Assembly: GCF_025397915.1 (NCBI RefSeq)
Contig: NZ_JALIDZ010000003.1
Location: forward strand, 320,501 to 384,500
Direction: 5' to 3'
From: Microbaculum marinisediminis
Lineage (GTDB): Bacteria > Pseudomonadota > Alphaproteobacteria > Rhizobiales > Tepidamorphaceae
DNA length: 64,000 nt
In this document: positions 1 to 64,000 of the stretch, piece after piece
Numbering within the stretch: position 1 is the first letter of the stretch
Layout: each line of letters starts with the position of its first letter
Made by a program: the position numbers and the translations under genes
The notes under the pieces: generated by a model
Databases searched by the model: none
What the model saw: only the letters and a program-made list of their open reading frames with translations
Told to the model about the DNA's origin: nothing

Positions 1-30
1 GGCCCAGGGCTGGACCCAACCGGGGGCAAA

Positions 31-53
31 GCGGATCGGGGTCGCCGATCCGC
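31..53 (-). terminator. hairpin downstream of trcR-like gene, probable terminator
   Basis: A perfect 9-bp inverted repeat (31-39 with 45-53) around a 5-nt loop lies just past the stop codon of the minus-strand regulator. Only a short TTT run follows on the minus strand, so intrinsic termination would be weak. Confidence 0.45.
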
Positions 54-58
54 GCCGT

Positions 59-757
59 TCAGTCCTCGGACGGCGTTTCCTCGCCCTTCATCGCACGCAG
101 CTTGGCGAACACCGCATCGGCGTCGAGCTCGTCGCTCTCCTCGGCTTCCGCGGTGCCTTCGGCGTCCTCGCCGAAGCCCACGCTCTCCTCCGGGCTGAGC
201 AGGCGCAGACCCTCGGCCTCCTCCGGCGGACGGTACTTGGCCGCGGACTGGACCTCCATGTCGAGGTCGATCTGGGAGCACAGGCCGAGCGTCACCGGGT
301 CCATCGGCTGCAGGTTCGCCGCGTTCCAGTGGGTGCGTTCGCGGATCGAGTTGATCGTCGCCTTGGTGGTGCCGACGAGGCGCATGATCGCCGCGTCCTT
401 GAGCTCGGGGTGGTTGCGCACCAGCCACAGGATCGCGTTCGGACGGTCCTGGCGCCGCGACACCGGGGTGTAGCGCGGGCCCTTGCGCTTCTTGGTGACC
501 GGGATCCGCACCTTGGGCTCGGCGAGCCTGAGCTTGGCCGAGGTATCCTTCTGGCAGCGATCGATCTCCTCGCGGGTCAGCTGACCGGTCAGGACCGGGT
601 CGACGCCCTTAATCCCTTGCGCGGCCTCGCCGTCGGCGATGGCGTTCACCTCAAGCTCGTGCAGACCGCAGAATTCGGCGATCTGACGGAAAGAGAGCGA
701 GGTGTTGTCGACCAGCCAGATGGCGGTCGCCTTGGGCATCAAAAGTGTATTTGACAT
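59..757 (-). CDS. trcR: DUF1013 / TrcR-type cell cycle transcriptional regulator
   Basis: This 232-residue protein opens with MSNTLLMPKATAIWLVDNT, the characteristic start of the alphaproteobacterial DUF1013 family, whose members are named TrcR and linked to cell-cycle transcription. Two helix-turn-helix-like stretches are visible: residues about 14-45 (LSFRQIAEFCGLHELEV) and about 115-140 (AIMRLVGTTKATINSIRERT). The C-terminal 50 residues are acidic and probably disordered. The start at 757 is supported by a GGGAGA ribosome site 6 nt upstream. The gene is monocistronic, followed by a hairpin at 31-53. The family call is firm; the regulatory targets cannot be read from this window. Confidence 0.88.
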   Translation of the reverse strand: MSNTLLMPKATAIWLVDNTSLSFRQIAEFCGLHELEVNAIADGEAAQGIKGVDPVLTGQLTREEIDRCQKDTSAKLRLAEPKVRIPVTKKRKGPRYTPVSRRQDRPNAILWLVRNHPELKDAAIMRLVGTTKATINSIRERTHWNAANLQPMDPVTLGLCSQIDLDMEVQSAAKYRPPEEAEGLRLLSPEESVGFGEDAEGTAEAEESDELDADAVFAKLRAMKGEETPSED

Positions 758-860
758 AAGCTTCTCCCTTGCGCGCCACCGCCTCCGGCGGGGCGCCCCG
801 GTCGAATTCGAAGTGTCACGGGGATGACGTTATATAGGCGCGTTCGCGTTTCGACGCAAA

Positions 861-898
861 CGGTGAAAGCAGGGGCAGGCGGTGAAAGCAGGGGTGGG
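861..898. repeat. two tandem copies of a 19-bp unit
   Basis: Units 861-879 and 880-898 both read CGGTGAAAGCAGGGG followed by four variable bases. They lie between the divergent upstream side of trcR and the 3' end of the quinone oxidoreductase gene. No function is evident. Confidence 0.6.
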
Positions 899-943
899 GT
901 GCCGGACTCTCGTGGCCGGGATCTCTTGGCCGGCATCGCCGAC

Positions 944-1003
944 CGCCTCTCCCCGGCGGGGAGAGGCGAATTGATACGGATCGGCCGCCTTTCGGCGATC
1001 CGT
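944..1003. repeat. two adjacent hairpins: palindrome 944-968 and stem-loop 976-1003
   Basis: A perfect 11-bp inverted repeat (944-954 with 958-968, 3-nt centre) resembles the CGCCTCTCCCC-type palindromes common in intergenic DNA of high-GC proteobacteria. Next to it, 976-1003 forms a second stem (ACGGATCG with CGATCCGT, one bulged base). Both follow the stop of the minus-strand oxidoreductase gene at 1009 and may end its transcript, although no long T run follows. Confidence 0.5.
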
Positions 1004-1008
1004 AAGTC

Positions 1009-2022
1009 CTAAAGCCCGGTTTCCAGCACGATCTTGCCGGTATGGTCGGCGTCGATGCGGGCGTGGGCTTCGCCGGCCTGGGTCAGCGGGAAGCGGGAAT
1101 CCATCACTGGTTTCACCTTGCCGGCGGCGATCAGCGGCCAGACCTTCTCTTCGAGCGCGCGGGCGATCTGCGCCTTGAAGGCGACCGGGCGCGGGCGCAG
1201 GGTCGAGCCGGTATGGGTCAGCCGCTTGCGCATCAGCGGGTTGAGGTCGATCTCGGCCTTGTAGCCGTGCAGGAAAGCGATCTGGACGATGCGGCCTTCC
1301 TCGGCGGCGGCGCGGTAGTTGCGCGGCACGTAGTCGCCGCCGACCATGTCGAGGATCACGTCGACGCCGCGCTTGTCGGTGGCATCCTTCACCACCTCGA
1401 CGAAATCGGCGGTCTTGTAGTCGATGGCGAGATCGGCGCCGAGTTCCTCGCAGGCCCGGCATTTCTCCGGCGTGCCCGCCGTCACGAACACGGTCGCGCC
1501 GAAGGCCTTGGCGAGCTGGATCGCGGTCGTGCCGATGCCGCTGGCGCCGCCGTGGATGAGCAGCGTCTCGCCGGGCTGCAGGGCGCCGCGATCGAAGACG
1601 TTTGACCACACGGTGAAGAAGGTCTCGGGAACCGCGGCCGCCTCGCTGACCGGCAGGCCGGCGGGCAGGGGCAGGGCGTTGGTCTCGTGCACCGTGCAGT
1701 ACTCGGCGTAGCCGCCACCGGGGACGAGGGCGCAGACGGTATCGCCGGGCTGGAAGCGGCTGGTGCTGGTGCCGGCCGCGACGACGGTGCCGGCGATCTC
1801 CAGGCCGGGAATGTCGGAGGCGCCCGCCGGCGGCGCATAGCCGCCGAGCCGCTGCAATACGTCGGGCCGGTTCACGCCGGCCGCCGAAACCCGAATCAGG
1901 ACCTCGCCTTCCCCGGGGACCGGCACCGGCCTTTCGGCGGGGACCAGCACCTCCGGTCCGCCCGGCTGGGTGATCTCGATGGCCGTCATCGTGGTGGGCA
2001 AAGTTGTGGGTAACTCGGTCAT
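1009..2022 (-). CDS. NAD(P)H-quinone oxidoreductase, zinc-free MDR superfamily (PIG3-like)
   Basis: This 337-residue medium-chain dehydrogenase/reductase is predicted to transfer electrons from NADPH to quinones in the cytoplasm. The N-terminal GroES-like domain carries GVNRPDVLQRLGGY (residues about 49-62). The Rossmann domain has HGGASGIGTTAIQLA (about 156-170), typical of the PIG3/QOR branch. The cysteine and histidine ligands of zinc alcohol dehydrogenases are absent. The start at 2022 has AAAGG 8 nt upstream; the internal ATG at 1989 has no ribosome site. The gene stands alone on the minus strand, divergent from the DUF1192 gene. Substrate is unknown. Confidence 0.87.
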   Translation of the reverse strand: MTELPTTLPTTMTAIEITQPGGPEVLVPAERPVPVPGEGEVLIRVSAAGVNRPDVLQRLGGYAPPAGASDIPGLEIAGTVVAAGTSTSRFQPGDTVCALVPGGGYAEYCTVHETNALPLPAGLPVSEAAAVPETFFTVWSNVFDRGALQPGETLLIHGGASGIGTTAIQLAKAFGATVFVTAGTPEKCRACEELGADLAIDYKTADFVEVVKDATDKRGVDVILDMVGGDYVPRNYRAAAEEGRIVQIAFLHGYKAEIDLNPLMRKRLTHTGSTLRPRPVAFKAQIARALEEKVWPLIAAGKVKPVMDSRFPLTQAGEAHARIDADHTGKIVLETGL

Positions 2023-2134
2023 CTGCGGGGCCTTTCGTTAACGTCGTTTCTCGAATACCGGGGCGGGCCTTCCGTGACAATGGCGGGCTCCGTAGAGTTA
2101 AAGGCCGGATAGCGATTGCAAGGAAGGGCGCACC

Positions 2135-2326
2135 ATGTTCGCGGACGATGACCGGCCGAAAAAGATCGCGGCGCACGAGATCGGCATGGACCTTTCGGCG
2201 CTTTCCGTCGCGGAGCTCGAGGAGAGGATCGCCTTGCTGAAGCAGGAGATCACGCGGCTGGAAGCCGATATCAAGAAAAAGGGGTCGACGCGCGATGCGG
2301 CCGAGAGCTTTTTCTCTAAATCTTGA
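2135..2326 (+). CDS. DUF1192 family small protein
   Basis: This 63-residue protein matches the DUF1192 family of alphaproteobacteria: MDLSALSVAELEERIALLKQ lies at residues about 20-39, followed by a short heptad-like helix that could form a coiled coil. An AAGGAAGGG ribosome site sits at good distance before the ATG. The family has no assigned biochemical role. It stands upstream of the candidate sRNA and rcdA. Its small size is normal for the family. Confidence 0.85.
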   Translation: MFADDDRPKKIAAHEIGMDLSALSVAELEERIALLKQEITRLEADIKKKGSTRDAAESFFSKS

Positions 2327-2341
2327 AGAAAAATATACCGG

Positions 2342-2371
2342 TTAACCATTCGTTAGGCCTTACGGGTTAAC
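2342..2371 (+). promoter_or_regulatory. CtrA-like box and TTAA half-site before the candidate sRNA
   Basis: TTAACCATTCGTTAG (2342-2356) matches the CtrA pattern TTAA-N7-TTAA at seven of eight conserved bases. A further GTTAAC lies at 2366-2371, near the -10 position of a transcript starting around 2379. This is inferred from the motif only. Confidence 0.4.
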
Positions 2372-2378
2372 TATGAGG

Positions 2379-2475
2379 CATCCAGTCTTCTGGATCTCGA
2401 GTGGCTCCTGTCCACTCTGTTTGACGCCTCCCTGTTAACCAACTGAGCCGCTTTCCCAGCGGCTCTTTTCTTTTG
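2379..2475 (+). ncRNA. candidate trans-acting small RNA with anti-Shine-Dalgarno loop
   Basis: The gap between the DUF1192 gene and rcdA (2327-2668) holds three consecutive hairpins with no reading frame. They are a perfect 6-bp stem with a TCTT loop (2380-2395), a 6-bp stem GAGTGG/CCACTC with loop CTCCTGT (2399-2417), and an 8-bp stem followed by TTTTCTTTT (2445-2474), a good intrinsic terminator. The CTCCT loop and the single-stranded CCTCCC (2427-2432) are complementary to ribosome binding sites. This layout is known from alphaproteobacterial sRNAs with CU-rich anti-SD loops. The remaining 190 bp up to rcdA show no clear element. Expression is inferred; an attenuated rcdA leader is the alternative. 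Confidence 0.5.
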
Positions 2476-2668
2476 TCCGTTGCACCGCCGCCCGGCAATC
2501 GCGATGATCGCGGTGACTCGGGGACACAGTGCGACGCCGTCTCACATCGGCCAACTGGCATTGAAGATGCAATTTTGACCGTATGGGCGGCCGGATCGTG
2601 TCGTTTCGACACAAATTTGTGTCGAATTGCGCGCGTGACCGGTCAAAACGAGACGACAGGGACAGGTT

Positions 2669-3217
2669 ATGAGAAACGACAAGACAGACGTGCGCGAAGC
2701 GTCGAACCCTAGGCTCGATCCGGTCAATTTCGCCGAGCGGATGGCGGGCTCCGGCAATTTCATGACGCTGTTCCGCGAGGGCATGGCGCTGCTCGAGGAA
2801 ACCGCCGACTATCTCGACGGTCCCGGCCGCACGGAATCGCGCACGCTGAGCCGCCTGGGCGGGCTCGCCTACGCCACGGAAAGCATGAAGCTGACCACCC
2901 GGCTGATGCAGATGGCCTCGTGGCTGCTTCTCCAGCGCGCCGTCAACGAGGGCGAGATGTCGGACAAGCAGGCGTCGGAGGAGAAGAGCAAGGTTCGCCT
3001 CGAGCACCCGGAAGACCGCGAGCGCTCGGCCGGATTCGACGAGTTGCCGGACGGCCTGCAGGATCTGATCGCGCGAAGCCTGCGGTTGCAGGCGCGCGTG
3101 CGTCATCTCGACCGGCAGCTCCGCGGCCAGTTGCGCGCCGACGATGCGCGCGCGGCAAACCCGGTGTTTTCGCAGCTCGATCGCGTCCGCTCGGCGTTCG
3201 GCGGGAGCGAGGGCTGA
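2669..3217 (+). CDS. rcdA: RcdA-like regulator of CtrA degradation (DUF1465)
   Basis: This 182-residue protein belongs to the DUF1465/RcdA family. In Caulobacter, RcdA is an adaptor that helps deliver CtrA and other substrates to the ClpXP protease at the cell pole. Recognisable segments are FAERMAGSGNFMTLFREGMA (residues about 25-44), the helical YATESMKLTTRLMQMASWLL (about 71-90) and a C-terminal helix with LRLQARVRHLDRQLRG. The three-helix-bundle core seems complete; the tail is polar. The gene follows the candidate sRNA and ends at a bidirectional terminator. CtrA, its expected client, is encoded 55 kb away in the same window. Confidence 0.88.
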   Translation: MRNDKTDVREASNPRLDPVNFAERMAGSGNFMTLFREGMALLEETADYLDGPGRTESRTLSRLGGLAYATESMKLTTRLMQMASWLLLQRAVNEGEMSDKQASEEKSKVRLEHPEDRERSAGFDELPDGLQDLIARSLRLQARVRHLDRQLRGQLRADDARAANPVFSQLDRVRSAFGGSEG

Positions 3218-3235
3218 GACAGACGTCTGCCGAAA

Positions 3236-3270
3236 CAAAAAGCCCCCGGCCAAGGCCGGGGGCTTTTTTT
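3236..3270. terminator. bidirectional intrinsic terminator between rcdA and rpmE
   Basis: A perfect 11-bp stem (3241-3251 with 3254-3264) is flanked by an A run on the left and seven T on the right. It can therefore stop transcripts from both convergent genes, rcdA on the plus strand and rpmE on the minus strand. Confidence 0.9.
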
Positions 3271-3288
3271 ATTCGGAACCGAAGCGCC

Positions 3289-3507
3289 TCAGATGAAGCC
3301 TTCGAACTTCTTCTTGAAGCGGGAGACGCGGCCGCCGCGGTCGAGCAGATGCTGGCTGCCGCCGGTCCAGGCCGGGTGCGTGTTGACGTCGATGTCGAGA
3401 TTGATGACCGCGCCTTCCTCGCCATAGGTCGAGCGGGTCTCGTACTCGGTGCCGTCGGTCATCACCACCTTGACGGTGTGATAATCGGGATGGATGTCTT
3501 TCTTCAT
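3289..3507 (-). CDS. rpmE: 50S ribosomal protein L31
   Basis: The 72-residue product starts [20 protein letters not shown] and contains [17 protein letters not shown] and RVSRFKKKF, all hallmarks of bacterial L31. There are no cysteines, so this is the zinc-independent form of L31. The reading frame is open far upstream, but the family start at 3507 gives the normal length. It is convergent with rcdA and divergent from the ABC exporter gene. Confidence 0.95.
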
Positions 3508-3791
3508 GGCTTTCAAACCTTCTTGCCGGCGCCGATCAAAACGCCGCATCGCATGCGCGGATGTAAAGAGAATTCGGCGCTGGCTATAGCGCGGATGGGC
3601 CTGCGAGGCAAGCGGGCGGGGCGGGATGTCCCGGCGGGCCGTGTGTCGTCGTCGCGGTTCGGCCCCACCGTCGGGCGAGACGGGCGTGGAATCCGGCGGG
3701 CCGAGCGTCCGCGACATCAGAGCGGGTTGCCCGGGGAGGCCCGTCTGGGGCATTTTCCGCTCTCGATGTGATCTAAGCAGGACAGGACGAC

Positions 3792-5663
3792 ATGGCCCGC
3801 AGGAAGGCGCCGAACGAGGCCGGGGCGGAAACCGCGCAGCCGGTGGATGGATCGGCGAACGGCCGGCGCCCGCGACAGAAGCTCGGCCCGCTCAGGATGC
3901 TGGCGCCCTATGTGGCGCGCTACCGGGTCCATGTCGTGCTGGCGCTGATCGCGCTGGTCACCGCCGCCGGCGCCACACTGGCCGTACCGCAGGCGGTGCG
4001 GCGGATGATCGATTTCGGGTTCGATTCCGAGAACACGGCGCTGGTGAACCAGTATTTCGGCATGCTGATCATCGTGGTGCTGGTGCTCGCCGCCGCCAGC
4101 GCCTCGCGCTACTACCTGGTCACCTGGCTGGGCGAAAGGATCGTCGCCGATGTGCGCGCCGACGTGTTCCGGCGGGTGATCGGGCTGTCGGCCGATTTCT
4201 TCGACACCGCCCAGTCGGGCGAGGTCGTCTCGCGGCTGACCGCCGATACCACCCAGATCAAGGCCGCCGTGGGGGCGAGCGCCTCGATCGCGCTCAGAAA
4301 CCTCGTCCTCGGCATCGGCGCGGCGACGCTGATGGTCGTCACCAGCCCGCGCCTGTCGATGATGGTGCTGATCGTGATCCCGGTGATCGTGCTGCCGCTC
4401 GTCGGCTTCGGCCGCGCGGTGCGCAAGCGCCAGCGCGACGCGCAGGACACGCTGGCCGACGCGACCGCCTTCGCCTCGGAGAATATCGGCGCGGTGCGTA
4501 CCCTGCAGGCCTTCACCAACGAGGAGCTGGCCGACGCCCGCTTCCGCGCCGCCGTCGAGGAATCCTTCGACGCCGCCCGCGGCACCACCAAGATGCGGGC
4601 GACGCTGACCTTCGTCGCACTCTTCCTGGTCTTCGCCAGCGTCGTCGCCGTGCTCTGGTACGGCGCGCACGACGTGCTGGCGGGGCGCATGACGCCGGGC
4701 ACGCTCGGTCAGTTCGTGCTCTACGCGGTGTTCGCCGCCGGCGCGCTCGGCGAGCTCAGCCAGGTGTGGGGCGAGGTGCAGGCGGCCGCCGGCGCGGCCG
4801 AGCGGCTCGCCGACCTGAGGGACCGGGAGCCGTCCGTGCGCGCGCCGGAGGCCCCGGAAGCCCTGCCCGAGCCGCCGCGCGGCGAGGTCGCCTTCGCGCA
4901 CGTCTCCTTCGCCTACCCGACCCGTGGCGACGATCGGGCGCTGCACGACGTCAGCTTCTCCGTGGCGCCGGGCGAGACGGTGGCCATCGTCGGTCCGTCG
5001 GGCGCGGGCAAGAGCACCCTGTTCCACCTGCTGCTGCGCCACTACGACCCGACGGACGGCACCATCCGCGTCGACGGCGTGGCGATCGACCGGGCCGATC
5101 CGCGCGCGGTGCGCCGGCGCATCGCCGTTGTGCCGCAGGACACGGTGATCTTCGCCGGCACCGTCGCCGACAACATCGCCTACGGCCGGCCCGGCGCCAG
5201 CGACGACGAGATCCGCGCCGCCGCCGTCGCCGCCCATGTGGAGGAATTCGTCACCGCCATGCCGGAGGGCTACCGCACCATGGTCGGCGAGCGCGGCGTG
5301 ACCCTGTCGGGCGGGCAGCGCCAGCGCATCGCGATCGCCCGGGCGATCCTGCGCGACGCGCCGATCCTGCTGCTCGACGAGGCGACCTCGGCGCTCGACG
5401 CGGAGAGCGAGACGGTGGTGCAGATGGCGCTGGACGACCTGATGCAGGAGCGCACGACGCTGGTCATCGCACACCGGCTGGCGACCGTGCTCAATGCCGA
5501 TCGCATCCTCGTCATGGAGGAGGGGCGGATCGTCGAGGAGGGCACGCATCACAGCCTGATCGAGACCGGCGGCCTCTACGCCCGGCTCGCCCGGCTGCAG
5601 TTCGATACCGACGAGGGGACGCTCGCCGAACGGCGCGCGGCGCGCGAGGTCAGCGCTCGGTGA
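3792..5663 (+). CDS. MsbA-type ABC exporter (fused permease and ATPase)
   Basis: This 623-residue half-transporter has an N-terminal six-helix ABC membrane domain (about residues 40-320) and a C-terminal nucleotide-binding domain. The ATPase shows Walker [10 protein letters not shown] (about 402-410), signature LSGGQRQR (about 506-513), Walker [13 protein letters not shown] and the H-loop IAHRL. It should act as a homodimer at the inner membrane. The family exports lipids, lipid A precursors or drugs; the substrate cannot be told here. The first 35 residues are charged and cytoplasmic. Its 3' end overlaps the convergent OmpA-like gene by 14 bp. Confidence 0.9.
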
Positions 5664-6678
5664 GCTTGAGTTCGATGCGGCGGTTGGCGGCGTAGGCGTC
5701 CTCGGTATTACCCTCGACGAGCGGATAGTTGTCGGCGAAGCCGGCGGCGACGAGGTGCTGGGGATCGACGCCCTTGTCGATCAGGTAGCGCACCACCGCG
5801 ATGGCGCGGGCCGAGGCGAGCTCCCAGTTGGACTGGAAGCGCGGCGAGTTGATCGGCCGCGCGTCGGTGTGGCCGTCGACGCGCAGCACCCAGGCGATCT
5901 CGGCGGGAATCTCCCCCTCGAGCTCGAGGATCGCGGCGGCGAGCTTGTCGAGCTCCTGCTGGCCGGCGGCGTTGATCTGGTCGGAGCCGGTCGGGAACAG
6001 GACCTCCGACTGGAAGACGAAGCGGTCGCCGACGACGCGGATGTCGGAGCGCTGTGACAGGATCTCGCGCAGACGGCCGAAGAAGTCGGAGCGGTAGCGC
6101 GACAGCTCCTGCACCTTCTGGGCCAGCGCCACGTTCAGGCGGCGGCCGAGATCGGCGATCTTGGTCTGGCTCTCCCGGTCACGGTTCTCGGAGGCTTCCA
6201 GCGCATCCTCGAGCGCGGCGATCTGGCGGCGCAGGGCGGAGATCTGCTGGTTCAGCAGCTCGACCTGGGCCAGGGCACGCTGGCTGAGCCGCTTTTCCTC
6301 GTCGAGCTCGATGGTCAGCTCCGAAACGCGCCCGCCCGCGGCCTCGGCATCGCCGGCGCGGGCATCGAGGATGCCCTGGAGCCGGGCCTGTTCCGCCTCG
6401 GCGCTCGTCAGCGAGGACTGCAGCAGGGAGAGCTGGTCCTCCAGCGAGCGCTTGCCGGCCCGCTCCAGCGCCAGGAGCTCGGTCAGCTCGGCGATCTGCG
6501 AGTTCAGCCGGTTGAGCACGGTGTCGCGGCCGGAAATCTCCTGGCTCAGGAAGAACTGGGTCAGGGCGAAGACCGACAGCAGGAAGATGAAGACGAGCAG
6601 GACGTTGGTGAGAACGTCGACGAAACTCGGCCAGTAGTCGATCTGGCTGCGCCGGCGCCGGCCGTGGACCAGGGCCAT
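5650..6678 (-). CDS. inner-membrane protein with OmpA/MotB-like peptidoglycan-binding domain
   Basis: This 342-residue protein has a short basic N-terminus, one membrane helix (about residues 14-40) including the conserved DYWPSFVDVLTNVLLVFIFL segment, a long periplasmic coiled coil (about 45-190) and a C-terminal OmpA-like domain (about 210-340) with DGHTDARPI and FADNYPLVEGNTEDAYAANR. An acidic residue in the membrane helix, as in MotB, suggests an ion-driven stator subunit. The start at 6678 was chosen because it opens directly on the membrane segment. It lies 11 bp after the TolQ/MotA-like gene and surely works with it. This is not flagellar motB: no flagellar genes adjoin. Confidence 0.85.
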   Translation of the reverse strand: MALVHGRRRRSQIDYWPSFVDVLTNVLLVFIFLLSVFALTQFFLSQEISGRDTVLNRLNSQIAELTELLALERAGKRSLEDQLSLLQSSLTSAEAEQARLQGILDARAGDAEAAGGRVSELTIELDEEKRLSQRALAQVELLNQQISALRRQIAALEDALEASENRDRESQTKIADLGRRLNVALAQKVQELSRYRSDFFGRLREILSQRSDIRVVGDRFVFQSEVLFPTGSDQINAAGQQELDKLAAAILELEGEIPAEIAWVLRVDGHTDARPINSPRFQSNWELASARAIAVVRYLIDKGVDPQHLVAAGFADNYPLVEGNTEDAYAANRRIELKLTER

Positions 6679-6689
6679 GGCTTGGACTC

Positions 6690-7727
6690 CTACACTCTCT
6701 CGCGGTCGGCGAGGCGGGCGAGAAGGTCGCGGATCTCGCTCTGGCGGTCGGCCTGCGCCTCGACCCACTCGCGGATCATCTTCTGCTCGGAGCGCATGTG
6801 CTGCACGAGCCCCTGGATGCCTTCGGCGAGATCGGCCATGGCGGCGGTCGCCGCGCGGTTCGGGCCGCCCTCGCTCATCACCTGGGTGAGCCTGTCGATG
6901 GACTTCTGGATGTCATCGGTCTTCAACGCCGGCGCGGGGGCCGGGGCCGGTGCGGGAGCGACGACCGCCGGTGCGACCGGGGCCGCCTCGGCCGGCCGCT
7001 CCTCGGTCGCAGCGATCTCGGTGACCGAGGACAGCCAGTCCTCCAGGTCGTTGTAGAAGCGGTTCTGGGCCTGGCCCGCCTGCAGGTCGAGAAAGCCGAG
7101 GATCAGCGAGCCGGCGAGGCCGAACAGCGAGGACGAAAAGGCCGTACCCATGCCGGACAGGGGCGCCTGCAGGCCGGATTTCAGATCCTCGAAGATGACG
7201 CCGGTATCGCCGGAGCCGATGTTCAGCGACTGGATGGTGCCGGCGACCGAGCTGACCGTCTGCAGCAGGCCCCAGAAGGTGCCGAGCAGGCCGAGAAAGA
7301 CCAGCAGGCCGGTCATGTAGCGGGCCATCTCGCGGGATTCGTCGAGACGCATGGCGATCGAATCGAGGATCGAGCGCATGGTCGGCGCCGAAATCGCCAT
7401 GCGGCCGACCCGGTCGCGCAGCAGGGCGGCCATCGGCGCCAGCAGCACCGGCGGCTTGGAAACCTCAAGGCCCGGATCGGCGAGACGGAAGTCGTTGACC
7501 CAGGTGACTTCCCGGAAAAGCCGGAAGACCTGGCGGATCGCCATCAAGATGCCGATGGCCAGAACGCCGAGGATCAGGCCGTTCAGGCCCGGATTCGACA
7601 TGAAGGCGGTGTAGACCTGCGGAAACAGGATCGCGCCGATGAAACCGGCGATGATCAGAAACACCAGCATCCGCAAAAGGTAGACCTGCGGACTTGCCAA
7701 TTTCTGCGGATCTGTGCTGCGGGCCAT
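6690..7727 (-). CDS. MotA/TolQ/ExbB-like proton channel family protein
   Basis: The 345-residue protein has two membrane helices near the N-terminus (about residues 15-70) and two more after residue 130 in MTGLLVFLGLLGTFWGLLQT and the FSSSLFGLAGSLILGFLDL stretch, the core of the MotA/TolQ/ExbB fold. A proline-alanine linker (about 255-275) leads to a C-terminal helical tail. The start at 7727 has GGGAG closely upstream; an earlier in-frame ATG at 7763 lacks one. It forms a two-gene operon with the OmpA-like gene, probably a stator complex that uses the proton-motive force to act on the cell wall. Its job is unassigned. Confidence 0.83.
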   Translation of the reverse strand: MARSTDPQKLASPQVYLLRMLVFLIIAGFIGAILFPQVYTAFMSNPGLNGLILGVLAIGILMAIRQVFRLFREVTWVNDFRLADPGLEVSKPPVLLAPMAALLRDRVGRMAISAPTMRSILDSIAMRLDESREMARYMTGLLVFLGLLGTFWGLLQTVSSVAGTIQSLNIGSGDTGVIFEDLKSGLQAPLSGMGTAFSSSLFGLAGSLILGFLDLQAGQAQNRFYNDLEDWLSSVTEIAATEERPAEAAPVAPAVVAPAPAPAPAPALKTDDIQKSIDRLTQVMSEGGPNRAATAAMADLAEGIQGLVQHMRSEQKMIREWVEAQADRQSEIRDLLARLADRERV

Positions 7728-7855
7728 CGGCTCCCGGATCTCTGATGCGCGCAGGCGAATCAATCACGCGCGAATCTTCCTGCTCCCCCGAGGCAAAGTT
7801 ACCGCCGAGTTCGCGACATGTCCAAGGCGGAAGCGCACTTTCGGCGGCGAAGATG

Positions 7856-8644
7856 TCAGGACTTGGACAGGGAATCGACCAGAGCGCGATGAATATCGAC
7901 GTTGCCGGCGACCAGGCTGTTGGAGTCGAGCGGCGATTTGCGGCCGGTATAGTCGGTCGCGAAGCCTCCGGCTTCGCTGACGAGCAGTACGCCGGCGGCG
8001 ATGTCCCAGCGGCTCAGGCCGCGCTCGAAAAAGCCGTCGAAGCGGCCGGCGGCGAGCCAGGCCAGATCGAGGGCCGCCGAGCCGGTGCGGCGGATGCCGG
8101 CGGACTTCGCCATGATCGGGGCGAGTTCGCGCAGATAGGTGGGGTGATTGCCGCGGCCCTGGTGGGGGATGCCGGTGGTGATCACCGACTGCGACAGGTC
8201 GCGGCGCTGGGCGACGCGGATGCGCCGGTCGTTCAGGAACGCGCCGGCGCCCTTCTCGGCGACGAACAGCTCGTTCATGATCGGGTTGAAGACGACGCCG
8301 GCGACGATATCGCCATCGCGCTCAAGCGCGATCGAGACGGCGAACAGCGGCAGCGCGTGTAGGAAGTTGGTGGTGCCGTCGAGCGGGTCGACGATCCAGC
8401 GATGCGCCTTGTCGGTTCCCTCGGTCTCGCCGGATTCCTCCATCAGGAACCCGTATCCCGGCCGCACCCGCGACAGTTCCTCGCGCAGGATCTTTTCGGC
8501 GCGAAGGTCGGCGGAGGAGACGAAGTCGCCCGGTCCCTTCATCGAGACCTGCAGGTTCTCCACCTCGCCGAAGTCGCGCGAGAGCGCGCGGGCGGCCTTG
8601 GTGGCCGCCTGCACCATCACGTTGAGAAGGGCTGATCTGGCCAT
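7856..8644 (-). CDS. suhB: inositol monophosphatase family protein (SuhB-like)
   Basis: This 262-residue enzyme has both family signatures: the metal site WIVDPLDGTTNFLHALP (about residues 83-99) with EESGE upstream (about 69-73), and the C-terminal WDIAAGVLLVSEAGG (about 213-227). It should hydrolyse inositol-1-phosphate or related phosphates with magnesium in the cytoplasm; SuhB also has RNA-related roles in enterobacteria. The gene starts 7 bp after the efp stop, so the two form an operon. Confidence 0.9.
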   Translation of the reverse strand: MARSALLNVMVQAATKAARALSRDFGEVENLQVSMKGPGDFVSSADLRAEKILREELSRVRPGYGFLMEESGETEGTDKAHRWIVDPLDGTTNFLHALPLFAVSIALERDGDIVAGVVFNPIMNELFVAEKGAGAFLNDRRIRVAQRRDLSQSVITTGIPHQGRGNHPTYLRELAPIMAKSAGIRRTGSAALDLAWLAAGRFDGFFERGLSRWDIAAGVLLVSEAGGFATDYTGRKSPLDSNSLVAGNVDIHRALVDSLSKS

Positions 8645-8651
8645 GGTCCGG

Positions 8652-9215
8652 TCAGTCCGCGCGGCGGACGTAGGTGATCTCGTTGGTGTCGACGACGATC
8701 TTCTCGCCGGTGGTGACGAACGGCGGCACCATGACGCGCATGCCGTTCTCGAGTATCGCCGGCTTGTACGAGGAGGCGGCGGTCTGCCCCTTGACGACCG
8801 GGTCGGCCTCGGTGACCTCCAGCGTCACGTGCTGGGGCAGGGTGATGCCGATCGGCTTGCCGTCGTACAGCTCGACGGTCACGGTCATGCCGTCCTGAAG
8901 GAAGGCGGCGCGCTCGCCGACGAAATCCTCGGCCAGCTCGAGCTGCTCATAGGATTCGGTATCCATGAACACAAGCTGCTCGCCCTGGGCGTAGAGGAAC
9001 TGGAAGTCCTTCTGGTCGAGGCGGACGCGCTCGACGGTCTCGTCGGCGCGGAAGCGCTCGTTGAGCTTGGTGCCGTCGATCAGGTTCTTGAGCTCGACCT
9101 GGTTGAAGGCACCGCCCTTGCCCGGCTTCACGGCCTGGGTCTTCACGGCGACCCAGAGGCCGCCCTTGTGTTCCAGGACGTTGCCCGGCGTGATCTGGTT
9201 TCCGTTGATCTTCAT
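8652..9215 (-). CDS. efp: translation elongation factor P
   Basis: The 187-residue product starts [20 protein letters not shown] and has the three beta-barrel EF-P architecture. The tip loop reads KPGKGGAF, placing the usual modification-site lysine at about residue 34. The C-terminal signature is around [21 protein letters not shown] relieves ribosome stalling at consecutive prolines. The reading frame is open far upstream, but this start fits family length. It is the first gene of the efp-suhB unit. Several proteins here (the TolQ-like protein, TolA, CpoB and the 514-residue membrane protein) have proline-rich stretches that could depend on it. Confidence 0.95.
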
Positions 9216-9361
9216 GTCGAACCGCTCGCGAAATGTCTCCGGTCGGGCACCGATCGGAGGAGGGGCGCCGATGCGCCGTGTTCCAAGGATTTGGGACCGG
9301 AAGGAATGGATGGCGCGGTTTCTAACAAACCTTGACGCCGGATGCATCAGCAAAAGATGGC

Positions 9362-10303
9362 TCAGTAAACGATGCCGCTGGTGCCGTAACTGAAGCCCTG
9401 CGCCCATTTGCGCACGCGCTTGTCGGCCTCCTCGAGCTGCTCGTCGTCCAGCGAGCCCAGGAAGCCGTCGAGCCAGACGTCGCTGGCGCCGGCCGACCGG
9501 GCGAGAATGTGCCATTTCGCCGCTTCGACCGCGTCGGCCTCGACGCCCTGACCGTTGGCGTAGATGCGGGCCAGCCGGTTCTGGGCGACCGGGTTGCCCT
9601 TCTCCGCGGCCCGGCTGAACCACTTGACCGCCTCGCCCTCGTTCGTCGCCGTGCCTTCGCCCTTGAACAGCATGACGGCGAGCTCGACCTCGGCCAGCGG
9701 CATGCCGGATTCCGCCGCCTTCTGCATCCAGCGCAGCGCCTCGGCGGGATCCTGATGGACGCCGGCGCCTTCCATGTAGAGCAGGGCGAGATTGTACTGC
9801 GAGGGGGTATGGCCGTTCTCGGCGGCGAAGCGCAGGAGCTCGGCCGCCCGCTTCAGGTTGCGCGGCCGCACCTTGCCGTCGACCAGGATCAGCGCGAGGT
9901 TGTAGTGGGCCTCGACGTGGCCCTTCTTGGCAGCCGCATCGAACCAGCCGGCGGCCTTCTCCTCGTCCTTGGTCGTGCCCTCGCCGCGGGCCAGCGCCAG
10001 GGCGAGCGCGAACTGGGCCTCGCGGTTTCCGGCAACGGCGGCCTGGCTGTACCACCACACCGCCTGCTGCATGTTCTTGGGGATGCCGAGGCCCTTGGCG
10101 TAGAGCTCGCCGAGCAGGGTCTGCGCGGCGGCGTCGCCGTTCTGGCCGCGCTCGAGCGCGGTGCGGAAGGCGGTCAGGTAGTAGCCGCGCTGATAGGCGC
10201 CATAGGCGATATCGGTGCCGGCCTCGCGCGCGGACCCGGGCGAGGCTGCGCCCGACCAGGCAAGCAAGGCGGCTCCGATCGCGGCAACCGCAATCGGCCT
10301 CAT
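9362..10303 (-). CDS. secreted Sel1-repeat (TPR-like) protein
   Basis: This 313-residue protein has a signal peptide (residues 1-25, cleavage near GSA-RE) followed by about six Sel1-like repeats of 36 residues. Each contains the pattern A-x2-LG-x-LY-x2-G, for example [20 protein letters not shown] and LALIL/LALLY variants, to about residue 280. Sel1 proteins are periplasmic or surface scaffolds for protein contacts. It overlaps the upstream ThiE-like gene by 4 bp (ATGA), showing translational coupling. No partner is evident. Confidence 0.85.
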
Positions 10304-10935
10304 GCCGCTTCCTCGCGGACCCGTTCGGCGATCGCGGCGGCCCGGGCGACGGCGTCGGTGACGCCCGCGGGCTCGTTCCAGACGAGATCGCGCAACGCGA
10401 CGAAGTCGGCGCCCGCGGAGACGGCGTCCTCGACCGACGTCCAGTCATCGGCGCACAGGGCGACGCAGGGGATCTGGAACAGCTCGCTCCACCATTCCAC
10501 CAGATTGAAGGTCGCCGGGATGTCGCCTTCGTGGTCGAGGCGGCCGAGAAGGACGTAGTCGGGCTGGCCCTCGCCGAGCAGCATGGCGGCGTGCCGGGTG
10601 GTGCAGTCGCCGGCGCCGACGATCAGGTCGGGCTTGAGCGCGCCCATCGCCGACTCGACGGCGGCGGCGCCCTGCGTGACGTGCACGCCGTCGGCGCCGA
10701 CCTCGCGGACGAGACCGGGATGGTCGTGCAACAGGAACGCGGCGCCGTGCTCCTGGGCGATCGGGCAGAGCATCTCGGCGGACCGGCGCCACAGGGCCGG
10801 ATCATCCGAGGACAGATCGAGGATGACGGCGGCGGTCTCCGCGGTCTGCAGCGCATCGGAGAGCTGCCGTGCGAAGTCGGCCGGATCGAAGTCCGGCGGC
10901 GTGACGAGGACGAGGCGGGCGGGGGCAGGTGCCAT
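10300..10935 (-). CDS. degenerate thiamine-phosphate synthase (ThiE)-like protein
   Basis: The 211-residue protein has a ThiE-like TIM-barrel outline: [20 protein letters not shown] (residues about 67-86), the phosphate-loop-like [13 protein letters not shown] and [10 protein letters not shown]. The TxTK substrate loop and the GGI phosphate motif of active ThiE are not recognisable; the latter region reads [10 protein letters not shown]. It is therefore probably a non-canonical or inactive paralog often annotated as thiamine phosphate synthase in Rhizobiales. It overlaps the Sel1 gene by 4 bp and is not next to other thi genes. Confidence 0.7.
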
Positions 10936-11069
10936 GGGCGTTCAATTCGTTCGACGGTCGATAATAGCCAAAACAACGCGCATACGCCGGGAATACGGCG
11001 AAAACGCGGAGCCGGTACGCCGACAATCCTGCCGCGGGTCTGCTAAGGAGTGGTTAACAAGCCGTAAAT

Positions 11070-11097
11070 CCGGGACCGGATCGACGTCCGGTCCCGG
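11070..11097 (-). terminator. hairpin after fba, probable terminator
   Basis: A perfect 11-bp inverted repeat (11070-11080 with 11087-11097, loop TCGACG) lies 24 bp past the fba stop. The minus-strand tail is only ATTT, so it may act partly as an RNA-stabilising hairpin. Confidence 0.5.
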
Positions 11098-11121
11098 CGA
11101 AGCGGGGTAAGCCGCCTGTCG

Positions 11122-12153
11122 TCAGGCGGCCTGCTTTTCCTGGTCCGCGCTCCACTTGCCGGCGGCGGCAAGGCCGTTCATGCGGGCGCGATGCGAGAAA
11201 GCGCTCTGGGCGGCGGCGACGTTCTCGGTCTTGCCGCCCCAGGCCTTCAGCGCGGCGGCCTGCAGCGCGCGGCCGTAGGAGAAGGTCAGCTTCCACGGCA
11301 GCGGGCCCATCGCGTTCATCAGCGAGAGGTGCCGGGTCGCTTCCTCGTCGGACTGGCCGCCGGACAGGAAGGCGATGCCCGGCACGGCGGCCGGGACGGT
11401 CGACTTCAGGCAGCGCACGGTCTTCTCGGCGACCTCTTCGGCGCTCGCCTGCCGGGAGGCGTTCTTGCCGGAAATCACCATGTTGGGCTTCAGCACCATG
11501 CCTTCCAGCAGGACGCGCTGCTCGAACAGCTCGTCGAAGACCGTGTTGAGCGCCCACTCGGTGACCTGATAGCAGCGGTCGGCGTCATGGGCGGCGACGG
11601 GGCCGTCCATCAGCACCTCGGGCTCGACGATCGGGACGATGCCGGCTTCCTGGCACAGCGCCGCGTAGCGGGCGAGCGCGTGGGCGTTGGCCTTGACGCA
11701 GCCCCAGCTCGGGATGCCGTCGGCGATGTCGATCACCGCGCGCCACTTGGCGAAGCGGGCGCCGAGGCCGTGGTATTCCTTGAGCCGGTCGCGCAGGCCG
11801 TCGAGGCCTTCGGTGATCTTCTCTCCGGGGAAGCCGGGCATGTCCTTGGCGCCGGCGTCGACCTTGATGCCGGGAACCGCGCCGGCGGCCTTGATCAGGT
11901 CGACCAGCGGCGTGCCGTCGGCGGCCTTCTGGCGCAGCGTCTCGTCGAACAGGATGACGCCGGAAATGCAGTTTTTCATCGCGTCGTCGGCGCGGAACAG
12001 CATCTCGCGATAGTCGCGGCGGTTCTCCTCGGTCGACTCCACGCCGATCGAATCGAAGCGCTTCTTGATCGTCCCGGTGCTCTCGTCGGCGGCGAGAATG
12101 CCCTTCCCGTCCGCCACCATGGCCTGGGCGATGTCCTCAAGCCGTTCACTCAT
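11122..12153 (-). CDS. fba: class I fructose-bisphosphate aldolase
   Basis: This 343-residue enzyme interconverts fructose-1,6-bisphosphate with dihydroxyacetone phosphate and glyceraldehyde-3-phosphate. It is of the animal-like class I type: GILAADESTGTIKKRF (residues 18-33), KVDAG (97-101) and the Schiff-base lysine K222 in GMVLKPNM are all present. No metal ligands are needed. It is the last gene of a tkt-gap-pgk-fba operon on the minus strand, 28 bp after pgk, placing lower glycolysis/gluconeogenesis and pentose phosphate enzymes under one promoter. Confidence 0.93.
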   Translation of the reverse strand: MSERLEDIAQAMVADGKGILAADESTGTIKKRFDSIGVESTEENRRDYREMLFRADDAMKNCISGVILFDETLRQKAADGTPLVDLIKAAGAVPGIKVDAGAKDMPGFPGEKITEGLDGLRDRLKEYHGLGARFAKWRAVIDIADGIPSWGCVKANAHALARYAALCQEAGIVPIVEPEVLMDGPVAAHDADRCYQVTEWALNTVFDELFEQRVLLEGMVLKPNMVISGKNASRQASAEEVAEKTVRCLKSTVPAAVPGIAFLSGGQSDEEATRHLSLMNAMGPLPWKLTFSYGRALQAAALKAWGGKTENVAAAQSAFSHRARMNGLAAAGKWSADQEKQAA

Positions 12154-12181
12154 CGTCTGATCCTCACGTTCTCTATCGTTC

Positions 12182-13378
12182 TCAGGGTCTCAAAGCCTCG
12201 ACGCCGGGCAGCGCCTTGCCCTCGAGCCACTCGAGGAAGGCGCCTCCGGCCGTCGACACGAAGGAAAAGTCCTGCGTCACGCCGGCCTTGTTCAGGGCGG
12301 CCACGGTGTCGCCGCCACCGGCGACCGACAGCATGTGCCCGGCCTTGGTGTCGCGGGCCACGGTCCGCGCGACCGCATTGGTGCCGGCGTCGAACGGCTC
12401 CAGCTCGAAGGCGCCGAAGGGGCCGTTCCAGACCACCGTCTTCACCTCGTTGAGCCTGCCCTCCAGCGCCGTTTCGGTGTTCGGGCCGATGTCCAGGATC
12501 ATCTCGTCGTCCTCGACGTCGTCGAGACCGCAGATACGGTGCGGGGCTTTCGCCTCGAACGCCTTGGCGACGATCACGTCGACCGGCAGGACGATCTCGC
12601 ATCCGGCCTTCTGCGCGGCCGCCTCGATCTCGCGGGCGGTGTCCAGCTTGTCGTACTCGCACAGCGACTTGCCGATCCCGTGGCCATTGGCGGCCAGGAA
12701 GGTGTTGGCCATGCCGCCGCCGATGACCAGCATGTCGACCTTCGCCACCAGATTGGAGAGCAGGTCGATCTTGGTGGAGACCTTGGCGCCGCCGACGATC
12801 GCCATCACCGGACGTTCCGGCTTCGACAGGGCCTTCTCCAGCGCCTCGATCTCGGCGGCCATGGTCAGGCCGGCGGCCGCGGGCAGATGGTCGGCGATGC
12901 CGGTGGTGGAGGCGTGGGCGCGATGGGCGGCGGAAAAGGCGTCGTTGACGAAGACGTCGCCCAGGCTGGCGAGCTGCCTGGCGAATTCCGGGTCGTTGCC
13001 TTCGTCGCCGGCGTGGAAGCGGGTGTTCTCGAACAGCAGCACGCTGCCGGCAGCCGCCTGTTTGGCGGCGTCGAGAGCCTTGCCGTCGGTCCAGTCGGTG
13101 GCGACGAACGTGACCGGCCGGCCGACCGCCTTTTCAAGCGCGGGCAGGACCGGTTTCAGCGACATCTCCGGGACGACCTTGCCCTTCGGGCGGCCGAAAT
13201 GGGAGAGCACCATCACGGCGGCGCCCTTGGCGAGCAGGGCCTTGATGGTGTCGGCGGCGCGCGCGACGCGGGTCGCGTCGGTCACCACGCCATCCTTGGT
13301 GGGAACGTTGAGATCGGCGCGCAGGACAGCGCGCCGACCCTTCAGATCGAGATCGTCGATCGTGCGGAACGAGGCCAT
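12182..13378 (-). CDS. pgk: phosphoglycerate kinase
   Basis: The 398-residue enzyme converts 1,3-bisphosphoglycerate and ADP into 3-phosphoglycerate and ATP. Visible motifs are the signature [11 protein letters not shown] (residues about 15-25), SHFGRPKG (about 59-66), [10 protein letters not shown] (about 116-125), the nucleotide-binding [12 protein letters not shown] and the C-terminal GGGDTVAAL. Length is normal. It begins 13 bp after the gap stop and precedes fba in the same operon. Confidence 0.96.
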
Positions 13379-13391
13379 TCCGGTCTCCCGT

Positions 13392-14402
13392 TCAAATAAG
13401 CTTGCCCATCGCCACCGCGGTGTCGGCCATGCGGTTGGAGAAGCCCCACTCGTTATCGTACCACGAAAGCACGCGGATGAAGTTGCCCTCCATGACCTTG
13501 GTCTGGTCGAGCGCGAAGGTCGACGAGGCCGGGTCGTGGTTGAGGTCCATGGAGACCAGCGGCTCGGCGGTGACCGCGAGGATGCCCTTCATGGCGTTGG
13601 AATTCGCCGCCGCCTTCATCGCCTCGTTGATCTCCTCGACCGTGGTGTCGCGCTTGGCGACGACCTTCAGGTCGATCATCGAGACGTTCGGGGTCGGCAC
13701 GCGCACCGAGACGCCGTCGAGCTTGCCGTTCAGCTCCGGCAGCACCAGGCCGACGGCGCGGGCGGCGCCGGTCGTGGTCGGGATCATCGACATCGCCGCG
13801 GCGCGGGCCCTGTAGAGGTCCTTGTGCAGGGTGTCGAGGACCGGCTGGTCGCCCGTGTAGGCGTGCACGGTGGTCATGAAGCCCTTTTCGATGCCGACGG
13901 CATCGTTGATCACCTTGGCGACCGGGGCGAGGCAGTTCGTCGTGCACGAGGCGTTGGAGACGACCGTGTGATCGGCGGTCAGCTTGTCGTTGTTGACGCC
14001 GTAGACGACGGTGATGTCGGCGTTGGTGGCCGGGGCGGAGACGAGAACGCGCTTGGCGCCGGCTTCCAGATGCATCGCCGCCTTGTCACGATCGGCGAAG
14101 ATGCCGGTGCACTCGAGCGCGATGTCGACGCCGAGCTCCTTCCACGGCAGCTCCTTGGGATCGCGGATGGCCGTCACCCTGATGGGGCCGCGGCCGGCAT
14201 CCATGGTCTCGCCCGACACCGTGACCTCGGAGGGAAACCGGCCGTGCACGCTGTCGTACCGCAGCAGGTGCGCGTTGGTCTCGATCGGGCCGAGATCGTT
14301 GATGCCGACGACTTCGATGTCGGTGCGGCCGGATTCGATGATCCCGCGCAGCACCAGCCGGCCGATACGGCCAAATCCGTTGATCGCTACCCTGACAGCC
14401 AT
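13392..14402 (-). CDS. gap: glyceraldehyde-3-phosphate dehydrogenase, type I
   Basis: The 336-residue enzyme oxidises glyceraldehyde-3-phosphate with NAD to 1,3-bisphosphoglycerate. [19 protein letters not shown] forms the NAD-binding start, and the catalytic cysteine is C153 in SNASCTTNC. The C-terminal [12 protein letters not shown] is complete. The frame is open 16 codons further up, but 14402 gives the family start. It lies 44 bp after tkt and 13 bp before pgk. Confidence 0.96.
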
Positions 14403-14446
14403 TCCAGTAGTCTCCTTAGCTAGTTCGTTGCGCGCCGAAGGATCGG

Positions 14447-16465
14447 TCAAGCCTCGTCGGTCGGCGCCAGACTATCCAATATACGCCGGGCTTCCGCCAC
14501 GACCGCCCCGGCGGTTATGCCGAAATGCTCGTACAGGCTCTTGTACGGGGCACTGGCGCCGAAGCCGTTCATGCCGACGAAGCCGCCGTCACGCCCGACG
14601 AAGCGCTCCCATCCCTGCCGGATCGCCGCCTCGACGGCGACGCGCACCGGCGCATCGTCGAGGATCGTGCGGCGGTACTCGGCCGACTGTTCCTCGAACA
14701 ACTCGAAACTGGGAACCGATACCACCCGGGTCGGGATGCCGTCGCGTTCCAGGATGACGCGGGCCTCCATCGCCAGCGACACCTCCGAACCGGACGCGAA
14801 CAGGGTGACCTTGGCCTGTCCCGTGGCGGCCGCCAGTTCGTAGGCGCCGCGGGCGCAGCGGTTCTCGTCGGCCACCGAGGTGCGCAGGGCCGGCACGTTC
14901 TGGCGGGTCAGCGCGAGAACGCTCGGCCGGTTGCGGGCTTCGAGCGAAAGCTGCCAGCATTCGGCGGTCTCGGTGGCGTCGGCGGGCCGGAACACGTTGA
15001 GGTTCGGGATCGCACGCAGGCTCGCCAGATGCTCGACCGGCTGATGGGTGGGGCCGTCCTCGCCCAGGCCAATGGAATCGTGCGTGAACACGTGGACGAC
15101 GCGGATGCCCATCAGCGCCGCGAGGCGGATCGACGGGCGGCAATAGTCGGAGAAGACGAGGAACGTGCCGGAATAGGGGATGACGCCGCCATGCAGCGCC
15201 ATGCCGTTCATGGCCGCGGCCATGCCGTGCTCGCGCACGCCGTAGTGAACGTAACGGCCGGCGTAGTCCTCCGCCGAGAAGTCCTTGAGGTCCGGACTGC
15301 GGGTGTTGTTCGAGCCCGTCAGGTCGGCGGAGCCGCCAATCGTCTCCGGCACCGCCGGATTGACGGCGCCCAGCACCAGTTCGGACGCCTTGCGGGTCGC
15401 GATCTCCGGCTTGTCGGCGGCGAAGGTCTCCTTGAGCGAACGGATCGCCGTGGCGAGATCGACCGGCAGTTCGCCGCGCATCCGCCGCTCGAATTCGTTG
15501 CGGACGTCGTGGTCCAGCGCCGCGAGCCGTTTCTCCCAGGCACTGCGGGCCTTGCCCGAACGCAGGCCGGCGATACGCCAGGCGTCGCGGATGGGGGAGG
15601 GAATCTCGAAGGGAGGCGCCTCCCAGCCGAGCCCGAGCCGGGCGGCCTGCACCTCGTCGGCGCCGAGCGGCGCGCCGTGGGTGGCGGACGTGCCCTGCTT
15701 GTTCGGCGCGCCGTAGCCGATGATGGTGCGGCAGGCGATGATCGAGGGCCGGTCGGACGCACGGGCCGCCTCGATCGCGGCGGCGATCGCGTCGGGATCG
15801 TGGCCGTCGACGCGCTGGGTCTGCCAGCCGGCGGCGTCGAAGCGTTCGACGGTATCGGTCGAATCCGACAGCGAGGTGGGGCCGTCGATGGAAATGTGGT
15901 TGTCGTCGTAGAGGACGATCAGCCGGTCGAGCTTGAGGTGGCCGGCGAGCGAGACCGCCTCGTGGCTGACGCCCTCCATCAGGTCGCCGTCGCTGGCCAG
16001 CACGTAGGTGAAATGGTCGACCATGTCGTCGCCGAAGGTGGCGTTGAGATGGCGCTCCGCCATCGCCATGCCGACGGCGGTGGCGATGCCCTGGCCGAGC
16101 GGACCGGTGGTGGTCTCGATGCCGGCCTTCAGGTCGAATTCGGGGTGGCCCGCCGTATGCGAGCCGAGCTGGCGGAAATTCTTGATCTCCTCGATGGTCA
16201 TCGCTTCGTAGCCGAGCAGATACAGCGATGAATAGAGGAGCATGGAGGCGTGGCCGGCCGACAGCACGAAGCGGTCGCGGTCGGGCCAGTCCGGCGCCTT
16301 CGGATCGAATTTCAGGAACCGCGTGAACAGCACCGTGGCTATGTCGGCGGCGCCCATCGGCATGCCGGGATGTCCGGACTTGGCTGCCTCTACGGCATCC
16401 ATGGCGAGTGCGCGGATGGCGTTGGCCATTGCGCGGTGATCGACCTGTGCGGCGTTCTCTGTCAT
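14447..16465 (-). CDS. tkt: transketolase
   Basis: The 672-residue thiamine-diphosphate enzyme moves two-carbon units between sugar phosphates in the pentose phosphate pathway. Evidence: [17 protein letters not shown] (about residues 32-48), the cofactor motif [19 protein letters not shown] (about 154-172) and the pyrimidine-domain region around [20 protein letters not shown] (about 470-489). The start at 16465 ([20 protein letters not shown]) fits the family; the longer frame adds only unlikely residues. It is the first gene of the tkt-gap-pgk-fba operon. Confidence 0.95.
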
Positions 16466-16864
16466 GTAATTCCGATGGTCACCGTGGAGGCGGGGGACGT
16501 TGACGGGGGAAAACCGGCCGGCCCGTGTCGAGACGGCACCACCCATATTCCCCGACCTTCAGCGCCGGTCCCCGCAAAGCGGGCCGATCAATATCACCTC
16601 GCCGGGGCGAGTCAATTGAGGGGCCCAATCGGCGGGGTTGCGACGTATACACAGGTGCGCGGCCGGCACGGGCGCGCGCCGGCCGACCGGCGGTCCGGTA
16701 TGCGCCGATGGGCGGTTGACCGCAGCTTGCAGCGATGCCTAATCTCTCACTGCTAATCCGTTGGCCTTTATATTTTCCTTTCGTCTGACGCGACGGCGAT
16801 GGCGGCCATTTTCGTGTCGGGTTTGCGATGGGCGGCAGCGGCCGGCGGTCGGAGAGGCGAGTTT
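16466..16864. other. 399-bp intergenic region, divergent promoters expected
   Basis: This gap separates divergent tkt (minus) and the DUF4164 gene (plus), so it must hold both promoters. It contains GC-rich inverted repeats (for example GCCGGC around 16659-16683) and an AT-rich stretch TTTATATTTTCC near 16768-16779. I see no convincing conserved element, tRNA or reading frame in it. Confidence 0.4.
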
Positions 16865-17152
16865 ATGAATGTCGATTCGAGTCCTGTAGAGCGCGCGCAA
16901 CGGCGGTTTGTCGGCGCACTCGACGCTTTGGAAGCGGCCGTTCGCCGCCGCCAGGCGACGGATCGCAGCGTTGGCGCCCTGGAGTCCGAGATCCGGACGC
17001 TGAGCGACGACCGGTCGCGGCTGGCCCAGGAGCTCGACTCGGCGCAGGCGCGGTCGGCCGAGCTCGAATCCCTGTCGAAGAGCGTTTCGCAAAGACTGGA
17101 TTCGGCTATCAGCTCCATCCGTGGCCTGCTCGACAGCGAGCAGGGCGGCTGA
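16865..17152 (+). CDS. DUF4164 family coiled-coil protein
   Basis: This 95-residue protein is almost all helix with heptad-like spacing, for example ALESEIRTLSDDRSRLAQEL and SKSVSQRLDSAISSIRGLL. It matches the short DUF4164 proteins that precede zapA in many Rhizobiales. The start MNVDSSPVERAQ at 16865 was chosen over an upstream in-frame ATG because the coiled coil and the GAGAGGCGA ribosome site follow it. Lying 58 bp before zapA, it may help with cell division, but no function is established. Confidence 0.75.
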   Translation: MNVDSSPVERAQRRFVGALDALEAAVRRRQATDRSVGALESEIRTLSDDRSRLAQELDSAQARSAELESLSKSVSQRLDSAISSIRGLLDSEQGG

Positions 17153-17210
17153 GCGTGGATTTGCTGGATTTTGAAACGCCGGGCTGGGGAAGAACGGCGG
17201 AGCGGATACC

Positions 17211-17591
17211 ATGCCCCAGGTAACGGTCTCGATAAACGGCCGTGTCTACAGGATGGGATGCGACGAGGGTCAGGAACACATCCTGACCGCACTCGCGCAG
17301 GACATCGATCGTCGCATCGAGGCCTACAAGGCCAGTTTCGGCGAAGTGGGCGACATGCGGCTGATGCTGATGGCGGCGATGGAGCTCGGCGACGAGCTCG
17401 CCGATTCGCGCCGCCGGCTGAAAGCGATGGAATCGGAGGTCGAGAGCCTCAAGGAATCCCGCAGCGCGGTGCTCGACAAGGTGTCCTCGGCGCAGGAGTC
17501 GATCGCGGAAACGCTCGACCAGGCCGCCGCCCGGATCGAAGGTCTCGCCGCCGCGCTGAACGGGGCGGGGGCGGAACAGCCGGGCGAATGA
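17211..17591 (+). CDS. zapA: cell division protein ZapA
   Basis: The 126-residue protein starts MPQVTVSINGRVYRMGCDEG, the ZapA N-terminal domain, followed by LTALAQDIDRRIEAYKASFG and a long coiled coil to about residue 110. ZapA bundles FtsZ filaments at the division site. It lies after the DUF4164 gene and before 6S RNA and the 5-formyltetrahydrofolate cyclo-ligase gene, the classic zapA-ssrS-ygfA order of proteobacteria. Confidence 0.92.
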   Translation: MPQVTVSINGRVYRMGCDEGQEHILTALAQDIDRRIEAYKASFGEVGDMRLMLMAAMELGDELADSRRRLKAMESEVESLKESRSAVLDKVSSAQESIAETLDQAAARIEGLAAALNGAGAEQPGE

Positions 17592-17639
17592 GAGGCATGC
17601 GTGGAAAGACGCGAAATCCGCATCCTTTCCACTGGCGAG

Positions 17640-17790
17640 CGCCCGCCGCGATAGCTACATTCCAGACGGCGAGGCTGCCCGGTGCGACAGGAGACTCAAT
17701 TCCCCGGGGCCTTATCGATCTCCTTGGGAGCTGTCCCTGGTTGAGCCCGTGGGCTCTTTCATACGGCGCCCACCTACGTATGTAGGTTCC
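17640..17790 (+). ncRNA. ssrS: 6S RNA (approximate ends)
   Basis: The zapA-to-cyclo-ligase gap holds a non-coding block with the features of alphaproteobacterial 6S RNA: TTCCCCGGGGCCTTATCGAT in the central region (17700-17719), GGGAGCTGTCCCTGG on the other arm, and the 3' part ACGGCGCCCACCTACG. CTACAT (17655-17660) can pair with ATGTAG (17780-17785) as a closing stem. A perfect 5-bp hairpin CCTAC-GTAT-GTAGG (17773-17786) competes with that pairing. 6S RNA binds sigma-70 RNA polymerase. Ends are estimated; the identity rests on position and recalled sequence. Confidence 0.78.
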
Positions 17791-17869
17791 CGGGATCGCT
17801 GCTCTCCACCGGCCGCGGCGGCTTCGCCATCCCACCGTTTTCCGTCCCGTGTCGTCCCCGGATCCCCGC

Positions 17870-18478
17870 ATGACCGACCGAACCGCCCAAAAGGCCCGCA
17901 TGCGGACGCTGGCGCGCGCCGCGCGCCGGCGCGTGCCGGGCGCGGAGCGGCGGGCGGCGGCCGGGGTCATCGCCACCTGGGCGGCGGATATCGCCGCGCT
18001 GGCCGGGCGCGGCACCGTCTCGTGCTTTTCCACCTTCGGCGACGAACTCGACACCCAGCCGCTGATCATGGCGCTTGCGCGCCGGGGCTGCCGGCTGGCG
18101 CTGCCCGTCGTCGTCGGCCGGGCGCGGCCGCTGGTGTTCCGCCGCTGGCAGCCCGGCGACAGGATGGGCACGGGCCATTTCGGCATCCGCGAGCCGCTGC
18201 CGTCGGCGCACGAGGCGCAGCCGCGGGTGTTCCTGGTGCCGCTGCTCGCCTTCGACCGGTTCGGCTACCGGGTCGGCTATGGCGGCGGGTTCTACGACCG
18301 CTCGCTGGCGATGGCGCGGGCGGAACGCAGGATCGCGGCGATCGGGCTTGCCTTCGCCATCCAGCAGGTGGGCCTGGTGCCGCGCGACCGCTACGATCAA
18401 CCCGTGGACTTCGTTCTGACCGAGCGGGGCCTGACGACATGTATTGGAGGTGCCCGTGCGGCTGCTCTTTCTTGGTGA
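17870..18478 (+). CDS. 5-formyltetrahydrofolate cyclo-ligase
   Basis: This 202-residue enzyme uses ATP to convert 5-formyltetrahydrofolate into 5,10-methenyltetrahydrofolate. The family signature RVGYGGGFYDRSLAMAR lies near residue 138, and the early basic helix RMRTLARAARRRVPG near residue 8. The frame also has an ATG at 17849 (seven residues longer); neither has a strong ribosome site. Its position right after 6S RNA is conserved in proteobacteria. Its 3' end overlaps the next gene by 23 bp. Confidence 0.88.
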   Translation: MTDRTAQKARMRTLARAARRRVPGAERRAAAGVIATWAADIAALAGRGTVSCFSTFGDELDTQPLIMALARRGCRLALPVVVGRARPLVFRRWQPGDRMGTGHFGIREPLPSAHEAQPRVFLVPLLAFDRFGYRVGYGGGFYDRSLAMARAERRIAAIGLAFAIQQVGLVPRDRYDQPVDFVLTERGLTTCIGGARAAALSW

Positions 18479-19271
18479 CGTGGTCGGCCGGTCCGGCCGC
18501 GAGATCGTCGTGGACCGGCTGCCCGAGCTGAGGAGCCGGCTAGACGCCGACTTCGTGGTCGTCAACGGCGAGAACTCGGCAGGGGGCTTCGGCATCACCG
18601 AGGCGATCCACGGCGAGCTGATCGACGCCGGCGCGGACGTCGTCACCACCGGCAACCACGTCTGGGACCAGCGCGAGGCGCTCGTCTTCATCGAGCGCAC
18701 GCCAAGCCTGCTGCGGCCGATCAACTTCCCGGCCGGAACGCCCGGGCGCGGCGCCGGGCTGTACGAGGCGCGCAACGGAGCCCGGGTGCTGGTGATCAAC
18801 GCCATGGGCCTCGTCTTCATGAACATGCTCGAGGATCCCTTCGCGGCGCTGTCGCGGGAGCTGGAGGCCTGCCCGCTCGGCGGCGGGGCGGACGCGATCG
18901 TCGTCGACTTCCATGCCGAGGCGACGAGCGAGAAGCAGGCGATGGGGCATTTCCTCGACGGGCGGGCGAGCCTCGTCGTGGGCACCCACACGCATGTGCC
19001 GACCGCCGACCACATGGTGCTGGCGGAGGGCACCGGCTACATGACCGACGTCGGCATGTGCGGCGACTACGATTCGGTGATCGGCATGGACAAGGAGGAA
19101 CCGCTCAGGCGCTTCCTGACCAAGATTCCGTCCGGGCGCTTCGAGCCGGCGCTGGGGGATGCCTCCCTGTCGGGCGTGCTTGTGGAGACCGACGATTCGA
19201 GCGGCCTGGCCAAGCGGATCGCCCCGGTGCGGCTCGGCGGCCATCTGTCGGAGACGCTGCCGGACTGGTAA
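18456..19271 (+). CDS. YmdB-type metallophosphoesterase (TIGR00282 family)
   Basis: The 271-residue protein begins at a GTG at 18456, preceded 5 nt upstream by GGAGG, giving [18 protein letters not shown]. Metal-binding motifs are GDVVG (residues 7-11), NGEN, GNHVWD (about 65-70) and THTHVPTAD (about 170-178). Bacillus YmdB is a cyclic-nucleotide phosphodiesterase with effects on RNA turnover and biofilm. It overlaps the cyclo-ligase gene by 23 bp, an arrangement that suggests coupling, and precedes the YebC gene. Confidence 0.88.
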
Positions 19272-19431
19272 GGGGCATCTCGCCGGCCAGTGGATTTTCG
19301 GCCGGACCCGCCCTATAAGCGGGCGAACTGCGCGGCCGCCGGCTTGGTCGGGCGTGGTGAATCGGGCGTGGCGAAAACGGCGTTTCCCCCCGACTGTTGC
19401 GGCCGCGGTTGAAACGCAATCGAGGCATGCC

Positions 19432-20181
19432 ATGGCAGGACACTCCCAATTTAAGAACATCATGCATCGCAAGGGTCGCCAGGACGCGGCCCGGTCGAAG
19501 CTCTTCTCCAAGCTCGCCAAGGAAATCACGGTCGCGGCCAAGATGGGCCTGCCCGACCCGACTATGAATCCGCGCCTGCGGCTGGCCGTGCAGAACGCCA
19601 AGTCGCAGTCGATGCCGAAGGACAATATCGAGCGCGCCATCAAGAAGGCGGCCGGCGGCGATGCGGATAACTACGAGGAGATCCGCTACGAGGGCTACGG
19701 GCCGGGCGGCGTCGCGGTCATCGTCGAGGCGCTGACCGACAACCGCAACCGCACCGCCGGCGCCGTGCGCTCGATCTTCACCAAGGCCGGCGGCGCGCTG
19801 GGCGAAACCGGCTCGGTGTCGTTCATGTTCGATCGGGTCGGCGAGATCGTCTACAAGCCCGAGGCCGGCGACGCGGACACCGTCCTGGAGGCGGCGATCG
19901 AATCCGGCGCGCAGGACGTGCAGAGCGACGCCAACGGCCACATCATCCTCTGCGCCTTCGAGGACCTCGGCGAGGTCTCCTCGGCGCTGGAAGCCAGCCT
20001 CGGCGAGGCGGACTCGGTGAACCCGGTGTGGAAGCCGCAGACCGGCACGCAGGTCGACGAGGGCAAGGCCGAATCGCTGATGAAACTGATCGCCGCGCTC
20101 GAGGACGACGACGACGTGCAGAACGTCTACTCGAACTTCGAGGTCTCCGACGAGGTGCTGGAACGCCTGACGGCGGCCTGA
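19432..20181 (+). CDS. yebC: YebC/PmpR family protein (TACO1-like)
   Basis: The 249-residue product begins [19 protein letters not shown], followed by [29 protein letters not shown] and [19 protein letters not shown], all YebC hallmarks. The family acts in the cytoplasm as a DNA-binding regulator or, as shown more recently for several members, a translation factor that helps at difficult proline stretches. It is the usual neighbour of ruvCAB, here separated from ruvC by a reversed TSUP permease gene. The longer open frame upstream is not used. Confidence 0.94.
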
Positions 20182-20269
20182 GCTGGCCTTTTTTGCCGGG
20201 ACGATCGGATCGTCCTGGCCCGGACGCCCGGAACCGTCCTGATATCGACGGCGAACCCGGGCGGGCGGC

Positions 20270-21013
20270 CTAGCGCAGCAACTCGTCCAGGGCCGGGATG
20301 CTGGTGATCGCGGCCAGCGCGATCACCGCGTAGGCGATGCGGCGGTAGTAGCGCTCCGGCGCCCTGCCGAACAGGCGGGCGCCGAGAAACAGCGCCAGCG
20401 CGTAGACCGGCGCGAAGACCGCGATCACCGTCAGCGTCTCCATCGTGAAGAAGCCGTTCCAGGCGTAGGCCACGAAGCTCGACATGCTGGCGATGGAGAA
20501 GAACGCTATCAGGTTGGCGCGGATGATCGGCGGCGGAAAGGGCCCCGCGATCCAGAAGGCGATGACCGGCGGGCCGGAGACCTGGCCGATGCCGTTGAGC
20601 ACTCCCGCGACCCCGCCGACGCCGACGGAGGCGAGCCGGCTCGGCGCGCCGGAATAGCGCAGTCCCGAGGCGAGCAACGCCAGCAGCAGCAGCACCAGTA
20701 TCGACAGCCCCCAGCGCAGGGTGACCGGATCGGCATTGGCGAGGATCGCCGCGCCGAAGGGGACCGTCGCCATGGCGCTGACGCCGACGGGCAGCACCGT
20801 GTTCCACTGGCAGGTACGGACCGCGCCCCATAGCAGCGGCAGGGTCAGAACCGCGTCGAAGATCAGGAAGCTGGCGGCGGCGAGCCTCGGATCGATCGCG
20901 GCGGAGGCGACCGGCATGAAGATCAGCGCGGCGCCGAAGCCGGAAAAGCCGCGCACGAGCCCGGCGACAAGCGCCGCGACGAGCACGGCGATAAGCGATT
21001 GATCGAAGGTCAT
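20270..21013 (-). CDS. TSUP (TauE/SafE) family permease
   Basis: This 247-residue membrane protein has eight or so hydrophobic helices. The N-terminal LVRGFSGFGAALIFMPVAS (residues about 18-36) and the central GVLNGIGQVSGPPVIAFWI repeat the family motif G-x-G-x2-(S/G)-x4-P. It likely carries sulfite, sulfonates or similar small anions at the inner membrane; the substrate is unknown. The start at 21013 (MTFDQSLIAVLVAAL) gives a normal first helix. It interrupts the usual yebC-ruvC adjacency on the opposite strand. Confidence 0.85.
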   Translation of the reverse strand: MTFDQSLIAVLVAALVAGLVRGFSGFGAALIFMPVASAAIDPRLAAASFLIFDAVLTLPLLWGAVRTCQWNTVLPVGVSAMATVPFGAAILANADPVTLRWGLSILVLLLLALLASGLRYSGAPSRLASVGVGGVAGVLNGIGQVSGPPVIAFWIAGPFPPPIIRANLIAFFSIASMSSFVAYAWNGFFTMETLTVIAVFAPVYALALFLGARLFGRAPERYYRRIAYAVIALAAITSIPALDELLR

Positions 21014-21068
21014 GAGCGTTGCTGAAGAGGATCCCCGCGAAAACGTTACCAGATTCGGGAGGCTTCCG

Positions 21069-21101
21069 GTCATGGCCGGCGTCATCCGTACCGGCAATGA
21101 C
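21069..21101. repeat. GTCAT-type palindrome (REP-like), degenerate
   Basis: GTCATGGCCGG (21069-21079) pairs with CCGGCAATGAC (21091-21101) with one mismatch around an 11-nt loop. The GTCAT/ATGAC ends match the perfect palindrome at 44992-45022, so this is probably a copy of the same dispersed family. It lies between the TSUP gene and ruvC. Confidence 0.45.
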
Positions 21102-21214
21102 GCGCCTGTCGGGTGATGCGAGGCCGAAGGTCCGGCCCTGTTTCCAGGAACGGTTTCCAGGGGGGCTGGACAGGGATTCTAGGCAGGGCGGTGGCTTCCG
21201 GGTACACCAGTCCC

Positions 21215-21721
21215 ATGAGACGGCAGGCGATTCGGATACTGGGCATCGACCCGGGCCTCAGGCGCACCGGCTGGGGCGTGATCGAGATGTCCGGCACGTC
21301 GCTGTCGTTCGTCGGCGCCGGCACCGTCACCTCCACCGACAAGCTGAGCCTTGCCGAGCGGCTCGTGGAGCTGCACGCCGGGCTTTGCGGCGTGCTCGAC
21401 GCCCAGGCGCCGCACGAGGCCGCCGTCGAGCACACCTTCGTCAATCAGAATCCGACCTCCACCCTGAAGCTCGGTCAGGCGCGCGGGATCGCGCTTCTGG
21501 TGCCGGCGTCCCGGGGGCTGACGGTCGCCGAATACGCGCCGAATCTCGTCAAGAAGACGGTGGTCGGCGCCGGCCATGGCGACAAGAAGCAGATCCGCAT
21601 GATGGTCTCGGTGCTGCTGCCGAAGGCGAAGGTCGATTCGGACGACGCCGCCGACGCACTGGCCATCGCCATCACCCACGCCCACCACCGTGCTTCGCGC
21701 GTGCTGGCCGCGGCTGAGTGA
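21215..21721 (+). CDS. ruvC: crossover junction endodeoxyribonuclease RuvC
   Basis: The 168-residue Holliday-junction resolvase carries the acidic catalytic residues in [14 protein letters not shown] (D12), [11 protein letters not shown] (Glu near residue 71) and [19 protein letters not shown] near the C-terminus. It cuts four-way junctions with RuvAB. The start at 21215 gives the family N-terminus; the frame is open further upstream without support. ruvA starts 95 bp later and ruvB overlaps ruvA by 4 bp. Confidence 0.95.
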
Positions 21722-21816
21722 GATGTTCTTGACTTGTTCACGTTTTGCTGGGTAGGCAATACGCGGAACGGGCGGACTCGAGGGGGCCTTGAGTCCGGCA
21801 GCAGAGGCGGGCGGCA

Positions 21817-22431
21817 ATGATCGGCAAGCTCAAAGGCATCGTCGATTCCTACGGCGACGACTGGGTGATCGTCGATGTCGGCGGGGTCGGCTACCACGTG
21901 ACCTGTTCGGCGCGCACGCTGTCCGCGCTCGGCCGGCCGGGCGAACCGGCGGTCGTTTTCATCGAGACGGTGGTGCGCGAGGACGCGATCCGGCTCTACG
22001 GATTTTCCGGCGAGGCCGAGAAGGAGTGGTTCCGGCTGCTGCAGAGCGTGCAGGGCGTCGGATCGCGGGTGGCGCTGGCGATCCTCGGCACGCTATCGAC
22101 CGCGGATCTCGGCAACGCGATCGCCATGCAGGACAAGGCGATGGTCGCCCGCGCGCCGGGCGTCGGGCCGAAGGTCGCCGGCCGCATCGTCTCGGAGCTG
22201 CGCGACAAGACGCCGCTGGTCGGCGGCGACATGGAACTCGCCAGGGTATCCGGCGAACTCGCGGAAGGGCGGGCGGCGTCGCCGACGCGCGACGCGGTGT
22301 CGGCGCTCGTCAATCTCGGCTACGCTCAGGCCCAGGCCGGCGCGGCCGTCGCCGCCGCGCTCAAGGAAGCCGGCGAGGACGCCACGGCCGAAAAGCTGAT
22401 CCGGATGGGCCTTAAGGAGCTTGCACGTTGA
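21817..22431 (+). CDS. ruvA: Holliday junction branch migration protein RuvA
   Basis: The 204-residue protein starts [20 protein letters not shown] (OB-fold), then has the helix-hairpin-helix repeats [18 protein letters not shown] and [20 protein letters not shown] (about residues 72-130), and a C-terminal domain after an acidic linker that contacts RuvB. RuvA tetramers hold the junction for the RuvB motor. Its stop overlaps the ruvB start by 4 bp. Confidence 0.96.
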
Positions 22432-23471
22432 CCGACCGCCTTGTCGCCGCCGAGGAAACGCCGGAGGACGAGGACGCCAACGCGTCGCTCAGGCCGTTGC
22501 GGCTGGAGGAGTTCGTCGGCCAGCAGCAGGCGCGGCAGAACCTGCGCGTCTTCATCGAGGCGGCGCGCGCGCGCGGCGAGGCGCTCGACCACGTGCTGTT
22601 CGCCGGCCCGCCGGGCCTGGGCAAGACGACGCTGGCCCAGATCGTTTCCCGCGAGCTCGGCGTGAATTTCCGTGCCACCTCCGGTCCGGTGATCGCCAAG
22701 GCCGGAGACCTGGCCGCGCTGCTGACCAATCTGGAGGAGCGCGACGTCCTGTTCATCGACGAGATCCACCGCCTCAACCCGGCGGTGGAGGAGGTGCTCT
22801 ATCCGGCGATGGAGGATTTCCAGCTCGACCTGATCATCGGGGAGGGGCCGGCGGCACGCTCGGTGCGCATCGATCTGGCCAAGTTCACGCTGGTCGGGGC
22901 GACGACGCGGACCGGGCTCCTGACGACGCCCCTGCGCGACCGCTTCGGCATTCCGGTGCGGCTCAACTTCTACACCGACGAGGAGCTGGAGCAGATCGTG
23001 CGGCGCGGGGCGCGGGTGATGGGTGTCGCGATCTCGGACGACGGCGCCAGCGAAATCGCCCGCCGCGCGCGCGGCACACCCCGTGTCGCGGGCCGGCTGC
23101 TGCGGCGGGTGCGCGACTTCGCGCTGGTGGAGGGCGGCGGCCGGATCGACCGGGCGATCGCCGACAAGGCGCTCGCGGAGCTGGAGGTCGACGCGCGCGG
23201 CCTCGACGCGATGGACCGGCGCTATCTCTCCACCATCGCGCTCAAATTCGGCGGCGGGCCGGTCGGAATCGAGACCATCGCCGCGGCGCTGTCGGAGCCG
23301 CGCGACGCCATCGAGGAAATCATCGAGCCGTTCCTGATCCAGCAGGGTTTCATCCAGCGCACCCCGCGCGGGCGCATCCTGACGCCGCACGCCTTCAAGC
23401 ACCTGGGCCTTGCCGCGCCCAGCGAGTTCGCGCCGCAGATGGGCCTGTTCACGGGCGACGACAATGACTGA
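22428..23471 (+). CDS. ruvB: Holliday junction branch migration ATPase RuvB
   Basis: The 347-residue AAA+ helicase motor shows [20 protein letters not shown] (about residues 21-40), Walker [16 protein letters not shown] (about 62-76), Walker [13 protein letters not shown] (about 108-119), sensor [18 protein letters not shown] and a C-terminal winged helix with IQRTPRGR. It drives branch migration with RuvA. The GTG/TTG-type context at 22428 (TTG codon) gives the 4-bp overlap with ruvA. ybgC starts inside its last codons. Confidence 0.95.
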
Positions 23472-23934
23472 GACCGCGCTGCCGATCGCCTGGCCCGATC
23501 TCGCCGGCCGTATCGTCGACGGTCGGCACGTCCTGCCGATCCGCGTCTATTTCGAGGACACCGACTTTTCCGGCGTCGTCTATCACGCCAGCTACCTGCG
23601 GTTCATGGAGCGCGGCCGCTCGGACTACATGCGGCTTTCCGGCGCCGATCACGCCGATTTGTTCGAGGGCGACGATCCGGTCGCCTTCGCGGTGCGCCGC
23701 ATGACGATTTCCTACGAACGGCCAGCCGGGATCGACGATATCCTGACGGTCGAGACCCGGACCAAGGAGATGCGCGGCGCCTCGATGGTGCTGGCCCAGC
23801 GGGTCCTGCGCGGCGAGGAAGTGCTGGTCACGGCTGACGTTCAGGTCGCGCTGGTGGCGCGTTCCGGGCGGGCGCGGCGCATCCCGACCGCGTTGCGCCG
23901 CATCCTCGGCGAGGCCGTCGAGGACGAGGTTTGA
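23464..23934 (+). CDS. ybgC: tol-pal-associated acyl-CoA thioesterase YbgC
   Basis: This 156-residue hot-dog-fold thioesterase has the 4HBT signature [20 protein letters not shown] (about residues 28-47), with the catalytic aspartate in EDTD, and ERGRSDYMR after it. It hydrolyses short acyl-CoAs or acts on phospholipid metabolism together with the Tol-Pal system. The ATG at 23464 overlaps the ruvB stop by 8 bp. It sits just before tolQ, as in most proteobacteria. Confidence 0.92.
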
Positions 23935-23975
23935 GGGCATCGCGGGCGCGCCGTTAACGCCCGCCGCGCCGGCGA

Positions 23976-23990
23976 GTAACCAAGCGTTAA
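23976..23990 (-). promoter_or_regulatory. near-consensus CtrA-like box upstream of tolQ
   Basis: On the minus strand this reads TTAACGCTTGGTTAC, that is TTAA-N7-TTAC, one base from the CtrA pattern. A -35-like TTGACA lies at 24044-24049, with only a weak -10 candidate after it. Motif evidence only. Confidence 0.3.
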
Positions 23991-24218
23991 CCAAAGGGAA
24001 GCTTTTCTTGGCGCAGGTGTCGGGTCGGTCCGACGCCCTCGATTTGACATAATCGGCCGCGACCAGATGCTGCATTGCACCATGCGCCGATCGTCGGCGG
24101 AGCGCCGCCAGATCCTCGTGGGAGGATCAATCGGGGCGCGGGCAAGATTCCATACCGCTTCGGATGTCCGCACTGGAGGGCACGGGGCGGGCGCGCGTTC
24201 TCCAGCGAGGTTGTTCTG

Positions 24219-24917
<699 letters not shown>

Positions 24918-24921
24918 AGCG

Positions 24922-25368
24922 ATGGGCGCCAGTTTTGCGGGAAACAACGGCGGGCGTCGTCGGCGGGGCCAACGCTACCGCCCGATGAGCGAGATCAACG
25001 TCACGCCGTTCGTCGACGTCATGCTCGTGCTGCTCATCGTGTTCATGGTGGCCGCGCCGCTTCTGACCGTCGGGGTGCCGATCGATCTTCCCGAATCCCA
25101 AGCCACGCCGCTGGAAGGGCAGGAGGAACCGCTGACCATCAGCGTCGACAATGAGGGTCGCGTGTTTCTGCAGGACACCGAAATCACCATCGATGAACTC
25201 GTTCCCAAGCTCACCGCCGTCGCTGAGCAGGGCGTCGAGGAACGTGTCTTCGTGCGTGGCGACCGCACCGTCGACTACGGCACCGTGATGCAGGTGATGG
25301 GCCGGCTCAACGCCGCCGGCTTCCGCCGCATCGCGCTCGTCACCGAGATGGAACAGAGCGAGCGCTGA
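24922..25368 (+). CDS. tolR: Tol-Pal system protein TolR
   Basis: The 148-residue protein has one membrane helix (about residues 29-48) with the conserved [20 protein letters not shown], including the essential aspartate of the proton path, and a periplasmic domain ending in [21 protein letters not shown]. It forms the stator with TolQ. The start lies 4 bp after tolQ and the stop 9 bp before tolA. Confidence 0.95.
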
Positions 25369-25377
25369 GGATTGGCC

Positions 25378-26304
25378 ATGCGCGTCGCCCTCTCAGTCTC
25401 GACCGTTGGACATGCCGCGATCCTCGCCTGGGGCATGATCGCGCTGCCGAACGCCGACCCCTACGAGTCGACGCCGCAGCCGCCACTTCCGGTGGACATC
25501 ATCTCCATCACCGAGTTCACGCAGATCACCGCCGGTACGCGCGACGGCGACAAGGAGCTGGAGCCGACGCCGCCGAAGCCGGTGGAGAAGGCCGAGCCGG
25601 TCGAGCAGCCGAAGGCCAAGCCCGAGCCGAAACCGGAACCCTCGAAGGCGCCCGCCTCGAAGCCGGAGCCCGAGCCGGCGCCGCTGCGGACGGCCGCGCT
25701 GACGCCGGACGATCCCGCGCCCGCGCCGCTGCCGACGCCGGAGCCGCCCAAGGAAGCCGCGCCCGAACCCGAGCCTGCGCCCGAGCCCATGGCCAACGCG
25801 CCGGTGCCGCGCACGAAGCCGAAGGTGGCCGCCAAGCCGAAGCCGGCCGCGCCGGCGAAGCCGAAGACGCCCGAAGCCAAGTTCGACGCCGACAAGATCG
25901 CCGCGCTCCTCAACAAGGTGCCGGACTCCGGGGGAGGAACGATGAGCGACACCGGGTCGATCAATCCATCCCTCGGCACGGCAACGGGCACGGCCTCGAC
26001 GTTGACGGTCAGCGAGATCGATGCGTTGCGCGCCCAGATCGCACGCTGCTGGAATCCGCCGGTCGGCGTCCTCGACGCCGGTCAGATGGTCGTGCGGATC
26101 GGCATGGATCTCAATCCGGACGGATCCCTGAAGGGGCCGCCGACCTTGCTCAACGCGTCGTCCGATCCGGTCTTCACCGTGGCCGCGGAAGCGGCCATCC
26201 GCGCCGTCAATCGTTGCCAGCCGTATTTCCTGCCGCCGGAGAAATACAGCTCCTGGCAGCAGATCCACATGTCCTTCGACCCACGCGAGCTGCTCGGCGG
26301 CTAG
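25378..26304 (+). CDS. tolA: TolA-like energy-transducing protein
   Basis: The 308-residue protein has a short N-terminal membrane helix (about residues 4-24), a long linker rich in Pro, Glu, Lys and Ala (about 60-175), and a C-terminal TonB/TolA-like domain (about 205-305) with IARCWNPPVGVLDAGQMVVR. It should link TolQR to Pal and TolB across the periplasm. The linker is proline-rich rather than the alanine-lysine helix of enteric TolA, which is usual in alphaproteobacteria. The ATG at 25378 is used; a TTG two codons earlier is possible. The rather weak sequence signal makes position in the operon the main support. Confidence 0.85.
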   Translation: MRVALSVSTVGHAAILAWGMIALPNADPYESTPQPPLPVDIISITEFTQITAGTRDGDKELEPTPPKPVEKAEPVEQPKAKPEPKPEPSKAPASKPEPEPAPLRTAALTPDDPAPAPLPTPEPPKEAAPEPEPAPEPMANAPVPRTKPKVAAKPKPAAPAKPKTPEAKFDADKIAALLNKVPDSGGGTMSDTGSINPSLGTATGTASTLTVSEIDALRAQIARCWNPPVGVLDAGQMVVRIGMDLNPDGSLKGPPTLLNASSDPVFTVAAEAAIRAVNRCQPYFLPPEKYSSWQQIHMSFDPRELLGG

Positions 26305-26365
26305 GCCTTAGGCCCATGCCCCGACCAGCCCGGAGTTTCAGTCCACAGACCTGCCGAGTGAAACG

Positions 26366-27679
26366 ATGAGAGCATTCCTCACCGCTGCCGTCAGCCTCGT
26401 CGCCGCGCTTCTCGCGACCGCGCCGGCGCGGGCCTTGATCGAAATCGACATCACCCAGGCGAACATCCAGCCGATGCCGATCGCCATCACCGATTTCGGC
26501 GCCGGCGGCGATCCGCAGCTCGGCCAGCAGATCTCCCAGGTGATCGCCGCCGATCTGCAGCGCTCCGGCCTGTTCAAGCCGGTCGATCCGGCCGCCTTCA
26601 TCGAGACGGCCGGCGGTTTCGACGCCGTGCCGAATTTCGGCAGCTGGCGCGTGATCAACGTGCAGGCGCTGGTGACGGGGCGGGTGACGAAGCAGCCCGA
26701 CGGGCGGCTCAAGGCGGAGTTCCGGCTTTGGGACGTATTCGCGGGCCAGCAGATTACCGGCCAGCAGTATTTCGCGAACCCCGACAACTGGCGGCGGATC
26801 GCCCATATCATCGCCGATGCGATCTATGAGCGGCTGACCGGCGAGAAGGGCTATTTCGACACCCGCATCGTCTTCGTCGACGAGACCGGGCCGAAGGACG
26901 CGCGCGTGCGGCGGCTGGCACTGATGGACCAGGACGGCGCCAACGTGCGCTACCTGACCAACGATCCGCAGGAAATTATCCGCAACCCGCGCTTCAGCCC
27001 GTCGCGCCAGGAGATCACCTACGTGTCGCAGCCCATCGGCCAGACGCCGCGGGTCTATCTGCTCAATATCGAGACGGGCCAGCGCGAGGTCGTCGGCGAC
27101 TTCCCGGCGATGACGTTCGCGCCGCGGTTCTCGCCGGACGGCCAGCGGGTGGTGCTCAGCCTGGAGCAGGGCGGCAACGCCAACATCTACGTCATGGACC
27201 TGGGCAGCCGCCGCACCACGAGGCTCACCAATACGCCGTCGATCGACACCAGCCCGTCATTCGCGCCGGATGGCCGCCAGATCGTGTTCGAGTCCGATCG
27301 CGGCGGCTCGCAGCAGCTCTACGTGATGAATGCCGACGGCACCAATCAGCAGCGCATCAGCTTCGGCAACGGCTCCTACGCGACGCCGGTATGGTCGCCG
27401 CGCGGCGACCTGATCGCCTTCACCAAGCGCTCGGGCGGCCGTTTTTCGATCGGCGTCATGCGTCCGGACGGGTCCGGCGAGCGCGTTCTCACCGAGGGCT
27501 ACCACAACGAGGGGCCGACCTGGGCCCCGAACGGGCGGGTGCTGATGTTCTTCCGCGACGTGCGGGGAACCGGCGGCGGGCCGCAGCTCTGGACGGTCGA
27601 TCTCACCGGCTACAACGAGCAGCGCGTCCCCACGCCGGCCTTCGGGTCGGACCCGGCCTGGTCGCCGCTGCTGAATTAA
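26366..27679 (+). CDS. tolB: Tol-Pal system periplasmic protein TolB
   Basis: The 437-residue protein has a signal peptide (residues 1-25, ending APARA-LI), an N-terminal domain (to about 165) with [10 protein letters not shown], and a six-bladed beta-propeller of WD40-like repeats, such as [44 protein letters not shown] and [16 protein letters not shown]. It binds Pal and TolA. Length is normal. It is the fourth gene of the tol operon; pal follows after 144 bp containing several TTAA motifs. Confidence 0.95.
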
Positions 27680-27823
27680 CTTTGTCGAACTGGTTCGCGC
27701 GCCGGGTTAACGACGGCGCGCGTGGGAACGCGGGGGCGTTAACCACGTTTCGGAACGAGCGGTTAAGGAAAACCGTTTAGGTAAACCGTACGTGTATCCG
27801 GTCCACCGAAGGAGTTTACCGGA

Positions 27824-28312
27824 ATGTCGAGTTTTGTGAATTTTGGCCGCGGGGCGCGCCTGGCGGTCGTTCTGGTCGCCGCGCTGACGCTTGCCGCCTG
27901 CGCCCAGAACAAGGGGCAGCAGCTTTCCGGCAACGTGACGCCGGGCAGTGCCCAGGACTTCGTGGTCAATGTCGGTGACCGGGTGTTCTTCCCCGTCGAC
28001 CAGACCACGCTGACGCCGCAGGCGCGCGATACGCTGAACAAGCAGGTCCAGTGGCTGCGCCTCTATCCGAAATACACCGTGACCATCGAAGGCCATGCCG
28101 ACGAGCGCGGCACTCGCGAGTACAACCTGGCGCTCAGCGCCCGGCGCGCGCAGAACACGCGCGACTACGTGGTCTCGCAGGGCATCGATCCCTCGCGCGT
28201 GCGCACGGTTTCCTACGGCAAGGAACGTCCGGTCGCGGTCTGCGACAACGAATCCTGCTGGTCGCAGAACCGGCGCGCCGTGACGGTGGTCAACAACGCG
28301 CCCGGCAGCTGA
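27824..28312 (+). CDS. pal: peptidoglycan-associated lipoprotein Pal
   Basis: The 162-residue lipoprotein has signal peptidase II box LTLAACAQ, with the lipidated cysteine at residue 26, and an OmpA-like domain (about 48-160) with YTVTIEGHADERGTREYNLA and SQNRRAVTVV binding diaminopimelate of the cell wall. It anchors the outer membrane to peptidoglycan and interacts with TolA and TolB. A 12-bp hairpin follows at 28347. Confidence 0.96.
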   Translation: MSSFVNFGRGARLAVVLVAALTLAACAQNKGQQLSGNVTPGSAQDFVVNVGDRVFFPVDQTTLTPQARDTLNKQVQWLRLYPKYTVTIEGHADERGTREYNLALSARRAQNTRDYVVSQGIDPSRVRTVSYGKERPVAVCDNESCWSQNRRAVTVVNNAPGS

Positions 28313-28346
28313 CGGCCGGTCGACACAGGTCCGGATTCGGGGTTCG

Positions 28347-28374
28347 CGGTCCGTCGCCGGAAGGCGGCGGACCG
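28347..28374 (+). terminator. strong hairpin after pal
   Basis: A 12-bp stem (28347-28358 with 28363-28374, one G-T pair) with a GGAA tetraloop lies 35 bp past the pal stop. There is no T run behind it, so it may stabilise the 3' end or attenuate rather than end transcription before cpoB. Confidence 0.5.
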
Positions 28375-28470
28375 TATTCCGTCGGCCGCGCCTAACTTTG
28401 GTCCCAGTCCGACCTATGTTATGAGCGCGTCCCTCGTGGCTTGGACATGACCCCGGATCGGCCCGCAATC

Positions 28471-29424
28471 ATGACGTCTGTTTCCATTTTCCGCCTCTCG
28501 CGGCTCGCGCTCGTCGCCGCCAGTCTCGCCCTGTTGCCCGGCGTTGCCTCGGCGCAACTCTTCGGCAAACGCGACGGCGGCCAGGATTCCGAGATAGCGC
28601 TGCGCCTGAGCACGCTCGAGGATCAGGTCCGCCAGCTCAACGGGCTGGTCGAGCAGCAGAGCTTCCAGATCCGCCAGTTGCAGGATCAGCTGCGGCGGAT
28701 GTCCGAGGATTACGAGTACCGGTTCCAAGAGCTCGGCCAGGGCGGCACCGCGAACCGGCCCGCCACGACCCTGCAGCAGCCACCCCCGATGCAGCAGCCG
28801 ACGCAGCCGCTCGGCCAGGCCCCGGGACAGCCGCACATGCAGCAGGGCGGGACCACGCCCGGCACCGGGGCCCCGACGCAGACGCTCGGCCAGATTCCCG
28901 GTCGGCCGCTCGACCTGTCGTCCGCGCTCGGCGGCACGCAGGGCGGCATGGGGTCGGGCGGCACCCAGCCCGGTTTCGGCCAGCAGCCGATTCCCGGATC
29001 GTCGATGGACGCCAATCCGCAGCTCGCCGCCGCCCCCTCGGGCGATCCCAAGGACGTGTACGACCTCTCGTACGGCTACATCCTGCGTGGGGAATTCGAT
29101 ACCGCCGAGGCGAGCTTCCGGCAGTTTCTGCAGCAGTTTCCTAACGACCCGCTGGCCGGCAACGCGCAGTACTGGCTTGGCGAGTCGCTGTTTGCGCGCG
29201 CCATGTACCGCGATGCCGCCGACGCCTTCCTGAAGGGCTATTCCGACTATCCCGACGGGGCGAAGGCGCCGGAGAGCCTGTACAAGCTCGGCATGTCGCT
29301 GAAGGAGCTCGGCCAGGCCGACGCGGCCTGCGCGACGTTCGCCGAAATCCCGCGCCGCTATCCAAAGGCGCCGCAGGCCGTGCAGGAGCGCGCCCGCAGC
29401 GAAGCCCAGAAAAGTGGCTGCTGA
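28471..29424 (+). CDS. cpoB: cell division coordinator CpoB (YbgF)
   Basis: The 317-residue periplasmic protein has a signal peptide (residues 1-29, ending GVASAQ), a short coiled-coil trimerisation segment (about 40-85), a Gln/Gly/Pro-rich linker (about 90-185) and a C-terminal TPR domain (about 195-315) with YDLSYGYILRGEFDTAEASF and AQYWLGESLFARAMYRDA. It coordinates Tol-Pal with peptidoglycan synthesis during constriction. In-frame starts also exist at 28441 (TTG) and 28447; 28471 gives a clean signal peptide. It overlaps tilS by 11 bp. Confidence 0.9.
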   Translation: MTSVSIFRLSRLALVAASLALLPGVASAQLFGKRDGGQDSEIALRLSTLEDQVRQLNGLVEQQSFQIRQLQDQLRRMSEDYEYRFQELGQGGTANRPATTLQQPPPMQQPTQPLGQAPGQPHMQQGGTTPGTGAPTQTLGQIPGRPLDLSSALGGTQGGMGSGGTQPGFGQQPIPGSSMDANPQLAAAPSGDPKDVYDLSYGYILRGEFDTAEASFRQFLQQFPNDPLAGNAQYWLGESLFARAMYRDAADAFLKGYSDYPDGAKAPESLYKLGMSLKELGQADAACATFAEIPRRYPKAPQAVQERARSEAQKSGC

Positions 29425-30778
29425 CCGCGATACGATTGCACTGACCGCGGCCGATGCCGATCGGCTGCTGGCGCCCTTCGCGGCCGTCGCGGGGCTCGGC
29501 CTCGCGGTCTCCGGCGGCGCCGACTCCGTCGCGCTGATGCGACTCGTGGCCGGTTGGCGGGCGCGGACCCGTCCCGATCTTCCGGTGGTCGCCTTCACCG
29601 TCGATCACGGCCTGCGGCCGGAGGCGGCCGAGGAGGCCCGGCAGGTCGCCCTGTGGGCACGAGACACCGGCCTGGAACACCGCACGCTGGTCTGGGAAGG
29701 ACGCAAACCGTCCGCCGGCATCCCGGCGGCGGCGCGCGAGGCGCGCTACCGGCTGTTGGTGGAAGCCTGTGCCGAACATGGCGTGACGCACCTTCTGACC
29801 GCCCATCACCTCGATGATCAGGCCGAGACGCTGTTGCTGCGGCTTGCGCGAGGGTCGGGCGTCGACGGGCTTTCGGCGATGCCGGAGACGGCCGAGTGGC
29901 CCGGATTGACGATGCCCGGACTCATCATCGGCCGGCCGCTCCTGGACGTGCCGAAGGCGCGGCTGGTGGCGACGCTGCGGACGCTCGGCCAGGACTGGAT
30001 CGAGGACCCGTCCAACGCCGATGCGCGCTTTGCCCGGGCGCGGCTGCGCGATCTCATACCTGCGCTGGCGCGGGAAGGCATGACCGCGCGGCGGCTCGCC
30101 GAGACGGCCAAACGGATGCGCCGCGCCCGCGCGGCCCTGGAGCAGACGGCGGCCGATCTGCATCGCTCGGCGGTGACCGCGGACCCGGCCGGGTTCTGCC
30201 GGCTCGACCGGAAAACGCTGCTGGCCGCGCCCGAGGAAATCGGCCTGCGCGTGCTCGCGCGGCTGCTGATGGGGGTCGGCGGCGGCGACTATGCGCCCCG
30301 GCTCGACCGGCTCGAGCGCCTCTACGCGCGGCTTGGAGCGGAGAGCGCGGGCGGCGCGGTGACGCTTTCCGGCTGCCGTATCGTGATCCGTGGCGAGGCG
30401 GCGATCGTATTTCGCGAGACGGGACGTGACGGCCTGCCGGTCGAGCGCCTCGATGGACCTGGAACGGTGGTCTGGGACCGGCGCTTCCGTCTCGATATCG
30501 GGACCGGTGCGGAGCGGCGCGCGCTGACGGTTCGCGCGCTCGGCAGCGCCGGACTCGCGCGGATCCGCGAAGGCTCCCGGCTCAGGGACATTCCCCCGGC
30601 GGCGGCCCGCGTCGCGCCGGGGGTGTTCGCCGGCGACCGGCTGGTGGCCGCTCCGCTGGTGGAAGCGGAGCCCGGGCTCTATTCGCCGGACGGGATTTCC
30701 TTCGCCTTCCTCGGCGCCGGACGCTTCGCCGCGCCGTCGGGTGACGGGATCGGGGCGAGCGGGGGCGGGACGAATTGA
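29414..30778 (+). CDS. tilS: tRNA(Ile)-lysidine synthetase
   Basis: The 454-residue enzyme attaches lysine to C34 of tRNA-Ile(CAU) with ATP, so that AUA codons are read correctly. The PP-loop SGGADSVALMRL is at residues about 32-43, followed by VDHGLRPEAAEEA and the HHLDDQAETLLLRLARGSG signature (about 133-151). The start is GTG at 29414, overlapping cpoB by 11 bp. ftsH follows 181 bp later, a common linkage in bacteria. Confidence 0.93.
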   Translation: MAADRDTIALTAADADRLLAPFAAVAGLGLAVSGGADSVALMRLVAGWRARTRPDLPVVAFTVDHGLRPEAAEEARQVALWARDTGLEHRTLVWEGRKPSAGIPAAAREARYRLLVEACAEHGVTHLLTAHHLDDQAETLLLRLARGSGVDGLSAMPETAEWPGLTMPGLIIGRPLLDVPKARLVATLRTLGQDWIEDPSNADARFARARLRDLIPALAREGMTARRLAETAKRMRRARAALEQTAADLHRSAVTADPAGFCRLDRKTLLAAPEEIGLRVLARLLMGVGGGDYAPRLDRLERLYARLGAESAGGAVTLSGCRIVIRGEAAIVFRETGRDGLPVERLDGPGTVVWDRRFRLDIGTGAERRALTVRALGSAGLARIREGSRLRDIPPAAARVAPGVFAGDRLVAAPLVEAEPGLYSPDGISFAFLGAGRFAAPSGDGIGASGGGTN

Positions 30779-30959
30779 CGCGGGTACGCGGAGCGGCGGA
30801 CCCTGCGGGTCGTTTACGCCAAAACGCGATTGGATGACGCAGATCATTGGCATCTTGCGGCAAGGTGCCTAAATTAACGATTGAGAACGCTTCAAGCCGC
30901 AATATGTCTGCCGAAACATCGGCTGCGACGCCGGGGCTCACGGGTCAGTCAGGACACAG

Positions 30960-32891
<1,932 letters not shown>

Positions 32892-32903
32892 GGTCCGCAT
32901 AGG

Positions 32904-34370
32904 CTACCGAAACGCATCGAAATCAGGCGGCGGCCTCTCCGGAGGCCGCCGTTTTCGTTTCTGGCCGCGCGGCGCGGCGAGCGTCGCAAAGGGCGCGAGG
33001 CTCTCGTAGGCACGGGCGGCCCGCAGGACGAGATCGTCGCGGCGCGGCGGTCCCACGATCTGCAGCGCGACGGGCAGGCCGCTTTGCGAAAAGCCGCACG
33101 GCACCGAGGCGGCCGGCTGCTGCGTCAGGTTGAACGGATAGGTATAGGGCGACCACGCCAGCCATTCCTCGCCGAAGCGTCCGTCCGGCGGCGTCACGAC
33201 GCCGGCCTCGATTGCTGGCACCGGTATCTGCGGCGTGAGCAGCAGGTCGTAGCGGTCGTGGAAGTCGATCATCGTCTGTGCCAGTTCAACCCGGCGGCCT
33301 TGCGCGGCGAGGTAGTCCGCGAGCGAATAGCGTCGTCCGGCCTCGGCGATCCGCAGGAAGCCGGGGTCCATCTCGGCGCGTTCGGCCGCAGGCACCCCGT
33401 CGACGATCGTCGCGGAGACCGCGTACCAGATCGTGCGCAGCAGGTCGGTCGGGTCGGCGAAACCGGGGTCGACTTCCTCGACGATGGCGCCGAGTTCGGT
33501 GAATCGCGCCGCGGCCTTCGCGGCCGCCGCTTCGACATCGGCATCGAGGTCCCGGACATAGCCGAGCCGCGGGCTCCAGGCGATGCGCAGGTTCGCGACG
33601 CCGTCACAAAGGCCGATGCGGTAGTCGGGGGGCGGCGTGTTCCATGCGGTGGTGTCGCGCGCGTCGGGCGCGCCGATCACGCTCAGCATCAGGGCGGCAT
33701 CGGTGACGGTGCGTGTCATCGGTCCCAGGTGGGCCAGGACGTTGAAGGCCGAGGCGGGATAGGCCGGCACCCGGCCGTAGCTCGGCTTGAGACCGAAGAC
33801 GCCGGTGAAGGCGGCGGGAATCCGGACCGAACCGGCCCCGTCGGTGCCCAGATGCAGGACGCCGAGATTGAGCAGCGCCGCCGCGGCGGCCCCGCCCGAA
33901 GACCCGCCGGGGGTGCGCGACAGGTCCCAGGGATTGCGGGTGACGCCGGTCAGCGGTGAATGACACGCGCCGATCCAGCCGAATTCCGGCATCGTCGTCT
34001 TGCCGACGAACACCGCGCCCTGCTCGCGCATCCGCGCAACCGCCGGCGCGTCGCGGGACGCGGGCGTGCGCGGGGTTGTCAGCGAGCCCTTGCGCGTCGG
34101 CAGGCCCTCGACGTCGATCAGATCCTTGATCGTGACCGGAACCCCGTCGAGCAGTCCTTTCGGTGCGCCTTTCGCCCAGCGCGCCTCGGACGCGCGCGCA
34201 TCCGCCATGGCGCGGTCGGCGTCGACGCGCACGAAGGCGTTGATGTCCGGCTCGAACCGGGCGATCCGGTCGAGAATGTCGGCGACGACGGCGACAGGGG
34301 ACAGCGCCTTGCGGCGATAGAGGGCCAGGAGCGCCTCGGCGTCGAGTTCGGCGATTTCGGTGCTGTCCAT
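32904..34370 (-). CDS. amidase signature family protein
   Basis: This 488-residue protein has the Ser-cisSer-Lys triad of the amidase signature family: the lysine in GVPVTIKDLIDVEGLPTRKG (about residues 74-93) and the serines in SRTPGGSSGGAAAAAL (about 150-165), followed by GTDGAGSVRIPAAFTGVFG. It hydrolyses an amide of unknown identity and resembles GatA but is not linked to gatB or gatC. The last 25 residues are very basic and proline-rich because they overlap the ftsH terminator. Its position between ftsH and glmM, on the opposite strand, breaks a linkage that is common in Rhizobiales. Confidence 0.85.
   Translation of the reverse strand: MDSTEIAELDAEALLALYRRKALSPVAVVADILDRIARFEPDINAFVRVDADRAMADARASEARWAKGAPKGLLDGVPVTIKDLIDVEGLPTRKGSLTTPRTPASRDAPAVARMREQGAVFVGKTTMPEFGWIGACHSPLTGVTRNPWDLSRTPGGSSGGAAAAALLNLGVLHLGTDGAGSVRIPAAFTGVFGLKPSYGRVPAYPASAFNVLAHLGPMTRTVTDAALMLSVIGAPDARDTTAWNTPPPDYRIGLCDGVANLRIAWSPRLGYVRDLDADVEAAAAKAAARFTELGAIVEEVDPGFADPTDLLRTIWYAVSATIVDGVPAAERAEMDPGFLRIAEAGRRYSLADYLAAQGRRVELAQTMIDFHDRYDLLLTPQIPVPAIEAGVVTPPDGRFGEEWLAWSPYTYPFNLTQQPAASVPCGFSQSGLPVALQIVGPPRRDDLVLRAARAYESLAPFATLAAPRGQKRKRRPPERPPPDFDAFR
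32928..32955 (+). terminator. ftsH terminator, inside the amidase coding sequence
   Basis: A perfect 10-bp stem (32928-32937 with 32942-32951), TCCG loop and TTTT tail lie 37 bp past the ftsH stop. The same bases code for the last residues of the convergent amidase gene. Confidence 0.8.
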
Positions 34371-34629
34371 CGGGCGAAGTCCCTCCGTTTGGCGCGTTAT
34401 CGAGGGTTCCCGGACGGGTGCGGGGGCTGTCGGGTTCCCCGTTTCCCCCGGATTTCCGGCGTGACGCGTTTACCAAGCATCGACAAAACGACCGTTCGTC
34501 CTTATGGGCTCTGCAACACTCGCTTATGATTTTTGAACGCTTACGGGCTAGCTTGACGGCATACTATGGCTCGACAAGAGGCCCTCTGTCTCGGCGGACA
34601 GCAACGGCTAACAAACGGGGATGCGACCG

Positions 34630-35973
34630 ATGTCGCGTAAATATTTCGGAACCGACGGCATTCGCGGGCTGGCCAACAGCTTTCCGATCACGCCCGAAAT
34701 CGCGCTGAAGGTGGGGATGGCCGCCGGCATCGCGTTCCGGCGCGGCACGCACCGCCATCGCGTTGTGATCGGCAAGGATACGCGCCTGTCGGGTTACATG
34801 ATCGAGTCGGCGATGGTCGCCGGGTTCACGTCCGTGGGCATGGACGTGTTCCTGCTTGGACCGATGCCGACGCCGGCGGTCGCGATGCTGACGCGGTCGC
34901 TGCGCTGCGATCTCGGCGTGATGATCTCCGCGTCCCACAACGCCTTCCAGGACAATGGCATCAAGCTGTTCGATCCGGAAGGTTACAAGCTGACCAACAG
35001 CGCGGAAGAGCAGATCGAAACGCTGATCGAGTCCGATCTCACCGAATATCTCGCCGACTCCTCGGCGCTCGGGCGGGCGAAGCGGATCGAGGGCGTGCAT
35101 GCGCGCTACATCGAATTTGCCAAGCGTACGCTGCCGCGGGAGCTCCGGCTCGACGGGCTTCGCGTCGCGCTCGACTGCGCCAACGGCGCCGCCTACCGGG
35201 TCGCCCCCGACGCGCTCTGGGAGCTCGGTGCCGAAGTGGTCTCCATCGGTGACGAGCCGAACGGCTTCAACATCAACAAGGAGTGCGGCTCCACGGCGCC
35301 CGACGCGCTGTGCCGCAAGGTGCACGAGGTTCGGGCCGACATCGGGATCGCTCTCGACGGCGACGCCGACCGCGTGATCATCGCCGACGAACAGGGCCGT
35401 ATCGTCGACGGCGACCAGCTGATGGCCGTCGTCGCCCAGTCGTGGCACGAGGACGGCCGGCTTTCGCGGCCGGGTATCGTCGCCACCGTCATGTCGAACT
35501 ACGGGCTGGAACGGTATCTGTCGAATGTCGGCCTCGAGGTCGTGCGCACGCCCGTCGGCGACCGGCACGTGATCGAGGCGATGCGCGACGGCGGCTACAA
35601 TGTCGGCGGCGAGCAGTCCGGCCACATCATCCTGTCCGACTACGCCACCACCGGCGACGGTCTCGTCTCGGCGCTTCAGCTCCTGGCCGTGGTGGCCCGG
35701 TCCGACAAGCCGGTCAGCGAGGTCTGCCACCGCTTCGAGCCGCTGCCGCAGCTGTTGCGCAACGTGCGCTACAAGAACGGCAAGCCGCTGGAGCGCAAGG
35801 AGGTGAAGCAGGCGATCGAGGAGGGCGAGAGCCGTCTCGCCGGCGCCGGCCGCCTGGTGATCCGTCCTTCGGGCACCGAGCCGGTGATCCGCGTGATGGC
35901 GGAAGGGGAGGATTCCCGGCTGGTGGAGTCCGTCGTCGCCGATATCGTCTCCGTCCTGGAAGGGACGGCGTAG
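34630..35973 (+). CDS. glmM: phosphoglucosamine mutase
   Basis: The 447-residue enzyme turns glucosamine-6-phosphate into glucosamine-1-phosphate for peptidoglycan and lipopolysaccharide. It starts [19 protein letters not shown]. The phosphoserine is S102 in [13 protein letters not shown], the metal loop is DGDADRVI (about 242-249), the sugar loop [10 protein letters not shown] (about 331-340) and the phosphate loop [12 protein letters not shown] near the end. An ATG three codons earlier (34621) sits directly on the GGGG ribosome site, so 34630 is preferred. Confidence 0.95.
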
Positions 35974-35977
35974 CGCC

Positions 35978-37147
35978 TCAGACGAGCGCGGCCTCCAGCG
36001 CGGCGAAGAACCGCTCGACATCCTCGTCGTCGTTGTAGAGATGCGGCGTGACGCGGATCGAATCGCCGCGCACGCTCACATAGACGTTCCTGTCCTTCAG
36101 CGTGTCCAGCAGCGTCGCCGGAATTCCGCCGACGTGGCGCAGCCCGAGGAAATGCGGGGCGCGAAACTCCTCCGGCGGCGCGGAGAACCCGAGCCCGGCG
36201 GCGCGCTCGACGATATCGCGGTTGCGATGCCCGAGGGTGCGGGCGATGCGGTCCACGCCCCAGTCCAGTATCTGAGAGAGCGCGGCGGTCGCCATCGGCA
36301 TCAGATGGAAATTGGAGCGCTCGCCCATGTCGTAGCGCCGGGCGCCGGGTTCGTAGTCGTCCTGATAGTCGACGAGGCGGGCGAAATCCCGCGAACCGGC
36401 GCGGGTGATCCAGCCTTCCTCCAGCGGCCGTCCGGACTGACGGTGCGGAGCGGCGTAGAGAAAGCCGAGCGAATAGGGGCCGAGCAGCCATTTGTAGGTG
36501 GCGGCGACGGCGAAATCCGGCTGCACGGCGGAGACATCGAACGGCATCACGCCGGCCGACTGTGTGAGATCGAGCACCAGGGCCGCGCCGTGGCGCCGGG
36601 CCGCTTCGCCGACCGCCTCGAGGTCGATCAACGACCCGTCGGTCCACAGGCAGTTGGGCGCGGCGACGACCGCGGTGTCGTCGTCGATCGCCGAGACGAG
36701 TGCGGACGTCCAGTCTGTCGCGCCATTGGCGCCGCTCGCCTCGGACCGGGTGACGGTGCGCACCCGGCCGCCGCTCTCCGCCGCCTTGCGCCGCCAGGCG
36801 TAGACGTTGGAGGGGAACTGGTCCTCGAGCAGGACGATGCTCTGGCCCGCCGACACGGGCGTGTTGGCGGCGGCGACCGAGATCCCGTAGGAGGCGGACG
36901 GCACGATCGCGACGGCCTCGGCGGGCGCGTTGACGAGGCGACCGAACAGGGCGCGGGTGGCCTCGGGCTCGGAAAAGAAATCCGGCGGCGACAGCGACCA
37001 GGGATGCGCCTTGCGGCGAATGCCTTCCTCTCCGGCGGCAACGGCCGGGGTCATCAGCGGCGACATGTAGGCGCAGTTCATCCACACGATCTCGCGCGGG
37101 ATGTCGAACAGGTGGCGCTGGCTGCCGAGGTGATCCGTCTTGGTCAT
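35978..37147 (-). CDS. class-V aminotransferase-like PLP enzyme
   Basis: This 389-residue protein has the fold-type I class-V aminotransferase layout of the cysteine desulfurase/isopenicillin epimerase kind: VWMNCAYMSPL near residue 22, SASYGISVAAANTPV (about 89-103), aspartate region LVLDLTQSAGVMPFD (about 190-204), and the PLP lysine in AATYKWLLGPYSLGFLYAA (about 213-231). No active-site cysteine loop of NifS type is obvious. Substrate unknown. It is convergent with glmM (4-bp gap). Confidence 0.82.
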   Translation of the reverse strand: MTKTDHLGSQRHLFDIPREIVWMNCAYMSPLMTPAVAAGEEGIRRKAHPWSLSPPDFFSEPEATRALFGRLVNAPAEAVAIVPSASYGISVAAANTPVSAGQSIVLLEDQFPSNVYAWRRKAAESGGRVRTVTRSEASGANGATDWTSALVSAIDDDTAVVAAPNCLWTDGSLIDLEAVGEAARRHGAALVLDLTQSAGVMPFDVSAVQPDFAVAATYKWLLGPYSLGFLYAAPHRQSGRPLEEGWITRAGSRDFARLVDYQDDYEPGARRYDMGERSNFHLMPMATAALSQILDWGVDRIARTLGHRNRDIVERAAGLGFSAPPEEFRAPHFLGLRHVGGIPATLLDTLKDRNVYVSVRGDSIRVTPHLYNDDEDVERFFAALEAALV

Positions 37148-37263
37148 CGTCAGGCTCCGAGGTCCGTGCCCCGCTCTAGCGCGATTGCGAAACGAGGTGA
37201 AGCTGAAATCCGGGACACGAAATAAAACCGCCGTTCGCGAGCGCCATTGGTTAATCAACGTAG

Positions 37264-37291
37264 TTAAAAAGCTTGGTTAAACCGCTCTTAA
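37264..37291 (+). promoter_or_regulatory. three TTAA half-sites (CtrA-like box) before first OMP gene
   Basis: TTAA at 37264-37267, 37277-37280 and 37288-37291 gives TTAA-N9-TTAA-N7-TTAA; the last pair (37277-37291) is a perfect CtrA consensus TTAA-N7-TTAA. The same spacing occurs before the second OMP gene. Confidence 0.6.
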
Positions 37292-37376
37292 CCAATGTTC
37301 CCCATAGTCACCATGGAGTCGATTCACTGGCGCGGCGCATTTGGCTGCCGGTCGCAGCGATGGGGAAGTAAAGGTT

Positions 37377-38147
37377 ATGAACGGAAGTCTGAGAACCATT
37401 CTCGCGGCCTCGATCGCCGCCATGGCGATGACGGGGGTCGCGCGTGCCGCCGACGTGCCGATCGTGCCCTATGTCGAACCGGTGCCGGTCGGCGGATGGT
37501 ATCTGCGCGGCTATATCGGCATGAGCAACCAGCAGCTCGGCAAGCTCGACAACGTGCTGTTCACGCCAGGCACGGTCGAATTCCTCGATTCGGGCGGATT
37601 CGATGCCGCGCCGATCTACGGCATCGGCGTCGGCTATGAGTTCAACGAATGGTTCCGCGCCGACCTCACGGGTGAATATCGCGGCAAGGCCAGCTTCACG
37701 GCGCTCGACCGGTATGACTTCAACGGCGACAATATCTGGGACGGCAGCAACGACTACAGCGCCAACAAATACGAATGGCTGCTGATGGCGAACGCCTATG
37801 TCGATCTCGGCACCTGGTGGGGCATCACGCCCTATGTCGGCGGCGGTATCGGCGCATCGCGCAACACCATCAGCAACTTCCAGGACATCAACACGCCCAA
37901 CGGCGGCGTCGCCTATGCGCCGTCGGCGTCCAAGTGGAACTTCGCCTGGGCGCTTCATGCCGGCGCGGGCTGGGAAGTGACGCAGAACGTCACCGTGGAT
38001 CTCGGCTATCGCTACGTCGATCTCGGGGACGGCGAGACCGGCGACATCGTCGGCTACAACGGCCTCAACACCGTCAACAATCCGATGATCTTCGACAGCC
38101 TGACGTCGCATGACGTCCATCTGGGCGTGCGCTACGCCTTCCAGTAG
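37377..38147 (+). CDS. outer-membrane beta-barrel protein (Omp25/Omp31-like), paralog 1
   Basis: The 256-residue protein has a signal peptide (residues 1-25, ending GVARA-AD) and alternating beta strands of an eight-stranded barrel. Conserved barrel segments are GGWYLRGYIGMSNQQLG (about 39-55), YGIGVGYEFNEWFRADLTGE (about 82-101), VDLGTWWGITPYVGGGIGAS (about 142-161) and the C-terminal HDVHLGVRYAFQ ending in an aromatic-containing strand. This is the porin-like Omp25 type of Rhizobiales. It is a paralog of the next gene, sharing a CtrA-like promoter pattern. Exact role unknown. Confidence 0.88.
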   Translation: MNGSLRTILAASIAAMAMTGVARAADVPIVPYVEPVPVGGWYLRGYIGMSNQQLGKLDNVLFTPGTVEFLDSGGFDAAPIYGIGVGYEFNEWFRADLTGEYRGKASFTALDRYDFNGDNIWDGSNDYSANKYEWLLMANAYVDLGTWWGITPYVGGGIGASRNTISNFQDINTPNGGVAYAPSASKWNFAWALHAGAGWEVTQNVTVDLGYRYVDLGDGETGDIVGYNGLNTVNNPMIFDSLTSHDVHLGVRYAFQ

Positions 38148-38196
38148 GGCGCCCCGCAAGGGCGGACTACCGTCAGGCTGATCTCAAGCAGTCATC

Positions 38197-38230
38197 AAGG
38201 GCGGCGAACCGGTGGTTCGCCGTCCTTTCT
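38197..38230 (+). terminator. intrinsic terminator after the first OMP gene
   Basis: A 14-bp stem (38197-38210 with 38214-38227, one G-T pair), 3-nt loop and TTTCT tail 49 bp past the stop. The rest of the gap to the next gene (38148-38460) contains the TTAA promoter array described separately. Confidence 0.75.
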
Positions 38231-38347
38231 CGTTCTGCCGGGATGGTCGCCTGGCGCGGCGCGGTCGCGACGGGAGCGAAGTCGTCGCGGCGCCGGTGCG
38301 TGTAAAATTAAGAGTTCGGTAAGAATTCAGCGTCCTAACAAACGTAG

Positions 38348-38375
38348 TTAAGGAACGTGGTTAAGCCCGTCTTAA
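38348..38375 (+). promoter_or_regulatory. three TTAA half-sites (CtrA-like box) before second OMP gene
   Basis: TTAA at 38348-38351, 38361-38364 and 38372-38375 repeats the N9/N7 spacing found before the first OMP gene; 38361-38375 is a perfect TTAA-N7-TTAA. The upstream ACGTAG flank is also shared by both copies. Confidence 0.6.
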
Positions 38376-38460
38376 CGATTTTGCCGGCATAGTACATCTC
38401 GAACGTAACCGCGCGGTCACCGGCGTCTTCGGTTCGCGCAACGATTTACGGAGTCAGGCC

Positions 38461-39219
38461 ATGGGCAGCCTCAAGAAATTCATCGCGGCAGCAGGGGTCA
38501 CGGTGGCCCTGAGCGCGGGCGGCGCGCACGCCGCGGACTATTCGGACGCCTTCCTGGAGCCGATCCTGCCGGTCGAGATCGGCTCGACGTGGTATCTGCG
38601 CGGCGACATCGGCTACAAGGTCTACAGCTCGCCGGACGCCACCTACACCCTGATTCCCGGCAACTTCGTCTTTCAGGCTGTCGACGAATCGATCGACAAC
38701 GCCTTCCTGATCGGCGGCGGTGTCGGCTACCAATTCAATCCGTGGTTCCGCTCAGACATCACGGTCGATTACGAGGCTCCGGCGGACTTCACCGGCCGCG
38801 TCCCGTGTCCGTTCGTTACGTGCGGATCGGCCTTTTCGAACGCCACCGGTCGTATCTCGGCGTGGACCATTCTGGCGAACGCCTATATCGACCTCGGCAC
38901 CTGGGGCGGCCTGACGCCCTATGTCGGCGGCGGCATCGGTACTGCGAACGTTCGCCTCAAGGACTACCGTCACACCAATCCGCCGCTCAACCCGGCGGGC
39001 CTCCAGTCGATCGGTTCGAACGCCAGCACCTGGAACTTCGCCTGGTCGCTCACGGCCGGCGCCAGCTACGCGGTGACCGAGAACTGGCTGGTCGACATGA
39101 ACTATCGCTACGTGTCGCTGGGCGACGTGGATACCAATGACCAGTGGGGCGACCACATCGAGGTCACGGACATCGCCGCTCACGAATTCCGCATCGGCGC
39201 GCGGTTCCTGATCGACTGA
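38461..39219 (+). CDS. outer-membrane beta-barrel protein (Omp25/Omp31-like), paralog 2
   Basis: This 252-residue protein has a signal peptide (residues 1-24, ending GAHA-AD) and a barrel similar to paralog 1: GSTWYLRGDIGYKVYSS (about 41-57), IGGGVGYQFNPWFRSDITVD (about 81-100), YIDLGTWGGLTPYVGGGIGT (about 141-160) and HEFRIGARFLID at the end. Two cysteines (CPFVTCG, near residue 117) in one loop could form a disulfide and are absent from paralog 1. The gene has its own CtrA-like promoter and lies 313 bp after paralog 1, which suggests tandem duplication with divergence. Confidence 0.88.
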   Translation: MGSLKKFIAAAGVTVALSAGGAHAADYSDAFLEPILPVEIGSTWYLRGDIGYKVYSSPDATYTLIPGNFVFQAVDESIDNAFLIGGGVGYQFNPWFRSDITVDYEAPADFTGRVPCPFVTCGSAFSNATGRISAWTILANAYIDLGTWGGLTPYVGGGIGTANVRLKDYRHTNPPLNPAGLQSIGSNASTWNFAWSLTAGASYAVTENWLVDMNYRYVSLGDVDTNDQWGDHIEVTDIAAHEFRIGARFLID

Positions 39220-39389
39220 CCGACGACACGCCGGGATAGCCCAAGGGCGATCCCGCAAAGATCTCCAATACTGCGGCGGGCCGAGTCCCGCCGCTTTCCG
39301 TTGCGCCTCTCAGTACCTCCGCGCTTTGTGTCGCAGGCCGACAACCGGCTGTCGCATTCATTTCATTTGACAGCCGGCGCGATCGGGAC

Positions 39390-39448
39390 TACCCCCATCC
39401 GTGGGACACCCCTCCCCAACGAGGGGCACCTATCTGGAAGGGTAGAGG
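39390..39448 (+). promoter_or_regulatory. serC-type leader RNA element
   Basis: Directly before serC lie three small hairpins: CCCA/TGGG (39394-39405), CCCCTC/GAGGGG (39409-39426, loop CCCAAC) and CTATC/GGTAG (39430-39445). This fits the serC leader known from alphaproteobacteria as a putative cis-regulatory RNA. The ribosome site AAGGG (39438-39442) is in the loop and closing arm of the last hairpin, so control of translation is possible. The ligand is not known. Identification is by gene context and recalled sequence. Confidence 0.7.
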
Positions 39449-39451
39449 CAC

Positions 39452-40627
39452 ATGACCACGACCACGAAACCGGCCACGCGGCCGGAGAATCCCAATTTTT
39501 CCTCTGGACCTTGCGCCAAGCGGCCGAACTGGTCGCCGGAAGCGCTTTCCGACGCGCTCGTCGGCCGTTCGCACCGGTCCAAACCGGGCAAGGAGCGGCT
39601 CGCCCGCGCCATCGACCTGACCCGCGAAATCCTCGGCATTCCCGCCGACCACCGCATCGGCATCGTGCCGGCGTCGGATACCGGCGCCGTCGAGATGGCG
39701 CTGTGGTCGATGCTCGGCGCCCGCGGCGTCGAGATGCTCGCCTGGGAAAGCTTCGGCGAGGGCTGGGTGACCGATGTCGTCAAGCAGCTCAAGCTCAACG
39801 ACGCAAAGATCACCAAGGCGGGCTACGGCGAGCTGCCGGATCTGTCGGCCGTCGATTTCTCCCGCGACGTGGTGTTCACCTGGAACGGCACGACCTCCGG
39901 CGTGCGCGTGCCGGGCGCCGACTGGATTCCCGCCGACCGCGAGGGCCTGACCATCTGCGACGCGACGTCGGCGGTGTTCGCCCAGCGTCTTGACTGGGAC
40001 AAGCTCGACGTCGTCACCTACTCCTGGCAGAAGGTGCTCGGCGGCGAGGCGGCGCACGGCATGCTGATCCTCAGCCCGCGCGCGGTCGAGCGCCTGGAGA
40101 CGTACACCCCGACCTGGCCGCTGCCGAAGATCTTCCGGATGACCAAGTCCGGCAAGCTCAACGAGGGCATCTTCAAGGGCGAGACCATCAACACGCCGTC
40201 GATGCTCTGCGTCGAGGATTATATCGACGCGCTCGAGTGGGCGCGCTCCGTCGGCGGTCTCGACGGCCTGGTCGCGCGCGCCGATGCGAATACGGCGGCG
40301 ATCGCGGACTGGGTCGAGACGACCCCGTGGATCGACTTCCTGGCAGCGGCGCCGGAGCTCCGGTCGAACACCTCGGTATGCCTGTCGTTCACCGATCCCG
40401 ACATCGCCGCCAGGCCGGTCGAGGATCAGGCCGCCTTCGCCAAGTCGGTGGCCGCGATGCTCGACAAGGAAGGCGTCGCCTACGACATCGCCTACTACCG
40501 CGATGCGCCTCCTGGTCTGCGGATCTGGTGCGGTGCGACGATCGAGGCCTCCGACGTCCAGGCGCTGACGCCCTGGCTCGAGTGGGCCTACGCGAGCGCC
40601 AAGGCCGAGCTCGCCCGCGCGGCCTGA
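39452..40627 (+). CDS. serC: phosphoserine transaminase
   Basis: The 391-residue PLP enzyme makes 3-phosphoserine from 3-phosphohydroxypyruvate and glutamate. It is the alphaproteobacterial/archaeal-like type, with [18 protein letters not shown] (about residues 15-32), [37 protein letters not shown] and the PLP lysine K194 in [15 protein letters not shown]. It is the first gene of serC-serA, behind a leader element. A pair of palindromes separates it from serA. Confidence 0.94.
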
Positions 40628-40651
40628 TTGCCGCGCGCGACGGACGACATC

Positions 40652-40720
40652 ATTGCCGGGCCCGGCCTGGCAATCTCCTCCCGAATTCCCCTCCGCGCGA
40701 TGCCCGGCCGGGCCCGGCAT
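40652..40720. repeat. pair of REP-like palindromes between serC and serA
   Basis: First palindrome 40652-40674: ATTGCCGGGCC pairs with GGCCTGGCAAT around one central base (11 bp, one G-T pair). Second 40700-40720: ATGCC/GGCAT with GG/CC inside, followed by GACG. Both resemble the perfect palindrome at 44992-45022. In RNA they would form strong hairpins inside the serC-serA transcript. Confidence 0.6.
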
Positions 40721-40756
40721 GACGTGGAGCTGGCTCAGAGACAAGGACCAGACACC

Positions 40757-42343
40757 ATGGCACCTCGCGTACTCATTTCCGACAAGCTGTCGACCGCGGC
40801 GGTTCAGATCTTCAAGGACCGCGGCATCGAGGTCGACTACGAGCCCGATCTCGGCGCCGACAAGGAAGCCTTCGCCGCGCGGATCGGCGACTATGACGGG
40901 CTGGCCGTGCGCTCGGCGTCGAAGGTGACCGAAAAGGTCATCGCCGGCGCGGACAAGCTGAAGGTGATCGGGCGCGCCGGCATCGGCGTCGACAACATCG
41001 ACGTGCCCGCCGCCACCAAGCGCGGCGTCATCGTCATGAACACGCCATTCGGCAACTCGATCACCACGGCCGAGCACGCGATCGCGCTGATGCTGTCGCT
41101 GGCCCGCCAGATCCCGGCGGCCGACGTCTCGACGCAGGCCGGCAAGTGGGAGAAGAACCGCTTCATGGGTGTCGAAGTGACGGCCAAGGTGCTCGGCGTC
41201 ATCGGTTGCGGCAATATCGGTTCGATCGCCGCGGACCGGGCGCAGGGCCTGCGGATGAAGGTCATCGCCTACGATCCGTTCCTGTCGGAAGAGCGGGCGA
41301 CGGATCTCGGCGTCGAGAAGGTCGATCTCGACGAGCTCCTGCGCCGGGCCGACTTCATCACGCTGCACGTGCCGCTGACCGACAAGACCCGCAACATCCT
41401 GTCGCGCGAGGCGCTGGCCAAGACCAAGAAGGGCGTGCGCATCGTCAACTGCGCGCGCGGCGGGCTTGTCGACGAGGAGGCGCTGCGCGAGGCGCTCGAC
41501 TCCGGCCACGTCGCCGGTGCGGCCTTCGACGTGTTCGCGGTGGAGCCGGCCAAGGAGAACGTCCTGTTCGGCGCGCCGAACGTCATCTGCACGCCGCATC
41601 TGGGCGCCGCCACGACCGAGGCGCAGGAGAACGTCGCCTTGCAGGTGGCCGAGCAGATGTCCGACTACCTGCTCACCGGCGCCGTCACCAACGCGCTCAA
41701 CATGCCCTCGATCAGCGCCGAGGAAGCGCCGCGGCTGAAGCCGTTCGTGTCGCTTGCCGAGCAGCTCGGTTCGTTTGCCGGCCAGCTCACCGAGACGGGC
41801 ATCAAGGGCCTGCGCCTGGAATATGCCGGCGATGTCGCCGAGATGAACACGAAGGCGCTGAGCTCGGCGGCGATCGCCGGCGTGCTGCGGCCGCTGCTGG
41901 AGGACGTCAACATGGTGTCGGCGCCGGCGGTTGCGCGTGAGCGCGGCATCCAGATCGAGGAGGTGCGCCGGGAGCAGCAGGGCGCCTATGAGAACTACGT
42001 GCGCCTCACCGTGCAGACCGAGCGGCAGGAACGGTCGGTCGCCGGCACGGTATTTTCCGACGGACGGCCGCGCCTGATCCAGATCAAGGGCATCAACATG
42101 GAGGCGGAGCTCGCCCCGCATATGCTCTACATCACCAACGAGGACACGCCGGGCTTCATCGGTGCGCTCGGTATGGTGCTGGGCAATTCCGGCGTCAACA
42201 TCGCCACCTTCAACCTCGGACGCCAGACCCGCGGCGGCGATGCAATCGCTCTTGTCGAGATCGACGAGCCGCTGGCATCGGACGTCCTGGAAGCCGTCGA
42301 AAAGCTGCCTCACGTCAAGCAGGCGAAGGCTCTGGCCTTCTAG
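40757..42343 (+). CDS. serA: D-3-phosphoglycerate dehydrogenase
   Basis: The 528-residue enzyme oxidises 3-phosphoglycerate with NAD, the first step of serine synthesis. The Rossmann motif is LGVIGCGNIGSIAADRA (about residues 145-161), the active-site regions NCARGGLVDEEAL (about 230-242) and CTPHLGAATTEAQENV (about 278-293). It is the long type, with an intervening ASB-like domain (about 325-450) and a C-terminal ACT domain (about 455-528) that may sense serine. The start at 40757 is the family start. It shares an operon with serC. Confidence 0.95.
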   Translation: MAPRVLISDKLSTAAVQIFKDRGIEVDYEPDLGADKEAFAARIGDYDGLAVRSASKVTEKVIAGADKLKVIGRAGIGVDNIDVPAATKRGVIVMNTPFGNSITTAEHAIALMLSLARQIPAADVSTQAGKWEKNRFMGVEVTAKVLGVIGCGNIGSIAADRAQGLRMKVIAYDPFLSEERATDLGVEKVDLDELLRRADFITLHVPLTDKTRNILSREALAKTKKGVRIVNCARGGLVDEEALREALDSGHVAGAAFDVFAVEPAKENVLFGAPNVICTPHLGAATTEAQENVALQVAEQMSDYLLTGAVTNALNMPSISAEEAPRLKPFVSLAEQLGSFAGQLTETGIKGLRLEYAGDVAEMNTKALSSAAIAGVLRPLLEDVNMVSAPAVARERGIQIEEVRREQQGAYENYVRLTVQTERQERSVAGTVFSDGRPRLIQIKGINMEAELAPHMLYITNEDTPGFIGALGMVLGNSGVNIATFNLGRQTRGGDAIALVEIDEPLASDVLEAVEKLPHVKQAKALAF

Positions 42344-42485
42344 CGGGTGGCACTACGGGCGCTGCCGGAAACGGCAGTCGCCCCATCGTCTCGTCCGGCG
42401 GCCGTGCGCCGCCGGATGTCTGTTGCACGCCGCGCCGCGACAAGCCGCTCGCCGGCGTGGATGGTCGCCTATCGAGAGCGGCGGC

Positions 42486-43097
42486 TTAGCCGCCCGCAAC
42501 CAGCCGCTTCAGCTTGCCCAGCGCGATATCGTCGGCCTCGCCATAGGCGATGGTGCCGGCGAATTTGCCGCCCGCATCCATCAGGTAGACGTTCGCGGTG
42601 TGGTCCATCACGTACTCGCCGTCTTCCTGCTCGACCTTGCGTCGATAGACCTTGAACTCCTTGACGATCTGGGAGACCTGCTCGGGCGTGCCGCTCAGGC
42701 CGGTGATGCGATCGCCGAAGGCCGACAGGTAGTTGTTCATCAGCTCCGGCGTGTCGCGCTCCGGATCGACGGTGACGAAGGCGACGTTGAGCTTGTCGGC
42801 GTCGGGGCCGAGTTCGTCCAGCCAGGTCGACATCTCGTAGAGCGTCGTCGGGCACACGTCCGGGCAATGGGTGAACCCGAAGAAGAAGGCGGACGGCTTG
42901 CCCAGGAAGTCCTTCTCGGTCACCGGCTTGCCGGTATGGTCGACGAGCTGGAACGGGCCGCCGATGTCGGCGATGCCCGTTCCCTGGCCCGGTTTGCCGA
43001 GCACGGCGTCGCGAATATCGTCGCTGACCAGCACCGCCATGGTGGTGCCGGCGACGAGTACGACCAGGATCCAGGCGATCCAGCGAATTGCGCGCAT
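42486..43097 (-). CDS. SCO1/SenC family copper-delivery protein
   Basis: The 203-residue thioredoxin-fold protein is anchored by an N-terminal helix (about residues 5-24). Its copper site is complete: C78 and C82 in THCPDVCP and H166 in MDHTANVYLMD. SCO proteins deliver or reduce copper for the CuA site of cytochrome oxidase in the periplasm. The PCu(A)C chaperone and DUF2946 genes follow upstream on the same strand, making a small copper-handling cluster. Confidence 0.92.
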   Translation of the reverse strand: MRAIRWIAWILVVLVAGTTMAVLVSDDIRDAVLGKPGQGTGIADIGGPFQLVDHTGKPVTEKDFLGKPSAFFFGFTHCPDVCPTTLYEMSTWLDELGPDADKLNVAFVTVDPERDTPELMNNYLSAFGDRITGLSGTPEQVSQIVKEFKVYRRKVEQEDGEYVMDHTANVYLMDAGGKFAGTIAYGEADDIALGKLKRLVAGG

Positions 43098-43135
43098 CGG
43101 CTTTTCCGTCCTTTATTGCAGTTGGTTGGTGTGGG

Positions 43136-43606
43136 TCAGTCGTGCTTCATCGGGGCCATCTTGCCCCCGACCGGCCCGACCGTGAATGCGATCGGCACCT
43201 CGCCGGCGTTCTGGAAGACGAGCGTGCCTTCGATCGTCTCGCCTTCCTTGAAGCCGTCGGTGACGCCCATGAACATGACGTGATAGCTGCCGGGCTTCAA
43301 CTCGACCGAGCCGCCCGCAGGGACCTCGAGGCCGGCTTCCAGCTCGCGCATCTTCATGACGCCTTCGGCCATGGTCATCTCGTGGATCTCGCCGCGATCG
43401 GCGCGCGGCGTCTTCAGGGCGACCAGCGTGTCGGCGGCGTCTCCGGAATTGGTGATGACCATGAAGCCGCCGCCGACCTTGGCGCCGGGGGGCATGGCAC
43501 GGGTCCACGGGTTCTCGATGGTGAGCGAGCCTGAGGTGTAGTCGCCCGCGACAGCGGGAGCGGCAAACAGGGAAAGAGCAAGGCAGGTTGCTGCGATGAT
43601 ACGCAT
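43136..43606 (-). CDS. PCu(A)C-type periplasmic copper chaperone
   Basis: The 156-residue protein has a signal peptide (residues 1-20, ending PAVA-GD) and the copper-binding pattern of the family: H and M in GEIHEMTMAEGVMKMREL, and the later H and M in GSYHVMFMG. It hands Cu(I) to SCO1 or directly to cytochrome oxidase. The start at 43606 gives the signal peptide; the frame is open further up without support. It lies 38 bp before the SCO1 gene. Confidence 0.92.
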   Translation of the reverse strand: MRIIAATCLALSLFAAPAVAGDYTSGSLTIENPWTRAMPPGAKVGGGFMVITNSGDAADTLVALKTPRADRGEIHEMTMAEGVMKMRELEAGLEVPAGGSVELKPGSYHVMFMGVTDGFKEGETIEGTLVFQNAGEVPIAFTVGPVGGKMAPMKHD

Positions 43607-43691
43607 GGTGGTCTCCTGACACGGTGCGGCGGAACACGTTCCACCACGGATTTCAACTTGATCAATCCGGGCGCGGGGCCCGGCATTCCGG

Positions 43692-44096
43692 TCAAGCGGG
43701 GCGTGCAGGAGGGGCGCGGATGCTCGGTGTGGCGTCGGCTGTCGACGCATCGGCGCCGGCGCCGAGAGGCGGCCAGGCGACGGTATGGATCGCGATGAAC
43801 CGGGCCGGTTGGGATACCGTGGCCGGGCCGATGGCGGTCTTCGAGACCGCGTGAATGCAGCCGGACTTGCAGCAGTCGTTGACGTCGTGACGTGCGCGGC
43901 CCTCATCACCGCCGACACGGACGAACCCGTCGGCGGTGCAGATGACGAGGGTGCCGTCGGTCAGTCGCAGGCCGGCCGGGGCGCCGTGAAGTCCGGTACC
44001 GGAGAGGACATAGGGCAGCAATGCAGCCAGGATCGCCAGCACCGCGAAGGGCCGGCGTTCCAGAATCAGGCTGCGGATGACGCCTTGGAACCTCAT
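43692..44096 (-). CDS. DUF2946 family protein
   Basis: This 134-residue protein has one membrane or signal helix (about residues 17-33, AVLAILAALLPYVLSGTGLH), then a small extracytoplasmic part with C53 in VICTADG and the C-C-x3-C-x2-H cluster in DCCKSGCIHA (about 73-82). Such Cys/His patterns in DUF2946 proteins are found next to copper genes and suggest metal binding, but function is not established. It lies 85 bp before the PCu(A)C gene on the same strand. Confidence 0.8.
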   Translation of the reverse strand: MRFQGVIRSLILERRPFAVLAILAALLPYVLSGTGLHGAPAGLRLTDGTLVICTADGFVRVGGDEGRARHDVNDCCKSGCIHAVSKTAIGPATVSQPARFIAIHTVAWPPLGAGADASTADATPSIRAPPARPA

Positions 44097-44173
44097 GACG
44101 GTGGCACTCTAGCGCGGTTCTCCGCGAAGTCCTTGCGACACAGGCGCGCGGATGGCGCGATGGTTAAGGGCGC

Positions 44174-44806
44174 TCACGGCATAGGGATCGGCTGGCCGCG
44201 GGCAGGCGTATCGTAGCCCTTCTGCACGGCGGGCCGTTCGGCGATGCGCAGGTACCAGTCCCTGACGTTCGGAAACGCGTTGATGTCGATGCCCTGCCAC
44301 GCGAACCGCGAGGCCCAGGGCCAGGTGGCGATATCGGCTATGGAGTATTCGCCGACGATGAAGTCCTTGCCCTGAAGCTGCTTGTCGAGCACGCCATAAA
44401 GCCGGGACGCCTCCTTGGCGTAGCGTTCCTCGGCATACTCGGCCTTGCCCGGGTTGAAGTGCAGAAAGTGGTGGGCCTGGCCGAGCATCGGCCCGAACCC
44501 GCCCATCTGCCACATCAGCCACTCGACCGTGCGCCAGTAGCCGACCTCGCCGGAGGGAACGAGCTTGCCGGTCTTCCCGGCGAGATAGAGCAGGATCGCG
44601 CCGGATTCCATCAGCGACAGGCCGTCGTTGTCGTTGTCGACGATCGCCGGGATCTTGTTGTTGGGGCTGATCTTCAGGAACGCGGGAGCGAACTGCTGGT
44701 CCTTGGTGATGTCGATCTCGTGGACCCTGTAGGGCAGGCCGAGCTCTTCCAGAGCGATCGAAACCTTGCGGCCGTTCGGCGTGGACCAGGTGTAGAGGTC
44801 GATCAC
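44174..44806 (-). CDS. glutathione S-transferase family protein (YfcG-like)
   Basis: The 210-residue protein has the GST thioredoxin-like domain MIDLYTWSTPNGRKVSIALE with the glutathione-site NNKIPAIVD (about 49-57) and LMESGAILLYLA (about 65-76), then the helical domain with WLMWQMGGFGPMLGQAHHF and YSIADIATWPW. It belongs to the Nu/YfcG group, which often acts as a glutathione-dependent disulfide reductase. It seems monocistronic. Confidence 0.88.
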   Translation of the reverse strand: MIDLYTWSTPNGRKVSIALEELGLPYRVHEIDITKDQQFAPAFLKISPNNKIPAIVDNDNDGLSLMESGAILLYLAGKTGKLVPSGEVGYWRTVEWLMWQMGGFGPMLGQAHHFLHFNPGKAEYAEERYAKEASRLYGVLDKQLQGKDFIVGEYSIADIATWPWASRFAWQGIDINAFPNVRDWYLRIAERPAVQKGYDTPARGQPIPMP

Positions 44807-44991
44807 GGCGTTCTCCTTGAGGTGGGACGATCAGGGAAACGCTACTCTACATGGGGGGCCGCGGATTTGAAGGCTGTCTCGGGACAAGCTGATGTGTCGG
44901 CTCGGCCGGGAGCGGCGGGCGCGCCGTGCCACACGCCCGAGATGTCCGGGTCAGGCCCGACAACGACGTCGAGGGGAAGACAGTTTGTGCG

Positions 44992-45022
44992 CGTCATGCC
45001 CGGGCCAGGCCCGGGCATGACG
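44992..45022. repeat. perfect 31-bp palindrome (REP-like)
   Basis: CGTCATGCCCGGGCC (44992-45006) and its exact reverse complement (45008-45022) flank one central base. A degenerate relative lies just before it (about 44935-44968). The sequence is typical of short dispersed palindromes seen in Rhizobiales intergenic DNA. It lies between the GST gene and the 3' end of the thiamine-type transporter genes and may act as their terminator. Confidence 0.8.
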
Positions 45023-45046
45023 GTCGACGGGGCCTCGGCCCGTATC

Positions 45047-45985
45047 TCAGTTCAGCTCCACCGCGTAGGTCTCGACCGGGACGATCTCCTCGATCAGGCC
45101 GCGGTCCTTCATGAACGCGGCGAAGCGCGCGTAACGGCCGGTATCGAGCGCGGCAGGGCGCTTGGCGAACCGGGGCAGGGTGTCGAACCAGGCGCGCTCG
45201 TTGAGCTCGTCCTCCAGTTCGGGGTGCTTCGCCACGAATAGGTCCCAGCCTTCCTCGGGGTGGTTGGTCAGCCAGATCGTCGCCAGCTCGACCGCCGTGA
45301 CGAAACGCGAGAGCCGGTCATCGTCCAGCGCGTCGTTGCGGGCGATGAAGACCAGCTCGTCGTAGACCGGGACGCCGTTCTCCTCCGGATAGAAGGCGCG
45401 CCCGGGACGCTCCTCGATCTCCATTTGGTTCAGCTCGAAATTGCGGAAGGCGCCGATCACGGCGTCGACCTGACCGGCGAACAGCGAGGGCGACAGCGAG
45501 AAGTTGACGTTGACGAGCTTGACGTCGTCGAGCGTCAGTCCCGCCGTCTCCAGCATCGCGCCGAGCAGGGCGTCCTCGAAGCCGCCGACCGAGAAGCCGA
45601 CGGTCTTGTCCTTGAGGTCGGCGATGCCGGCGATCGGTCCGTCTTCCAGCACGACCAGCGAATTGAGCGGCGTCTCGACCAGCGTGCCGATTCGGCTGAG
45701 CGGCAGGCCCTCCTTCACCTGCATGTGCAGGTTGGGCTGATAGGACACGGCGATGTCGGCCTGGCCGCTGGCGACGAGGCGCGGCGGTGCGCTGGGGTCG
45801 GCCGGCGGCACCAGCTCGACGTCGAGGCCCTGGTCGGCGAAGTAGCCCTTCTCCGCGGCGACGATCAGCGGGGCGTGGTCGGGATTGACGAACCAGTCGA
45901 GCAGCACGGTGAGCTTGTCGGCGGCGGAGGCGCCAAGCGGGGCGAGGCCGGCGAGCAGGGTGAGGGCAAAAAGCAGGGAACGCAT
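45047..45985 (-). CDS. NMT1/THI5-like ABC transporter substrate-binding protein
   Basis: The 312-residue protein has a signal peptide (residues 1-21, ending GASA-AD) and the NMT1/THI5-like periplasmic fold: KLTVLLDWFVNPDHAPLIVA, AEKGYFADQGLDVELVPPAD, SGQADIAVSYQPNL and KDKTVGFSVGGFEDALLG. With the TPP riboswitch upstream this points to uptake of a pyrimidine precursor of thiamine (ThiY type). It lies 25 bp after the permease gene. The start at 45985 gives the signal peptide. Confidence 0.9.
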   Translation of the reverse strand: MRSLLFALTLLAGLAPLGASAADKLTVLLDWFVNPDHAPLIVAAEKGYFADQGLDVELVPPADPSAPPRLVASGQADIAVSYQPNLHMQVKEGLPLSRIGTLVETPLNSLVVLEDGPIAGIADLKDKTVGFSVGGFEDALLGAMLETAGLTLDDVKLVNVNFSLSPSLFAGQVDAVIGAFRNFELNQMEIEERPGRAFYPEENGVPVYDELVFIARNDALDDDRLSRFVTAVELATIWLTNHPEEGWDLFVAKHPELEDELNERAWFDTLPRFAKRPAALDTGRYARFAAFMKDRGLIEEIVPVETYAVELN

Positions 45986-46010
45986 AGTGTTGTTGGCTCC
46001 GTTGGTGTGA

Positions 46011-46760
46011 TCAGGTTTCGCTTTCCGCGATCCACGGCACCATGCGCCTGGCGAGCGCATCGACGAGGGCGCGTATGAGGAGCGCCATCAGGCCGAGGAG
46101 GAAGAGAGCGGCGAACAGCATGTCGGTCTGCATGCGGGCATTGGCCTGCAGCATGACGAATCCAAGGCCGGCGGAGGCGCCGACCCACTCGCCGACCACC
46201 GCGCCGATCGGGGCGACGGCGGCGGCGACGCGCAGGCCGGAGGCAAGGCCGGGCAGGGCGGAGGGCAGGCGGATCAGCCGCAGCGTGTCGAAACGGCTGG
46301 CGCCGCTGATTGCGGCGAGATCGAGCAGGCCCGGATCGGTGCGCCGCAAGCCGTCGAGGAAGGCCGAGGCGACTGGGAAGAATATGATCAGCGTCGCCAT
46401 GACGATCTTCGAGGCGAGGCCGAAGCCGAGCCAGATGACGAGCAGCGGCGCGATGGCGAAGACCGGCAGGGCCTGGCTCGCCACCATCACCGGCAGCAGC
46501 ACCCGTCCGGCGGCCGGGAACAGGCTGGCGGCGAGCGCGGTGGCAACGCCCAGCCCGGCGCCGACGATGAGGCCGATCACGATTTCGATCGCCGTCACCG
46601 CCGCGTTGCGGGCAAGAAATTCGGGCTGGGCCATCAGCTGTGCCGCGATCCGGGTCGGCGGCGGCAGGATGTAGCCGGGTACGGCGAATGCCGTCACCAA
46701 GGCCTGCCAGACCCCCAGGATCAGCGCGGCAATGACGACCGCCCGCAGGAGGCGCGTCAT
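46011..46760 (-). CDS. ABC transporter permease for thiamine precursor (ThiX-like)
   Basis: The 249-residue inner-membrane permease of the SsuC/TauC/ThiX kind has six helices and the coupling motif near LIRLPSALPGLASGLRVAAA (about residues 155-174), followed by PIGAVVGEWVGASAGLG. Its ATG lies 4 nt after the stop of the leader reading frame and has no clear ribosome site of its own, which suggests translational coupling. The gene order is riboswitch, leader peptide, permease, binding protein. No ATPase gene is present in the unit. Confidence 0.88.
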   Translation of the reverse strand: MTRLLRAVVIAALILGVWQALVTAFAVPGYILPPPTRIAAQLMAQPEFLARNAAVTAIEIVIGLIVGAGLGVATALAASLFPAAGRVLLPVMVASQALPVFAIAPLLVIWLGFGLASKIVMATLIIFFPVASAFLDGLRRTDPGLLDLAAISGASRFDTLRLIRLPSALPGLASGLRVAAAVAPIGAVVGEWVGASAGLGFVMLQANARMQTDMLFAALFLLGLMALLIRALVDALARRMVPWIAESET

Positions 46761-46764
46761 CGGA

Positions 46765-46818
46765 TCAGCCCGGCAGGGGTGGGGCCGGCGGCGGGTGGTG
46801 AAAGGTCTTACGCATCAT
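46765..46818 (-). CDS. possible 17-residue proline-rich leader peptide
   Basis: A short frame runs from ATG at 46818 to TGA at 46767-46765, coding for MMRKTFHHPPPAPPLPG. GAGAGGAG lies 4 nt before the ATG, a better ribosome site than any before the permease, which starts 4 nt after this stop. PPP followed by PP would slow ribosomes in the absence of EF-P. The position between a TPP riboswitch and the transporter suggests a translated leader. It could also be chance; coding cannot be proved from 17 codons. Confidence 0.45.
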   Translation of the reverse strand: MMRKTFHHPPPAPPLPG

Positions 46819-46849
46819 GGATCTCCTCTCGCGTGACACAGGGAGATCC
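46819..46849 (-). promoter_or_regulatory. hairpin hiding the leader ribosome binding site
   Basis: On the minus strand GGATCTCC (46849-46842) pairs perfectly with GGAGATCC (46826-46819) around a 15-nt loop. The right arm contains the GGAG ribosome site of the leader frame. It is placed as the expression platform of the TPP riboswitch, which would then act on translation rather than termination. Confidence 0.55.
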
Positions 46850-46875
46850 GGGGAATTCGGGCTCAGGGGAAGCAG

Positions 46876-46984
46876 GTTCCAGTCCCTTCGCCGGTATGAC
46901 CCGGATCAGGTTCGAAGGGTTCGGTCGGACCACCCTTGCGGGCGGAGGGACCATCTCAGCTCCTTTCGGAGCACCCCTCGGAAC
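46876..46984 (-). promoter_or_regulatory. TPP riboswitch (THI element)
   Basis: Read on the minus strand, the aptamer has all conserved parts: GAGGGGTGC, CTGAGAT after a short stem, then ACCCTTCGAACCTGATCCGG and GTCATACCGGCGAAGGGA. GTTCC (46984-46980) and GGAAC (46880-46876) close the first helix. It binds thiamine pyrophosphate and should turn off the downstream permease and binding-protein genes when thiamine is plentiful. Confidence 0.95.
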
Positions 46985-47062
46985 AGCACGGAACATGGCG
47001 CAGAGTCGCGGCCAAGGCAAGCCGCCGCCGCGAAAATGCGTTTTCCGCAGTGACCGTCCGGT

Positions 47063-48607
47063 CTACTGCGCGCCCCACGTCGAGAAGGCTTCCTGGAATA
47101 TCGCCTTGCCGGACTCGCCCTTGGCCAGCGACAGTACCGCGCGGCCGCCATCCTTGTAGCTGACCGGGATGTCGATGAAGTCGCGCGCGGTGATTTCCTG
47201 GACGTTTCGTTCCTGGTCGATCTCCGTCTGCGACAGGCCGATGAGGAAGTAGTTGTCCATCACCGGCACCACGGCACCGACGAGCGGCTGGCCGGTGGAG
47301 CGCGGCGTCGCCTTCATGATCAGTCCCGGGATCGAGGCGATGCCGTCATGCGTGAAGCCGGGGCCGGTCTGGAAGACGAGCTCGATGAGATGGCTTGCCG
47401 GCAGCGCCTGGTCCTTGTTGCGCCGGACGGTGACGGTGACCTTGAGGTCCCGCTCCGGGACGCTGACATCGCCGCGGATGACCTTTTCGGCGCCGCCGAC
47501 CGCCTCCGTGTCGTCGACGAGCTTCCAGTCCACCGAGCCGCCGAGCGTGCTTGCCGGTGACACGCCGCCGGCGCTTTCCTCGATCAGCAGGGCCTGGGCG
47601 ACGCGCTCTCCTTCGGCATCGGCCGACGGTGGTTGCTGAACGGGCGCCTGCGGCGCCGCGGTCGGCTGACCAGCGCCGGGTTCGGTTGCCGGCTCCCCGG
47701 GGCCGGGCACCCGGTCGGCGATCTTGCCGTTGCCCGCGGTGTCGGTCGTCTCCTGCGAACCGCTCAGCGAGGTGATCATGGTCGTCAGCGCCTCGCGCTG
47801 CCAGAAGCCGACACCGACGATGCCGACGATGACCAGCAGCAGGATGCCCCAGGCGACAAAGCGTCCGGAGCCGCCGCGCTCGATGTCATCGTCCTCGTCG
47901 TAGAGGTCGGCGGCGGGCGGCGCCTGCCGTCCCGAAGTTGGCGGCGGCGGTGCTTGATGGCCCGCGGCCGGCTGGCGCGCGGGGCCTCCGGCCTGGGCCG
48001 GTGCGGGGGCCTGAGCCGGCGCTGCGGCTGGAGCAGGAGCTGGTGTGGGAGCCGGAGCCGGAGCTGGGGCCCGGGCCGGTGCCTGGGCGGCTGCCGGGGA
48101 TGAGGCCGGCGGCGTTGCAGGTTTCTGCGCTGCAGGTTTCGGGGCCTCCGGCTGCCCGGCGGGGCGGCGCGGGGCAGAAGGCGGGGGCGGGGCGCCCAGA
48201 GACGGTTCACGCCTCTCGGGCGGCGCCATGCCGGACGGGCCGGCACCACGACGGGTGTCTTCGTCCTGGCCGTCCCCGTCGATGCGGTCGAGGGTCTCGC
48301 GTGCCTCGCGGGCCGCCGTTGACGCGGCGCCGCCTAGGGTGCCGGATTCGGACACGGCGGACTGGAACGCCTCGTGGGCTTCCAGCGGCTTCGGCTGGGG
48401 CGCGAACTCGGTCTCCAGCTCTCCGACCGCCGTGTCAAGGCTATCGATCTGGCGGGCGATGTCGTCCGGCCCGAGCGGCGGGTCGATCGCCTCGAGCTGC
48501 GCACGCAGAGCCGCGCGTGCCTTGTCGTATATCGCGTGCCGCGCGGCTTCGGTGTTGTTCTCGAGGTTAGCGACGGCGCGCCTGAGTACGGAAACGAAAT
48601 CTGCCAT
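47063..48607 (-). CDS. conserved single-pass membrane protein, function unknown
   Basis: The 514-residue protein starts MADFVSVLRRAVANLENNTE and has an N-terminal helical domain (residues 1-75), a long Pro/Ala-rich linker (about 110-210), one membrane helix (about 230-250, FVAWGILLLVIVGIVGVGFW) and a C-terminal beta-rich domain (about 310-514). The cytoplasmic N-terminus and periplasmic C-terminus follow from the charge pattern. I recognise it only as a Rhizobiales hypothetical protein. It is transcribed just ahead of the TPP riboswitch and 34 bp after purA on the same strand. Confidence 0.75.
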   Translation of the reverse strand: MADFVSVLRRAVANLENNTEAARHAIYDKARAALRAQLEAIDPPLGPDDIARQIDSLDTAVGELETEFAPQPKPLEAHEAFQSAVSESGTLGGAASTAAREARETLDRIDGDGQDEDTRRGAGPSGMAPPERREPSLGAPPPPSAPRRPAGQPEAPKPAAQKPATPPASSPAAAQAPARAPAPAPAPTPAPAPAAAPAQAPAPAQAGGPARQPAAGHQAPPPPTSGRQAPPAADLYDEDDDIERGGSGRFVAWGILLLVIVGIVGVGFWQREALTTMITSLSGSQETTDTAGNGKIADRVPGPGEPATEPGAGQPTAAPQAPVQQPPSADAEGERVAQALLIEESAGGVSPASTLGGSVDWKLVDDTEAVGGAEKVIRGDVSVPERDLKVTVTVRRNKDQALPASHLIELVFQTGPGFTHDGIASIPGLIMKATPRSTGQPLVGAVVPVMDNYFLIGLSQTEIDQERNVQEITARDFIDIPVSYKDGGRAVLSLAKGESGKAIFQEAFSTWGAQ

Positions 48608-48641
48608 GATCTGAGCTGTGTTACTCTAGTGGTATCTACGC

Positions 48642-49934
48642 TTAATCCTGAAACGGATCGTGGACAAGAATAGTGTCTTCGCGGCGCGGGCTCGTCGACA
48701 GTAGGGCGACGGGCGCTCCGATCAGTTCCTCGATGCGCCGCACGTACTTGACCGCCTGAGCGGGCAGATCGGCCCAGGACCGCGCGCCTTCGGTGCTTTC
48801 GGCCCATCCTTCGAACGTTTCGTAGACCGGCTCGACCGAGGCCTGGGCGTCGCGGGAGGCGGGAAGATGGTCCGTCCGTGCCCCGTCGAGGCGGTACTCG
48901 GTGCAGATCTTGAGTTCGTCGAAACCGTCGAGAACGTCGAGCTTGGTCAAGGCGATGCCGTCGATGCCGCCGGTGCGAATCGCCTGGCGCACCAACACCG
49001 CGTCGAACCAGCCGCAGCGGCGCTTGCGCCCCGTCACGGTGCCGAATTCGCGGCCGCGCTCGCCCAGCCGGTTGCCGTCGTCGCCCAGATCCTCGGTCGG
49101 GAACGGCCCGCCGCCGACGCGCGTCGTGTAGGCCTTGGTGATGCCGAGCACGTATCCGAGCCCGCCAGGTCCCGTGCCGGAGCCGGTCGCCGCCTGCGCG
49201 GCGACGGTGTTGGAGGAGGTCACATAGGGATAGGTGCCGTGATCGATGTCGAGAAGCGTACCCTGAGCGCCCTCGTAGAGGATGCGCCGGCCGCGGCGGC
49301 GTTCGCCGTCGAGCAGGGACCATACCGAGCAGGCGTAGGGCTGGATCTTCGGCGCAACCGCGCGCAGCTCCGCCTCGAGCGCGGCCGCGTCGACTTCCGG
49401 GTGGCCGAGGCCGCGGCGCAAGGCGTTGTGATGGACCAGGAGCCGCTCGATCTTGTCGGCGAGGCTGTCCGATTCGGCGAGATCGCAGACGCGGATCGCG
49501 CGGCGCCCCACCTTGTCCTCGTAGGCCGGGCCGATGCCGCGCTTGGTGGTGCCGATCTGGGCGGTGCCGGCGGCCTCCTCGCGAAACGCGTCGAGTTCGC
49601 GGTGCAGCGGCAGGATCAGCGTGGCGTTGTCGGCGATCCGCAGGTTGTCCGCGGTTATCGAGACGCCCTGCTCGTTCAGCCGGCCGATCTCTTCGGCGAG
49701 CGCCCACGGGTCGATCACGACGCCGTTGCCGATCACCGACAGCTTGCCCGGCCGGACGATGCCGGACGGCAGCAGGCTCAGCTTGTAGGTCTGGTTGTCG
49801 ACCACCAGGGTGTGACCGGCGTTATGCCCGCCCTGGAAGCGCACGACGACGTCGGCGCGCTCGGACAACCAGTCGACAACCTTGCCTTTTCCCTCGTCGC
49901 CCCACTGCGAGCCGACGACCACAACATTCGCCAT
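48642..49934 (-). CDS. purA: adenylosuccinate synthetase
   Basis: The 430-residue enzyme joins IMP and aspartate with GTP in AMP synthesis. It shows [18 protein letters not shown] (residues 8-25), GHNAGHTLV (about 36-44), the signature [19 protein letters not shown] (about 126-144) and the GTP-binding [10 protein letters not shown] region near residue 238. Length is normal. It is divergent from the EamA gene and upstream of the single-pass membrane protein. Confidence 0.97.
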
Positions 49935-50088
49935 AGCGTTCCGATTTCCCTTCCGATCGCCCTGCCGGCTCGGCCGAGGGCGCGAGACTATACCGGCAAC
50001 CGCGTGCCGACGCGACCGTTGCCGAAACCTTTACAGACAAGCCTATAGCCGGTAGCGAAGTTGGTTTCCAACCGTCCCTAGCGTAAAT

Positions 50089-51021
50089 ATGCCGTCCTAT
50101 ATCGCCCGAATTGGCCAGTGGCTTTACGGCCAGGCCTATCTGCTTCTGACGCTGACCACCCTTTTCTGGGCGGGAAACGTGATCCTCGGGCGTTATGTGG
50201 CCGGGCATGTGCCCCCCGTCGCCCTGGCGTCGGTGCGATGGGGCGGCGGTTTCCTGATCCTGCTGCCGTTCGCCTGGCCACACCTGAAACGCGACTGGCC
50301 GGTGATCCGCCGCCACATGCCGATGATTCTGCTCCTCTCCTTCGCCGGCATCACGTCCTACAACACCATGGTTTATTTCGGGCTGCAGTACACCGGCGCA
50401 CTGACGGGCGTGCTGTTGCAGTCCTCGCAGCCGCTGATCATCGCACTGGCCAGCTTCGTTCTGTTCTCCGAGCGTCTGACGATCCGGCAGGCCATCGGCA
50501 TCTTCGTCTCGCTGTGCGGCGTCGTCGTCATCATCAGCCAGGGCGATATTTCCCGGCTTCTCTCGATCCAATTCAATTTCGGCGATATCCTGATCCTGGC
50601 CGCCGTCGTGCTCTACGGCCTTTATTCGGCCCTCCTGCGCAAGCGTCCGCCGATTCACTGGATCAGCTTCCTGGCGGTGACGTTCCTGTTCGGCGACATC
50701 CTGCTCAGCCCGATGCTCATCTGGGAGATCTCCACCGGCTACGTGCTGAAGTTCGACGCGCTGACGGTGGCGGCCTGCCTCTATGTCGTGATCTTCCCCT
50801 CGATCATCGCCTACGCCTTCTTCAACCGCGGGGTGGAACTGATCGGCGCCAACCGCGCCGGACCGTTCTTTCATCTGATGCCGCTTTTCGGCGCGCTGAT
50901 GGCGGTGGCGTTCCTCGGCGAGCAGTTCAGGCTTTTCCATGCGGTCGGCATGGCGACGATTCTGGTCGGCGTCGCGCTCGCGACGGCCCCGCCCCGGGAC
51001 AGAAAAAGCCAAACGTCATAG
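50089..51021 (+). CDS. EamA/DMT-family permease
   Basis: The 310-residue membrane protein has ten predicted helices in two EamA repeats: the first has TLFWAGNVILGRYVAGHVPP (about residues 24-43) and TGALTGVLLQSSQPLIIAL, the second has GDILILAAVVLYGLYSALLR (about 164-183) and NRAGPFFHLMPLFGALMAV. It exports or imports a small metabolite of unknown identity. It is followed by the leader region of the polyamine operon; no direct link is shown. Confidence 0.88.
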   Translation: MPSYIARIGQWLYGQAYLLLTLTTLFWAGNVILGRYVAGHVPPVALASVRWGGGFLILLPFAWPHLKRDWPVIRRHMPMILLLSFAGITSYNTMVYFGLQYTGALTGVLLQSSQPLIIALASFVLFSERLTIRQAIGIFVSLCGVVVIISQGDISRLLSIQFNFGDILILAAVVLYGLYSALLRKRPPIHWISFLAVTFLFGDILLSPMLIWEISTGYVLKFDALTVAACLYVVIFPSIIAYAFFNRGVELIGANRAGPFFHLMPLFGALMAVAFLGEQFRLFHAVGMATILVGVALATAPPRDRKSQTS

Positions 51022-51029
51022 AAATTTTA

Positions 51030-51411
51030 TTTGCGCAGTAGAGGCGAAGCACATACATACGCGCTCGCCCAATATTCGCACGTGCCTGTGGTCGCCGGGC
51101 TACCCCCCGGAAACTTCCTGCGGGTGGCGACTTAAAGCAACGACGGTGCGGGCTTTTTTGGTCTCTGCCGGCTCCTCCAAAAGCCGGGGTTACTGAAGAG
51201 GCACACCATCCTTGCCCGACGTGCGGTTCGGCACTCCCGATCCAATCAAAGGCAACCAGGTTCCGGACGTGGAATCGGTTTGACGATCGCGTTCGCGCAT
51301 CCGGAGCACAGTAGTCGGCGTTCACGCTGACGGCTTCCGCGTCTCCAAAGCGCGGGTGCCGAAGGCGTGGGCACCGGTGGTTTGAACCTTTGAGATTGGG
51401 AGCCAAACCCG
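51030..51411 (+). promoter_or_regulatory. candidate speF-type leader RNA
   Basis: A 390-bp gap before the decarboxylase gene shows structured, non-coding sequence: GTCGCC...ACCC pairs with GGGTGGCGAC (about 51090-51135, with a 5-nt bulge), CCGGCT pairs with AGCCGG (about 51168-51187), and GGTGCC pairs with GGCACC (about 51355-51384) near the start codon. This fits the speF leader described upstream of ornithine decarboxylase genes in alphaproteobacteria. I rely on context and recall; polyamine sensing is not proved. The promoter should lie in the first 50 bases. Confidence 0.6.
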
Positions 51412-52545
51412 ATGACCACCGACCGTATTCGCTCATTCCTCGCCGAGCGACGCCCCGAAGGCCCCTGCCTCGTCGTCGACCTCGATGTCGTGCGCGAGAA
51501 CTACAACGCCTTCACCCGGGCGCTGCCGGACAGCCGCATCTTCTACGCGGTCAAGGCCAATCCGGCTCCGGAGATCCTGAGCTTGCTCGCCGAGCTCGGC
51601 TCGTCGTTCGACACCGCCTCGCTCACCGAGATCGAGCTGGCGCTAGCCGCCGGCGCGGCGGCCGACCGAATCTCCTACGGCAACACGATCAAGAAGGAGC
51701 GCGACATCGCGCGCGCCTACGAGCTCGGCGTGCGCCTGTTCGCCGTCGACAGCTTCGAGGAGGTCGACAAGATCGCCCGCGCCGCGCCCGGTTCGCGAGT
51801 GTTCTGCCGTGTTCTGACCGACGGCGAGGGCGCCGAATGGCCGCTCAGCCGCAAGTTCGGCTGCGCGCCGGAGATGGCGATCGAGGTGCTCGAGCACGCT
51901 CACCGCTCGGGCGTGGTCGCCGCCGGCGTCTCGTTCCATGTCGGCTCGCAGCAGCGCGACACCGGAGCCTGGGAACGGGCTCTCGCCACCGCGGCGACTG
52001 TGTTCCGGACGCTTGCCGAACGCGGCATCACGCTGACGCTGGTCAATCTCGGCGGTGGCTTCCCGACCCGCTATCTCAGGGACGTGCCGACGGTCGCCAG
52101 CTATGGCGAGTCGATCTTCGACGCGCTCAGCCGCCATTTCGGCAACCGCCTGCCCGAGACGATCATCGAGCCGGGCCGCGGCATGGTCGGCGGCGCCGGC
52201 GTCATCAAGACCGAGGTCGTGTTGATCGCGCGCAAGAGCGCCGAGGATCCGGTGCGCTGGGTGTATCTCGACATCGGCAAGTTCGGCGGTCTCGCCGAGA
52301 CGATGGACGAGGCGATCCGCTATCCGATCCGCACGCAGCGCGACGGCGGCGAGGTCGCTCCCTGCATCCTTGCCGGCCCGACCTGCGACTCCGCCGACGT
52401 GCTCTACGAGCGCGAGCCCTATCCGCTGCCGACGGGGCTGGAGATCGGCGACGAGATCCTCATCGAGGCCACCGGCGCCTATACGACGACCTATGCGTCC
52501 GTCGCCTTCAACGGCTTCGCGCCGCTGCAAGCCTACGTGATCTGA
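51412..52545 (+). CDS. speC: ornithine/lysine decarboxylase, fold III (eukaryotic-like)
   Basis: The 377-residue PLP enzyme is of the alanine-racemase-fold type. The PLP lysine is K48 in FYAVKANPAPEI, followed by SFHVGSQQRD (about 183-192), GGGFPTRY and EPGRGMVGGAG. The C-terminal AGPTCDSADVLYE holds the catalytic cysteine. It makes putrescine (or cadaverine) for homospermidine synthase, encoded two genes downstream. The GGGAGCC ribosome site precedes the ATG. Substrate preference between ornithine and lysine cannot be told. Rfam-style naming would also call it speF. Confidence 0.9.
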   Translation: MTTDRIRSFLAERRPEGPCLVVDLDVVRENYNAFTRALPDSRIFYAVKANPAPEILSLLAELGSSFDTASLTEIELALAAGAAADRISYGNTIKKERDIARAYELGVRLFAVDSFEEVDKIARAAPGSRVFCRVLTDGEGAEWPLSRKFGCAPEMAIEVLEHAHRSGVVAAGVSFHVGSQQRDTGAWERALATAATVFRTLAERGITLTLVNLGGGFPTRYLRDVPTVASYGESIFDALSRHFGNRLPETIIEPGRGMVGGAGVIKTEVVLIARKSAEDPVRWVYLDIGKFGGLAETMDEAIRYPIRTQRDGGEVAPCILAGPTCDSADVLYEREPYPLPTGLEIGDEILIEATGAYTTTYASVAFNGFAPLQAYVI

Positions 52546-52555
52546 GGAGGGAACG

Positions 52556-53113
52556 ATGATCACGGTCGTTTCCGAAAGGCCGGAGGACGCGCCGGCCATC
52601 GAGACCCTGCTGGACGACGCCTTCGGCGCCCGGCGGCACACGAAGACGGCTGAGCGCTTGCGGGAAGGCAAGGGGCCGGCCGAGGGGCTGTCGCTCGTCG
52701 CGATGGAGCGTCGGCGGCTCGTCGGCACGATCCGGCTGTGGCACGTGGAGGCGGGCAATGTTCCCGCGCTCCTGCTCGGGCCGGTGGCGGTGCATCCGGA
52801 CTGGCGCAACCGGGGCATCGGCGCCGCGCTGGTGGAAACCAGCCTGAAGCGCGCCCATGCCGACGGCCACGGTGCCGTCATCCTTGTAGGCGATGCTCCC
52901 TACTACGGCCGCTTCGACTTCCGTCGCGACCTGACGCTCGATCTGTCGCTGCCGGGCCCGGTCGATCCCGACCGCTTCCTCGGCCTCGAGTTGATGCCGG
53001 GCGCGCTCGCCGGGGCGAGGGGGCTCGTGCGCGGCACGGGCACACCCGTGGCGGCGACGCGGGCGACGCCGCTCGCCGACATGGACCGGGCGATCGCCGC
53101 CTATTCGTACTGA
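52556..53113 (+). CDS. GNAT-family N-acetyltransferase
   Basis: The 185-residue protein has the GNAT fold with acetyl-CoA-binding LLGPVAVHPDWRNRGIGAAL (about residues 72-91; the R-x2-G-x-G/A motif is RNRGIG) and HGAVILVGDAPYYGRFDFRR further on. It resembles YhbS-type acetyltransferases. It starts 10 bp after the decarboxylase gene and lies before homospermidine synthase, so a polyamine could be its substrate, but this is inference from position. Confidence 0.85.
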   Translation: MITVVSERPEDAPAIETLLDDAFGARRHTKTAERLREGKGPAEGLSLVAMERRRLVGTIRLWHVEAGNVPALLLGPVAVHPDWRNRGIGAALVETSLKRAHADGHGAVILVGDAPYYGRFDFRRDLTLDLSLPGPVDPDRFLGLELMPGALAGARGLVRGTGTPVAATRATPLADMDRAIAAYSY

Positions 53114-53166
53114 CATCCGGGGACGAAAGCCCGGACCGCCCAAGAGACGGAAGGATTCGACAGAGA

Positions 53167-54597
53167 ATGGCAGACTGGAAGACCCACGCGACATTCGATG
53201 GGCCGATCGTGATGATCGGCTTCGGCTCGATTGGCACCGGCACCTTGCCGCTGATCCTGAGGCACATCGCGTTCGACAGGGCGGACATGGTGATCGTCGA
53301 TCCGAGCGACGCGCACCGGCACATCGCCGAGGAGAACGGCGTGCGCTTCCTGCAGGAGGCGATCACGCGGGAGAATTACCGCGAGGTGCTGGCACCGCTG
53401 CTGACCGCCGGCGGCCGCAAGGGCTTCTGCGTCAACCTGTCCGTCGATGTTTCGAGCGTGGCGATCATGGAGCTCTGCATGGAGCTCGACTGCCTCTATG
53501 TCGATACGGTCGCCGAGCCGTGGCTCGGCTACTACACGGATTCGAGCCTCAGCGTTTCGCAGCGCTCGAACTACGCCCTGCGCGAATCCGTCCTCGAGCT
53601 GAAGCGGCGCAAGCCGACCGGCTCCACGGCGATCTCCTGCTCGGGTGCCAATCCGGGCATGGTGTCGTGGCTGGTCAAGCAGGCGATGATCAACCTCGCC
53701 GACGATCTCGGTGTCGCCTATGAGCATCCGGAGAGCCGGGAGGAGTGGGGCAAGCTCGCTCGCCGCCTCGGCGTCAAGGGCATCCACATCGCCGAGCGCG
53801 ACACCCAGCGCGCCCGCGATCCGCGGCCGTTCGAGGTGTTCGTGAACACCTGGTCGGTCGAGGGCTTCATCGCCGAGGGCGTGCAGCCGGCCGAGCTCGG
53901 CTGGGGCACGCACGAAAAGGCGCTGCCGCCGGACGGGCGCACGCATGACTACGGCTCCGGCGCGGCGATCTACCTGATGCGGCCCGGCGCGGGCACCAAG
54001 GTGCGCAGCTGGACGCCGACGGCGAAGGCCCAGCATGGATTCCTGATCACCCACAACGAGTCGATCACGATCGCCGATTACTTCACGGTCCGCGAGGACG
54101 GCGAGGCGGTCTACCGGCCGACCTGCCATTACGCCTACCATCCCTGCAACGACGCGGTGCTGTCGCTGAACGAGATGGCCGGCCGCCAGTGGCAGCCCCA
54201 GACGGACTGGGTGATCCTCGACGAAAAGGACATCGTCGACGGCATCGACGAACTCGGCGTGCTTCTCTACGGCCACTCCAAAAATGCCTACTGGTACGGC
54301 TCGCAGCTCTCCATCGAGGAGGCGCGCAGGCTCGCGCCCTACCAGAACGCGACCGGCCTGCAGGTGACGTCGGCGGTGCTCGCCGGCATGATCTGGGCGC
54401 TGGAGAACCCGCGCGAGGCGGTGGTCGAGGCCGACGAGATGGATTACCGGCGCTGCCTCGAGATCCAGCGTCCCTATCTCGGCCCGGTCAAGGGCTACTA
54501 CACGGACTGGAACCCGTTGGTCGACCGCGGCGCACTGTTCCCCGAGGACATCGACGCGGAGGATCCCTGGCAGTTCAGGAACGTGATCGTCCGGTAG
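53167..54597 (+). CDS. hss: homospermidine synthase
   Basis: The 476-residue NAD-dependent enzyme condenses two putrescine molecules into homospermidine. The N-terminal nucleotide motif is IVMIGFGSIGTGTLPLIL (about residues 14-31), followed by SAHR-like DPSDAHRHIAEENG. Later segments include SCSGANPGMVSWLVKQAM (about 157-174) and AYHPCNDAVLSLNEM. It closes the decarboxylase-GNAT-hss operon. Homospermidine is a major polyamine of many Rhizobiales, which fits the taxonomic reading. The start at 53167 follows the family N-terminus. Confidence 0.94.
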   Translation: MADWKTHATFDGPIVMIGFGSIGTGTLPLILRHIAFDRADMVIVDPSDAHRHIAEENGVRFLQEAITRENYREVLAPLLTAGGRKGFCVNLSVDVSSVAIMELCMELDCLYVDTVAEPWLGYYTDSSLSVSQRSNYALRESVLELKRRKPTGSTAISCSGANPGMVSWLVKQAMINLADDLGVAYEHPESREEWGKLARRLGVKGIHIAERDTQRARDPRPFEVFVNTWSVEGFIAEGVQPAELGWGTHEKALPPDGRTHDYGSGAAIYLMRPGAGTKVRSWTPTAKAQHGFLITHNESITIADYFTVREDGEAVYRPTCHYAYHPCNDAVLSLNEMAGRQWQPQTDWVILDEKDIVDGIDELGVLLYGHSKNAYWYGSQLSIEEARRLAPYQNATGLQVTSAVLAGMIWALENPREAVVEADEMDYRRCLEIQRPYLGPVKGYYTDWNPLVDRGALFPEDIDAEDPWQFRNVIVR

Positions 54598-54621
54598 CGA
54601 CCATATGGCCGGCGGCGGGGC

Positions 54622-55191
54622 CTATTCCGCCGCCTGCGCCTTTTCCCAACTCACTACCTCGCCGCGGGCGGGGTAGTCCTTGGCCAGCACGAAATCGATG
54701 CCGGCCAGCACCGCCTGCATCGAAGGCCGGGCGAAGGGCATGGTCTGCACGGACGCGAAGTAGAGGGTGCCGTCGGGGCGCACCAGGAACAGCCCGGGCT
54801 CGGTGAACAGCGCCGGTTCCGGCAGGCTCGGCGGCGGCTTGGGAATGCCTTCGGAAATATAGAGGCCCCATTTGCGGGCGGTGGCGAAATCCAGCCCGTA
54901 GCCGACCGTCAGGTCGTCGAGCATCCAGTCGTCCTTGGTCTTCTCGGCGGCCTCGCGCGTGTCCGAGGAAATGGCGATCGGTTCGACGCCGCGCTCCTGG
55001 AAGTCCTCCAGCAGATCCTCGATCTCGCGCAGCTGGCGGCTGCAGATCGGGCAATGCAGGCCGCGGTAGAACACGATCATCGTGAAGGTCTTCGGCGTCT
55101 GGTCGGCGAGACGCCATGTGCCGCCCTCGGCGAGATCCACCGTAAGCTCGGGGACCGGCTGGCGCGGCATCAGGGACTTGATTTCGGACAT
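54622..55191 (-). CDS. peroxiredoxin-like (AhpC/TSA) thioredoxin-fold protein
   Basis: The 189-residue protein has the motif FYRGLHCPICSRQLREIEDL (about residues 42-61) with a C-x2-C pair at the peroxidatic position, and LFLVRPDGTLYFASVQTMPFA further on. It belongs to the redoxin/AhpC-TSA family and is likely a cytoplasmic thiol peroxidase or oxidoreductase. The start at 55191 has AGGTG upstream; the open frame is longer. It is divergent from the sulfotransferase-like gene. Confidence 0.82.
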   Translation of the reverse strand: MSEIKSLMPRQPVPELTVDLAEGGTWRLADQTPKTFTMIVFYRGLHCPICSRQLREIEDLLEDFQERGVEPIAISSDTREAAEKTKDDWMLDDLTVGYGLDFATARKWGLYISEGIPKPPPSLPEPALFTEPGLFLVRPDGTLYFASVQTMPFARPSMQAVLAGIDFVLAKDYPARGEVVSWEKAQAAE

Positions 55192-55323
55192 CGGCACCTG
55201 ACCTTTTCCGCCGCCATGGGACGGCATCGCGTGACGGCATAGCGCGTCGATATAGTTGCAGGCGATGGCGCGGGAAGCCAATGTGACATCAATTCGCTGC
55301 GAAAATTTTCCGGAGGAGGGGGC

Positions 55324-56082
55324 ATGACGAACGCGCAGCCGGTCAGAATCGCCATGTGGTCGGGGCCGCGGAACATCTCGACGGCGATGATGCGCTCCTT
55401 CGAGAACAGGCCGGATACCGTCGTCGTCGACGAACCGTTCTACGCCGCCTATCTCGCGCTCACCGGCATCGACCATCCGATGCGCGACGCGGTGATCGCC
55501 GCCGGCGAAACGGACTGGCGCAAGGTGGTCGACGGCCTGCTCGGCCCGGTGCCGGACAGTGTTTCGGTCTTGTACCAGAAGCACATGACCCATCACATGA
55601 TCCCGGAGATCGGCCGCGACTGGATGGATCGGGTGACGAACGCCTTCCTGATCCGCCGACCGGAAAACGTCCTTGGATCCTACGTGCGCAAGCGCGAGGC
55701 GGTGACGCTCGAAGACATCGGCTTCATGCAGCAGGGCGACCTGTTCGACCGCGTGGCGGATGCGCTGGGCGCGGCGCCGCCGGTCATCGAGGCGCGCGAT
55801 GTGCTGGACAACCCGGCGGGGACGCTGGCGGCGTTGTGCGCGGCGATCGGCATTCCGTTCAGCCAGGCGATGCTTGGCTGGCCTGTGGGGCCGCGCGACA
55901 GCGACGGCGTGTGGGGCGCCCACTGGTACGAGGCCGTCAATGCCTCCACCGGCTTCGGGCCGCCGGGCAGGGACGTCATCGACCTGCCCGATCCTCTGAG
56001 AAGGATCGCCGACGCCGCGCGTCCGATCTACGAGCGGCTGTCGGCGTTCAAGGTCGGCCCGGTCGTCTCCGACGGGCGGTAA
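55324..56082 (+). CDS. sulfotransferase-like P-loop protein
   Basis: The 252-residue protein starts with the 5'-phosphosulfate-loop-like IAMWSGPRNISTAMMRSFEN (about residues 9-28). Mid-protein it has NAFLIRRPENVLGSYVRKRE (about 105-124), the 3'-phosphate-type segment of sulfotransferases, and EARDVLDNPAGTL. Similar proteins are fused to branched-chain aminotransferases in some genomes. Substrate unknown. GGAGG stands about 8 nt before the ATG. Confidence 0.78.
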   Translation: MTNAQPVRIAMWSGPRNISTAMMRSFENRPDTVVVDEPFYAAYLALTGIDHPMRDAVIAAGETDWRKVVDGLLGPVPDSVSVLYQKHMTHHMIPEIGRDWMDRVTNAFLIRRPENVLGSYVRKREAVTLEDIGFMQQGDLFDRVADALGAAPPVIEARDVLDNPAGTLAALCAAIGIPFSQAMLGWPVGPRDSDGVWGAHWYEAVNASTGFGPPGRDVIDLPDPLRRIADAARPIYERLSAFKVGPVVSDGR

Positions 56083-56101
56083 TCGCCGGTCCGGGCTTAC
56101 G

Positions 56102-56515
56102 TCAGCCGGCGCGCAGGTGCATGGCCAGGCCGATGGAATCCATCTCGGCCTGCGAGCGCTGGTTCTCGCTCTGGCGTTCCCGCTCCACGTTGCGCTCTTC
56201 GAGCATCTCCACCTTCTTCAGCTCCTCGAACGCCTCGGCGAGTTGGCTCTGGGCGCTGGCGAGCTGCTCCTTCAGGCCGTCGACGGACCCCTTGAGGTTG
56301 TCACGGCGCTGCATGGCGGCCTTGGCGAAGGTCGGATAGGCGAAATGCGCAATATCGGTAACGCCGACCCGCTGTTCCTCTTCCACGATCTGGCGGTCGA
56401 GTTCGTCCGCCATCCGTTCGAAATCGGCAATCATTGTTTCAATCTGGGTCACCTGGCGACGCTTGTCGTCAACCTGGAACCGCTTTAGGCGGATAAGGCT
56501 ATCACGAGACTTCAT
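56102..56515 (-). CDS. fliJ: flagellar export protein FliJ
   Basis: The 137-residue protein is one long helical hairpin (coiled coil from about residue 4 to 125), with RLKRFQVDDKRRQVTQIETM near the start and SVDGLKEQLASAQSQLAEAF later. FliJ is the central stalk of the flagellar export ATPase and a chaperone escort. It overlaps fliI by 14 bp, which strongly supports the call because sequence conservation of FliJ is low. Confidence 0.82.
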   Translation of the reverse strand: MKSRDSLIRLKRFQVDDKRRQVTQIETMIADFERMADELDRQIVEEEQRVGVTDIAHFAYPTFAKAAMQRRDNLKGSVDGLKEQLASAQSQLAEAFEELKKVEMLEERNVERERQSENQRSQAEMDSIGLAMHLRAG

Positions 56516-57890
56516 CGGTCAGTGCTCCACGTTCCTGAGGGGCTTCCTCGCCGCTACCAATCACGATCCGTGCCAGTTGCGCATAACCGTCCTGGATCGA
56601 ACTCGTTTCGTCCTTCTCCTGGGCGAGAAAGGCTTCCAAGTCCGCGTGTCGGTCGATCGCCTCGTCGACGTCCCTGCTGGAGCCGCGTCGATAGGCGCCG
56701 AGCCGGATCAACTCTTCCATATCCGAGTAGGTCGCCATCAATTCCCGGGCCTTTCGGATAACCGGCCGATACTCGGGATCGGCCGACCCGGGCATTGTCC
56801 GGGAAACGGATTTCAAAATGCTTATCGCCGGAAAACGGCCGCGTTCGGCGATGGAACGCTCCATGACGACGTGACCGTCGACGATGGCGCGCACGGCGTC
56901 CGAAACCGGCTCGTTGTGGTCGTCGCCCTCGACGAGAACGGTGAACAGGCCGGTGATGGAACCCTTGCCGACGCCCGGTCCGGCGCGCTCCAGCAGGCGG
57001 GGCAGCTCGGAGAACACCGTCGGCGTGTATCCCTTCGCCGTCGGCGGCTCGCCGCCGGCCAGGCCGACCTCGCGTTGTGCCATTGCGAAACGGGTGAGTG
57101 AATCTATGAGACACAGGGCGTCGGCGCCCCGGTCGCGGAAGTACTCGGCGAGCGTCATGGTCAGCCATGCCGCCTGACGCCGCATCAGGGCGGTCTCGTC
57201 GGACGTGGCGACGACGACGATGGCGTTCTTCAGGCCCTCGGGACCGAGGTCGTCCTCGATGAATTCCTGCACCTCGCGGCCGCGTTCGCCGATCAGGCCG
57301 ATGATGGTGACGTCGGCACTGGTATTGCGCGCGAGCATCGAGAACAGCACCGACTTGCCGACGCCGGAGCCGGCGAAAATGCCCATGCGCTGGCCGCGGC
57401 AGCAGGTCAGGAAGGTGTTCAGGGCGCGAACGCCCAGATCGATCGGCTCGCCGACACGCGATCGCATTTGCGCGGGAGGCGGCGAGGCGCGCAGCGGCAA
57501 GGCATCGGCGCCCTGGGGCAGGGGACCCTTGCCGTCGATCGGCTCGCCCAAGGCATTCAGCACCCTGCCGAGCCAGGCCTGCGTCGGGCGCACGCTCTGG
57601 TCCTGGCTGGCGACGACGGCCTTGCAGCCCATGCGCACACCGTCGATGTGCCGAAATGGCATACAGATCGCGCGGTCGTTCTTGAAGCCGACGACCTCGC
57701 AGCCGATGTCGCCTGCCGCAGCGTCAGCGATATCGACGCGCGCGCCGATCCGCATGGCCTGTACCGGCCCGGCAACCTCAAGCAGCAGGCCCTGCACCGC
57801 CGACACGCGCCCGAAGGTTTCCGCGGTCTGCAGGGAGGCGATCTCCTCGATCAGCGCCTTCAATTCAGTTTCCCCAGCTTCGTTTTCCAC
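56502..57890 (-). CDS. fliI: flagellum-specific ATP synthase FliI
   Basis: The 462-residue ATPase of the flagellar type III export machine has Walker A IFAGSGVGKSVL (about residues 174-185), IIGLIGERGREVQEFIEDDL (about 196-215), Walker B ALCLIDSLTRFAMAQREVGL (about 261-280) and the family signature GEPPTAKGYTPTVFSELPRL. It forms a hexamer at the inner membrane. It is divergent from ctrA, a conserved arrangement in Rhizobiales, and CtrA is known to control flagellar genes in related species. Confidence 0.95.
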   Translation of the reverse strand: MENEAGETELKALIEEIASLQTAETFGRVSAVQGLLLEVAGPVQAMRIGARVDIADAAAGDIGCEVVGFKNDRAICMPFRHIDGVRMGCKAVVASQDQSVRPTQAWLGRVLNALGEPIDGKGPLPQGADALPLRASPPPAQMRSRVGEPIDLGVRALNTFLTCCRGQRMGIFAGSGVGKSVLFSMLARNTSADVTIIGLIGERGREVQEFIEDDLGPEGLKNAIVVVATSDETALMRRQAAWLTMTLAEYFRDRGADALCLIDSLTRFAMAQREVGLAGGEPPTAKGYTPTVFSELPRLLERAGPGVGKGSITGLFTVLVEGDDHNEPVSDAVRAIVDGHVVMERSIAERGRFPAISILKSVSRTMPGSADPEYRPVIRKARELMATYSDMEELIRLGAYRRGSSRDVDEAIDRHADLEAFLAQEKDETSSIQDGYAQLARIVIGSGEEAPQERGALTDEVS

Positions 57891-57904
57891 CGGCGCGGCG
57901 TAAC

Positions 57905-58164
57905 GATTCGTTTACGCCTCTCGTCAATAATTTCCGACAACCTCTTAAGGGCTCGTAAACCAACAAGGCGGACCCCGCAGAAGGCTTGGCGGGTGAGTCG
58001 TAAGAATCGGTTAGTGAGTTCTCTTAATCTAAAATGTTAAGAGTGGGTGCGGCGATTTTCATCGGATTTTCAATGCACTGGATCAAATCAGGACCCCGAA
58101 TCGTTAAAAGTTCGGTTGACGGAAAAGACGTTTTGTTAACCATTGGGGCCTAACGTAGCGATTC
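57905..58164. promoter_or_regulatory. fliI-ctrA intergenic region with five GANTC sites and CtrA-like motifs
   Basis: This 358-bp gap between divergent fliI and ctrA has GANTC (the CcrM methylation target) at 57905, 57995, 58004, 58098 and 58160, where about one is expected by chance. It also has TTAAGGGCTCGTAAA (57945-57959), one base from the CtrA consensus, and a perfect inverted repeat CTCTTAA/TTAAGAG (58021-58043). This fits methylation- and autoregulation-controlled ctrA promoters as in Caulobacter. The promoters themselves are not placed. Confidence 0.55.
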
Positions 58165-58248
58165 GTGGGATCCAGAATGGCTCCCCAACTAACGGCCGCG
58201 CATTGCGAGCGGGCACCAGCCTAGAAAGGCATGCGGAAAGGAATTGGC

Positions 58249-58947
58249 ATGCGAGTTCTGCTGATCGAGGACGATAGCGCGACGGCGCAAAGCATCGAGC
58301 TGATGCTGAAGTCGGAGAGCTTCAACGTCTACACGACCGATCTCGGCGAGGAAGGGATCGATCTCGGCAAGCTTTACGACTACGACATTATTCTGCTTGA
58401 CCTGAACCTGCCCGACATGAGCGGTTACGAGGTGCTCAAGACGCTTCGGCTGTCGAAGGTCAAGACCCCGATCCTGATCCTGTCGGGCCTCGCCGGCATC
58501 GAGGACAAGGTACGCGGTCTCGGCTTCGGCGCGGACGACTATCTCACCAAACCGTTCCACAAGGACGAGCTGGTGGCGCGCATTCATGCGATCGTCCGCC
58601 GCTCCAAGGGCCATGCGGAATCGGTCATCGAGACCGGCGACCTGAAGGTCAACCTCGACACCAAGACGGTGGAGGTCAACGGCCAGCGGGTGCACCTGAC
58701 CGGCAAGGAATACCAGATGCTCGAGCTGCTCTCGCTGCGCAAGGGCACGACGCTGACCAAGGAGATGTTCCTCAATCATCTCTACGGCGGCATGGACGAG
58801 CCGGAACTGAAGATCATCGACGTGTTCATCTGCAAGCTTCGCAAGAAGCTGTCGGCGGCCACGGGCGGCAAGAACTACATCGAAACCGTGTGGGGCCGCG
58901 GTTACGTTCTTCGCGATCCGGATACGGACGCCGCCATTTCCGCCTGA
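58249..58947 (+). CDS. ctrA: cell cycle response regulator CtrA
   Basis: The 232-residue OmpR-type regulator has a receiver domain with phospho-acceptor D51 in [20 protein letters not shown], then the switch-region KPF ([10 protein letters not shown]), and a winged-helix DNA-binding domain (about 125-225) with [20 protein letters not shown] and [11 protein letters not shown]. It is almost identical in pattern to known CtrA proteins. The ATG at 58249 gives MRVLLIEDD; an ATG six codons up is less likely. CtrA controls division, flagellar and chemotaxis genes and is proteolysed with RcdA help. It ends near ISA, a small hydrophobic tail typical of ClpXP substrates. Confidence 0.97.
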
Positions 58948-58973
58948 TCGGATTTCTCTAGGCAACAGAAAAG

Positions 58974-59003
58974 AGCCTCGTCGGTCCGACGGGGCTTTTT
59001 TTT
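58974..59003 (+). terminator. intrinsic terminator after ctrA
   Basis: A 9-bp stem (58974-58982 with 58988-58996, one T-G pair), GGTCC loop and eight T residues 27 bp past the ctrA stop make a strong intrinsic terminator. Confidence 0.92.
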
Positions 59004-59080
59004 GACCGCGCGCCGCCCACTTTCGGGATCCGTGCCCGTGTGTCAGGCTGTCCCCGAAAAACCAACAGGGGGGACCCGCG

Positions 59081-60232
59081 ATGACCGATCTCGATGCATT
59101 GCTGGAAAAGGCGGTGGCCGACCGCGAAGCGCCGTTCCTGGTCGCGATGACCGGGAATTCGGACGGGATGACCTGGTCCGGCGCGGCGGGGCAGCGTTCG
59201 CCGGGCGCCGACGCGACGACCGATACGGTCTTCCGCATCTTCTCGATGACCAAGGCGATCGGCTCGACGGCGGCGATGATCCTGATCGATCGCGGCAAGC
59301 TGAGCATGGATACCGAGGTCGAGGCGGTTCTGCCGGACTTCTCGAGAATCCAGGTGCTCGAGGGCATCGAGGGCGGCAAGCCGATCCTGCGCGCACCCAG
59401 GACGAAAGCCACGGTCCGGCACCTGGCCACCCACACATCCGGCTTCGTCTACGAGTTCTGGAACTCGATGATCCCCTCCTACATGGAGATCGCCGGGCAC
59501 CCGACAATCATCTCGGGGCTCAATGCCTCGCTCCACTATCCGCTGGCGTTCGATCCGGGAGAGCGCTGGGACTACGGCATCGGCATCGACTGGCTCGGCA
59601 AGGTCGTCGAAGCGGTCGACGGGCGGTCTATCGACCGGTTCTGCCACGACGAGATATTCGGGCCGCTGTCGATGCCCGACACCGGCTTCGAGGTCTCGGC
59701 AGCGATGAAGGATCGACTGGCGAGCGTGCGCGCACGCGGCGAGGACGGCAGCTTCGTCGACTTCGAGCTGTCGCCGCCGGCCAACCCCGAGTTCTACGGC
59801 ATGGGGCATGCGCTCTATTCGACGGCGCCGGACTACCTGCGCTTCCTGCGCATGTTCCTGAACCGGGGCGAACTCGACGGCCAGCGGATCCTCAGCGAGG
59901 GCGCGCTCGACCACATGCTCGCCAACCAGATCGGGGATCTGCGGGTCGGGCTGATGAAGACGGTCGCCCCGCCCGTCACCGCCGATACCGAGTTCTTCCC
60001 CGGGCGCGAGAAGACCCATTCCTTCGGCTTCATGCGGATGGAGGAGGACGTGCCCGGCATGCGCAGGGCGGGTTCCCAGTCCTGGGCGGGGGTGCTCAAC
60101 AGCCACTTCTGGTTCGATCCGAAGACGGATGTGGCCGGGCTCATCATGACGCAGATGCTGCCCTTCGCCGACCCGGCGTTCATACGTCTCTACGAGCGGT
60201 TCGAAGCGGGCGTCTACGACAACGCGGCTTAA
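59081..60232 (+). CDS. beta-lactamase-family serine hydrolase (class C-like esterase)
   Basis: The 383-residue protein has the serine-hydrolase motif S-M-T-K at residues 55-58 (FRIFSMTKAIGS), a likely second motif in WDYGIGIDWLG (about 165-175) and THTSGFVYEF in between. It has no signal peptide and no recognisable third KTG box, so it is more like the EstB/esterase branch than a true beta-lactamase. Substrate unknown. It is separated from ctrA by a strong terminator. Its 3' end is convergent with cheR. Confidence 0.85.
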   Translation: MTDLDALLEKAVADREAPFLVAMTGNSDGMTWSGAAGQRSPGADATTDTVFRIFSMTKAIGSTAAMILIDRGKLSMDTEVEAVLPDFSRIQVLEGIEGGKPILRAPRTKATVRHLATHTSGFVYEFWNSMIPSYMEIAGHPTIISGLNASLHYPLAFDPGERWDYGIGIDWLGKVVEAVDGRSIDRFCHDEIFGPLSMPDTGFEVSAAMKDRLASVRARGEDGSFVDFELSPPANPEFYGMGHALYSTAPDYLRFLRMFLNRGELDGQRILSEGALDHMLANQIGDLRVGLMKTVAPPVTADTEFFPGREKTHSFGFMRMEEDVPGMRRAGSQSWAGVLNSHFWFDPKTDVAGLIMTQMLPFADPAFIRLYERFEAGVYDNAA

Positions 60233-60301
60233 GAGCTGAGCCCGCCGTGCAGCCGTAGGCGGGGCCGCCGGGGGAGGCGGCCCTCTGAGAGGCCCGGGTG
60301 T

Positions 60302-61165
60302 TCAGGCGACCTGGCCGACGGCGCGCAGCCCGGGCATCGCGGGCACCACAGCGGATTTCGGCAGCGGGCGATACAGGCCGCGACAGTTCGGCTGTGCTTC
60401 GAAGCGGTCGCTGAGCCCGACGACCGTCTCGGCGGCGCCAAGGATCAGGTAGCCGTCGGGTTCGAGGGCGTCGGCGATGCGCGACAGCACTTCGGTCTTC
60501 GTCGGCCGGTCGAAATAGATCAGGACGTTGCGGCAGAAGACGACGTCGAAACGCCCCAGCGCCGTGAAGTTCGCGAGCAAGTTCTGCTTCTGCCAGCGGA
60601 CCATGCGGCGGATCGACGGATCCAGTTCCCACATGTCGCCCTGCTGGGTGAAATACTTCACCAGGAGCTGGATCGGCAGGCCGCGCTGCACCTCGAACTG
60701 GCTGTAGATGCCGGCCTTACCGCGATCCATCACCGTCTCGGCGATGTCGGTTGCCAGGATGTCGAGATGCCAAGCGTTGAGCCGGGAGTCCTCGCGACTG
60801 GAGATCGCCAGCGAATAGGGCTCCTGGCCTGTCGAGGCGGCCGCGCACCACACCTTTATCCCGCGCTTCGTCGCCCGCTTCTGGAGCATGTGCGGGACGA
60901 TGACGTCCTTGAAGTGATCGAAGGGCGTCCGATCGCGGAAGAAGGACGACTCGTTGGTCGTCATCGCCTCCACGACGCTCGTGCGGAGCTTCATATCGCC
61001 GCCGAGCTTGAGGGCCCCGATCAGTGCCGAAAGATCGGCGATCCCGGCCCGCCGGGCAACCGGGCCGAGGCGCGCCTCGACGAGGTAGCGCTTGTCGTCG
61101 GAGAGATCGAGGCCGGACTGACCGCGAAGGAAATCGCGAAGATAATCATATTCTTGGGGCGTCAT
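60302..61165 (-). CDS. cheR: chemotaxis protein methyltransferase CheR
   Basis: The 287-residue enzyme methylates glutamates of chemoreceptors with S-adenosylmethionine. The N-terminal helical domain (residues 1-75) is followed by VEAMTTNESSFFRDRTPFDH, the SAM site KVWCAAASTGQEPYSLAI (about 105-122), ILATDIAETVMDRGKAGIYS and FCRNVLIYFDRPTK. It is the last gene of the che operon, overlapping cheB by 4 bp. No C-terminal receptor-tail-binding pentapeptide domain is evident. Confidence 0.95.
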   Translation of the reverse strand: MTPQEYDYLRDFLRGQSGLDLSDDKRYLVEARLGPVARRAGIADLSALIGALKLGGDMKLRTSVVEAMTTNESSFFRDRTPFDHFKDVIVPHMLQKRATKRGIKVWCAAASTGQEPYSLAISSREDSRLNAWHLDILATDIAETVMDRGKAGIYSQFEVQRGLPIQLLVKYFTQQGDMWELDPSIRRMVRWQKQNLLANFTALGRFDVVFCRNVLIYFDRPTKTEVLSRIADALEPDGYLILGAAETVVGLSDRFEAQPNCRGLYRPLPKSAVVPAMPGLRAVGQVA

Positions 61166-62328
61166 GCCTTGATCCCCTTCAGGTACCTGGAAAGTTGGCC
61201 GGGAATGCGGTCGAGCGGGAGGATCGCGGAACAGACGCCGGCACGGGCCGTTGCCCCGGGCATCCCCCAGACCACGCTGGACGCTTCGTCCTGCGCGATC
61301 ACGGTTCCGCCGGCCTGCGCGACAGCGCGGGCGCCTTCGGCACCGTCATGTCCCATTCCGGTCAGAACGACGGCGAGTGTCGCCGCGCCGTACACCTTTA
61401 CCGCCGACTCGAAGAGAGGATCGACGGCCGGCCTGCAATAGTTGACCGGGGGATCGTCGGTGAGACGGATCGTCGGTATGGCTCCCGGCTCGACAACCAT
61501 GTGACGGCCGCCGGGCGCCACATAGATGCGGCCGGCGGCAATCGGTTCGCCGTCCTGGCCCTCGGCGGCGGGTCGTCCGCTCGCGCGGGCAAGATGCTCG
61601 GCGAGGATCCCCGTGAATGTCGGCGGCATGTGCTGGGTGATCAGGATCGGCACATCGGCGCCATCGCCGCCGAGCGTCTGCAGGACGGCGGTCAGCGCCG
61701 GCGGTCCGCCCGTCGAACTGCCGATGACGATGACGCGCGGGCGCACCGCCGACGGGCGCCGCAGGATGATCGGGGCGGGCTCCGGTGTCGCCAGGGTTCT
61801 CGGCCGGGGCGTCGTCGCGGCGGGTGCGGACTCCCGGCTCGCGGGCGGAACCGTCCTGCGCTCTCTCGGCCTGCGGGGGGCGAGAGCCCGTATCTTCTCG
61901 AGGAGATCGCGCCGAAAATCGTCGGCGGTCACCATGCCGTGCTGCGCCTCGGGCTTGGGGATGTAGTCCCGGGCTCCGAGCGACAGCGCCTTGAGGCTGA
62001 TCTCGGCGTTCCGGCGCGTCAGCGTCGAGGCCATGATGACGGCCGTGTCGGGCTTCCTCGACAGGATTTGCGGAAGGGCGGTCAGGCCGTCCATCTCCGG
62101 CATCTCGATGTCGAGGACGATGATGTCCGGATAGGTCGCGTCGAGCGCGTCGAGCGCCGTCCGGCCGTTCCGTTGAGTGGACACGACTTCGATATCCGGC
62201 ACTTCGCCGAGCCACCGCGCCACGAGGCCGCGCACGACGGCCGAATCGTCGACGACCATGACGCGGATCGGTGCGTTTGCGGAAGGCGGCGGTGCGGACC
62301 CTATGCGGGCGGAACTCTGTATGGACAC
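61162..62328 (-). CDS. cheB: chemotaxis-specific methylesterase CheB
   Basis: The 388-residue protein removes methyl groups from chemoreceptors. The N-terminal receiver domain has D73 in IIVLDIEMPEMDGLTALPQI. A basic/proline-rich linker (about 145-195) leads to the esterase domain with catalytic serine in VIVIGSSTGGPPAL, histidine in LITQHMPPTFTG and the aspartate region AVVLTGMGHDGAEGA. It overlaps cheR by 4 bp and is phosphorylated by CheA. Confidence 0.95.
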   Translation of the reverse strand: MSIQSSARIGSAPPPSANAPIRVMVVDDSAVVRGLVARWLGEVPDIEVVSTQRNGRTALDALDATYPDIIVLDIEMPEMDGLTALPQILSRKPDTAVIMASTLTRRNAEISLKALSLGARDYIPKPEAQHGMVTADDFRRDLLEKIRALAPRRPRERRTVPPASRESAPAATTPRPRTLATPEPAPIILRRPSAVRPRVIVIGSSTGGPPALTAVLQTLGGDGADVPILITQHMPPTFTGILAEHLARASGRPAAEGQDGEPIAAGRIYVAPGGRHMVVEPGAIPTIRLTDDPPVNYCRPAVDPLFESAVKVYGAATLAVVLTGMGHDGAEGARAVAQAGGTVIAQDEASSVVWGMPGATARAGVCSAILPLDRIPGQLSRYLKGIKA

Positions 62329-62383
62329 GTTCGTACTCGGATACGCAAACCTGGAATGAGCCGCTTCCGCAGGCGGAGGGTCT

Positions 62384-62749
62384 TCAGAGGATTCCGGCTT
62401 CGGCGAACTTCGCCTCGACGATATCCCGGTCGAACGGCTTCATGATGTACTCGTTGGCGCCGGCCTTCAGCGCGCGGGCGATCTGCGCGATGTCGTTCTC
62501 GGTGGTGCAAAACACGACCTTCGGCTCACCGCCATCCTCCATCTGCCGCAACTGCTTGAGGAACTCGAAGCCGTCCATGACGGGCATGTTCCAGTCGAGC
62601 AGGATGGCGTAGGGCATCGCGTACCGACAGGCTTGCAGCGCCTGCGCACCGTCCTCCGCTTCCGTGACCGAGAAACCGAGTTCCTCCAGGATCCGGCGAG
62701 CGACCTTTCGGATGACGCTGGAGTCATCCACGACGAGACAGTTCTTCAT
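62384..62749 (-). CDS. cheY: chemotaxis response regulator CheY
   Basis: The 121-residue single-domain receiver has the acidic pocket VVDDSS, phospho-acceptor D52 in AILLDWNMPVMDGFEFLKQL and the switch-region threonines/lysine in CTTENDI and IMKPFDRDI. It carries the signal from CheA to the flagellar motor. The ATG at 62749 is chosen; an in-frame TTG two codons earlier with GGAG upstream is also possible. It lies between cheW and cheB. Confidence 0.93.
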   Translation of the reverse strand: MKNCLVVDDSSVIRKVARRILEELGFSVTEAEDGAQALQACRYAMPYAILLDWNMPVMDGFEFLKQLRQMEDGGEPKVVFCTTENDIAQIARALKAGANEYIMKPFDRDIVEAKFAEAGIL

Positions 62750-62816
62750 CTCCAAATGCTCCGGATTTGGATAACCTGGTTCAGCTTATCCGTGCATCCC
62801 TACAAATTGGTTACGC

Positions 62817-63296
62817 TCAGGCAGCGATCGCTTCGTGATCCATGTCGAGGATCCGAGCGACGTCGAGGATCACGAGAAGGGTGTTCTCGAGCCGCTGGAC
62901 GCCGGACGACACCCGTGCCCAACGCGGATCAAGGTTCACCGGGTTCGGCTCGATATTGGCGATCGGCAGCCTGAGGACATCGCCGACCTCGTCGATCACC
63001 AGGCCGTAGGATTCACCGCCATGCTCGATCCCGACAGCCATGGGCGCCTCGTTCACCTCGCGCTCCTCCAGGTCGAGGCGGCGGCGCATGTCGATGGCGG
63101 TGACGATGCGGCCGCGCATGTTCAGGACGCCGGCAATCTCCTTGCGCGACATCGGCACCGGCGTCATGCCGGTGAGGCGAAACACGTCGTGGACGCCCTC
63201 GATCGGCAGTCCGAACAACTGCGATCCGATCGTAACGGTGATGTAGTCGCAGGACGCACCCTGGTCGTGGTTCTCTTCGCGAACCGTCTCGCTCAT
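62817..63296 (-). CDS. cheW: chemotaxis coupling protein CheW
   Basis: The 159-residue adaptor couples chemoreceptors to CheA. It has the CheW fold: YITVTIGSQLFGLPIEGVHD (about residues 18-37), SRKEIAGVLNMRGRIVTAID (about 50-69) and YGLVIDEVGDVLRLP. It overlaps the partial cheA gene by 4 bp, and cheY starts 68 bp after it. Confidence 0.95.
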   Translation of the reverse strand: MSETVREENHDQGASCDYITVTIGSQLFGLPIEGVHDVFRLTGMTPVPMSRKEIAGVLNMRGRIVTAIDMRRRLDLEEREVNEAPMAVGIEHGGESYGLVIDEVGDVLRLPIANIEPNPVNLDPRWARVSSGVQRLENTLLVILDVARILDMDHEAIAA

Positions 63297-64000
63297 GCTG
63301 CCTCTCCCATCGGACGTGCCATTTCCTTCAGGCTTTCCAGAAGGCCGGTCCGGTCAAACTTCGCCACATAGTCATGGAAACCGGCCTTGCGGCCGCGCTC
63401 GATTGCTTCGGGGCTGGCGAGCGACGACAGCGCCACGATCGGCAAGTCCTTGAACTTGCCGGTGGCGGAAAGCCGCTCGGCCAGCTCGTAGCCGCTCATC
63501 TCCGGCATCTCGATGTCGCTGACCACGACGTCGACAGGCTCGCCGGCTTCGAGGCGCTGCAACGCCTCCATCGCGCTCTCGCAGACGATGGTCCGGTAGC
63601 CGGCCGACTTCAGGACCGGGGCGATCATGTTGCGGAAGAACGGACTGTCGTCGATGAGCATGATCCGGGTGTCTTCGGGAACCGCTCCGGTCTCCTTGCG
63701 ATGGAACCAGTCCTCGAACGCCATAGGCAGGTAGTGGGCGACGTCGATGACCTCGGTGGCGGATCCGCGGATCACGGCGGAGCCGAGAATTCCCGGGGTC
63801 TCCGAGGGAATCTGGATATCGAGGCGGTCGTCGACGATATCGACGACTTCGTCGATCACCAGGCCCATGGAGCGGCCGTTGTCGGTGAAGACGATCATCG
63901 GCTGCGAGCCTTCGGTGCGGCGCTCGACGGTGTCATTGACGTGGACGAGCGGCATCAGGCGGCCGCGATACTGAACGAGGCTGCGGCCGTTGGCGTGCTC
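63293..64000 (-). CDS. cheA: CheA C-terminal part fused to a receiver domain (partial at window end)
   Basis: The frame runs off the window at 64000, leaving the last 235 or so residues. They comprise the end of a CheW-like domain (VQYRGRLMPLV, VFTDNGRSMGLVIDEVVDIV) and a receiver domain with RIMLIDDSPFFRNMIAPVLK, phospho-acceptor aspartate in VVVSDIEMPEMSGYELAERL and FHDYVAKFDR. The layout is that of alphaproteobacterial hybrid CheA kinases with a C-terminal receiver. A CheV-like CheW-receiver protein is the alternative; the histidine-kinase part would lie beyond the window. It is the first visible gene of the che operon. Confidence 0.8.
   Translation of the reverse strand, partial: EHANGRSLVQYRGRLMPLVHVNDTVERRTEGSQPMIVFTDNGRSMGLVIDEVVDIVDDRLDIQIPSETPGILGSAVIRGSATEVIDVAHYLPMAFEDWFHRKETGAVPEDTRIMLIDDSPFFRNMIAPVLKSAGYRTIVCESAMEALQRLEAGEPVDVVVSDIEMPEMSGYELAERLSATGKFKDLPIVALSSLASPEAIERGRKAGFHDYVAKFDRTGLLESLKEMARPMGEAA

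Follow-up and report, generated by a model that had tools for sequence, protein, structure and literature searches.

A TPP riboswitch in Hyphomicrobiales probably controls a thiamine-related permease through a short relay ORF kept for its translation rather than its peptide

Riboswitches that act on a small upstream ORF have been described in Mycobacterium tuberculosis, and the closest precedent for the locus reported here is the B12 riboswitch of ppe2. According to the available passages of that study, it is a translational OFF switch which masks the Shine-Dalgarno (SD) sequence of an out-of-frame uORF, uPPE2; ppe2 itself has no obvious SD, shares an AUGA with the uORF and depends for its expression on uORF translation, mostly through termination-reinitiation (PMC11260477). 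The same passages report that the uORF is partially conserved and that uPPE2 has a C-terminal polyproline stretch (PMC11260477). Our locus resembles ppe2, as far as sequence can tell, in its riboswitch-maskable uORF SD, its main gene without an SD, and its uORF stop at the main start. It differs in that ppe2 is one locus with a B12 aptamer, whereas here a TPP aptamer precedes a thiamine-related permease in many genera, and in that the leader peptide evolves neutrally where this was tested and in-frame fused variants occur.

Two further systems share parts of the design. The Mbox of M. tuberculosis pe20 directly controls the uORF rv1805A via a translational platform, likewise a riboswitch on a small upstream ORF; the accessible text describes rv1805A as highly conserved with a homologue elsewhere, whereas the leader peptide here is not conserved (PMC12810186). 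The SAM-II riboswitch of Sinorhizobium meliloti metA is an alphaproteobacterial riboswitch whose SD is needed for, and serves, a distant start codon, with translation starting 74 nt downstream; its AUG1 and AUG2 are in frame, however, and the abstract of that study does not invoke a distinct leader ORF whose stop is coupled (PMC9373788). Among the matches listed, no open-access title or abstract opening described a leader ORF downstream of a TPP riboswitch in any bacterium, which is weak evidence, and in a study of S. meliloti small proteins the passages searched for riboswitches, thiamine, TPP and thi described no such locus (PMC10117765). The initial annotation of this DNA had known of no riboswitch-plus-polyproline-leader design for this transporter; the general design is not new, because riboswitch-gated coupled leader ORFs are described in M. 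tuberculosis (PMC11260477). What is new here is a TPP riboswitch that appears to reach its gene by way of a relay ORF in which selection acts on translation rather than on the peptide, an instance of a kind of control already known.

The window that we analysed is a stretch of 64,000 nucleotides from Microbaculum marinisediminis (contig NZ_JALIDZ010000003.1, positions 320,501 to 384,500), and the locus lies on its minus strand (Table 1). The aptamer scores well above the RF00059 gathering threshold of 54.3 bits and covers all 105 model positions. On its 3' side, GGATCTCC and GGAGATCC form a perfect 8-bp stem around a 15-nt loop, with GGAG inside the stem; we call this hairpin the gate. The leader ORF that follows starts with ATGATG, and therefore has 17 codons from the first ATG (46818-46816) and 16 from the second, placed 4 and 7 nt after GGAG, respectively. 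It encodes PPP and PP and ends in a TGA stop (46767-46765), after which only TCCG intervenes before the permease ATG (46760-46758). That ATG is the sole in-frame start found for the permease, and no SD precedes it under a rule of at least 4 matching nt at a spacing of 3-10. SD matches were scored against the anti-SD sequence as generally known. The aptamer with its GGAG hairpin, the short frame with its proline runs and its stop, and the absence of a good ribosome site at the permease had all been described in the initial annotation and are borne out here.

Table 1. Features of the riboswitch-leader-permease locus in the window
Feature	Position	Strand	Basis or remark
TPP riboswitch aptamer, RF00059	46865..46988	-	cmscan 75.2 bits, E 5.2e-13
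GATCCGG within the aptamer, candidate anti-sequestor	46901..46907	-	complementary to CCGGATC of the gate 5' arm; pairing inferred
Gate 5' arm CCGGATCTCC, recurrent motif	46842..46851	-	its GGATCTCC part pairs with the SD arm
GGATCTCC, left half of the stem	46849-46842	-	sequence
Gate 3' arm GGAGATCC, holds the leader SD	46819..46826	-	perfect 8-bp stem
Leader (relay) ORF MMRKTFHHPPPAPPLPG and stop	46765..46818	-	sequence; relatives keep frame and stop position
ABC permease, ThiX-like by context, 249 aa	46011..46760	-	PF00528, 103.6 bits (BPD-type)
NMT1/THI5-like (ThiY-like) substrate-binding protein	45047..46060	-	PF09084, 236.5 bits

With a TPP riboswitch ahead of a BPD-type permease and, next to it, a binding protein of the NMT1/THI5-like kind (RF00059, PF00528 and PF09084), this is a ThiXY(Z)-type locus. 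The name ThiX rests on context, since scores stayed below every NCBIfam equivalog cut-off. The binding protein is given as its longest ORF, which overlaps the end of the permease, and its true start may be further in. No ATPase (ThiZ) was identified directly after these two genes (44174-45047, minus strand); the next scanned minus-strand gene encodes a GST-family protein (44806-44174). Just upstream of the riboswitch, a Pro/Ala-rich ORF of 514 aa (47063-48607, minus strand) matched nothing in Pfam or NCBIfam at E 0.001. Elsewhere in the window, on the plus strand, matches to the ar45 sRNA and the speF leader adjoin at 51067-51318, before an ORF at 51412 that we take to be a decarboxylase from the way it reads, and other Rfam matches are the BjrC1505 sRNA (2335-2472), 6S RNA (17669-17828) and a serC leader (39399-39450).

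The layout recurs among close relatives, with different peptides. The window's genus is represented by three genomes, that of the window (G000), G001 and G002, and only two of these have split leaders. In G002, whose permease is 90% identical, the same hairpin has one G-U pair and the leader MKNTTDRPPPNPSG likewise stops 4 nt upstream of the permease start, there a GTG. In G001 (permease 82% identical) the gate is the same and the post-hairpin start is in frame with the permease, giving it an N-terminal extension. Further out in the family, G007 has the hairpin and a leader, MLACCLARPSHTVPARRQD, which stops 7 nt before the permease start, and G005 has the hairpin and a leader, MRRIHRAASTPRNPRQR, ending either 6 or 12 nt ahead of a permease start, depending on the start chosen; these two leaders are unrelated. 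Two other genomes of the family (f1) have no such gate (G003 and G004), and in one no such permease passed the threshold applied (G006).

To place these cases in a wider sample we pooled 310 permease loci from overlapping sets: contig-search loci (n = 80), the window's family, a sample of the order (397 genomes, 145 of them matching and 131 taken, the 14 left out being nearly all the weakest matches), a sample of family f23, which we take to be Rhizobiaceae from its named members Rhizobium and Phyllobacterium (199 genomes sampled, matches from 57 used), and all 45 genomes of genus g109. Removal of 18 duplicates left 292 loci; the core pattern of the aptamer occurred upstream in 192 and was absent in 100. 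A locus was counted as gated if GGAG was covered by a stem with six or more Watson-Crick pairs and a start codon followed 3-11 nt on, a rule that is blind to the frames downstream. By this rule 88 of the 192 aptamer loci were gated, and 83 of them had a start codon, opening 62 leaders and 21 fusions. We then dropped 13 of the 192 rows because they repeated another row throughout the 100 nt surrounding the end of the aptamer, some of them from different genomes, to leave 179 distinct loci; substitution rates, anti-sequestor pairing, phase and identity in g109, PPP counts and permease-SD counts refer to the set before this stricter step. An earlier gate rule (a perfect stem of at least 6 bp over any of three SD cores) was set aside; it had found 31 of 120 loci and sometimes took a TTG beside a better GTG.

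Among the 179 distinct loci, 77 have an SD-gating hairpin and a start codon: 55 with a coupled leader, defined by a stop-to-permease-start distance between -4 and +12 nt, 19 with an in-frame fusion and three others. Dinucleotide-preserving shuffles of the leader DNA gave an expectation of 20.9 coupled, 15.8 fused and 40.3 other (tail about 2e-24), although such tails overstate independence, given that the loci share ancestry and that g109 alone supplies over half of the 55. Outside family f41, presumably Stappiaceae from its named member Pseudovibrio, 18 of the 30 gated loci are coupled, where shuffles predict 4.7, and 12 are fused, where they predict 12.4 (tail 6e-14). Thus 55 of the 58 non-fused gated loci have a coupled stop, and the commonest stop-start distances, -4 in 28 loci and -1 in nine, are ones at which the stop overlaps the start. 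The exceptions are L219 and L220, with a gate and a start but without a coupled stop, and L282, which is ambiguous. With 55 of 179 aptamer loci passing the strict rule, the gated and coupled layout is common but not universal. In the set of 192, the 104 loci without a strict gate comprise 81 without a strong SD, 15 with a direct arrangement, seven coupled (stop window -4 to +16) and one other; G002 falls with the coupled loci of this group because its gate has one G-U pair. Split and fused states are found together within the window's genus, within g109 and within genus g46 of f41 (split in G217, fused in G047 and G086), and therefore interconvert.

Genus g109 allowed us to ask what is conserved in the leader. 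A coupled leader is present by rule in 40 of its 45 genomes; three of the other five are fused (L199, L209 and L286), one is the ambiguous L282, and L269 is coupled only under a looser rule. Start-to-start distances among the 40 leaders take eight values, every one 2 mod 3, so that a single phase is kept. In the other two frames stops occur at 65 of 2498 codons, a rate at which a 32-codon stretch would stay open with a probability of 0.43 and 57% of such stretches would contain a stop. The peptides themselves differ widely, with a median pairwise identity of 0.495 against 0.457 when shuffled, and fall into 17-26 clusters at 60-70% identity. In 16 close pairs, some of which share members, the rates at codons with a single difference were 0.0839 per synonymous and 0.0844 per nonsynonymous site, and differences were spread over the three codon positions as 89, 95 and 77. 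Adjacent permease codons, serving as the control, gave 0.307 and 0.0231 (15 of the 16 pairs, as one did not align). The leader peptide thus seems free to drift, its neutrality being established in this one genus, and frame, openness and stop position are kept. Since the peptide drifts while frame and stop are retained, it is the passage of ribosomes, and not the peptide, that seems to matter. The parts of the locus, their recurrence, the constant phase, the non-random placement of stops and the neutral evolution of the peptide in one genus are all direct observations.

We propose that this is a translational TPP riboswitch acting through a relay ORF, whose terminating ribosomes start the permease, and we put the probability of this reading at roughly 0.8. 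At low TPP, the CCGGATC of the gate 5' arm would pair with the GATCCGG of the unfolded aptamer, freeing GGAG; ribosomes would then translate the short leader and terminate just 4 nt short of the permease ATG, and the permease would be started by termination-reinitiation or by the opening of local structure. With TPP bound, the aptamer would fold and the gate hairpin would close over GGAG, the leader would go untranslated, and the permease, having no SD of its own here, would not be started. TPP binding, the OFF direction, leader translation and reinitiation are the steps of this model that we infer. TPP riboswitches generally act OFF, and this behaviour, together with the anti-sequestor complementarity, is the basis for the direction proposed here. 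The window also contains what a ppe2-type coupled uORF would have, namely a maskable uORF SD, in the 8-bp gate, and a 4-nt stop gap.

The gate 5' arm has more bases than are needed to pair with the SD, and its CYGGATC complements the GATCCGG of the aptamer, which suggests that the unfolded aptamer could hold the gate arm open when TPP is absent. This predicted pairing is 7/7, with G-U allowed, in 79 of the 83 gated loci, those with the GATCTCC motif (CCGGATC in 65, fully Watson-Crick, and CTGGATC in 14; the motif is absent in four). It shows no covariation, because the aptamer segment is invariant in gated loci. In ligand-free fold predictions the closed gate is the minimum free energy (MFE) structure at -106.6 kcal/mol, against -102.6 kcal/mol for the anti-sequestor state, in which GGAG is still half paired, and thus the fold alone does not show switching. 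Of the TPP-bound and unbound folds that the initial annotation had called for, the ligand-free prediction favours the closed gate by 4 kcal/mol, and a simple MFE argument for switching was set aside as not decisive. The same annotation had suggested that the riboswitch gates the ribosome site of the leader and that the leader is coupled to the permease. Frame and stop position are kept in relatives, and both parts of the suggestion survive as most likely: the riboswitch in all likelihood gates the ribosome site of the leader, and coupling to the leader is the most likely route to permease translation. Of 59 permease starts in coupled loci, 25 are preceded by an SD of at least 4 nt, whereas the background rate is 1.8%; these permeases could start partly alone, and the relay may assist there rather than fully gate.

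Other readings of the same layout are less probable. The gated GGAG could be a standby site that reaches the permease start at a distance, without translation of the leader. The metA SAM-II riboswitch of S. meliloti offers an alphaproteobacterial precedent over a similar distance (PMC9373788), and the unconstrained peptide in g109 would fit; however, a standby site leaves unexplained the start codon at SD spacing, the open frame, the stops at the permease start and the single phase of 40 out of 40 leaders in g109, and we regard it as unlikely. Still less probable is a neutral, untranslated spacer with an accidental frame. Equal synonymous and nonsynonymous rates are what untranslated DNA would also give, but neither the placement of stops relative to the shuffles nor a phase held constant over eight distances, in stretches more than half of which should contain a stop, is expected of such a spacer. 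An assembly or sequencing frameshift could in principle have divided one N-terminally extended gene, as the in-frame fusion in G001 and the C-rich runs within the window's leader might hint. This artefact is rejected, and we give it the least weight of all, because the independent genome G002 is split in the same way, with its stop at the same place and a different leader sequence; the split state is also the commoner one, with 55 coupled against 19 fused loci (more than half of the 55 from one genus that was searched in full) and 18 against 12 outside f41.

A last alternative concerns the prolines. The initial annotation had proposed that slowing of ribosomes at PPP adds an EF-P-sensitive step. 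Salmonella mgtA has a 17-codon proline-rich leader ORF, mgtL. The effect of efp depends there on the proline codons of mgtL, according to the available passages of a study that also concerns prolines 550-551 of mgtA itself (PMC6460261). In both systems a transporter gene is preceded by a short leader ORF with prolines; in mgtL the proline codons matter, whereas here the residues are not kept among relatives, and no conserved residues or proline codons of the mgtL type were found in the leader peptides. PPP is present in both split leaders of the window's genus (G000 and G002) and in five of 59 leaders overall, the window's among them, against 1.7 expected by shuffling (P 0.03; the five are L003, L249, L303, L310 and L318, and the PPP of G002 lies outside this set). 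Yet 54 of the 59 leaders lack PPP, PP falls below expectation (9 against 14.0), the window leader's own composition yields PPP in 13% of shuffles, and the peptide evolves neutrally in g109. A polyproline sensor is thus very unlikely to explain the layout: the rates in g109 and the PPP and PP counts reject polyproline as a conserved feature of the group, and a general polyproline effect across leaders is not supported, with peptides unrelated between lineages. A genus-specific effect is possible in the window's genus, where the PPP is common to the two congeners. The synonymous-site bias that the annotation had proposed to look for in relatives is absent in g109, the nonsynonymous rate there being equal to the synonymous one; the short frame, whose conservation it had also asked about, is kept in frame and stop position in many relatives, though not in the peptide. 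As part of the relay model, we consider it probable that the leader peptide has no sequence-dependent job and that selection keeps frame, openness and the place of the stop.

We also examined other genes behind TPP riboswitches. The window genome has two TPP riboswitch matches, and the other one (L002, G000:C17, record 926-1027) precedes thiM, encoding hydroxyethylthiazole kinase (NF006830, 224.3 bits against a cut-off of 180; TIGR00694, 189 bits, below its cut-off of 256.4). Its leader has 23 codons, MKPNADLFSSFVIAARRFQGRLR, and ends in the A of the ATGA at the thiM start. Here the SD is a GGAGG inside the aptamer's own 3' strand, with the leader ATG at +35 from ACCTGA. Reading the best 30 of the loci from 103 matching genomes, together with loci from further searches, gave 34 distinct thiM loci: 16 with coupled leaders, whose stops lie -11 to -1 from an in-frame thiM start (a 4-nt overlap in ten), 13 fused, four with uncoupled leaders and one without an aptamer. 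The leader is present in eight of eight family genomes, and is less clean in three of them (L338, with a competing fused GTG; L347, at -11; and L349, at -8). A further thiM-like gene of G001, less closely related, follows a TPP riboswitch of its own but has no coupled leader (L352, G001:C103). In a mononucleotide-shuffle test (window -12 to +12) the 16 coupled loci compared with 9.9 expected (tail 6e-4), a smaller excess which makes the thiM case weaker than that of the permease. We further read nine loci in which TPP riboswitches precede thiC, recognised by a sequence signature that we take to be that of ThiC; seven were direct, one had no SD, and one had a short ORF of seven codons with a weak SD, itself ending in a 4-nt overlap. 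On balance, and with less assurance than for the permease, we favour the view that TPP riboswitches in Hyphomicrobiales commonly use relay ORFs selected only for translation and for a stop at the next gene, not for a peptide. The design would have arisen with two kinds of gate, a stand-alone SD hairpin ahead of the permease and, ahead of thiM, an SD within the aptamer, with flips between split and fused states within genera; relays were mostly absent from the few thiC loci examined.

If this model is true, a common riboswitch class would reach its regulated gene via an intermediate ORF that is conserved only in being translated, and comparison across dozens of genomes, rather than a single locus, would provide a clear example from nature in which translation itself is what selection acts on. 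Starts and small ORFs 3' of TPP riboswitches in this order may then be misannotated, and a reporter joined to the permease start alone could fail to capture the step under regulation. The natural variants, with stops from -4 to +12 and with fused and split forms in one genus, are ready material for work on termination-reinitiation.
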